A stretch of 44,946 bases of DNA from Thioalkalivibrio sp. Lineage in GTDB: Bacteria > Pseudomonadota > Gammaproteobacteria > Ectothiorhodospirales > Ectothiorhodospiraceae. Below, in pieces: positions 1 through 44,946 of the stretch (position 1 is its first letter; each line of letters opens with the position of its first letter). Below the pieces are notes generated by a model. It was not told the origin of the DNA. It saw only the letters and a list, made by a program, of their open reading frames with translations, and did no database searches. The stretch covers positions 1 to 44,946 of the forward strand of contig RECA01000094.1 of assembly GCA_007692435.1 (NCBI GenBank), in the 5' to 3' direction. The translations under genes were made by a program, and so were the position numbers.

Positions 1-118
1 CTACGGTGCTGAACCTGGCCCCCGTGGGAGGCGAGCCCTCTCGGCGATTCCGGCGTCGGGGCATGTCGCCCAGGGGGCTGGCCTCCTACGGTGCTGGACC
101 CTGCCCCCGTGGGAGGCG
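1..118. repeat. Two copies of a ~35-bp hairpin-forming repeat (CCTCCTACGGTGCTG..CCCCCGTGGGAGGCG)
   Basis: ctacggtgctgaacctggcccccgtgggaggcg (1-33) and cctcctacggtgctggaccctgcccccgtgggaggcg (82-118); the ends CCTCCTACGG/CCGTGGGAGG are inverted repeats. Confidence 0.7.
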
Positions 119-125
119 CGCTGAT

Positions 126-878
126 TCAGAAATTGAGGCCCATCTCGAAGCCGATCACCGAGTCGGGGGAACCCTCGCCACCCTGGAAATCGAGGCGGTC
201 GCTCAGCCAGTCGCGCGAGGAGCCGAACCCGTAGTCGTCGTAGAAGAGACTCAGGGACATCTCGGTCTGGTTGCTGAAACGCAACCTGCTGTCGAGGCTG
301 AGGTAGCCAGCGCTGCGCGAGGTATCGCCCCGGTGGCCATGGAAGGCGCTGACGGCATCCGGCTCGCCCACCAGCGGATGGCGCAGGCCGACGCGCACCC
401 GGCTGTGCAGGTTGCCGGTCTGGTAGGTCGGACCGGTGCTGAAATCGGTCACCACGAAACGGCTGCTTCCGGAGAAGGCGTCATCGGGGAACCAGGCCTC
501 CGCGTCCCCGGATGAACCCAGCCCGAGGCCCACGTCGAAACCGTAACCGAAACCGGTGCTGCCGAAGTGCTGGATGAACCCGCCCCGGGTCTCGAGCGCG
601 CGATCGGCGCCCCCCGGGCTGCTCACCGAGGGCATCCGCATGGAGCGCACCTCGATGTTGAGCTCCCGGCCCCGCTGCACGTCGTTGCGGAACCCCGGAC
701 GGAGGCTGTCGGCTCCCGAAAAGACATCGAGCGTCGACAGGGCGTCCTGCCCGGGGGTGTAGGAGAGTTCGTACAACGAGCGGGTATCCGCATGCAGCGG
801 GGACAGCAATAGCGCAACCGGGACGGCGACAAGCGCCGCGCACCCCGCCATCCTGCCCATTTCGCGCCATACGTTCAT
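126..878 (-). CDS. Putative outer-membrane beta-barrel protein with signal peptide
   Basis: N-terminal hydrophobic leader (GCAALVAVPVALLLSPLHA), alternating beta-like segments, C-terminal aromatic residue (EMGLNF). Confidence 0.5.
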   Translation of the reverse strand: MNVWREMGRMAGCAALVAVPVALLLSPLHADTRSLYELSYTPGQDALSTLDVFSGADSLRPGFRNDVQRGRELNIEVRSMRMPSVSSPGGADRALETRGGFIQHFGSTGFGYGFDVGLGLGSSGDAEAWFPDDAFSGSSRFVVTDFSTGPTYQTGNLHSRVRVGLRHPLVGEPDAVSAFHGHRGDTSRSAGYLSLDSRLRFSNQTEMSLSLFYDDYGFGSSRDWLSDRLDFQGGEGSPDSVIGFEMGLNF

Positions 879-943
879 ATTCGCTCTCCCGGCATGTCCA
901 GTGCTGTCCGAGGCCGATAGCTATCTAATCGTATAGACCATTA

Positions 944-1288
944 TCAGCCAGGTGGCCAGGACAAGTTGCGTCCACCCAACACGTGCAGATGGATATGATA
1001 CACCGATTGCCCCCCTCCGTGACCACAGTTCATCACCGTTCGGTAACCTTTTTCTTCCAGATCCAGCTTCCGTGCGACTTCGGCGCCTGCCAGCATCACG
1101 TCTCCCAGCACCTCCCGATCCTCCGGCGCCGTGTCGTCGAGCGTGGCGATGTGCCGGCGTGGAATCACCAGCGCGTGCTGGGGCGCGACCGGGTTCAGGT
1201 CGTGGAACGCGAGCACCGACTCGGTCTCCAGGATGATCCGCGGCTCCATCTCGCCGGCCGCGATACGGCAGAATACGCAATCGGTCAT
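944..1288 (-). CDS. HIT family protein (HINT-like)
   Basis: MTDCVFCRIAAGE...QSVYHIHLHVLGGRNLSWPPG; HxHxH histidine triad; start taken at internal ATG. Confidence 0.93.
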   Translation of the reverse strand: MTDCVFCRIAAGEMEPRIILETESVLAFHDLNPVAPQHALVIPRRHIATLDDTAPEDREVLGDVMLAGAEVARKLDLEEKGYRTVMNCGHGGGQSVYHIHLHVLGGRNLSWPPG

Positions 1289-1343
1289 TGGGTAGGTCTC
1301 CCGGCTGTCAGGCCCGCAGGCTTCGGGGCCAGTGAGTGGTCCG

Positions 1344-1934
1344 TCAGTAATCGCGGCGACCGGACAGCGCGTGCGCGAGCGTCCCGGCATCGAGGTACTC
1401 GAGCTCTCCGCCCGTCGGCACCCCCTGCGCGATCCGCGTGGCCCGGACGCCGTGGCGCGCGGCCATCTCGGCAATGTAGTGCGCGGTCACCTCACCCTCG
1501 ACGGAGGCGTTCGTCGCCAGAATGAGTTCCCGGACGGCACCGTCCTGCAGCCGCTTTTCGAGCCGGTCGAGGCCGAGATCCCCGGGACCGATACCGTCCA
1601 GCGGCGACAGCCGGCCGAGCAGCACGTGAAACAGTCCCCGGAAGTCGGTCGCCGATTCGATCGCCAGCACGTCGCCGGGGGTCTCGACCACGCAGATGAT
1701 CCCGGCGTCCCGCCCGGTGTCGAGGCACCGTGCGCAGGTCTCCGCGGCCGTCAGCGTGCGGCACACGGAACAGTGGCCGACCGTATCGACCGCCGACACC
1801 AGCGCTGCCGCCAGGCGCCGCGCACCGGCTCGGTCGCGTTCGAGAAGGTGCAGCGCCATCCGGCGCGCCGACTTCGCGCCAACGCCGGGAAGACAGCGCA
1901 GGGCGGCGATCAGTTCGTCGAGGACCGCTTCCAC
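1344..1934 (-). CDS. recR: Recombination protein RecR
   Basis: [20 protein letters not shown], zinc-finger [16 protein letters not shown], Toprim region; syntenic with ybaB-dnaX. Confidence 0.96.
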
Positions 1935-1965
1935 AGGGCGCCGCCCCTGCCGTGGCGCAGCCGCC

Positions 1966-2292
1966 TCAGAACGGCAGTTTCATGCCGGCGGGAAGACCCA
2001 TGCCCTCGGTAAGACCGGCCATGCGCTCCTGGGCAGCCGCCTCCGCCTTGTGCACCGCGTCGTTGATCGCCGCGGCGACCAGGTCCTCGATCATGTCGCG
2101 GTCGTCCTCGAACAGGCTCGGATCGATGTTCACGCGGCGCACCTCGTGCTTGCCGGTCATCACCACCCGTACCAGTCCGCCGCCGGCCTGGCCGTCGACC
2201 TCCATGTTGGCCAGTTCCGACTGCACCTTCTGCATGTCTTCCTGCATCTTCTGGGCCTGCTTCATCAAGCCGCCCAAGCCACCCTTCATCAT
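1966..2292 (-). CDS. ybaB: YbaB/EbfC nucleoid-associated protein
   Basis: [41 protein letters not shown]; gene order dnaX-ybaB-recR. Confidence 0.95.
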
Positions 2293-2345
2293 CGCTGTTC
2301 GCTCCTGATCATCTGACTGCCTGTGCTGGATAGCGCCCGGGCCGG

Positions 2346-4214
2346 TCAGCGCACGGGCTGGTCGACCGTCCCGGCACCGTCGCCGTGATCGACCAGCTGC
2401 ACCCGGGCAACCTCGGCCCCGAAGGTTTCACGCAATGCCGTGATCACCGGGTCGGCCCGGACCTCGGACTCGGCCCTAGCCTGACGTTCCGCCGCCTCCG
2501 CCGCAAGCCGGGCCGCGGGCGTGTTCGCGGACGCCTCGCTCTGCTCCCGCAACTCCAGGCGGATCTCATCGCCGAGGGCCTGCGCAAGTGCCTCGGTCAG
2601 CCGCGCGAGGCCGCGGCCCGTGCACAGCATGCGGTGCGCGGGCTGGACCGCGATCACGACCCGTTGCCGGTCATGTTCGACCAGGTCCGCGTTCAGCGCG
2701 AGTTCCCGGGTCGGGCCGGGGTTCAGGGAATGCGCGAAGGCGTGCCAGTCCAGCGGCGCCGGCTCCGCGACCCGGCCGGCGGCCGGGTCGACGGCCGCCG
2801 CGCGCGGCTGCACCGGTGAATGCACCGGCGACTGTACCGGCGGATCCGGCACGGGCGCGGCAACCTGCGGCCGGCGGCTGCCCTGCCCCGCGGTGTCCCG
2901 GGGCTCCCGGCCGGACGCAACCGGACTGGCGGCGCCACCCGGCCCGGCCGGTGCGGGCGGTTCCGGGGCCCGCGTCGACGGGCGCGCAGCGGCGTTCCCG
3001 CGGGCCGCGGTATCCGGCCGCGCCCGCTCGGGGGCCGGGCGTTCGGCGCGGGGTCCGCGCCCGGGGGCGCCGGAATCCCTGGACGGCGGCGCCTCGGGCC
3101 GAAAGGCAAGGACGCGCAGCAGTGTCATCTCGACGCCGATGCGCGGGTCCGGCGCGTGCGGCAGGTCGCGCCGCCCGTGAAGCAGGATCTGATAGGCGAG
3201 CTGGATGTCCTCCGGTGCCTCGCGCGCGGCCGCCTCACGCTGCCACGCGGCGAGCCCGTCATCGGCTGCGAGCCCTTCATCGGGACCGGCTTCGGATCCG
3301 GTCGCCGCGGGATCGCGTGCCACGGCCTGGCGCACTGCCACCGTGTGCACGAGCGACGCGAGCGCGTCGAGCAGCCGCGGCCAGTCGGGCGCGAGGGCAT
3401 CCAGTTCGGCCAGGATTTCGAGCAGGCGCGGCCCGTCACCGGCCCAGGCGGCGTCGAGGAGCTCGGTCAGTCGTTGCCGCGGCAGCAGCCCGATCATGTC
3501 GCAGATCTCGGCCTCCGTGAGCCCCTCGCCGGAATAGGCGATCGCCTGCTCGGTGAGACTGAGCGCATCCCGCATGCTGCCCTCGGCCGCCTCGGCAAGC
3601 CGCAGCAGGGCACCGGGCTCGGCGGGAATCGCCTCGGCCGCGAGAACGGCCTCGAGGTATTCCGCCATCATCGCCGCCGACATCGGCTTCAGGTTGAACT
3701 GCAGGCAGCGGGACAGGACGGTGACGGGCAGCTTCTGCGGGTCGGTGGTCGCCAGCAGGAACTTCACGTGGTCCGGCGGCTCCTCGAGCGTCTTCAACAG
3801 GGCGTTGAAGCTCTTCTCGGAGAGCATGTGGACCTCGTCGATCAGGTAGACCTTGAAGCGGCCGGACACCGGCGCGTAGGACACGTTGTCCAGCAGTTCA
3901 CGGGTGTCGTCCACGCGGGTGCGGGAGGCCGCGTCGACCTCGATCAGGTCGAGATGCCGTCCCTCCGCGATCTCCGTGCAGGACCGGCACTTCCCGCAGG
4001 GCGTCGCGGTGACCCCGGTCTCGCAGTTCAGGCAGCGGGCCAGGATGCGGGCGACCGTGGTCTTGCCGACACCCCGGGTGCCGGAGAAGAGGTAGGCGTG
4101 ATGCAGCCGGTTGCCGTTCAGCGCATTCACCAGCGCCCGCACCACGTGGGGCTGCCCGACCATGTCCTCGAATCGTCCCGGGCGCCACTTTCGGGCCAGC
4201 ACCTGATGTGTCAT
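2346..4214 (-). CDS. dnaX: DNA polymerase III subunit gamma/tau
   Basis: [28 protein letters not shown], Walker [11 protein letters not shown], Cys4 zinc module; start chosen at MTHQ. Confidence 0.96.
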
Positions 4215-4256
4215 CGGCTCCTGCAGTCCTCGGTTCACCCCGCAGGGTCATGCAAG

Positions 4257-4371
<115 letters not shown>

Positions 4372-4639
4372 ATAACGCTGTACCTGGGAAACCAGGCGAA
4401 CGGGGAAGGTTCCCGCTTTCGCAGGCTGCCGTCAACCGGGACGACGCGCCCGACCGCCTGCAACGCGGCCCCGACGGACCGATCCCGCCGGATCCATGAT
4501 TCGTTCCAGACTATGGGACCCATTCAATCATTCGATTGGCCATATCGCGACACGGGCCTTAACCTTGGTCGCGATTGCAGCCGAGGCTGCCCGACAGCAT
4601 TCATCCAGCCAACGATTCACTACAGCAAGGAGATCTTCA

Positions 4640-5386
4640 ATGAACCTGCAAGCACGAGAAGGACAGCGCGTACCCGAGGTCATGTTCCGTTGCCGGAAGG
4701 ACAACGAGTGGAACGACATCCGCGCCCACGACATCTTCGCCGGCCGCAACGTGGTGGTCTTCGCCCTCCCCGGCGCCTTCACCCCGACCTGCTCCTCGGC
4801 GCACCTGCCGCGCTACAACGAGCTGGCACCCGTATTCCAGGCCCACGGCATCGACGAGATCGTCTGCGTGTCGGTGAACGACGGCTTCGTGATGGAGGCC
4901 TGGCAGGCCGACCAGGGTGCGGACAGCGTCACCTTCCTGGCCGACGGCAACGGGGAGTTCACCGCGGGCATGGGCATGCTCGTGGACAAGTCGGACCTCG
5001 GCTTCGGCAAGCGCTCCTGGCGCTACTCCATGCTGGTGCGCGACGGGGTCATCGAAAAGCAGTTCATCGAGCCGGACGAGCCCGGCGACCCCTTCGTCGT
5101 CTCCGACGCGGACACCATGCTCGAACACCTCGCCCCGAATGCCTCGCGCCCGAAGGACGTGGTGCTGTTCACCAAGCCGGGCTGCCCGTACTGCAAGGCG
5201 GCGAAGGAAGACCTGCAGCAGGCCGGCATGGACTTCGAGGAGATCGTGCTCGGCCGCGACACCACCCTGCGCGGGCTGCGCGGCGCCACCGGGGCGATGA
5301 CCGTGCCCCAGGTCTTCATCGCGGGACACCGGATCGGTGGCTCGGAAGACCTGAAGGCCTGGCTGGTGGAGCGCCCGGCCGCCTGA
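4640..5386 (+). CDS. Peroxiredoxin-glutaredoxin hybrid protein (glutathione/glutathione-amide-dependent peroxidase, GarA-like)
   Basis: Prx5-type [14 protein letters not shown] followed by glutaredoxin [16 protein letters not shown] at 4640 after AAGGAG. Confidence 0.93.
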
Positions 5387-5494
5387 ACCCGCCGTGCCCG
5401 GTACGTTAGAATCCGGGCACGACCCCAACTCATCACTTGCGGGCGCCCCGTCTACCGGGGCGCATCCGCGTTCGGAAACTGAACAGGAGCCATC

Positions 5495-6886
5495 ATGGAA
5501 CAGTACGACATCCTCGTGATCGGCGGGGGCAGCGGCGGTCTGGCGGTAGCCGAACGGGCCGCGGAACACGGTGCCCGTGTCGCCGTCTTTGACCCGAGGC
5601 CCCTCGGTGGAACCTGCGTGAACCAGGGCTGCGTACCGAAGAAGCTGACGTGGTACGCGTCCCATCACATGAGCCACGCCCGCCACGCCCATGAGTTCGG
5701 TGCGGATGTCGAGGTCCGGGGCCTGCGCTATGCAGACCTGGTGCAGCAGCGCCACGACTTCCTCCGGATGCTGAACGACTACTGGTCCGGCTACCTCGAG
5801 CGGCTCGGGGTCCACCATGTGACCGAGCGGGCCGAACTGGTCGATGCCCGCACCGTGTCCGCCGGCGGCCGGGAGTACCGCGGCGAACGGGTGGTCATCG
5901 CGACCGGCGGCGAACCGATCGTGCCGCGCATGCCGGGACACGAACTCGGGGCCACCTCCGATGACTTCTTCCAGTGGGATGACCTGCCTCGATCCATCGC
6001 CATCATCGGCGCGGGGTACATCGGCCTGGAGATGGCCGGCATGCTGCGCTCCTTCGGCGTCGACGTAACGGTCATCGCGATGGAGGACCGGGTGCTCGAG
6101 ATGTTCGACCCGATGGTCAGCCACGTGCTCGAGCGCCACATGGAGGAACAGGGGATCGCGCGGCACCTCGGTGCGACGGTCACGGGTCTCGAGGGGACGC
6201 CGGGCGCGATCACCGTGCATGCCGGCGAGGGCCAGGGCCACGGTCCGTTCGAACGCGTGCTGTGGGCCGTGGGTCGACGCCCCAAGACCCGCGACCTCGG
6301 CCTCGACGCCGCCGGTGTCGAGATCCTGCCGAATGGCGTCGTTCCGGTGAACGAGTGGCAGGAGACCAGTGCTCCGGGCGTATTCGCGCTCGGCGACATC
6401 ATCGGCAAGGCGCCGCTGACGCCCGTGGCGATCGCGGCGGGACGCCGGCTGGCCGATCACTGGCTGGCGCCGGAGCGCAACCCCGTGCCGGTGGACTACG
6501 CGCAGATCCCGACCGTCACCTTCACCCATCCGCCCACGGGCGGTGTCGGCATGACCGAGCCCGCGGCAGTGCAGGCGTTCGGCGACACGGTGCGCGTCTA
6601 CGAGACCGAGTTCGGCGGTCTCGCCCGGGCCTTCGCGAAGGGGGACGTGGCACCGGTGGCGATGAAGCTGATCTGCGCGGGCGAGGACGAGCGCGTGGTC
6701 GGCATCCACATGGTCGGGGACGAGGTCGACGAGATGCTGCAGGGATTCGCGGTCGCGGTGCGCATGGGCGCGACCAAGCGCGACTTCGACCTTACCATCC
6801 CGCTGCATCCCACCAGTGCGGAGGAACTGGTGACGCTGAAGGTGGCGCGCCCCGGGCAGATGGACCCGATCGCCAACGCCGCCTGA
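5495..6886 (+). CDS. Glutathione reductase family flavoprotein (possibly glutathione amide reductase, GarB-like)
   Basis: GGTCVNQGCVPKKL redox motif, two Rossmann motifs (VIGGGSGG, IIGAGYIGLE), C-terminal HPTSAEE. Confidence 0.9.
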   Translation: MEQYDILVIGGGSGGLAVAERAAEHGARVAVFDPRPLGGTCVNQGCVPKKLTWYASHHMSHARHAHEFGADVEVRGLRYADLVQQRHDFLRMLNDYWSGYLERLGVHHVTERAELVDARTVSAGGREYRGERVVIATGGEPIVPRMPGHELGATSDDFFQWDDLPRSIAIIGAGYIGLEMAGMLRSFGVDVTVIAMEDRVLEMFDPMVSHVLERHMEEQGIARHLGATVTGLEGTPGAITVHAGEGQGHGPFERVLWAVGRRPKTRDLGLDAAGVEILPNGVVPVNEWQETSAPGVFALGDIIGKAPLTPVAIAAGRRLADHWLAPERNPVPVDYAQIPTVTFTHPPTGGVGMTEPAAVQAFGDTVRVYETEFGGLARAFAKGDVAPVAMKLICAGEDERVVGIHMVGDEVDEMLQGFAVAVRMGATKRDFDLTIPLHPTSAEELVTLKVARPGQMDPIANAA

Positions 6887-6979
6887 ACCCTGACGTGGCC
6901 GGGGGTCGCAGCCGCGCCCCCGGTGCTTCCGGCCCCGGGCACCCGGCGCGGGTACCGCAAGGAAGCCGCCGCGTTGACC

Positions 6980-7948
6980 TCAGCTCCACTCGATCACGTC
7001 CGCCAGCGGCCGGCGCGGGGCCGGAGAGAGTCTGTAGGGGGCATAGCCGAGGCGCAGCAGGATCTGGGGCAGACCCTCTCCACCCACCAGTTCGCTCACC
7101 TGGCCACGCAGGGAGCCGATCTGGATCGGCTGGTTCAGGTAGGAGGCGCGCAGGCCGAAACTGCAGCCGACCAGCAGCACGCGCTGCAGCGCCTGCCCTG
7201 CCGCAAGCCAGTGCCGCGGGCCGTCGCCGTCGGTGCCGAGCACCGCCAGAAGCGGCGAGTTCTCCGCGAGCTCGCGATCCTTCGAAGCCACGCCGCCGCC
7301 CATGTTGAAGTTGCGCACCACCATCTGGGCGACCGGAGCGGTGAAGGCGGAGACGGTCAGTCCGTCGCCCTCCGATCGCGTGTGCATCCACGCGGCAAGT
7401 TCCCGGCGCCATTCCGGATCGCTCCACTGCAGCGCATCGGCCTCGACCACCAGCTCCACCGCGCGCCGGCGGCGTTCGTCGCTGACCAGCGGGCGCAGCC
7501 ATGCGCCCTCGGCCGCGGCGGCCTCCACCATCGCATCGACGGCCTCCTGCTCAACCGCACGCGACTCGAAGCGCGTCCTGCACGTTCGCCGCTCTTCGAT
7601 GAACTGGGCCAGATCCGCCTCGGGTACACGTTCGGCGGTATCGCGGGTAATCGCCACCCGGGACAGCCAGTCGGGCTCCTCGGGGTCCGGCAGCAGCCGG
7701 TTCTCCACCTGGAAATCGCGGTCGGCGGCCGCCAGCAGCAGGTTCAGCAAGGCGCAGCCGCAACTGATGGTGAGTTCCCGTCCATCGGGATCGTTGACCG
7801 GCAATGCCCGCGTCCGGTCCGCAAGCAGGTCCACGTAGGGTTCCCCGAGCAGGAAGAACCAGGGCTGGCTGTTGTGGCTGGATGGCGCCATGACCGCCCT
7901 GCCCACCAGATCGACGGCCTGTTCGCTCCAGTTGGGTGCCTCTGCCAT
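6980..7948 (-). CDS. Acg-type nitroreductase-fold flavoprotein
   Basis: APSSHNSQPWFFLL near N terminus, RR.CRTRFESRAV, C-terminal LLRLGYAP; start at MAEAPNW. Confidence 0.7.
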   Translation of the reverse strand: MAEAPNWSEQAVDLVGRAVMAPSSHNSQPWFFLLGEPYVDLLADRTRALPVNDPDGRELTISCGCALLNLLLAAADRDFQVENRLLPDPEEPDWLSRVAITRDTAERVPEADLAQFIEERRTCRTRFESRAVEQEAVDAMVEAAAAEGAWLRPLVSDERRRRAVELVVEADALQWSDPEWRRELAAWMHTRSEGDGLTVSAFTAPVAQMVVRNFNMGGGVASKDRELAENSPLLAVLGTDGDGPRHWLAAGQALQRVLLVGCSFGLRASYLNQPIQIGSLRGQVSELVGGEGLPQILLRLGYAPYRLSPAPRRPLADVIEWS

Positions 7949-8112
7949 CGCCACTCCCCCGCCACCCGCAAGCGTTCCGGCCGGGATGAATCGTCCCGGG
8001 GAACGCGAATGGTTCAACCCTGTGCCCGCATGGCGGGCCCGTCACCTCTACAGTCTAGTCGGTTCGGCAGAAACTGCGCGGGGTGACGGCCGCACCGGCG
8101 CCCAAAGGGACC

Positions 8113-8159
8113 GGGGCGTCTGCATCTGCCGACTCCGGACCGGCAGGTGCAGACGCCCC
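8113..8159. terminator. Strong 19-bp-stem hairpin, possible terminator
   Basis: GGGGCGTCTGCATCTGCCG (8113-8131) and CGGCAGGTGCAGACGCCCC (8141-8159) pair with one G-T wobble across a 9-nt loop. Confidence 0.6.
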
Positions 8160-8219
8160 GCAACGGCCGCCGGCGCGCGTTCGGGCACGCGCGCCGACCA
8201 TCCTGCGGGGCACAGGCCT

Positions 8220-8336
8220 TCAGCCCTCACGGCAGCCTCCGAGGGGACAGTCGTTACGGAAGATGAGGTGCAGGATCAGGCCAACGATCGCGGCGGTCGC
8301 GCCAAGGCCCAGCAGGGTAAGATTGTCGAAGTACAT
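8220..8336 (-). CDS. Small single-TM protein, 38 aa (MYFDNLTLLGLGATAAIVGLILHLIFRNDCPLGGCREG)
   Basis: Manual translation; GGAGAAAGG ribosome-binding site just upstream of ATG; absent from the ORF track because of its length. Confidence 0.6.
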   Translation of the reverse strand: MYFDNLTLLGLGATAAIVGLILHLIFRNDCPLGGCREG

Positions 8337-8549
8337 GTCCTTTCTCCAAGAGTCATATCGTTAACGGTCGAATGCGCAGGGCAACCATCGCCGGCCGCCG
8401 CTGGAGCCCGCAGCTTGCGGGCAGCGTGAGCCGGTACGATGGGGTCTTGTGCGCAGGGTGAAAGATACCGAAGGCGTGTTACACGCGAATTTCCTGATAT
8501 GCTGATTTTGTAACAGTGTGTTTCAGCGCGGCACACGCGGAAGGCAGCC

Positions 8550-9281
8550 ATGGAGACGACCATCACCGCCCGAATCCTGCTCGTCGATGACGACCCGGGC
8601 CTGCGTGAACTGCTCACCCGTTACCTCGAGGAGCAGGGATTCGAGGTCGTGGCCGTCCGGGACGGTGCGGACATGGATGTCGAACTGTCGAAGCAGTCCT
8701 TCGACCTGCTGATCCTGGACGTGATGCTGCCTGGAGAGGACGGCCTGTCGGTGCTGCGGAGGGTCGTCAACAGGCAGTCCCTGCCCGTGATCATGGTCTC
8801 CGCGCGCGGCGAGGACATCGACCGCATCGTGGGGCTGGAGGTCGGCGCGGACGACTACCTGGCCAAGCCGTTCAACCCGCGGGAGCTGCTCGCCCGTGTG
8901 CGGGCGGTGCTCCGGCGACGTTCGTCGGCATCGGTGTCGGCAGACGAGCAGGCACCGGAAGGCCTGCACCGCTTCGGCCCCTTCGAGCTGCACCTGCCGT
9001 CCCAGCGCCTGCTGCGCGACGGCCAGGACGTGTCCCTGACCGGTGGCGAGTTCACCCTGCTCCGCGTGCTGGTCGAACACCCGCAGCGGGTGCTCGACCG
9101 CAATACCCTGCTGGACCTCATCAAGGGCTACGAGCACCAGCCCTATGATCGCAGCATCGATGTCCGGGTCGCGCGCCTGCGGCGCAAGATCGAGGACGAC
9201 CCCGGCAACCCGCGCTTCATCCGCACCATCTGGGGTCGGGGCTATCTCTTTGCCCCCAACGGTAACGGCACCAGCGCATGA
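8550..9281 (+). CDS. ompR: OmpR-family response regulator
   Basis: ILLVDDDPGLRELLTRYL receiver, DLLILDVMLPGEDG, wHTH RLRRKIEDDPGNPRFIRTIWGRGYLF. Confidence 0.92.
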   Translation: METTITARILLVDDDPGLRELLTRYLEEQGFEVVAVRDGADMDVELSKQSFDLLILDVMLPGEDGLSVLRRVVNRQSLPVIMVSARGEDIDRIVGLEVGADDYLAKPFNPRELLARVRAVLRRRSSASVSADEQAPEGLHRFGPFELHLPSQRLLRDGQDVSLTGGEFTLLRVLVEHPQRVLDRNTLLDLIKGYEHQPYDRSIDVRVARLRRKIEDDPGNPRFIRTIWGRGYLFAPNGNGTSA

Positions 9282-10630
9282 GGTGGCTGCAGGCCCTGTT
9301 CCCGAGCTCCATCTATCTCCGGACCACCGGCATTCTGCTGGTCGCCTTTCTTGCCTTTGCGGTGCTGATCCTCTCCGCGGTGGCGCACTTCACCATCATG
9401 CCGCTGGCCCGCAGCGCCGGCGACGACCTCGCGGCACTGATGCTCCTGTCCGCACGCAGCTGGGCCGAAATCCCCCCGCCGGCGCGCGAGGAATTCAACG
9501 ATCGGCTCTACCAGGATCATGGCCTGCGCATCCGGGAACCCCGGGAGCCGCTGCCGCCGGGGGACAGCCTGCCGCTCCCGTACCTCGAATTCGTGGAGCA
9601 GTCACTGTCCCGGCGTGCCGGCTTCGACCTGCCCCTGCGTCCGCAGATGCACGAGGGCGAACAGTGGTACTGGGCCGACCTGAGCATCGGCGGCCAGAAT
9701 CTCCGTATCGGCCTGTCGCTGGAGCGCGTCGCGACCCGACACTTCAACGGTGCGCTGGTCGTGCTGGTGATCACCGCGCTGCTGGTCCCGCTGACCGCGG
9801 TGTTCATGGCCGGACGGACCACCCGCCGGGTCCGGATGCTCTCGGCCGCGGTTGCCGACGTGTCCCAGGGGCAGCAGCCTGCCCCGCTGCCGGATCGCGG
9901 GCCGCGGGAGGTCCGCATGCTGGCCAGCAACTTCAACCGGATGGCGCAACAGGTGCGTGAGCTGCTCGCAAACCGGACCACCCTGCTGGCCGGCATCTCG
10001 CACGACCTGCGCACGCCACTGACACGGATGCGGCTCTCGCTGGAGATCCTGCGCGACAAGCACGACCCGAAACTGATCGAAGGCATCTGCAAGGACCTCG
10101 AGAACATGGACCGGATCATCGGGCAGACCCTGGCATTGAGCCGCGATCTGGAGAACCGGCAGGTAGAGACCGTCGACCTCGTGGCGCTGATCGAGCAGAT
10201 CATTGCCGACGTCGGCCGGGGCGAGGACAACGACATCCGCTGGGCCGGATCCGCGCCGACCTGTACGCGCACGCTGAACCCGGTGGCCCTGCAACGCATT
10301 CTCTCCAACCTGATCGAGAACGCGATCCGCTACGGCGATGGCAGCCGTGTCGAGGTCACACTCCAGTGCGCCCCGACCGTCTCGATCCGCGTGAAGGACC
10401 GCGGCCCCGGCATTCCGGGCGATCAGCTGGAGGCGGTGTTCAGGCCATTCCACCGCCTCGACAGCTCGCGGAGCAGCCAGACCGGTGGCAGCGGCCTCGG
10501 GCTCGCCATCGTGGCGCAGCTCGCGCAGACAAACGGCTGGCAGGTCTCGCTGCAACCGCGCGAGGGCGGCGGCACCGAGGCGCTCGTCGTCATTCCCCCG
10601 CTCCGGTCCGGAAGGATCGACGCCGGCTGA
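9278..10630 (+). CDS. envZ: EnvZ-like sensor histidine kinase
   Basis: HAMP, H-box GISHDLRTPLTRMRL, N box NLIENAIRYG, G box; ATGA overlap with the regulator. Confidence 0.9.
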   Translation: MRWLQALFPSSIYLRTTGILLVAFLAFAVLILSAVAHFTIMPLARSAGDDLAALMLLSARSWAEIPPPAREEFNDRLYQDHGLRIREPREPLPPGDSLPLPYLEFVEQSLSRRAGFDLPLRPQMHEGEQWYWADLSIGGQNLRIGLSLERVATRHFNGALVVLVITALLVPLTAVFMAGRTTRRVRMLSAAVADVSQGQQPAPLPDRGPREVRMLASNFNRMAQQVRELLANRTTLLAGISHDLRTPLTRMRLSLEILRDKHDPKLIEGICKDLENMDRIIGQTLALSRDLENRQVETVDLVALIEQIIADVGRGEDNDIRWAGSAPTCTRTLNPVALQRILSNLIENAIRYGDGSRVEVTLQCAPTVSIRVKDRGPGIPGDQLEAVFRPFHRLDSSRSSQTGGSGLGLAIVAQLAQTNGWQVSLQPREGGGTEALVVIPPLRSGRIDAG

Positions 10631-10651
10631 CGCCCCGGCGTGGCGGGGCCC

Positions 10652-13015
10652 CTAGCGCTTGCGCCGCGCGGCGTCGCGCGCCTCGGCGAAGAGCGCGGCC
10701 ATGCCGCCGCCCGGAGCCGTCTCGGGTTTCGGCGTGCCGGCGCGCCCACCGGTGTTTCGGGCCCGATCCTTGCGCGGGCCACCGGGGTGCCGGCCATCCC
10801 GGTTGTCTGCACCGCGCCCCGCCCCGGGGCCGGCAGGCTCGTCCAGACGCCGGGTCAGCGCGATGCGCTTGCGCGCGAGATCGACCTCCACCACCTTCAC
10901 CTTCACGATGTCGCCGGGCGCCACGACCTCGTGCGGATCCTTCACGAAGCGGTCCGCGAGCGCCGAGATGTGCACGAGACCGTCCTGGTGCACACCGATG
11001 TCCACGAAGGCGCCGAAGTTGGTGACATTGGTCACCGTGCCCTCGAGGATCATCCCCGGCTTCAGGTCCTTCAGCTCCTCGACCCCCTCGCGGAGCTCGG
11101 CCGCCCGGAACTCGGGCCTCGGGTCGCGCCCCGGCTTCTCCAGCTCGCCGAGGATGTCCTTCACGGTGGGCAGGCCGAAGCGCTCGGAGGTGTAGTCGGC
11201 CGGATTGAGCCGGCGCAGGAAATCCGCGTCGCCGATCAGGTCCTCGACCCTGCGCCCGTGCTTCGTGGCGATGCGCTCGGCGACGCCGTAGGCCTCCGGG
11301 TGCACCGCGGAGCCGTCCAGCGGGTGCTTCCCGCGCATGATGCGCAGGAAGCCCGCGGCCTGCTCGAAGGTCTTGTCCCCCAGCCTCGGCACCTTCAGCA
11401 GCGCCTTGCGGCTGCCGAAGGCCCCGTGCTCCTCGCGGAACGCGACGATGTTGTTCGCGAGGGTGCCGTTCAGGCCGGCGATGCGGGCGAGCAGCGGTGC
11501 GGAGGCGGTGTTCACGTCGACCCCGACCGCGTTCACGCAATCCTCGACCACCGCGTCCAGGCTGCGCGCGAGCTGCACCTGGCTGACGTCGTGCTGGTAC
11601 TGGCCGACCCCGATCGAGCCCGGGTCGATCTTCACCAGCTCCGCGAGCGGATCCTGCAGGCGGCGCGCGATCGACACCGCGCCGCGGTAGGAAACGTCGA
11701 GCTCGGGAAACTCCCGGGCCGCGAGCTCGGAGGCCGAGTACACCGAGGCCCCGGACTCGTTCACCACCACCTTCTGCATGCGCAGCGCGGGCAGCTTGCG
11801 CAGCAGCTCCCCGGCGAGGCGGTCGGTCTCCCGGCTTGCGGTACCGTTGCCAATCGCGATCAGTTCCACGCCGTGCTGCTGGCAGAGCCTGCCGAGTTCG
11901 GCGAGCGACGCGTCCCAGCGCTTCTGCGGCGCGTGCGGAAAGACCGTGGCCTGTGCCAGCAGCTTGCCGGTGTGATCCACCACCACCGCCTTCACGCCGG
12001 TACGCAGGCCCGGGTCCAGGCCCATCGTGGCGCGCATGCCGGCGGGCGGGGCCATCAGCAGCGCCTTCAGGTTGCGCGCGAAGACGTTGATCGCATCGGC
12101 CTCGGCCAGCTCGCGCAGGCGCCCGAGCAGCTCGGTCTCCATGTGCACCGCGAGCTTCACCCGCCAGGTCCAGCGCACGGTCTCCTGCAGCCAGTCGTCC
12201 GCCGCGCGGCGCTGGTGGGACCAGCCGACGCGGTGCGCGACCATCGCCTCGCAGGGGTGCGGCTGTGCATTCTCCAGTTCGTCCGGGAGTGCCATCGCGA
12301 CCCGCAACACCCCCTCCTTGCGTCCGCGGAACAGCGCCAGTGCCCGGTGCGACGGGGTTCTGGCCAGGGGCTCGGCGTGGTCGAAGTAGTCGCGGAACTT
12401 GCTGGCCTCTTCCGCCCTGCCCTCAGCCACCCGGGAGCGGATCACGGCGTGTTCCCAGAGCCAGGTACGCAGACGCGTGAGCAGGTCGGCATCCTCCGCG
12501 AAGCGCTCCATCAGGATCTGCTTCGCACCGTCCAGCGCGTCCTTTGCCGAGTCGATCCTGTGCTCGGGGTTCAGGTAGTCCTGCGCCGCGACCTCCGGGT
12601 TCCGGGCCGGGTCGGCCAGCAGCGCCTCGGCCAGCGGCTCCAGCCCCGCCTCGCGGGCGATCTGCGCCTTGGTGCGCCGCTTCGGCTTGTAGGGCAGGTA
12701 CAGGTCCTCCAGCCGGGTCTTGCTGTCGGCGGCGAGGATCGCGGCCTCCAGTTCCGGAGTCAGCTTCTCCTGCTCGGCAATGCTCTTCAGGATCGCTTGC
12801 CGGCGTTCCTCGAGCTCGCGCAGGTAGCGCAGGCGCTCATCCAGCGTCCGCAACTGGGTGTCGTCCAGCCCGCCGGTGACCTCCTTGCGGTAGCGGGCGA
12901 TGAACGGCACCGTCGCCCCCTCGTCGAGCAGCCCCACGGCGGCGCGCACCTGCGCCTCCCGACACTGGATCTCCCCGGCGATGATGGCTTCGATACTCGG
13001 GCGCGGATCAGGCAT
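10652..13015 (-). CDS. tex: Transcription accessory protein Tex (S1 RNA-binding)
   Basis: [16 protein letters not shown]..., [33 protein letters not shown], HhH and S1 domains; start set at MPDPRP. Confidence 0.95.
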
Positions 13016-13080
13016 GGCAGTTCGGTCCTCCGACAGGATGGGCAACGCGCCCGGCATTATAGGCAAACCCCACCGCCCCG

Positions 13081-13325
13081 GGGGTCGGACCAAGGCAACC
13101 CACTGTTTAAACAAAGAATAGAGGCCTTTTCGCCCCCCGATTCCGGCCTTAGAAGGCCATTTTTGGCCCCAAAAACACGGCTCCAGGACACACGGGGGTG
13201 TCTCCCGGAGCCAGGGCATCCCCGGGGGCCATTTTTACCCCCGAAATTGGGCCTCTAAGGCCGAAAAACCGGTCGAATTCCCTGTAATTCGCTTTCGGAA
13301 CAGCATCTTAGGCTGGTCCGACCCC
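13081..13325. repeat. ~245-bp near-palindromic repeat element, copy A
   Basis: Bounded by GGGGTCGGACCA and TGGTCCGACCCC; shares CATTTTTGGCCCCAAAAAC with copies B and C; more diverged. Confidence 0.85.
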
Positions 13326-13338
13326 GGGATCCCGGGGG

Positions 13339-13560
13339 TCAGCGGGACAGTTCGGCGTCGCGGTAGTGCATGTCGACCCAGCACTGGGGCAGCGGCTCGC
13401 CGGAGGGGAAGACCACATTCTCCTTCGCAAAGGGCTCCGGATCCGGTAGATCCTCGCCCCAGTTGTAACGGCCCTCGAAGTGGGTCTCGGTAGGATCGAA
13501 CAGCGTGGCCGCGTCAAGGACCTCGATGAGGTGACCATTGGTGCTGTCTTTAAGGAACAT
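13339..13560 (-). CDS. Conserved-looking small protein, 73 aa, unknown function
   Basis: MFLKDSTNGHLIEVLDAATLFDPTETHFEGRYNWGEDLPDPEPFAKENVVFPSGEPLPQCWVDMHYRDAELSR; strong RBS AAGGAGG upstream. Confidence 0.75.
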   Translation of the reverse strand: MFLKDSTNGHLIEVLDAATLFDPTETHFEGRYNWGEDLPDPEPFAKENVVFPSGEPLPQCWVDMHYRDAELSR

Positions 13561-13750
13561 CGCCGCCTCCTTTTTTCGTTCCGTCACCGGAGTATGGTTG
13601 GGGTAGTCTTGATTGCAAGGAGGAGCCCGAGTTCCGTGATGGCACGGTCGGCTTCGTGTCGGCGGGCCGCGCCGGGAGGTCATCGATGACCGGCATCGGT
13701 GCGCCGCCACCACCGCGCCACACCCTTCGCGCCTCCCTGCGGTTCGGGGA

Positions 13751-15145
<1,395 letters not shown>

Positions 15146-15303
15146 CGCCTCTGCGCTCCCGCTTTGGTGGCCCCAAGCATAACTGCATTCAGCCCCGCGG
15201 TAATCCCGCCTGCGACGCGCCCCGCCTACTGCTTTATCCTCCCTGCTTAAACATCTGCGCGGCGCCCCCTTTGCGACTGCCGCGTGAACACGAGACCCCG
15301 TTG

Positions 15304-16491
15304 ATGAAGAAGCCCGTACTGGCCGCGACCCTGACGATCGCCCTCCTCCCCGCCCTGGCCTTCGCCGCGCCGGATTTCGACGACTGCCTCGATGGCATCC
15401 GGGACCAGGCGGTCGCGGACGGCGTGAAGCCCGAGGTCGCGGATCGCGTGCTGGCGCAGGTGGAATTCCTGGATCGCGTGATCGAACTGGACCGGCGGCA
15501 GCCCGAGTTCACGACGCCGTTCGCGGATTATCTGGCCCGAAGCGTCACCCAGCGACGCGTCGAACGGGGCCGGGAACTGCTGCAGACCCATCGCCCGCTG
15601 CTGGAACGCGTCCAGCGCGAAACCGGCGTTCCACCCGCCTACCTGCTGGCCTTCTGGGGTCTCGAGACCAGCTACGGCAGCTACTTCGGCGGGACTTCAG
15701 TGCCCAGCGCGCTGGCCACGCTGGCCTGCGATCCGCGCCGATCGGAGTTCTTCACGGGGGAACTGATCGCGGCGCTGCGTATCGTGCAGGAAGACGCGAT
15801 TCCGCTGGAACGCATGCAGGGCTCGTGGGCCGGCGCGATGGGCCACGTCCAGTTCATGCCCTCGGTGTTCCTGCGCCACGCGGTGGACGCTGACGGCGAC
15901 GGCCGCCGGGATCTCTGGAACAGCGTGCCGGATGCGATGCTGTCCGCGGGCAGCTTCCTGCAGGACCTCGGCTGGGATACCGGGTACCGCTGGGGGCGCG
16001 AGGTGTTGCTGCCGGAGGACTTCGACTTCGCTGCGGCCGGCCAGTCCCTGCGCCGCCCGCTCGCCGACTGGCGCCACCTCGGCGTGACCGACGTGTCCGG
16101 CCGTCCGGTCGCGGAACTCGAACTGCCGGCCCAGCTGCTGCTGCCGGCCGGACACCGGGGCCCGACGTTTCTGGTCTACTCCAATTTCAATGTGATCCTC
16201 GGCTGGAACCGCTCGGAGCACTATGCACTGGCCGTCGGCCACCTCGCGGACCGGATCGCGGGCGCGGGACCGTTGCACACGCCGCCGCCGTCGGACGCAC
16301 CCCGCCTGTCCAGCGAGGAAGTGATGCGATTGCAGGCCACCCTCAACGACAGGGGCTTCGACAGCGGCACGGTGGACGGCATCCTCGGCCCGGCAACCCG
16401 CCACGCGATCCGCGCCTACCAGTTGTCCGAAGGCATGATCCCGGACGGCTTTCCAGGCCACACGCTGCTCGCGCGACTCGACATCCGCTAA
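15304..16491 (+). CDS. mltB: MltB-family lytic murein transglycosylase with C-terminal peptidoglycan-binding domain
   Basis: Signal peptide [98 protein letters not shown]. Confidence 0.92.
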
Positions 16492-16500
16492 ACCGGGGCC

Positions 16501-16753
16501 GGGGTCGGACCAACGCAACTCACTGTTTCCAATAGAAAACAGGTCCTTTTTTGACCCGAATAAAGGCCTTAAAGGGGCATTTTTGGCCCCAAAAACGGCC
16601 GCCCGGGACAAAATTGCCGGGGTGGCGCACGCCGGCCCGCTACCGTTCCTGAACCGCGCTTTTTGGCCCCGAAATGGCCCCTTTAGGGGCAAAAATCAGC
16701 CCTTTTTTTACCCATTTTGGCTTTGATTCAATGACTTGCGCTGGTCCGACCCC
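16501..16753. repeat. 253-bp near-palindromic repeat element, copy B
   Basis: GGGGTCGGACCAACGCAACTCACTG...CAATGACTTGCGCTGGTCCGACCCC; closely similar to copy C. Confidence 0.92.
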
Positions 16754-16814
16754 GCGGTTCTGCCGTTTCGGGCGGTGCTCCATAGGTACCGAACCTTGCG
16801 CAGGGCCCACTAGA

Positions 16815-17423
16815 ATGCCGCTCATGGACACATTGGCCGAACTGGGAACTGTTTCCGCATTGCTCGCCGGCATCAGCCTGAGCGCAGCGGCCGGATTGCG
16901 GGTCTTCCTGCCAGTGCTGGCCCTCGGTCTCGCGGGTCGTTTCGGCTTGCTGGAGCTGGGCGAGGAATTTGCTTGGCTCGCCTCGGAACCGGTGCTCCTG
17001 GTCGTGGCCGTCGCGGCAGTGCTGGAGGTCGGTGCGTACTACATCCCGCTGATCGACAATCTGCTCGACATCCTGGCCACCCCGGCCGCCATCGGCGGGG
17101 GTACCGTAATCGTCGCCTCACTGCTGCCGGAGATGCACGGCCTGCTGCAATGGGGCAGCGCGGCGCTGCTCGGCGGTGGCGCCGCCGGCATCGTGCAGGG
17201 AACGACGGTGGCCGCACGGAGCCTCTCCACTTCCTCGACGGGCGGCATCGGCAACCCGCTCCTCGCAACCTCCGAGACGGGCGGCAGCCTCGTCGCCATC
17301 CTGCTCGCGCTGGTCATGCCCCTGGTCTTCGGCATCATCGTGATCCTCACCCTGGCCTGGCTCCTCACCCGCCGCCTCCGCCGCCCCAACCCCGCCAGCC
17401 CGGGGTCGGACCAACGCAACTAA
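16815..17423 (+). CDS. DUF4126-type integral membrane protein
   Basis: ALLAGISLSAAAGLRVFLPVLALGLAGRFG...LDILATPAAIGGGTVIVAS...GGIGNPLLATSETGGSL; stop codon lies inside repeat copy C. Confidence 0.8.
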   Translation: MPLMDTLAELGTVSALLAGISLSAAAGLRVFLPVLALGLAGRFGLLELGEEFAWLASEPVLLVVAVAAVLEVGAYYIPLIDNLLDILATPAAIGGGTVIVASLLPEMHGLLQWGSAALLGGGAAGIVQGTTVAARSLSTSSTGGIGNPLLATSETGGSLVAILLALVMPLVFGIIVILTLAWLLTRRLRRPNPASPGSDQRN

Positions 17424-17655
17424 CTGTTTCAAATAGAAAACAGATCCATTTTTGCCCCGAATAAAGGCCTTAAAGGGGCATTTTTGGCCCCAAAAACGGC
17501 CGTCCGGGACAAAATTGCCGTGGTGGCGCGTGCGGGCCCGATACCGTTCCTGAACCGCGCTTTTTGGCCCCGAAATGGCCCCTTTAAGGGCAAAAAACAC
17601 CCCTTTCTTTGGCCCTTTTATTAGTCGATTCAATGCCTTGCGCTGGTCCGACCCC
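17402..17655. repeat. 254-bp near-palindromic repeat element, copy C
   Basis: GGGGTCGGACCAACGCAACTAACTG...GCCTTGCGCTGGTCCGACCCC. Confidence 0.92.
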
Positions 17656-17771
17656 CCATCCCGTTCCTGAACCGCGCTTTTTGACCCCGAAATGGCCCCT
17701 TTAAGGGCGAAAATCGACCCTTTTTTGGCTCGTTTATTAATCTATTCAATTGCTTAGGCTGGTCCGACCCC
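17656..17771. repeat. Partial repeat element (right half only), copy D, in tandem with copy C
   Basis: CCCGTTCCTGAACCGCGCTTTTTGACCCCGAAATGGCCCCTTTAAGGGC...TTAGGCTGGTCCGACCCC repeats the right half of copy C. Confidence 0.88.
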
Positions 17772-17926
17772 ACCGTCCCGGAAACGGTCTAGACTCAGGG
17801 GCAGACCGGGGATACCGCGCACTTCGGTGCGCAGAAGAGTCCGGGATCGGGGGGCGGGATGTCCGTTGCAGCCCGATCTACGGCCAGCACAAAGACGCAA
17901 GCCCGGCCGGTGAAGGAGGAGAAACC

Positions 17927-18160
17927 ATGAGCAATGGCATCGTGGACGTGACCGTTCACATCGACGAAACCCTTGACGCGATCCTGCGGGGGGAGCTTGC
18001 CGACAAGCTGCGCGCGATCAGCGGGATCGCCAACACCTCGATACGGGACCAAACGCCCCACCTGATGGTGGTCGAGTTCGACCCCGAGCGAATCGGTACC
18101 CGCGAGATCCTTGATGCGGTCATGAGTACCGGCGTGCGCGCGGAGTTGATCGGCCTCTGA
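17927..18160 (+). CDS. Small protein, 77 aa, heavy-metal-associated-like ferredoxin fold lacking CxxC
   Basis: VDVTVHIDETLDAILRGELADKLRAISGIANTSIRDQTPHLMVVEFDPERIGTREILDAVMSTGVRAELIGL; GGAGG RBS. Confidence 0.65.
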   Translation: MSNGIVDVTVHIDETLDAILRGELADKLRAISGIANTSIRDQTPHLMVVEFDPERIGTREILDAVMSTGVRAELIGL

Positions 18161-18275
18161 CCGCGCCCTCACCCCCTGCCGCGTTACCCCGGGCATCCTG
18201 CCCTCCGCCCTTCGGGCCCGCCTCCGGCGGTTCCAAAGCCGCTCCCGGCGCCCACGGGGACAGGTTTGCAAGTCT

Positions 18276-18316
18276 GTCCCCGGCGCTTGGGAACCTTGTC
18301 CGCAAGCGCCGGGGAC
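18276..18316. terminator. Perfect 14-bp inverted repeat between convergent genes, probable bidirectional terminator
   Basis: GTCCCCGGCGCTTG (18276-18289) / CAAGCGCCGGGGAC (18303-18316). Confidence 0.6.
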
Positions 18317-18358
18317 AGGGGACAAGTGCGCGGCCTTCGCGCTGGATGGCCCTCGTGC

Positions 18359-19786
18359 TCAGGAGACGTGTGGCGGTCCGGGCGGGGGGCCGTCCTTGTC
18401 GTTGTCCTTGTCGTTGTCCCGACGGGCCGCCTCCTCCCGCTGTTCCTTCAGATACTGCACCTTTTCCTTCACCAGCACGCCTGCGAGAAGGACCAGCGCG
18501 ATCAGGTTGGGCGCGGCCATCAGACCGTTCAGCGTGTCGGCGATGTCCCAGATCGTGGTCAGGCCGCCGATCGCACCCAGGAACAGGAAGGCAATGAAGA
18601 TGATCCGGTAGGGCTTCACCACCTTCGGACCGAAGGCATACTCCCAGCTCTTCTCGCCGTAGAAGTTCCAGGTCAGCATGGTGCTGTAGGAGAAGAGCAC
18701 GATCGCAACCACCACGATCCAGCCACCAAGACCGGGCAGCCCGGCGGTGAAGGCGCTGGTGGTCAGTTCCGCGCCGGTCTGGCCGGTATCGATCACGCCG
18801 GTGACCAGGATCACGAGCGCGGTCAGCGTGCACACCACCAGCGTGTCGATGAAGACCTCCCACATCCCCCACAGGCCCTGCGCATACGGCTTGCTGCGCG
18901 CCTGGGCGTGCACGATGGAGGCCGAACCCAGGCCGGCCTCGTTCGAGAAGATCCCGCGCGCGAAGCCGTAGCGCACGGCCATCGCGACCGTCGCACCGGC
19001 AAAGCCGCCAATCGCGGACGTCGGCGTGAAGGCACCCGCAAAGATCATTCCGAAGGCGGCCGGGATCTGAGCGTAGAAGCTCACCAGCACGCCGACCGCA
19101 CCGATCACGTAGATCAGGGCCATCGTCGGGACGATCTTCTCCGCGGTCACCGCAATGCGCTTGATACCCCCGAGGGTCACGACCCCGACGAGGATCATCA
19201 CAACGACTCCAGTGAACCAGGGCGGCACCCCCATGCTGGACTCGAGCGCGTGGGCCATGGTGTTCGCCTGCACCATGTTGCCGATGCCGAAGGCGGCAAG
19301 CCCGGCGAGGAAGGCGTAGAGCAACGCCAGCCACTTCCAGCGCTTCCCGAGCCCTTTCTCGATGTAGTAGAAGACACCCCCCGAGAACCGGCCCTCCTCG
19401 TCCACCTCCCGGTATTTCACACCGAGCGTGGCCTCCCCGAGCTTGGTCGCCATGCCGACCAGCGCGACCACCCACATCCAGAACACGGCCCCGGGACCGC
19501 CGAGGGCGATGGCCGTCGCGACCCCGGCGATGTTGCCGACACCGATGGTCGCGGCCATCGCTGAGGTCACCGCCTGGAAGGAGGTGATCGCCCCTTCCTC
19601 CTGGACCGCCTTCGGCTTCAGCAGGCTGCCAAAGGTGCGCCGCCAGGCGAAGCGAAGATGCGTGAACTGGAAGAATCCAAGCCGGATGGTCAGGTAGAGA
19701 CCCGTACCCACCAGCAGGATCATGAACGGAGGCCCCCAGACGATGCTGTTGAGCCAGTCGTTGAACACCATGAGTCCGTGGATCAT
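18359..19786 (-). CDS. Sodium:alanine/amino-acid symporter (AGCS family)
   Basis: NSIVWGPPFMILLVGTGLYLTIRLGFFQF, VGVGNIAGVATAIALGGPGAVFWMW, FSNEAGLGSASIVHA; start at MIHGLM. Confidence 0.93.
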   Translation of the reverse strand: MIHGLMVFNDWLNSIVWGPPFMILLVGTGLYLTIRLGFFQFTHLRFAWRRTFGSLLKPKAVQEEGAITSFQAVTSAMAATIGVGNIAGVATAIALGGPGAVFWMWVVALVGMATKLGEATLGVKYREVDEEGRFSGGVFYYIEKGLGKRWKWLALLYAFLAGLAAFGIGNMVQANTMAHALESSMGVPPWFTGVVVMILVGVVTLGGIKRIAVTAEKIVPTMALIYVIGAVGVLVSFYAQIPAAFGMIFAGAFTPTSAIGGFAGATVAMAVRYGFARGIFSNEAGLGSASIVHAQARSKPYAQGLWGMWEVFIDTLVVCTLTALVILVTGVIDTGQTGAELTTSAFTAGLPGLGGWIVVVAIVLFSYSTMLTWNFYGEKSWEYAFGPKVVKPYRIIFIAFLFLGAIGGLTTIWDIADTLNGLMAAPNLIALVLLAGVLVKEKVQYLKEQREEAARRDNDKDNDKDGPPPGPPHVS

Positions 19787-20107
19787 CGCTGCCACCCCCT
19801 GGTTGACCGCTGCGCGGCCTCGCTGACTGCCGGCTCCCCACTGCACCCCGGCGCTTGCGAATACGCTTTACCCCTTGCAGCCACAATGCGCAAGTGTCAA
19901 TACCCGCGCTATTGTCTGAACAGCCCGTCTCCCTGAACGCCCGCCGTGACAGCGGCCAACGGTTTCGGCCCCATCACCTCCGCCGATCACCCGCCTCGGC
20001 GGAACGCCATCGCTGCAAATCCCCGGCCGTTCGAGGGAATCTGCCGGGATTCGCGACCAGCCACCCCTCCCCGGGCCGGCGGGCCCGAGGCTGCGTCTCT
20101 GCCGGCG

Positions 20108-20311
20108 CTACTCGCGGCCGCCGCGCCCCGAGGGGTCAAAGGGGTTGAACTGCTGCTTGAAGGTCTCCTGCATGCTGTCGACCATTGCCTGCTGCATGCC
20201 CTTCATCATCGCCTGCTGGAAGCTCGCGGCGAACTCGGCCTGCTTCTCCGAGGGGATGAAGAGTTCCTTGAATTCTTCCGGTGTGCATTCGATATCGATT
20301 CTGACGTTCAT
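20108..20311 (-). CDS. Small conserved hypothetical protein (DUF6489-like)
   Basis: MNVRIDIECTPEEFKELFIPSEKQAEFAASFQQAMMKGMQQAM; GGAGGAGCACC upstream. Confidence 0.6.
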   Translation of the reverse strand: MNVRIDIECTPEEFKELFIPSEKQAEFAASFQQAMMKGMQQAMVDSMQETFKQQFNPFDPSGRGGRE

Positions 20312-20574
20312 CCTGGTGCTCCTCCCGTGGTGTCGTTACGGCCCGGATGGCCCGGGTCCGTCAGTAAAGCGCTGAACAAGGCCACCCTGGCTTTCTCGGC
20401 GCACGCTGCGCTGCACAGACGTTCTGCAGCTTGCTTCAGAATCAACCACCCACGGTGGTCGATTCCGGCGGCACTGCCCTGTGCCGCAGGAAAACGCCGA
20501 GAAATCAGCGTTTCCTTAGCTCAGTATGCCCCTAACTCCCATGGCTCTGCGCCACCCCCGACGATGAAAGAAGA

Positions 20575-20687
20575 GTAGGGCGGAAGAGGGCGAAGCCCGT
20601 CATCCGCCATCCGGCGCCAGGGTAACCGCGTGCTCCAGGACATCGCGATCGCCGCATGGCGGATGACGCTACGCTCTTCCGCCCTAC
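20575..20687. repeat. Long inverted repeat (REP/BIME-like)
   Basis: GTAGGGCGGAAGAGGGCGAAGCCCGTCATCCGCCAT (20575-20610) versus ATGGCGGATGACGCTACGCTCTTCCGCCCTAC (20655-20687). Confidence 0.85.
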
Positions 20688-21026
20688 CGGTTCCCGAGGC
20701 GCACGCCGTGTTCTTTCACGCTAATCGCTCCCGCTCGCTTGCCGGGGGCACGTCCGGCACGGGGTGACCAGCCGTCCCGGCAGGTTGGCCATCCTCGGCA
20801 AGCAGACGCTTTTGCAATGCCCCCGGGCACGACCCGACACCCCCCGGAGCCGTCTAAAGAGCAGATCCGGCACCATCCGCGATGCCTACCGAGGTCGCTC
20901 GGCGGATCACCGGCGCTATACTCTGGTACGTGAGGCGGATCGCATCGACATCGGTTCGTTCTTCTGGCTCCGGGACGCACCGGTTGCGCCTGCAACGTAC
21001 GGTTTCAGTCAAGCGAGGTTCAAGCC

Positions 21027-22985
21027 ATGGATTTGTTGGTCCTCTTCCGCCCCGAGGTGATCATCTTCATCATCATTCTCGCCCTGATCGGCTTCAAGAT
21101 CGGCAAGATCGCACTCAATGAGCGCGTCGAGGAGGTCCTGGGAACCGAGCGCAAGAACCAGTCGCGCACCCTGAAGACGATGGACTCCGCCCACGCGGAC
21201 ACGCTGGAGAAGCTGCGGGAGGGGCACGCAGAGGAGCTCAGGCGCGTCCGGGACGACGCGGAGCGCACGGTCGAGGCCGCACGCGCCGACCAGGCGGCCG
21301 AACTCAAGCGCCTCAACGACGAATACAGCGCCTCCATCGAACGCCTGAACGAGGCAAACATCGCCAACGTCCGGGAGACCCGAGCCGAGTACGAGAACCA
21401 GTTCGGTGCCCTGCACGAGCAGTACGAGGGAGAGGTTCGCGCCGCGCGGGAAGAGATGGACCGCACCGTCCAGATGCTGCGGGCGGAACACAGCGAGTCG
21501 AATGAGGCCCTTCGTGCCGAATACGAGGAACGGCTGAAGGCGGAGAAGGGCGAACACGAACAGGAGCTCGCGGCCGTCCGGCGCGACCGCGACGAGGCCC
21601 TGAAGGCATTGAAGGCCGAGCACGAGGAGGCCACTGCGGCGCTCAAGCGGGAACACGAGGGCCAGCTCAAGGCCCTGAAGAAGGAGCACGAAGGCGCGAC
21701 TGCCGAGCTTCGGGCGGAACACGCGGAGGCCCTGAAGGCGCTGAAGGCCGAGCACGAGGGGGCTACCGCGGTGCTCAAGCGCGAACACGAGACGCACGTG
21801 CAGACGCTGAAGACCGAGCATGCCGACGCCATCCGGAACGTCAAACAGGAACACGAGGGCGCGCTGCACAGCCTGCGCACCGAGCACGGCCACTACGTCG
21901 ACAGCCTCAGGCGCGAGCAGCGGATGCTGATCGACGAGAAGGATGCGGAGATTCGCCGCGTGCGGAGCGAGGTCGCGGAACTGGAGTCGGCCGGGGCACG
22001 CCAGCAGAAGGAGATCCAGAAGCTGCAGGACACGATCCGCGAACTCAACGAAGGCGTCCGCGAGGCCAAGCAGAACAACGCCTTCGCGCTGTCGCAGTCG
22101 GGTGAGCGCTTCATCCGCGTGATCCGCACCGTGCAGGAACTGGCGATCGAGCTCGAGGAGACCTCGCGCACGGTCACCGGGGGCGAGTACTCCTTCATCA
22201 ACGCGATCAAGGACCAGCGCGACCGCGATACCGTGCTGCGCCTGGCCGGCGGGGGCGATGGGGGTCCGCACGAGGAAGGTCAAGCCACAGCCGCCGCCGG
22301 GTCTGCCGGGACAGCGGCGCCGGCGGACAGCGGGGGTGAAGGGCGCGAGCCTGGCGAGACCGCTGCGGCGCCGGTTGCCGCGCCGGCATCAAGGGCGGAA
22401 GGCGCGGACAAGGCAGCGCTGCAAGGGGAAGCCGCTGCACCCGCAACCCCTACGACCGGGGCTGCGCCCGCGCGCAAGACCAACGGGTCCGGCAAGGGGC
22501 CCGAAGCCACCGAGGCGACGGGCGCCGCCGCGCCCGGGTCCGGCACGGATTCCGGGGCTGCCAAACGCACGGAGCCCGAGGCGGAGTCGAAGCCCACGAA
22601 GGGCAAGGAGGCAGCGAGAGGCGAGCAGGCACCGTCCGTGGGGGAAACATCGGGTGGCAGCGCCGATAGTGCCCCCGGAAAGACGGACGGGGCCGGCAAG
22701 GGGGCAGCCCCAACGGGAACCCGTACCCCCGGCGCCACGGCGAGCGCGAAGGCGAAGCCGGACGCGAAGGCGACGAAGGCCGCGAACAAGGGCGCGCACG
22801 AGGCTTCAGCAGCCAAGGGGGCGCCGGCAAAACCCGCCAAACCCGCGGCGACCGCAAAGGCCGGCACCAAGAAGGCTTCTCAAGGCGGCACCGAGGGCAC
22901 CAGCAAGGCCGCGCCACAAAAGAAGCGGGCTGCAGCCTCCAAGGCGCGACGGCCGGCCGCCGCGAAGAAGCCCGCGACCACCTGA
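21027..22985 (+). CDS. Membrane-anchored hendecad coiled-coil protein with Lys/Ala/Pro-rich tail
   Basis: N-terminal TM segment EVIIFIIILALIGFKIGKIAL; 11-residue repeats from residue 56; tail KAKPDAKATKAANKG...KKRAAASKARRPAAAKKPATT. Confidence 0.85.
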   Translation: MDLLVLFRPEVIIFIIILALIGFKIGKIALNERVEEVLGTERKNQSRTLKTMDSAHADTLEKLREGHAEELRRVRDDAERTVEAARADQAAELKRLNDEYSASIERLNEANIANVRETRAEYENQFGALHEQYEGEVRAAREEMDRTVQMLRAEHSESNEALRAEYEERLKAEKGEHEQELAAVRRDRDEALKALKAEHEEATAALKREHEGQLKALKKEHEGATAELRAEHAEALKALKAEHEGATAVLKREHETHVQTLKTEHADAIRNVKQEHEGALHSLRTEHGHYVDSLRREQRMLIDEKDAEIRRVRSEVAELESAGARQQKEIQKLQDTIRELNEGVREAKQNNAFALSQSGERFIRVIRTVQELAIELEETSRTVTGGEYSFINAIKDQRDRDTVLRLAGGGDGGPHEEGQATAAAGSAGTAAPADSGGEGREPGETAAAPVAAPASRAEGADKAALQGEAAAPATPTTGAAPARKTNGSGKGPEATEATGAAAPGSGTDSGAAKRTEPEAESKPTKGKEAARGEQAPSVGETSGGSADSAPGKTDGAGKGAAPTGTRTPGATASAKAKPDAKATKAANKGAHEASAAKGAPAKPAKPAATAKAGTKKASQGGTEGTSKAAPQKKRAAASKARRPAAAKKPATT

Positions 22986-22994
22986 GGCCCGGGG

Positions 22995-23414
22995 ATGCGC
23001 TACCTTGCGGGAAGGTGCTTCATCGGGGCGGCGGCGCTGCTCGCCGTTGCCTGGATCCCGGCCCCGGTCAACGCCTTCTTCTGGTCGGGTCCTGGCTGTT
23101 TCGCGGCCAGCCTGCTCGGCATGGGAAGCGCCGGCGGCGGGCTGCATTTTTCCGTGGGCGGAGGTGCCCGCGGGACCGGCCCCGGCCCGGGTCATGGCTA
23201 TCATCCCGGGTATCGACCCCCACCCGGAGCCCCTCACCCGTACGCCCGGCCCGCACCGCTGATGTCGCCGCCATCCCCCTATGCGCCGCTCAGCCCGTCG
23301 CATCGCGGACAGGACATCATCGAAGGCAATACCTGGAGGGGCGCGACCAAGGACAGGCAGCCCTTCGAGACCGGCAGCGGCATCCCGGCGCCACAGAACC
23401 TGTGGCGGCAGTAA
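22995..23414 (+). CDS. Small exported Gly/Pro/Tyr-rich protein
   Basis: Signal peptide MRYLAGRCFIGAAALLAVAWIPAPVNA; low-complexity GPGPGHGYHPGYRPPPGAPHPYARP. Confidence 0.6.
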   Translation: MRYLAGRCFIGAAALLAVAWIPAPVNAFFWSGPGCFAASLLGMGSAGGGLHFSVGGGARGTGPGPGHGYHPGYRPPPGAPHPYARPAPLMSPPSPYAPLSPSHRGQDIIEGNTWRGATKDRQPFETGSGIPAPQNLWRQ

Positions 23415-23541
23415 GGCTGACCGTGGCCGAGGCCGAAGACGCCGCCGCGATGGACCCGAATCGGGGATGCGGCTTGACCCCCCAGGACACCGCGGCTATG
23501 ATCTCCGGCTCGCTGTACTGGGCTTTCGCGGTTTGGCACTA

Positions 23542-23618
23542 CGGGGTATAGCGCAGTCTGGTAGCGCGCCTGCTTTGGGAGCAGGATGTCGGGGGTTCGA
23601 ATCCCTCTACCCCGACCA
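23542..23618 (+). tRNA. tRNA-Pro (TGG)
   Basis: CGGGGTA...TACCCCG acceptor stem, loop TTTGGGA, GGTTCGAATCC T arm, encoded CCA. Confidence 0.95.
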
Positions 23619-23634
23619 CTGCTCCACGCCACAC

Positions 23635-23711
23635 GCGCTCGTAGCTCAACCGGATAGAGCATCGGCCTTCTAAGCCGACGGTTGCAGGTTCGAGTCCTGC
23701 CGGGCGCGCCA
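23635..23711 (+). tRNA. tRNA-Arg (TCT)
   Basis: GCGCTCG/CGGGCGC acceptor, anticodon loop CTTCTAA, encoded CCA. Confidence 0.95.
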
Positions 23712-23747
23712 CCGCCCCAGGAAGTGGTCCAGTTACAGTGATACGGT

Positions 23748-23824
23748 GGTGACCGTAGCTCAGTTGGTAGAGTCCCGGATTGTGGCTCCGGTTGTCGTGG
23801 GTTCGAGTCCCATCGGTCACCCCA
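23748..23824 (+). tRNA. tRNA-His (GTG)
   Basis: GTGACCG/CGGTCAC acceptor with extra 5' G opposite C73, anticodon loop TTGTGGC, encoded CCA. Confidence 0.95.
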
Positions 23825-23835
23825 CCCCCCATTGC

Positions 23836-23911
23836 GGGCCGTTAGCTCAATTGGCAGAGCAGTAGACTCTTAATCTATTGGTTGTAGGTTCGATTCCTAC
23901 ACGGCCCACCA
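23836..23911 (+). tRNA. tRNA-Lys (CTT)
   Basis: GGGCCGT/ACGGCCC acceptor, anticodon loop CTCTTAA, encoded CCA. Confidence 0.95.
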
Positions 23912-24064
23912 ATCCGATCGATGCCTTGCGTCACGACGCCGATCGTAGCCCCTAGCCGCGGCCACCCCTCCCGTCCAGTCCGCTCCGCGGGCACACGTCC
24001 TTGTGCCTTCCCGGTGGTGCCGGGGCGCCGGAGCGTCCCCGGTTCGAATCGGTTACCGCATAGG

Positions 24065-25024
24065 CTACATCCCCGCCTCGAGGATCAGGTAAGTCTGGTT
24101 CACGTTCCGGCGATGCCACTGGTCGTAGTGCAGCAGATGCTCGAAATCCGGCCAGTCGGCAAGGCGCTCGACCGTATCGTCCAGGGTCTCCCAGTCCTCC
24201 AGCCCCGCGCGCACCTCGGTCACCAGCCGCTCGAGATAGTCCCCTGCCTCGCGCCGGGCCGTCTCGACGTCCACCGCGGCCCCGTGGCCCGGAACGACGA
24301 TCTCGGGGTCCAGGGCCTCGATGCGTTCGAAGTTCTCCACCTTGCCCTTCGGGTCACTCCAGGAATGGATGCCGACGATGCGTTCCACATAGACCACGTC
24401 ACCCGCAAAGACGACCTCCTCGCCGGGGAGGTGCAGCAGGATGTCCCCGGGGAAGTGGGCATCCGCCACGTACATCATCTCGAACTCGACCCCGCCCACT
24501 TCCAGGCTGTGCGAGTCGGCATCGATGGGTTCTGGCGCCACCGTGGGCTCGGTTCCCGCCATGGCTTCCTCGCCCAGCACCCGCAGTGAGCGGTTCATGT
24601 GCGATTCGGCATACTGCTCCTGGGTACGGGCGGTACGCTCGAGCGCCACGATCTCGGCGCCCTGTTCCAGAAACCAGCCGTTACCGAGCCAGCGGTGATC
24701 CTGACTGCCGATGTTGATCACGTGCGTGATCGGCGCATCGGTGACGGTGGCCACTGCGTCGGCGATCATCTCCGCCACACGATGGCTGGGCCCGCTGTCG
24801 ACCAGCACCACGCCGTCGTCGGTCACGACGAATCCCGTGTTGTTGTTCATGCCCTGGTTCAGGGGCGAGCGCGCCTCGAGCGAGCCGTAGAAGTAGTAGA
24901 CCCGGTCCGTCAGCGCGATCGGTTCGAGGATCTCCTCGATCGGACGGTCGGCATCCGCTGCCGCGGGCGCCGCGACGAGGCTCAGTAACAGGAAGGCTGG
25001 AATCCATTGGTGCGGGGTCTTCAT
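24065..25024 (-). CDS. Secreted metallo-beta-lactamase-fold protein with a non-canonical metal motif
   Basis: Signal peptide; VLVDSGPS, INIGSQDHRWLGNGWF in place of HxHxDH, VFAGDVVY, VPGHGAAVD. Confidence 0.8.
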   Translation of the reverse strand: MKTPHQWIPAFLLLSLVAAPAAADADRPIEEILEPIALTDRVYYFYGSLEARSPLNQGMNNNTGFVVTDDGVVLVDSGPSHRVAEMIADAVATVTDAPITHVINIGSQDHRWLGNGWFLEQGAEIVALERTARTQEQYAESHMNRSLRVLGEEAMAGTEPTVAPEPIDADSHSLEVGGVEFEMMYVADAHFPGDILLHLPGEEVVFAGDVVYVERIVGIHSWSDPKGKVENFERIEALDPEIVVPGHGAAVDVETARREAGDYLERLVTEVRAGLEDWETLDDTVERLADWPDFEHLLHYDQWHRRNVNQTYLILEAGM

Positions 25025-25148
25025 TCACTGTCTCCGTTTGAGTGCGTTTGCGCACGTGAGGGCGATGGCACACCCGGCCGGCGGTCCGGAGCGGCGGCCG
25101 ACTCAGGCAGGACGATGCAGTGTCGAAGATTAATCCGGGGCGGGGCCC

Positions 25149-25865
25149 TCAGGGCCTCCGGGTTGCCCCTTTCGCACCGCGATCCGCGCTCGCCGTCTGG
25201 GGGTCCGGCGCAGCATTTCCCTGGCGGTTACCGAGCTCCAGCCGCGCCACCTCGATCTCCGCATCGAAGGCCTCGCCGTAGGCCACCACGCCCACCGACT
25301 TGAGCGCGCTGACATCGAGGCGGCGCCAGGTGGCGCGACCTTCGAAGGCCGCGAAGGGGACGAACTGCTCCTGCCACGCGGTCCCGACCTCGATCGGTGC
25401 GCGGTAGTGCTGCCAGGGTTGCCAGGTCTGGCGGGTGCGCAGATGCAGGTAGTAAGGCCCGGGGGTCCCGCGGACCCTGATCCGCAGGCCCTCCCAGTCG
25501 CTGGCGTCGATGCTGCCACCCGCGGGGTCGAGCGGCAGACGGGCCTGGATGAATCCGCCGCGGTTCTCGAGCCGGACCTGGCCACGCAGGAAGAGCACCC
25601 GGCCGGCATCGCTCTCGCGGTAGCCGACCTCCATGTCGGACCGCCCACCCATCACGCGGTCGCTGACGCCCTCCCAGCGCGTGCCCACGGCCGACAGGTC
25701 ATCCGGGCGCTGGAAGTCATCGAGCAGGAAGGTTCCGGACATCGCCGTATCCTTGTCCGCCGCGCCCAGGAGTGGCGGGAGTGCGATCAACGCGACAAGG
25801 ACGACAGTCTGAGCCAGACGCCATCGATGACTCCTGCGAGGTGCGGCTTTTCGTTGTATTGCCAT
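25149..25865 (-). CDS. CIA30-family protein (complex I intermediate-associated protein 30 domain)
   Basis: WEGVSDRVMGGRSDMEVGY...LENRGGFIQARLPLDP...WEGLRIRVRGTPGPYYLHLRT; N-terminal signal. Confidence 0.82.
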   Translation of the reverse strand: MAIQRKAAPRRSHRWRLAQTVVLVALIALPPLLGAADKDTAMSGTFLLDDFQRPDDLSAVGTRWEGVSDRVMGGRSDMEVGYRESDAGRVLFLRGQVRLENRGGFIQARLPLDPAGGSIDASDWEGLRIRVRGTPGPYYLHLRTRQTWQPWQHYRAPIEVGTAWQEQFVPFAAFEGRATWRRLDVSALKSVGVVAYGEAFDAEIEVARLELGNRQGNAAPDPQTASADRGAKGATRRP

Positions 25866-25981
25866 CGTCAGTGGGCGCAGCTTAACGCGAAAATCGCATC
25901 GCGCACACCGGGGCCGCGGGTGCGCGTCGCCGGCGGCATTGGGCATAATGGGGGTTTGGGCGACCGGCGGGGACGGTTCAC

Positions 25982-26854
25982 ATGACAGCGAGGATCATCG
26001 ATGGCCGCGCGATCGCGGCCCGGCACCGCGCCCGCGTCGCCGAGGAAGTGGCCGAGCTCACCGGTGCCGGGCAGCGCCCGCCAGGCCTTGCCGTAGTGCT
26101 GGTCGGCACCGACCCGGCCTCCGAGGTCTACGTGCGCAACAAGCGCAGGGCCTGCGAGCAGGTGGGCATCGCATCGCATTCCTTCAACCTCCCCGAACAG
26201 ACCACGCAGACCGACCTGCTGGCCCTGATCGACCGGCTGAACCGCGATCGCGCGATCGACGGCATCCTGGTGCAGCTCCCCTTACCCCCCCACATCGACA
26301 CCGAAACGGTGATCGAGGCCATCGATCCGGCCAAGGACGTCGACGGCTTTCATCCCTACAACATCGGACGGCTGGCCGTCCGGCTGCCCCGCCTGAGCCC
26401 ATGCACCCCGCGTGGCGTGATGGAACTGCTGCACGAGACCGGCGAAGTCTTCAAGGGGCGCACCGCCTGCGTGATCGGCGCGTCGAACATCGTCGGGCGT
26501 CCGATGACCCTGGAGCTGCTGCTCGCCGGTGCCACCATCACGGTGTGCCATCGCTTCACGACCGACACCCGGGCACACGTGCGCGAGGCGGACCTGGTGA
26601 TCGCCGCCGCGGGAAGGCCCGGCCTCGTCAGGGGCGACTGGATCAAGCCGGGGGCCACGGTGATCGACGTGGGTATCAACCGGATGGAGGACGGAACGCT
26701 CTGCGGCGACGTCGAATTTGACGCGGCTGCAGAGCGGGCCGCCTGGATCACGCCGGTGCCCGGCGGCGTCGGCCCGATGACGGTGGCGGTGCTGCTCAAG
26801 AACACCCTGCAGTCGCGCCGCTTCGGCGAGATCGAGGTTCCCGCTCCTGCATGA
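25982..26854 (+). CDS. folD: Methylenetetrahydrofolate dehydrogenase/cyclohydrolase
   Basis: [65 protein letters not shown]. Confidence 0.96.
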
Positions 26855-26965
26855 GGCGCCGGCACCTGGCCCCGGCTGGGGCGGCGCCGGCCGTTCAGGG
26901 TAGAATCTGGCCTGACACCCGGACCGGGGTTACCATCCTCGCCCCGTCCAGAGAAGGATTTTCGA

Positions 26966-27538
26966 ATGCGCCGTTCAATCCCTCCACTATTGCTGTCCCT
27001 TGCAATCCTACTTTCAGGAGCTCTCATGGCTGATGACCAACCCAAGGTCGCAATCGAGACCAATCACGGCCGCATCGTGCTGCAGCTGAACCCCTCGGCC
27101 GCGCCCGAGACCGTCGAAAACTTCCTTGGCTACGTGGACGAGGGCTTTTACGACAACACCATCTTCCACCGGGTGATCCCCGGCTTCATGGTCCAGGGCG
27201 GCGGCTTCGATCCCGACATGCGGCAGAAGCCCGTCCGGGGGCCCATCCAGAACGAGGCGGACAACGGCCTGAAGAACAAGACCGGCACCATCGCGATGGC
27301 GCGAACCCAGGATCCGCATTCCGCGACCGCCCAGTTCTTCATCAACGTCTCGGACAACAGCTTCCTCGACCACAGCTCGAAGACGCCGCAGGGATGGGGC
27401 TACACAGTATTCGGAAGCGTGGCGGAGGGCATGAGCGTGGTCAGCGAGATCGAGCGCGTGAAGACCGGACGCGTGGGCATGCACCAGGACGTGCCCCTGG
27501 AGCAGGTGATCATGACCAGCGTGAAGCGGGTCGACTGA
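26966..27538 (+). CDS. Cyclophilin-type peptidyl-prolyl isomerase, probably exported
   Basis: [22 protein letters not shown] leader; [28 protein letters not shown]. Confidence 0.93.
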
Positions 27539-27551
27539 ATCCCCAGCGGTA

Positions 27552-28319
27552 ATGCTTAGCGCCCCGCCGGTACTGGTCGTCTCCGATCTCCACCTGGACC
27601 GGGAGCCGGGCCCCACCCTCTCGGCGTTCCTCCGGTTCCTCGACGGGCCGGCTCGGGGCGCCTCGTCCCTCTACATCCTGGGGGACCTCTTCGAGTACTG
27701 GGTCGGCGACGACGCGGGTTTCGCTGCCGCGGAGCAGCTGGCGGATGCCCTGTCGTCGCTGCCAATGCCGGTCACCTTCCAGCACGGCAATCGGGACTTC
27801 CTGCTGGGCCGGGCCTACGCGGATCGGGCCGGCATGGAGCTGGCCCCGGAAGTGCTCCCGGTCGAGCTCGAGATCGGCGGGGCGCTGTTCATGCACGGGG
27901 ACAGCCTGTGTACCGCGGACACCGAGTACCTTCGCTTCCGCAAGGTCGTGCGCCACCCCGACTGGCAGCAGGCATTCCTCGCCCGCCCGCTGGACGAACG
28001 CATCGCGGAGGCCGAGCGCATGCGCGGGGTCAGCCGTGGTGCCGGTCGAATGAAGGCGAGCGAGATCATGGACGTGCACCCGGATGCGGTCGCGGCGGTG
28101 CTGCGCGGTCACGAACGCGCGCTGCTGATACACGGACATACCCACCGACCGGCAATTCACCACTTCCAGGTCGACGGCCAACCCTGCGTGCGCTGCGTGC
28201 TGCCCTCCTGGGATGAACTGCCGGGCTACCTGTCGGTGGATGCCGGCGGACCCCGCCTGCTGACCCTGGACGGGCGGAACTACCCGGTGGAATCGGGCCT
28301 CCCGGCCGACCCGGCCTGA
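27552..28319 (+). CDS. lpxH: UDP-2,3-diacylglucosamine diphosphatase
   Basis: LVVSDLHLD, YILGDLFEYWVGDD, GNRDFLLG, MHGDSLCTADTEY, IHGHTHRPAIH. Confidence 0.95.
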   Translation: MLSAPPVLVVSDLHLDREPGPTLSAFLRFLDGPARGASSLYILGDLFEYWVGDDAGFAAAEQLADALSSLPMPVTFQHGNRDFLLGRAYADRAGMELAPEVLPVELEIGGALFMHGDSLCTADTEYLRFRKVVRHPDWQQAFLARPLDERIAEAERMRGVSRGAGRMKASEIMDVHPDAVAAVLRGHERALLIHGHTHRPAIHHFQVDGQPCVRCVLPSWDELPGYLSVDAGGPRLLTLDGRNYPVESGLPADPA

Positions 28320-30391
28320 GCCTCGAGTGCGGCCATCTCCGAACGGCTGAAGCCCGCTGCCAGGCGCGCATCCAGTGCAAAGGGCGGTCGCACGCGCCCC
28401 GGCATGTGCCGCGCCAGCAGGTCCAGGAAGGTCGGTTCCGGATCCAGTCCCCGAAGCACTGCGAGGTGGCGGAACCACCGGCTCCCGATGGCCACGTGGC
28501 TGACCTCCTCGCGCTGGATCACCCTGAGCACGGCAACGCTGTCCTCGTCTCCCGCCGCTTCCAGCCGCTGGATCATGCCGGGTGTCACGTCGAGGCCGCG
28601 CGCCTCCAGCACCCGCGGAACCAGCGCCATGCGCTCCATCGGATCCGCATCGGTCTTCACCGCCATCTCCCACAGGCCATTGTGCGCGGGGAAGGCGCCG
28701 TAGCCGCTGCCCAGCCGTGCCAGCCGGCCGGCCAGCAGCTGGAAGTGCCGGGCCTCTTCCGCCGCGACCTGCAGCCAGTCGCTGATGTATTCCGCCGGCA
28801 GCCCCCGGAAGCGGTACACCGCATCCAGCGCCAGGTTGATCGCGTTGAACTCGATGTGGGTGACCGCGTGCAGCAGGGCCTGTCTCCCGGGCAGGGTCTG
28901 CAGGCCGCGGCGGGGCAGATCCTGCGGCCGCACCAGCTCGGGACGCCCGGGACGCCCGGGTATCTCGATCCGGACCGGGGGCGGATCGCGCGGATCCACC
29001 CCCAGACCCCCCGCGCGCCAGGCCCCCAGCAGGCGTTCCACGCATTCGCACTTCTTCCGGGGGTCCCGGATCTGCAGGGCCCTCAGCGCCATCGCGTGCA
29101 CGCCGTGTGCCCGCTTCTTCGCCGCGAGGCGGTCACCGGCTCCGCGTGGCGGCGCACCCAGCCTGACGATCAGCAGGTCCATCACGTTGGTCCCGGTCTG
29201 CGTTCCCGGCACGGCCTGGCCGAGGGCCTCCCAGAAGGCCGCCGTGTCCGCCGCACGAAGGGCCTCGCGCAGCTGCAAACGGATGCCCCTGCCCGCATCC
29301 GGATCCCCGTCGCCAAACCACGCCCCGGCGCTCCCGCTGTTGCCGTCCACCCCGTCGGTTGCGGCGCAGAGCAGCTCGATCGGCCGGGGCCCGCCACGGG
29401 CCAGCCACAGGAGCAGGATCAGTGCGGCGAGGTGCTGCGCGCGCCCGCCCCGTCCCGGATGTTCCGGCAGGCGGACCGCGGCCTCGCCGCCCCAGACGTG
29501 TACCCCGGCAGGCGCATTGCGCAGAAAACGGACCAGATGGACTGCGAGAGAGGTGCCGGGAAGCTCGGGAAAGAGGCCGTGGTCCCAGGCCTGCAGCCCC
29601 GCCTGTGCCGCCGCGCGCGTGACCGCCCGGCGGGCATCGGCGTTGCCGGCGACCAGCCGGTGTGCGGGCCGCCGCGGCGCTGGCTTCGGCGCTTCGAGAC
29701 GGTCCAGCCAGTGCCGCAATTCGGGCCAGCCGATCTCCGGCACCCCATCGGTCGGCAGGGGTGACGCCGGCGCCCAGAACGGCCCCGAACCGACCGAGGC
29801 CGGCGCGTCGCCCGGCACGTCGCTGATGAACAGCACGCGGGTATCCCGCGCCGGGCACAGGGCCGCCGCACCCCCGGCCTTCAGCTGCGAGAAGCGGCCC
29901 CGCAGGGCATTCATCACCCGGATGTCGAGCCCGGCCGCGAGCAACCGTGTATTGAGCTCCCGCAGCAGCGGCAGATCCACGCCGGCCCGGGGGAGCTCGG
30001 CCAGCGCCGAGGCCCCGCCGGAGAGCAGCACCAGCAGCGTATCCCCGGGCGGCATCTCGCGGAGAAAACGGGCCACCGCAGCCCCTGCCGCGAGGCTCTC
30101 CGCCCCGGGCACCGGGTGATTGCCGGGCCTGCGCTCCACTGGGAACGGGTAGGTCGAAACGCCCACATCGGAAGCCGCAGGGGCCACCACCAACGCCCGG
30201 GTGATGCCGTCGGACCAGACCTCCGCGGCACCGGCCAGCATCGCCTCCGCGGCCTTGCCGAGCGCCAGCACGTGCACCGGGCCCTCGGGCCTGCGCTCGC
30301 CGGCGAGCGCCGCCACGACGGCCGGACGTCCGTGCACCGCCGCGAGGGCCGCGCGGTACCCGTCTTGCAGCAGGAAGTCCGCCCCGGTCAC
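28280..30391 (-). CDS. Glycerate 2-kinase (MOFRL family) in frame with a C-terminal DUF455 ferritin-like domain
   Basis: N-terminal VHVLALGKAAEAML, LLSGGASAL, ATDGVDGNSGSAGA; C-terminal HIEFNAINLALDAVYRF, AAEEARHFQLLAGRL, GLDVTPGMIQRL, EEVSHVAIGSRWF; probable GTG start overlapping the metZ stop (GTGA). Confidence 0.82.
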   Translation of the reverse strand: MTGADFLLQDGYRAALAAVHGRPAVVAALAGERRPEGPVHVLALGKAAEAMLAGAAEVWSDGITRALVVAPAASDVGVSTYPFPVERRPGNHPVPGAESLAAGAAVARFLREMPPGDTLLVLLSGGASALAELPRAGVDLPLLRELNTRLLAAGLDIRVMNALRGRFSQLKAGGAAALCPARDTRVLFISDVPGDAPASVGSGPFWAPASPLPTDGVPEIGWPELRHWLDRLEAPKPAPRRPAHRLVAGNADARRAVTRAAAQAGLQAWDHGLFPELPGTSLAVHLVRFLRNAPAGVHVWGGEAAVRLPEHPGRGGRAQHLAALILLLWLARGGPRPIELLCAATDGVDGNSGSAGAWFGDGDPDAGRGIRLQLREALRAADTAAFWEALGQAVPGTQTGTNVMDLLIVRLGAPPRGAGDRLAAKKRAHGVHAMALRALQIRDPRKKCECVERLLGAWRAGGLGVDPRDPPPVRIEIPGRPGRPELVRPQDLPRRGLQTLPGRQALLHAVTHIEFNAINLALDAVYRFRGLPAEYISDWLQVAAEEARHFQLLAGRLARLGSGYGAFPAHNGLWEMAVKTDADPMERMALVPRVLEARGLDVTPGMIQRLEAAGDEDSVAVLRVIQREEVSHVAIGSRWFRHLAVLRGLDPEPTFLDLLARHMPGRVRPPFALDARLAAGFSRSEMAALEAQAGSAGRPDSTG

Positions 30392-31581
30392 GTCAACCGG
30401 TCCAGCCCCCGCGCCAGGTCCCGCTGCACGTCCGCGCCCGACTCCAGCCCCACCGCGACCCGGACCAGCCCCTCGGTGATGCCCTGCGCCTCGCGCATCT
30501 CCGGGCTCAGGCGGCCGTGCGTGGTGGTGGCCGGGTGGGTGATCGTGCTCTTGACATCGCCAAGGTTGGCGGTGATGGAGAGCATCCGGGTCTGGTCGAT
30601 CACCGACCAGGCGGCCTCCCGACCGCCCGCGACCTCGAAGCTGAGCACGCCGCCATAGCCGCTCTGCTGCGCACCCGCGAGGGCATGCTGCGGGTGCTCC
30701 TCCAGGCCCGGGTAATGAACCGCGCGCACCCCTGGATGCCCGCGAAGCCAGCGCGCGAGCGCCAGCGCATTCTCGCTGTGCGCGCGCATGCGGAGGTGCA
30801 GTGTCTCCAGCCCCTTCAGGAAGACCCAGGCGTTGAACGGCGACAGCGTCGGCCCGGCGCTGCGCAGGAAGCCATAGACCTCCTTTCCGACCCGTTCGGC
30901 ATCGCCCACCACCGCACCGCCGAGACAACGCCCCTGTCCGTCCAGGAACTTGGTCGCGGAGTGGATCACGATGTCCGCACCCAGATCCAGCGGGCGCTGC
31001 AGCGCGGGCGTGCAGAAGCAGTTGTCGACCGCGAGCAGCAGCCCGCGCTCGTGGGCGAGCGTCGCCAGTGCCTGGATGTCAACGAGTTCGCCGAGCGGGT
31101 TGGATGGGGTCTCGCAGAAATACAGGCGGGTCTCGGGCCGGGTGGCCTCTGCCCACGCGGACAGGTCGGACAGCGGCACGTAGCTGACCTCCACGCCGAA
31201 TCGCGCCATGTAGTTGTTCAGCAGCACCGTGGTGGTACCGAACACCGAGCGCGAGCAGACGACATGGTCGCCGCTGCGCAGCAGGCCCATCATCGTCGCG
31301 AGGATCGCGGCCATCCCGGAGGCCGTGGCGACACAGGCGTCCCCGCCCTCCATCGCGGCAAGGCGTTCCTCGAAGGTCCTGACCGTGGGGTTGGTGAAGC
31401 GCGAATAGATGTTGCCGGGCACGTCGCCGCCGAAGCGGGCGGCGGCCTCGGCAGCGCTGGCGAAGACGAAGCTCGAGGTCGGAAAGATCGCCTCGGAGTG
31501 CTCGTTCTCAGGGGTGCGACGGTAGCCGGCGCGTACCGCTACGGTCTCCGGATCGTACTCGCTGGGGTCGAAATCCTGCAT
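30388..31581 (-). CDS. metZ: O-succinylhomoserine sulfhydrylase
   Basis: NIYSRFTNPTVRTFEERLAAMEGGDACVATASGMAAI; SATKFLDGQGRCLGG; ITHPATTTHGRL. Confidence 0.93.
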   Translation of the reverse strand: MQDFDPSEYDPETVAVRAGYRRTPENEHSEAIFPTSSFVFASAAEAAARFGGDVPGNIYSRFTNPTVRTFEERLAAMEGGDACVATASGMAAILATMMGLLRSGDHVVCSRSVFGTTTVLLNNYMARFGVEVSYVPLSDLSAWAEATRPETRLYFCETPSNPLGELVDIQALATLAHERGLLLAVDNCFCTPALQRPLDLGADIVIHSATKFLDGQGRCLGGAVVGDAERVGKEVYGFLRSAGPTLSPFNAWVFLKGLETLHLRMRAHSENALALARWLRGHPGVRAVHYPGLEEHPQHALAGAQQSGYGGVLSFEVAGGREAAWSVIDQTRMLSITANLGDVKSTITHPATTTHGRLSPEMREAQGITEGLVRVAVGLESGADVQRDLARGLDRLT

Positions 31582-31727
31582 GGGCGTGTTCCGGGGACAG
31601 CGGGCGCATGGCAGGCCCGGGAGAGGGGTCGGGCCGGTCGGGCCACCGGCCACGCACACTATACTGGCTCTTTCGCCCGCCCCAAAGAACGCGGGAGTAT
31701 GCAGCCCGAGCCTACTTGCGCCCGCAT

Positions 31728-31764
31728 CCACGAAAGAGGCCCCGCGTGGGGGCCTCTTTCGTGG
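31728..31764 (-). terminator. Intrinsic terminator-like hairpin after tRNA-Gln
   Basis: CCACGAAAGAGGCCCC (31728-31743) / GGGGCCTCTTTCGTGG (31749-31764), perfect 16-bp stem starting 2 nt after the tRNA end; no clear T-tract. Confidence 0.65.
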
Positions 31765-31765
31765 A

Positions 31766-31839
31766 TGGCTGGGGGACCAGGATTCGAACCTGGGTTGACG
31801 GAGTCAGAGTCCGTAGTCCTACCGCTAGACGATCCCCCA
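31766..31839 (-). tRNA. tRNA-Gln (CTG)
   Basis: Reverse complement TGGGGGATCGTCTAGCGGTAGGAC...ACTCTGACT...GGTTCGAATCCTGGTCCCCCAGCCA. Confidence 0.94.
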
Positions 31840-31877
31840 ATTCGGCGGGCCGGGGGGAGTGGTCCCAGCCCGGGAAC

Positions 31878-32270
31878 TCAGCGCTTGGAGAACTGCTTCG
31901 CGCGGCGGGCCTTGGCGAGGCCGACCTTCTTGCGCTCCACCTCGCGCGCGTCGCGGGTCATGAAGCCCGCCTGGCGCATCGGGGGGCGCAGGGTCTCGTC
32001 GTACTCGACCAGTGCGCGGGCGATGCCGAGGCGGATGGCGCCGGCCTGGCCGTTGGCGCCGCCGCCCTGCACGGTGGCGATCACGTCGAAGCGGTCCTCC
32101 GCCTCCGCGGTCACCAGCGGCTGGCGCACCACCATCTGCGAGGTCTGGCGACCGAAGTAGTCACCCAGGGCCTTGTTGTTGACGATGATGTCGCCCTTGC
32201 CCGGACGGAGGAAGACTCGCGCGGATGCGGTCTTGCGGCGGCCGGTGCCATAGTTCTGGTTCATTGCCAT
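31878..32270 (-). CDS. rpsI: 30S ribosomal protein S9
   Basis: [26 protein letters not shown]...[17 protein letters not shown]. Confidence 0.97.
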
Positions 32271-32308
32271 GAATGCATTGTCCTTGACGTAAACGGTGCG
32301 GCGGGAGT

Positions 32309-32737
32309 CTAGATCTCCAGCGGCTGCGGCTGCTGGGCGGCATGCCGATGCTCGGTGCCCGCGTAGACCTTCAGCTTCTTGAACATCGCGCGACCCAGCG
32401 GGTTCTTCGGCAACATCCCCTTGACCGCGAGCTCCAGCACGCGTTCGGGGGAGCGCTCGATCATCTGCGCGAAGTTCGCCTGTTTCAGGCCGCTGGGGTA
32501 GCCGGAGTGCCGGTAGTACATCTTGTCGTTGGCCTTGTTGCCCGTGACGCGGATCTTCTCGGCGTTCACCACGACGATGTAGTCCCCCGTATCCACGTGA
32601 GGCGTGTACACGGGCTTGTGCTTCCCGCGAAGGCGGCGCGCGATCTCGGTGGCCAGCCGGCCCAGGGTCTTGCCGTCCGCGTCGACGATGTACCAGTCGC
32701 GTTCGACTTCTGACGGCTTGGCGCTGATGGTCTTCAT
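32309..32737 (-). CDS. rplM: 50S ribosomal protein L13
   Basis: [47 protein letters not shown]. Confidence 0.97.
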
Positions 32738-32852
32738 GCCTGTGGCTCCGGGTGCGGGGCGTTTCGGAAAGCCCGCAATCATAACGGACACGCACCCGGG
32801 GTTCAAGGTGCGCAACGAGAACTACACAATGAAGAACTGCACAACGAAAGAC

Positions 32853-32873
32853 GCCGGCCCGCGAGGGGCCGGC
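32853..32873 (-). terminator. Intrinsic terminator downstream of the DUF4168-like gene
   Basis: GCCGGCCC-GCGAG-GGGCCGGC; followed on the minus strand by GTCTTTCGTT. Confidence 0.6.
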
Positions 32874-32901
32874 GCTCCGTAGGCTGAAGGTCCGGGTCCG
32901 C

Positions 32902-33291
32902 TTACATGCGGTCCAGGGCCTTTTCCTGGACTCGCTCCATGAGTTCGGGATCGTTCTGCAGCGCCATGGCGACCTCGTTGTACTCCTGGACGCTCATGCC
33001 CGACGCCTCGACGGCCTGCATCATCTCGTCCTGGGCCTCCTGCTGAAGGGCCTGGGCCTCGGCTTCGTCGGAGGCGCCATGCAGGCGTTCCGTGTATTCC
33101 TCGCGGATATCCTGCACCGCGACGAAGGCGTCGACGAAGGTGTCCACGGTCTGGTCGGTCAACGCCGCGGTCTGTGGCGTGGTCTCACCGAAGGAAGGCT
33201 GGCCGGCGCCCTGCTCCTGTGCGAGGGCGGTGCCGCCAGCGGCGAACAGGGCGGCCAGGGCGATGGTCAGTGCGGTCTTGCGAATCGTCAT
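32902..33291 (-). CDS. DUF4168-like exported protein
   Basis: [25 protein letters not shown] signal peptide; [21 protein letters not shown]...[28 protein letters not shown]. Confidence 0.78.
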
Positions 33292-33485
33292 TGAATAACT
33301 CCTTTGAGTTTGCAGTGCTTGCGACGGGTACCAATGCAGCAACCGTGCCAACGACCCACGTCCGGCACCAAAAAGTCTCATGATCAATGACTTATGGCTA
33401 TTCCCGCAGGGCCGGAGCGCGTCCTCCTGTCCCTGTACGCACGGCGCAATCCGCCACATGTGTCGAATCGATACGGCCTGCCCGG

Positions 33486-34868
33486 TCACAGCTCGTCGCC
33501 CAGCTTCCGATAGAGCGTCTTGCGACCGATGCCGAGGATGCGCGCCGCACGCTGCTTGTTCCCCTCGGTGTGGGCGAGCACCTGCCGGATATAGCGGTTC
33601 TCGAGTTCCTCCAGCGTTTCCCACGCTTCGTCGTGCTCGCCGTCGCCCCGCAGCCCTGCCACGGATGGATCCCGGAGCGGCGCGTCCGCGCGGACCCGCT
33701 CGGGGAGATCGTCCAGCCGGATCACCCCGTCGCGGGCGAGTGTGGCCGCCCGCTCGACCAGACCCGCCAGTTCGCGAACATTGCCCGGGAAGCGGTAGCC
33801 CAGGAGCCGCCGCATGGCCTCGGGCTCGATCCGTCTGACCGAAAGCCCCTGTTCGAGGGCGTGACGGCGCAGGAAGATGTGCAGCAGCCGCGCAATGTCT
33901 TCGCCGCGTTCGCGCAGGGGCGGAACCTCGATGCGGAAGGTCTCCAGCCGAAAAAAGAGGTCCTCGCGCAGCTGGCCCTCCGTCATCAGTTCGGTGACAT
34001 CCCGATGCGTGGCCGCAACGATCCGCACATCCGTCGGGATCTCTTCGTTGGCACCCACCGGCCGCACCCGACCGTCCTGGAGCACACGCAGCAGCTTGGT
34101 CTGCATGGAGGCCGGCATCTCGCCGATCTCGTCCAGGAACAGCGTGCCTCCGTCCGCCTCCAGGAAGAGGCCCCTGCGCGAACCCTTCGCACCGCTGAAG
34201 GCGCCCGCCGCGTGCCCCAGCAGCTCGGATTCCAGCAGGGTCTCGGGGATGCCGGCGCAGTTCAGCGCCACGAATGGGCCGTCTGCACGGGGGCTCTCCT
34301 CGTGCAGGGCGCGCGCGACGAGCTCCTTGCCGGTCCCGGACTCCCCGGTGATCAGCACGCTCCCGTCCGAGGGGGCGATGCGCCGGATCAGGTCGAACAG
34401 GCGCAGCATCGCCGGGCTCTTTCCCTGCATCCCGTGGAAGCCGCGGTCCCCCAGCACCTCCCGGTACTGCTGGACCTCGGCGCGCAGCTGGCGTGTCTGC
34501 AGCACCCGCTGCGCCGCCAGCCGCAGGTGCTCGAGGTCCACCGGCTTGGTCAGAAAGTCATCGGCCCCCGCCTTCAGCGCGCTGACCGCCTGGTCGATGG
34601 TGCCGAAGCCGGTCAGCATGATGAACCCGGGCGCCGGCACCAGCGTGCGGGTCGCCTCCAGCACCGCGAAACCGTCCGCCTCCGGCAGACGCAGGTCGCT
34701 GACCACCAGCGCGAAGCTCCGTTCGCCCAGCACCGCCATCGCCTGCTCGGCACTGGCCACCGCCGTCACGTGGTAGCCCGCATCCGAGAGTTCCTGCTGC
34801 AGCAGCTCGCGGTGCCCGGCATCGTCCTCGACCACGAGCACCATTTCCCGGGCACGATCATCCGTCAT
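33486..34868 (-). CDS. NtrC-family sigma54-dependent response regulator
   Basis: Receiver ALVVSDLRLPEADG; AAA+ GESGTGKELVARALH, AAGAFSGAKGS loop, GGTLFLDEIGEM; Fis-type HTH NKQRAARILGIGRKTLYRKL. Confidence 0.93.
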   Translation of the reverse strand: MTDDRAREMVLVVEDDAGHRELLQQELSDAGYHVTAVASAEQAMAVLGERSFALVVSDLRLPEADGFAVLEATRTLVPAPGFIMLTGFGTIDQAVSALKAGADDFLTKPVDLEHLRLAAQRVLQTRQLRAEVQQYREVLGDRGFHGMQGKSPAMLRLFDLIRRIAPSDGSVLITGESGTGKELVARALHEESPRADGPFVALNCAGIPETLLESELLGHAAGAFSGAKGSRRGLFLEADGGTLFLDEIGEMPASMQTKLLRVLQDGRVRPVGANEEIPTDVRIVAATHRDVTELMTEGQLREDLFFRLETFRIEVPPLRERGEDIARLLHIFLRRHALEQGLSVRRIEPEAMRRLLGYRFPGNVRELAGLVERAATLARDGVIRLDDLPERVRADAPLRDPSVAGLRGDGEHDEAWETLEELENRYIRQVLAHTEGNKQRAARILGIGRKTLYRKLGDEL

Positions 34869-36349
34869 CGTCCATTGCCTCCCGCCGCCGGCAGCGTGAT
34901 CACGAAACGCGTGCCGGGTTGCCATTCACGATCCAGCCAGAGCTCGCCGCCATGGTCCTCGACGGCCGCGTGGGCGACGGCCAGCCCGAGGCCGGTGCCC
35001 TGCCCGGTCGGCTTGGTGGTGAAAAAGGGTTCGAAGAGCTGGTGCGCGTCCTCTTCCGCGATCCCGGGGCCATCGTCGGTTACGCTGATTTCCACCCCGT
35101 GCGGCGCGTCGTTCGCGAGCCGCCGCCAGTCAATGCGGACCCGCCGGCTGGCCGCATGGATCGCATTCTCGATCAGGTTGCCCAGCGCCTGTTCGAGCCG
35201 GGCGGGGTCGGCACGCAGGGTGAGTGCATCGTCCTCCCCGGCATCGCTGCCGGACCCGGTCTCGACCTCGATTTCCGGACGCCCGGCCCCGATCCGCACC
35301 CTCGTGACGACGTCAGCCACCAGGGCCGGCAGGACGATCTCCCGCGTGTTCAGCGGGTTGCGCCGTGCGAAGTTCAGGAGCTGGCGCACGATGTGCTCCA
35401 CGCGGCGCAGCTCCGCCAGCAGGCTGCGGATCTCCGCGATCGCCGACGAGTCCTCGGGCATCTCGCGCCGTGCCCGCTGCGCGCGACCGGCAATCACCCC
35501 CAGCGGCGTGCCGAGCTCGTGCGCAACGCCCGCCGCCAGTTGACCGATCGCGGCCAGCTTCTCGGACTGGCGCAGCTTCTCTTCCAGCTCCGTGCGCCGG
35601 GCACGCTGCGCCTCCAGCGCCCGCTCCGAATCCTCGCGCCGAGCGATCATCTCGTTCATCGTGGTCGCGAGCAGGCGCAGCTCCTGAGGCCCCTGCTCCG
35701 GTACGCGCAAACCACGGGTCCCGTCGCCGACCTGGCGCATCGCGTCCGCCAACCGGCTGACGTGGCGGCCGACCGCGCGGTGATATCCAATCAGTACCAC
35801 CAGCAGGAACAGCGCCGACAACAGCCCGATCGCCAGCGTACCCTGCCAGCGCATCTGTGCGATGTAGGCCTGGAACCGGGTCACGTCCCGGGTGATCTGC
35901 AGCAGTCCGATGATCCGGCCACCGGCATCCGTCAGCGGCAGAAAGAAGGAAAAGACCTCGCGACCCTGCCGTTCCTCGAAGGCGCCCTGGCTACCGCCCT
36001 CGGTGATCACGCGGGCCTCGCGCCGGCGCTCGAGCAGCGGGCTGCGCGGGCCGCTGGTCGCGACCAGATCTCCGTGGAAGTCGTACACGTAGACGCCGAA
36101 GACCTGCTCGAGCTGAAAGGCGGAGTCCAGGGCCTGCTGCACGTCCAGCGCGTCCCGCCGGATCATCGCGGTCGAAATGGGCAGTCGGATGGATCGCGCC
36201 ACCAGTTCAATGTCCTCCTGCATGCGCAGCTCCATCTGGTGTTCGAATTCGCGGAGCCCCAGCAGCCCCAGCGCCACGAGCAGCCCCAGCAGCGGCAACA
36301 GCACGAAGGCGATCACGGCGTTGCGCAGATTGTTGAATCGCAGGAACAT
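34865..36349 (-). CDS. Membrane sensor histidine kinase
   Basis: Two TM segments, HAMP, H-box VAHELGTPLGVI, NLIENAIHAA, DDGPGIAEED, GTGLGLAVAHAAVEDHGG; ATGA overlap with the regulator start. Confidence 0.92.
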   Translation of the reverse strand: MFLRFNNLRNAVIAFVLLPLLGLLVALGLLGLREFEHQMELRMQEDIELVARSIRLPISTAMIRRDALDVQQALDSAFQLEQVFGVYVYDFHGDLVATSGPRSPLLERRREARVITEGGSQGAFEERQGREVFSFFLPLTDAGGRIIGLLQITRDVTRFQAYIAQMRWQGTLAIGLLSALFLLVVLIGYHRAVGRHVSRLADAMRQVGDGTRGLRVPEQGPQELRLLATTMNEMIARREDSERALEAQRARRTELEEKLRQSEKLAAIGQLAAGVAHELGTPLGVIAGRAQRARREMPEDSSAIAEIRSLLAELRRVEHIVRQLLNFARRNPLNTREIVLPALVADVVTRVRIGAGRPEIEVETGSGSDAGEDDALTLRADPARLEQALGNLIENAIHAASRRVRIDWRRLANDAPHGVEISVTDDGPGIAEEDAHQLFEPFFTTKPTGQGTGLGLAVAHAAVEDHGGELWLDREWQPGTRFVITLPAAGGNGR

Positions 36350-36455
36350 CGAGTGGTAAGAAGGCAGGGGAAGGCCTACATGGGTATCAGAATCCGGCGG
36401 AAGTTGCGAATTCGGGACGCGCCGGGGTGCCCGGCCCCACCCTATGGAGGACCCG

Positions 36456-36485
36456 AAAAAAAAGGCGCGGACCGAAGTCCGCGCC
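36456..36485 (-). terminator. Canonical intrinsic terminator (9-bp stem, TTCG tetraloop, 8 T)
   Basis: Reverse complement GGCGCGGACTTCGGTCCGCGCCTTTTTTTT. Confidence 0.93.
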
Positions 36486-36552
36486 AATTAACCACCAAAG
36501 GAGGATGGAGGAGTACGCTGACGGTTGCGGGGGGGCAACCAATCAACGTATG
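36456..36552 (-). ncRNA. Candidate small RNA or attenuated leader with tandem CCUCC motifs and a UUCG/U8 terminator
   Basis: Minus-strand TTGACA (36579-36584), weak -10 TAGAAC (36558-36563, 15-nt spacer), GGTTGC-C-rich loop-GCAACC hairpin, ACTCCTCCATCCTCCTTT, then GGCGCGGAC-TTCG-GTCCGCGCC-TTTTTTTT. Confidence 0.55.
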
Positions 36553-36676
36553 AGCATGTTCTAATATATGCCCTTCCCTGTCAACCCCGCACTGCAAAAA
36601 AATGATTCGCCGCTGCCAATGGCGGCCGCGGGGCGCGTTTGCAACAATGTGGCCCGAACCCTGAACGGCCACCGCC

Positions 36677-37333
36677 ATGCTTGGATTCCACAGCATTCCC
36701 GTCACCGCCTTCGAACAGAACGCCACCCTGATCTGGTGCGAGCAGACGCGGGAGGCCGCCTGGGTCGATCCCGGTGGTTCCCCGGAACGGCTGCTCGAGG
36801 CCGCACGCGAACGCGGCCTGGAACTGCGCCAGATCCTGCTGACCCACGGTCACCTCGACCACGTCGGGGGTGCCCGCGAACTCGCGGACCTCGCCTCGGT
36901 CCCGATCATCGGCCCGGGAGAGGCCGACCGCTTCTGGCTTGAACAGCTGCCGATGCAGTCGCGGATGTTCGGCGCCGACGAGGTGCAGCCGTTCCTGCCC
37001 GACCGCTGGCTCGCCGAGGGCGAGACGGTCCGGGTCGGCGACCAGGTGCTGGACGTCTACGCGTGCCCGGGGCACACCCCGGGCCACGTGATCTTCCACC
37101 ACGCGCCGAGCCGCCTGGCCCTGGTGGGCGACGTGCTGTTCGCCGGGAGCATCGGACGGACCGACTTCCCACGGGGCAACCACGCCGATCTGTTGCAGTC
37201 GATCGCCGACAAGCTCTGGCCGCTGGGCGACGACACGCGCTTCGTGCCGGGACACGGCCCGATGTCCACCTTCGGGCGGGAACGCCAGAGCAACCCGTTC
37301 GTCGGCGATGCGGTGCTGGGGTCGGGGGGTTGA
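36677..37333 (+). CDS. MBL-fold hydrolase, YcbL/glyoxalase II-like
   Basis: ILLTHGHLDHVGGA, PGHTPGHV, VGDVLFAGSIGRTDFPRGN, VPGHGPMSTFGRERQSNPF. Confidence 0.93.
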   Translation: MLGFHSIPVTAFEQNATLIWCEQTREAAWVDPGGSPERLLEAARERGLELRQILLTHGHLDHVGGARELADLASVPIIGPGEADRFWLEQLPMQSRMFGADEVQPFLPDRWLAEGETVRVGDQVLDVYACPGHTPGHVIFHHAPSRLALVGDVLFAGSIGRTDFPRGNHADLLQSIADKLWPLGDDTRFVPGHGPMSTFGRERQSNPFVGDAVLGSGG

Positions 37334-37417
37334 CGTGAGAGTCGCGTAGCCCTCCCTCCCGCTTGCGGGCGCTTACGGGAGAAGGGGCTTTTCGTCGTCG
37401 GGGCGCGCGGCCGCGAC

Positions 37418-38305
37418 TCAGCGCATCGCCTTCAGGGCCATGATCCGCTCCTCGATCGGCGGGTGGGTCATGAACAGGCGCTTGATGCCCTGCCGCACGC
37501 CACCGCGGATGCCGAAGGCCGCCATCTGATCCGGCATGTCGACCGGTCGTCCGGAGGCACGGGCCAGCGACTCCAGGGCACCGACCATCTTGTCACGACC
37601 GGCCAGGCGTGCACCGGCCTGGTCCGCCCGGAACTCGCGCTGGCGCGAGAACCACATCACGATGATCGAGGCCAGGATCGCGAGCAGGATCTCCATCACG
37701 ATGGTGGTGATCCAGAACGCGGGCCCGTGACCCGACTCGTTCTTGAAGACCACCCGGTCCACGAAGTGCCCGGCCACGCGCGCGAGGAAGATCACGAAGG
37801 TGTTCACCACGCCCTGGATCAACGCCAGCGTGACCATGTCGCCATTCGCGACGTGACCCACCTCGTGGCCCAGCACCGCCTCGACCTCGCCCTGGTCCAT
37901 GTTGCGCATCAACCCGGTGCTGACCGCCACCAGCGCGTTGTTGCGGCTCATCCCGGTCGCGAAGGCGTTGGGATCCGGCGAGTCGTAAATGCCCACCTCG
38001 GGCATGCCGATACCGGATTCGCGAGCCTGCCGCTTCACGGTCTCGAACAGCCACTGTTCGGTCGCGTTGCGCGGCTTCTCGATCACGTGCACCTTCATGG
38101 TCTTCTTGGCCATCCACTTGGAGATGGCCAGCGAGATGAAGGACCCGCCGAATCCGAACACGGCCGCGAAGATGAGCAGGGCGTTCAGATTGAGATCGAC
38201 GCCCTCCTCGTCGAGGATGCGCTCCACCCCGAGCAGGCGCAGCACGATGCTGAGGACCACGATAATCGCGAGGTTGGTCCCAAGAAACAGCAGGATACGC
38301 TTCAT
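37418..38305 (-). CDS. htpX: Heat-shock membrane protease HtpX
   Basis: [57 protein letters not shown]. Confidence 0.96.
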
Positions 38306-38373
38306 GTTGACTCCCGAAAGCCCATAAGGAAACGGCGATACCCGCTATTAGATGGGGCACCGGGCCGTAAATT

Positions 38374-38438
38374 CAAGTGGGGCACGCAAGTGGGACACGC
38401 AAGTGGGACACGCAAGTGGGACACGCAAGTGGGACACG
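38374..38438. repeat. Five tandem copies of the 13-mer CAAGTGGGACACG
   Basis: caagtggggcacg followed by four exact caagtgggacacg units. Confidence 0.97.
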
Positions 38439-38446
38439 GGATGCAC

Positions 38447-40699
38447 TCAGCCCTGCACATCCAGACGTTCCACCTTCTGGTAACCGCGTGGCAGCCTGTG
38501 CCCCCGGCGCCCGCGGTCGGCCTCGTAGCCGGCCCACTCGGACGGCCCCATGCCCTTGAACCTCCGACCGGAGTACACGATCAGCGTCCCGTCCTGCGGC
38601 AACACCGCCGCGGCCACCACCCGTTCCTTGCCCTCCTTCAGCCGCGCGGCGGGAATGCCGATGATCTTGTTGCCCTTGCCGCGCGCCATCTCCGGCAGTT
38701 CCGCGGCGGGCACGATCAGCAGGTAGCCCTCCGACGTCACCAGCGCAAGACGGTCACTCGCGGGATCCCGCACGCGCAGCGGCGGCAGCACGTCGGCGCC
38801 CTTCGGCACGGAGAGCACGGTCTTGCCCGACTTCTGGCGGCTGAAGAGATCGCCGAGCCGCGCAATGAACCCGTAGCCGTGATCGGTGGCCAGCAGCCAC
38901 GTCTCTTCCGGCGCACCCGAGGCCAGGCCGACGAAGTGGCCGCCGTCCGCCGCCGCCACCCGGCCCGAGAGCGGCTCGCCCTGCCCGCGCGCCGACGGCA
39001 GCGTGTGCGCGGGCAGCGTGTAGGCGCGCCCGGTGGAATGCAGGAAGGCCACCGGCTGGTTGCTGCGGCCCGCGAGCGCCGCCAGGAATCCGTCCCCGGC
39101 CTTGTAGTTCAGTCCCGTCGGATCGACCTCGTGACCCTTTGCAGCGCGCACCCAGCCCATCTTGGAGAGCACGATGGTCAGGGGCTCGGTGGGCACCAGC
39201 GCGGTCTCGTCCAGGGCCTGCGCGGCCGCGCGCTCGACCAGCGGCGCTCTACGGTCGTCGCCGAAGGTCTCGGCATCCGCGCGGATCTCGTCCGCGACCA
39301 GGCGCTTCAGTCGCCTGTCCGAGCCAAGGATCTTCTCGAGCTGTTCGCGTTCGGCGGCCAGTTCGTCCTGTTCGCCGCGGATCTTCATCTCCTCGAGCTT
39401 CGCGAGGTGGCGCAGCTTCAGCTCCAGGATCGCCTCCGCCTGGATGTCGGTGAGCCCGAAGCGCTCCATCAGCACCGGCTTGGGCTTGTCGTTCTCCCGG
39501 ATGATGCGGATCACCTCGTCGATGTTCAGGTAGGCGATCAACAGGCCTTCCAGCACGTGCAGCCGGGCCAGCACCTTGTCCAGGCGCCACTGCAACCGCC
39601 GGCGTACCGTGTGCACGCGGAACCCGAGCCATTCCTCCAGCAGCGCCCGCAGATCCTTCACCCGCGGCCGTCCGTCCAGGCCGATCAGGTTCATGTTGAC
39701 CCGGTAGCTCTTCTCGAGGTCGGTGGTCGCGAACAGGTGCGCCATCAGCGACTCGACATCGATGCGCTGGCTGCGTGGCGTGATCACCAGCCGGGTCGGG
39801 TGCTCGTGGTCGGATTCGTCGCGCAGGTCCTCCACCATCGGGAGCTTCTTCGCGTTGATCTGGGCCGCGATCTGTTCCAGCACGCGGGATCCGGAGGCCT
39901 GGTACGGCAGCGCGGTGATCAGGATGTCGCCGTTCTCGCGCTCGTAGCGGGCGCGGGCGCGCACCGAGCCGTGACCGTGCGCGTAGAGCCGCCGGAGCTC
40001 CTCGCGCGGGGTGATGATCTCGGCCTCGCTCGGGAAGTCCGGTCCCTGGATGTGCTCCAGCAGCTCGTCGAGCGACGCACCGGGATGTTCCAGCAGGTGC
40101 ACGCAGGCCGCCGCGACCTCGCGCAGGTTGTGCGGCAGGATGTCCGTGGCCATGCCCACCGCGATGCCGGTGGCGCCGTTCAGCAGCACGTTGGGCAGGC
40201 GCGCCGGCAGCATCTTCGGCTCCTCGAGGGTGCCATCGAAGTTGGGCGCCCAGTCCACGGTACCCTGGCCCAGCTCGGAGAGCAGCACCTGGGCATAGCG
40301 CGCCAGCCGCGACTCCGTGTAGCGCATTGCCGCAAAGCTCTTCGGGTCGTCGGGTGAACCCCAGTTGCCCTGCCCGTCCACGAAGGGATACCGGTAGGAG
40401 AAGGACTGGGCCATCAGCACCATGGCCTCGTAGCACGCGCTGTCGCCATGCGGGTGGAACTTGCCGAGCACGTCGCCCACGGTACGCGCGGACTTCTTGT
40501 ACTTCGCGGTCGCCGACAGCCCCAGCTCGCTCATCGCGTAGATGATCCGGCGCTGGACCGGCTTCAGACCGTCGCTGATGTGCGGCAGCGCGCGGTCGAG
40601 AATCACGTACATGGAATAGTCCAGGTAGGCCTTTTCCGTGAAATCCTTCAACGGAAGCTGCTCGGCGTCCTGGAAATCGAGGGTCAGGTTGTCGGGCAT
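38447..40699 (-). CDS. parC: DNA topoisomerase IV subunit A
   Basis: [55 protein letters not shown]; start at MPDNLTLDF. Confidence 0.96.
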
Positions 40700-40834
40700 G
40701 GCGTTGCTCGGTCTCCCAGTGCGTGGCGGGGCGCCCATGCCGCAACGACGGTTTGCCCGACCCGCGGCGCCGCCGTACTGTAGCCACTCTTGCGCCTGCA
40801 TGCCATCGGATGAACCGGCGCCCGGAGGAAGACC

Positions 40835-42259
40835 GTGGACGTGGAGACCGGCTGGATCACCAGCGGCATTGCCGTGGCCGTGTTTCTGGTGGCCGTGGTC
40901 AGCGCGGTGCACGCAGTGCTGCAGCGGCGCGAGACCGGTGCCGTGATCGCCTGGGTCGGCCTGATCTTCCTGCTGCCGCTGGCCGGCTCGGTGCTCTACT
41001 GGCTGTTCGGCATCAACCGCATCCGGCGGCGCGCCCGCGCCCTGCGCGAGGGTCACACGCCGTCGCGGCTGCCCAGTCCGAGCCTCGCGGTGGACCCGGG
41101 GCTGGGCGAGCGCTGGCAGGGCCTGCTCGGCTCCGGCGACGCGCTCAGTCCGTTCACCGTCAGTGCCGGCAACCGGGTCACGCCGCTGTTCGACGGCGAC
41201 GAGGCCTATGATTCGATGCTCGCGGCGATCGACGGCGCAGAGCGCGGGATCGCCATGGCGACCTACATCTTCGACACCGACCGCATCGGACGGGTCTTCG
41301 CCGAACGCCTGCAGGCGGCAGTCGAGCGCGGCGTGGAGGTCCGGGTGCTGATCGACGGCATCGGCGCGCGCTACAGCCGGCGCAGCATGCTGGCACTGCT
41401 GCACCGGCTCGGGGTGCCCACCGCCGCCTTCCTGCCGGTGCACCTGCCCCGCAGCTTCGCGGCCTTCAACCTGCGCAACCACCGCAAGCTGCTGGTGGTG
41501 GACGGCGCCACCGGTTTCACGGGCGGCATGAACATCCGGCGCGGGCACTGCCGCACCGATCCGGGACGGCACCCCGTGCAGGACGTGCATTTCCGAATCG
41601 ACGGACCCGTGGTGGAACAGCTTCAGAGCATCTTTGCAGAGGACTGGGGTTTCGCGACCGGCGAAGAACTCTACGGCCCCTCCTGGTCGGTGGCCGGGAA
41701 TCCCGCGGGCAACACCGCGTGCCGCGGCCTTCCGGACGGGCCCGACGAGGACTTCGAGGTCCTGCAGTTCACGCTGCTCGCGGCCCTGGCGGAGGCCCGC
41801 GAGCGGGTCACCGTGGTCACCCCCTACTTCCTCCCCGATGTCGGCCTGCTGGCCGCATTGAAGACGGCCGCGCTGCGCGGCGTGCAGGTGGACCTGTTGC
41901 TGCCGGAGCGGAGCAACCTCCGGCCGGTGGACTGGGCCAGCAATCCGCTGCACACGGAACTGGTGGAACGCGGCTGCCGGATCTGGCTGACGCCGCCACC
42001 CTTCAACCACAGCAAGCTGATGCTGGTCGACGGCAGCTGGGTCCTGTTCGGTTCGGGCAACTGGGATCCGCGCAGCCTGCGGCTGAACTTCGAGTTCAAT
42101 CTGGAGTGCTACGACACCGACCTGGGCCACGAACTGAGCGAGTGGGCGACGCGGTTACGGCAGAGCTCCCGTCGGCTGACGCTGGAAGAGATCCGGCGCC
42201 GCCCGCTCGTGCTGCGCCTGCGCGACGGCGCCGCGCGCCTGCTTACCCCGTATCTTTGA
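40835..42259 (+). CDS. cls: Cardiolipin synthase (phospholipase D superfamily)
   Basis: Two N-terminal TM segments; HKD motifs [19 protein letters not shown] and [21 protein letters not shown]. Confidence 0.93.
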
Positions 42260-42426
42260 CGTGAGAGCCGAACAATCGGCCTCTCCAGCAAAGTCCGGGG
42301 GTCCGGATGGGGTCGGCGTCCCGACCCGATCGCGCCACGCCGCCGGACGCGCTACGCTTGGGGTATGCGATGCGTGACCAGAAAAACCCGGGCGGCCCCG
42401 CGCGAGCGCAGCCACCGCCGCCAACC

Positions 42427-43254
42427 ATGATGTTCAGCCTGTTTCAACGCGAACCGCTGCTGGACGAAACCACCGCCGACTGGATCCATGCGGTCTTCGC
42501 GTGGGCCCTTCGGGAACAGGGCCGGAAGATCTTCTTCGGCGGCACGGCGCTGGTGCTGCCCACGCCCGAGTTCTTCCCGGGACGCGCCGACAACCGGCAT
42601 GCCATGGCCGAGCTGGTCTTCGAATCCGTGCGCCGGCACGCGGGACTGGGCCACTGGCCCTGCAGGCTGCTGGCCCCGGGCGAACTCGCGCCCCAGGCCT
42701 ACCCGCCCCCGCCACTGGCCAAACCGGTTCGCGCGAACGCGGATCAGGGACCCGCGGACGCATTCAGCGCGGCACCGGCGCAGTTCCGGTACGTGCCGGA
42801 TCTGGTCGACAACCCCGAGGCGCTGATCGCGAACTATGCGCGGGAATTCGCCCATCATATCGCGGCCTCGGCCACGGAGGCGCCGCCGGCCGGAGAGGAC
42901 AACTGGGGCCACGTCACCGAGCTGCTCGCAGTGTTCATGGGCTTCGGCGTGATGCTCGCGAACACCGCGTTCAATGTGCGGGTGAACGCCTGCGGATCCT
43001 GCCAGGGTCCCGCTGCAGAGCGTCCGGGATTTCTGGGGCGCGCCGAGATCGCCTACGCGCTGGCACTGTTCTGCAGGCTCAAGGACATCCCGCCACGGCG
43101 CGTGAAGGCGCACCTGGGCAGTGCACTCAGGCCCTATTTCCGCCGGGCACTGCAGGATCTCAATCGCGACCCGGACCTGCTCGCGCGCCTGCGTGGCGAC
43201 GTGCCCGCGCTGCCGGACCCTTCCCTGCCCGGCGGCTTCTCGAAGCCCTTCTGA
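42427..43254 (+). CDS. Conserved-looking hypothetical protein, possible degenerate zinc-peptidase fold
   Basis: ANYAREFAHHIAA...VTELLAVFMGFGVMLANTAFN resembles HExxH-containing helices with the first His replaced. Confidence 0.55.
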   Translation: MMFSLFQREPLLDETTADWIHAVFAWALREQGRKIFFGGTALVLPTPEFFPGRADNRHAMAELVFESVRRHAGLGHWPCRLLAPGELAPQAYPPPPLAKPVRANADQGPADAFSAAPAQFRYVPDLVDNPEALIANYAREFAHHIAASATEAPPAGEDNWGHVTELLAVFMGFGVMLANTAFNVRVNACGSCQGPAAERPGFLGRAEIAYALALFCRLKDIPPRRVKAHLGSALRPYFRRALQDLNRDPDLLARLRGDVPALPDPSLPGGFSKPF

Positions 43255-43285
43255 GCAAACGCCGGATCGCCGGTCCGGGAGAGGC

Positions 43286-43744
43286 TCAGGGCTCGGGCGT
43301 GTTGGCCTCGTAAACCAGCCAGGCCTGGTAGATCTCGTTCGGCCAGTGACTCTGAAACCACGCGATCACCGCATCGATCTCGGATGGGGTCAGCACGTCC
43401 TCGAAGGCCGGCATGTTCCCGTGCTGCGGGTCCGAGCCCTCGCGGATGTGCTGCCGCAATTGCCAGAGGGGGTGGTGCCAGGTGTGGGCGGTGCCGTTCA
43501 GCGGAGGTGGACGCCAGCGGCCGTCGGGCAACCGCCGGAACCATTCCTCCGCGCCTTCAGCCCGTGCCCCGTGGCAGGCCGCACAATGCTCCGCGAACAC
43601 CGGGCCGCCCTGCATCACCTGGTCAACCGTGTACCAGCGACCCGTATCCGAATCACGGTGTTCGGCCTCGCGCGGCGGCTCGCCGCAGCCCGTCAGGACG
43701 AATCCGGCGACGATCGCCAGGGCAGGCAGGATTCGCTGAGGCAT
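43286..43744 (-). CDS. Lipoprotein c-type cytochrome
   Basis: Lipobox FVLTGC; CAACH heme motif; GNMPAFEDVLTPSEIDAVIAWFQSHWP. Confidence 0.88.
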   Translation of the reverse strand: MPQRILPALAIVAGFVLTGCGEPPREAEHRDSDTGRWYTVDQVMQGGPVFAEHCAACHGARAEGAEEWFRRLPDGRWRPPPLNGTAHTWHHPLWQLRQHIREGSDPQHGNMPAFEDVLTPSEIDAVIAWFQSHWPNEIYQAWLVYEANTPEP

Positions 43745-44056
43745 TGCTACTCCGTGCTTGACTGAGGGCGGATACGGTGACGATACGGCGGCTTGCGGGG
43801 GAGGGTCCAATTCGGCGCTGGGTGCAGGGACGCCCTGTCGCCGATGGGTCGCGGCCGGGAAGCAGGACCGCAGGAGATGTCGAAAATATTGGTTTCGCGA
43901 CCACCACCTTGGCTACACTCCACAGACGCGTCAACATCGACCGGGATGTGCGGCACCGTACATGATCGTCCCCGGATACGGGCGCGGCACATCAGAATAG
44001 TCCCGCCAAGAACACCAACAGCCGGGGCATCAACCGCCGCAAGGAGACCAGAACTG

Positions 44057-44946
44057 ATGATCGATCCAGCCGGGAATAACACCACACGAGCCCGACGACT
44101 CGGACCAACGCGAGCAGCCGTCGCAGCAGGGGTCCTGCTGCTCGCAGTGGCAAGCTACTCGCATGCCGAGCAACACGACGGCGCGATGCAGACCGAGCAG
44201 TTGCAGGCGGAACTGCAGACCCTTCGCGATGAACACGGAAACCTCCAGACACGGCAGGCGGAGCTGGAGGCGGAGGTCGCCGAGCTCGAGGGGCAGCTCG
44301 ACACCACCGAGTCCGCACTGGCCGAGATGCGGGCCGAGACACAGGCCCTCGAGAGCGCGCTGAGCGAGACCCGGACCGAGCGGGACACCCTGCAGAGCGA
44401 ACTGGCCGAGATGGAGGGGGCCAAGGAGATCCTCGAGGCCGAACTCGCCACCGCACGCTCCGAGCAGGCGGACCTGGGCGAGCAGCGCGCCCTGCTCAGC
44501 GCCGAGGTCACCGAGCTCGAGGGACAGGTCGACACCACCGAGGCCGCACTGACCGAGGCCCGGGCCGAGGCGACCGAGAAGGCCGAGCGCATCGCATCGC
44601 TCGAGACCGACAAGACCGGCCTGCAGACCGAGCTGAGCGAGACCCGGACCGAGCGGGACGCCCTGCAGAGCGACCTGGCCGAGGTCGAGGGGGCCAAGGA
44701 GATCCTCGAGGCCGAACTCGCCACCGCACGCTCCGAGCAGGCGGACCTGGGCGAGCAGCGCGCCCTGCTCAGCGCCGAGGTCACCGAGCTCGAGGGACAG
44801 GTCGACACCACCGAGGCCGCACTGACCGAGGCCCGGGCCGAGGCGACCGAGAAGGCCGAGCGCATCGCATCGCTCGAGACCGACAAGACCGGCCTGCAGA
44901 CCGAGCTGAGCGAGACCCGGACCGAGCGGGACGCCCTGCAGAGCGA
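44057..44946 (+). CDS. Secreted coiled-coil protein with 91-aa tandem repeats (3'-truncated by window end)
   Basis: AAGGAG upstream; signal peptide AAVAAGVLLLAVASYSHA; frame open to the window end, so absent from the ORF track. Confidence 0.8.
   Translation, partial: MIDPAGNNTTRARRLGPTRAAVAAGVLLLAVASYSHAEQHDGAMQTEQLQAELQTLRDEHGNLQTRQAELEAEVAELEGQLDTTESALAEMRAETQALESALSETRTERDTLQSELAEMEGAKEILEAELATARSEQADLGEQRALLSAEVTELEGQVDTTEAALTEARAEATEKAERIASLETDKTGLQTELSETRTERDALQSDLAEVEGAKEILEAELATARSEQADLGEQRALLSAEVTELEGQVDTTEAALTEARAEATEKAERIASLETDKTGLQTELSETRTERDALQS
44366..44946 (+). repeat. 273-bp tandem repeat: two complete copies and a truncated third
   Basis: GAGACCCGGACCGAGCGGGAC recurs at 44366, 44639 and 44912. 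Confidence 0.97.

Follow-up and report, generated by a model that had tools for sequence, protein, structure and literature searches.

Between a histidine kinase gene (ATG at 36349) and a gene for an MBL-fold hydrolase (36677, plus strand), the 44,946-nucleotide stretch of Thioalkalivibrio sp. DNA analysed here (the window) carries a minus-strand segment with promoter, hairpin and terminator elements, which raises the question of whether the segment is a small-RNA (sRNA) gene in its own right or the regulatory leader of a neighbouring gene. An earlier note made from the sequence alone had proposed an sRNA with tandem anti-Shine-Dalgarno motifs and, alternatively, an attenuated leader of the kinase gene. 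The elements that it described were all found in place on the minus strand, namely TTGACA, a hairpin with a C-only loop, ACTCCTCCATCCTCCTTT (36514-36497, spanning the region of both CU-rich boxes), a terminator with a TTCG loop, and eight Ts. According to our reading of the sequence, 36584-36456 holds a complete sRNA gene with promoter, hairpins and terminator, whose features are listed below together with two neighbouring genes.

36579..36584, minus strand: -35 element TTGACA, from the sequence; invariant in 30 of 30 family loci
36556..36561, minus strand: -10 element GAACAT after a 17-nt spacer, from the class promoter logo and the family alignment
36456..36549, minus strand: small RNA, predicted 94 nt, from promoter plus terminator, covariation and fold; start A36549 predicted from the -10 position
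36514..36550, minus strand: hairpin 1 with C-rich loop, from covariation; base 36550 lies one base ahead of the predicted start
36507..36514, minus strand: site 1, ACUCCUCC, a mostly unpaired linker complementary to GGAGGAGU, from pairing probabilities; invariant in 30 of 30
36492..36508, minus strand: hairpin 2, CCAUC[CUCCUUU]GGUGG, from covariation; site 2 is its loop (36503-36497)
36464..36485, minus strand: terminator hairpin with TTCG loop, from the sequence; two-sided changes at 8 of 8 modelled pairs
36456..36463, minus strand: eight-T tail of the terminator, possible Hfq site, from the sequence
34865..36349, minus strand: histidine kinase (HAMP, HisKA and HATPase_c by Pfam), neighbour only
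32309..32737, minus strand: rplM, ribosomal protein L13 (Pfam PF00572, E 7e-51), neighbour only

The promoter is stronger than had been supposed. The earlier note had described a weak -10 element with a 15-nt spacer; however, a spacer of 17 nt, the ideal distance for this pair of elements, gives GAACAT, with GAAGAT or GAAAAT as its counterparts in relatives and with A at position 2 and T at position 6 conserved. The promoter is conserved class-wide: when 32 class-level promoters were aligned on TTGACA, their logo displayed the pattern TATTAGAAAAT, in which A25 and T29 are invariant, and TTGAC was present in 77 of the 90 class loci, compared with 10.3 in shuffles. The spacer also contains, ahead of the -10 element, ATATTA (36567-36562), whose class-wide conservation is unusual for a spacer and which may be an operator or an extended promoter element.

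The predicted RNA begins at hairpin 1, followed by the linker ACUCCU, hairpin 2, which was missing from the earlier description, an A/U-rich spacer, the terminator and the U-tail. The fold of the 106-nt segment reached -45.7 kcal/mol versus -23.6 +/- 3.2 for shuffled sequences (z = -6.96), and none of 200 shuffles was as good. The conserved structure as a whole was supported by 98.3% of cells paired among 87 distinct sequences in an alignment fitted to the structure, where 0 of 500 shuffles reached the observed values and sliding the structure along the alignment reduced paired cells to 32-60%; the MAFFT alignment A2 gave 99.4%. Hairpin 1, examined in 30 genomes, displayed two-sided changes at 5 of its 7 outer pairs and had 97.6% of its cells paired, and hairpin 2 displayed them at 2 of 5 pairs, with 98.9% paired in the 87 sequences and 99.6% in A2. 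An alternative pairing of hairpin 2, CC.CCA/UGG.GG, chosen by RNAfold, was rejected, as it paired 98.0 versus 99.6% of cells and fails with loop insertions. Read on the opposite strand, the U-G pair of hairpin 2 would become A-C, which supports the minus strand as the transcribed one. Both of the CCUCC boxes reported previously are present in a conserved RNA fold; however, they do not form one single-stranded tandem, the first being the linker and the second the loop of the invariant hairpin 2. According to the pairing probabilities, linker and CUCCUU loop are mostly open.

The sRNA stretch was identified in 39 of 58 related genomes, and a 25-nt core, ACTCCTCCATCCTCCTTTGGTGGTT, is invariant in 30/30 family loci, as are TTGACA and TATT.GA, whereas sequence lying further upstream than the promoter can hardly be aligned across these same loci; this conservation indicates that the elements are more than chance. 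In a covariance search, of the kind suggested in the earlier note, the core model (R1) at a cut-off of E <= 1e-4 matched 146 of 369 evenly drawn Gammaproteobacteria genomes, corresponding to 110 of 271 genera; at E <= 1e-10, by our own count, the matched genomes carry over 50 different family labels. Carriers include purple sulfur bacteria, Thiothrix, Sedimenticola and symbionts. The Thioalkalivibrio genome has one copy (81 bits with R1, the next match scoring 24 bits); elsewhere, tandem copies resembling sibling sRNAs were observed, three in L263 (G318:C3:140500-143300) and two each in L054 and L040. No match was obtained among the plasmids and viral contigs searched. A phylum-wide draw gave R1 matches in 24 of 299 genomes, the weak ones being PrrF look-alikes or chance: weak hits beyond the class, none scoring above 37 bits, appear to be chance, and the Pseudomonas-like ones were rejected as PrrF look-alikes (PrrF, 157.9 bits, in L226). 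Pseudomonas PrrF (L226, L227, L228, L230) has AUCUCCUCAUCAGG ahead of its terminator and is weakly matched by R1, a resemblance that is perhaps convergent. Judged from sequence, the locus is a real, deeply conserved gammaproteobacterial anti-Shine-Dalgarno sRNA gene that has so far lain below Rfam thresholds, and conservation, structure and known relatives strongly support the earlier anti-Shine-Dalgarno reading.

The genomic neighbourhood is conserved in part. Of the 90 class-level matches whose flanks were long enough, 67 have rplM-rpsI as the next genes downstream, on the strand of the RNA. In Thioalkalivibrio the sRNA is separated from rplM by a kinase-NtrC pair and a gene for a small protein (window 32309-36349). 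This small gene (32903-33291, minus strand), located between NtrC and rplM, has an AAAGGAG ribosome site and a secreted-looking product. In Chromatiaceae, Sedimenticola and Thiodiazotropha (L049, L093, L142, L245 and others) the sRNA is found between queA and tgt, both on the opposite strand, and in Ectothiorhodospira and some relatives it adjoins purH, these gene names being our reading of the translations. The core stays the same whether a copy sits at rplM, at queA/tgt, beside purH or ahead of the kinase, which indicates that the sRNA works independently of its neighbour and does not depend on any particular gene following it. Other RNA genes in the window comprise four tRNA genes in a row (23542-23908, plus strand), a further tRNA (31769-31839, minus strand) and a small SRP RNA (4266-4362, minus strand).

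These arrangements bear on the readings in which the RNA acts in cis. That it might be an attenuator or riboregulated leader of the histidine kinase-NtrC operon is suggested by the kinase start, about 106 nt beyond the terminator, and by the presence of the kinase gene after the RNA in all Thioalkalivibrio loci listed; yet most other families keep the same promoter, core and terminator with no kinase behind them, the RNA preceding rplM-rpsI in most and lying at queA/tgt or purH elsewhere. Since the kinase-NtrC pair stands between the sRNA and rplM-rpsI in Thioalkalivibrio, the RNA is not to be taken for a kinase leader, a role that we regard as extremely improbable. An ancestral attenuator leader of rplM-rpsI, displaced in Thioalkalivibrio, would account for the position of these genes immediately 3' and on the same strand in most of the matches, and is nonetheless unlikely: the related RNAs S17 and NmsR are trans-acting according to the literature, the distance to rplM ranges from 89 to 690 nt, and copies occur at unrelated loci, some of them beside opposite-strand genes. 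Neither a conserved antiterminator alternative nor a constant downstream gene was found across loci. Of 79 sequences, only 2 have a competing pairing stronger than the terminator, and the core complement at rplM starts never exceeded 6 nt (67 of 67), which together argue against attenuation and against rplM as a target.

A different possibility is that the RNA acts on most mRNAs rather than on defined targets, as a general translation damper mimicking the 16S tail. In its favour, CCUCCUUU resembles the usual 3' end of 16S rRNA (the end of the 16S gene was looked for in this assembly and not found), and cloned RNAs of the related family RF02278 are toxic in E. coli according to work cited in PMC4603805 and PMC5688073. 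Conversely, few start codons in the genome are preceded by a long complement (2 genes for AAAGGAGGA; 10 places for GGAGGAGU, about three of them clear genes), and over-production of S17, a member of that family, is not strongly toxic (PMC11722255), so that we consider such a damper very unlikely.

In our judgement the locus is, with high probability, a stand-alone sRNA gene whose boxes pair with a limited set of Shine-Dalgarno sites, probably with Hfq, and block translation. Its own promoter and terminator would yield a free RNA of about 94 nt, in which two exposed pyrimidine boxes, the ACUCCUCC linker and the CUCCUUU loop, copy the anti-Shine-Dalgarno end of 16S rRNA. These boxes, probably assisted by Hfq (an hfq gene is present in the genome), would pair in trans with a restricted group of mRNAs, at ribosome-binding sites having an extended Shine-Dalgarno, and the pairing would block their translation, with fccA of the sulfide dehydrogenase operon as the best candidate. 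The analysis establishes the anatomy of the gene, its deep conservation and covariation, its synteny over the class and its kinship in sequence with RF02278. Transcription, Hfq binding, translation block and targets are what we infer from the anatomy and from the relatives.

Regarding targets, GGAGGAGT occurs at 10 places in the Thioalkalivibrio genome, about three of which correspond to clear genes, encoding a cytochrome c, a PCu(A)C copper chaperone and a universal stress protein. Next to the cytochrome gene, on its downstream side, stands a gene that we read as an FccB-like flavoprotein, so that the cytochrome gene is probably fccA of sulfide dehydrogenase. Its start bears GGAGGAG(U), a 7-11-nt complement of the core that 20 of 22 copies retain, at protein identities as low as about 47%; the site (L319, G000:C12:24474-24492; orthologues L320-L338) reads GGAGGAG(T) in DNA, is complementary to site 1 and occurs genus-wide. 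fccA is the best-conserved predicted target, but only a lead, because strong ribosome sites are conserved anyway: its motif may simply be one of these, and Shine-Dalgarno matches are easily found for any such RNA. For site 2, AAAGGAGGA precedes the ATG of two genes, ppsA and a DUF4399 gene; ppsA, the best match (9 nt), retains 7 nt in three near relatives and elsewhere was not found at the stringency used, or differs, and is a weak candidate.

Trans-acting sRNAs usually evolve fast and are rarely traceable past an order. Here, the core of an sRNA is invariant within its family, and core, promoter and locus can still be recognised under more than 50 family labels, joining an RNA family so far described almost only from Betaproteobacteria to a large gammaproteobacterial set. 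For organisms about whose RNA regulation very little is known, it provides a regulator that can be tested, and it raises the puzzle of how an anti-Shine-Dalgarno RNA avoids the shutdown of all translation. Tentatively, and with more doubt than confidence, we suggest that the gene may have been born beside rplM-rpsI before the beta/gamma split, been retained in much of both classes, and been lost or altered beyond recognition in, for example, enterics, and that in sulfur oxidizers it could control energy metabolism, including fccAB, through a genus-conserved 8-nt pairing.

With respect to known systems, no Rfam family reaches its gathering score at the sRNA locus, and the below-threshold matches point to RF02278, NmsRb and SorY. 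The core sequence was not found in print in our literature search, nor was a gammaproteobacterial family found described; the RF02278-type family was described in 2020 as exclusive to Betaproteobacteria (PMC7011215), and a 'betaproteobacteria toxic small RNA' is listed in one paper on the genome of Aeromonas salmonicida. The earlier note had named the cuckoo RNAs as its example, but the motif CCUCCUCCC of these (Rhodobacter CcsR) is absent from the window RNA, which reads CUCCUCCAUCCUCC. Cuckoo RNAs, Rhodobacter SorY (RF02651) and SorX (RF02784) likewise combine short CU-rich stretches with a terminator, and the window RNA scores weakly with SorY (25.3 of 111 bits) and SorX (16.3 of 46.6 bits).

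The closest described relative is instead RF02278, 'Betaproteobacteria toxic sRNA', followed by Neisseria NmsRA/NmsRB (RcoF, NgncR_162/163; RF02877 for NmsRb). The NmsRs have three stem-loops, with anti-Shine-Dalgarno boxes between SL1 and SL2 and in the SL2 loop, and repress TCA-cycle genes via these two boxes (PMC5362039). The window RNA has the same placement of boxes in linker and SL2 loop; however, it obtains 25.6 bits with the NmsRb model (threshold 52), and is a single copy where the NmsRs form a tandem sibling pair. The layout with two CU-rich boxes is also shared by the Burkholderia RF02278 RNAs, whose levels rise in biofilm, under starvation and in glucose medium, and whose predicted targets are mostly transport and metabolism genes (PMC5688073). 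Bordetella S17 is Hfq-dependent, processed by RNase E, and represses BP2158 via site 1, as shown with compensating mutations (PMC11722255).

Besides S17, RF02278 includes the Burkholderia double-hairpin RNAs ncS03/05/27/62 and bdhR1. The window RNA obtained 33.1 bits with its model (E 4.5e-5), below the gathering threshold of 50 bits, and aligned over the full model length (1-64), having the two-hairpin layout of the family (CUCCUCC before a hairpin, CU-rich loop, terminator); a second match in the same genome (C51, 43 bits) was rejected as a gene terminator with no CUCCU boxes. Common to both are the CUCCUCCA linker, the CU-rich-loop hairpin ending UGG-[A/U]U, and the terminator that follows. 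The window RNA differs in its loop CUCCUUU, its covarying 5' hairpin with a C-rich loop, its own TTGACA...ATATTAGAA promoter, its single copy, and its host outside Betaproteobacteria. Several RF02278-positive genomes also carry the RNA upstream of rplM, such as L209, L212 and L222, which exceed the RF02278 cut-off and whose hosts are Burkholderiaceae-like (a label drawn by inference), and locus L207, also at rplM, bridges the two sets with 64.6 bits for R1 and 65.6 for RF02278. The shared rplM locus, L207 and the joint alignment A4 make common descent appear more likely than convergence.
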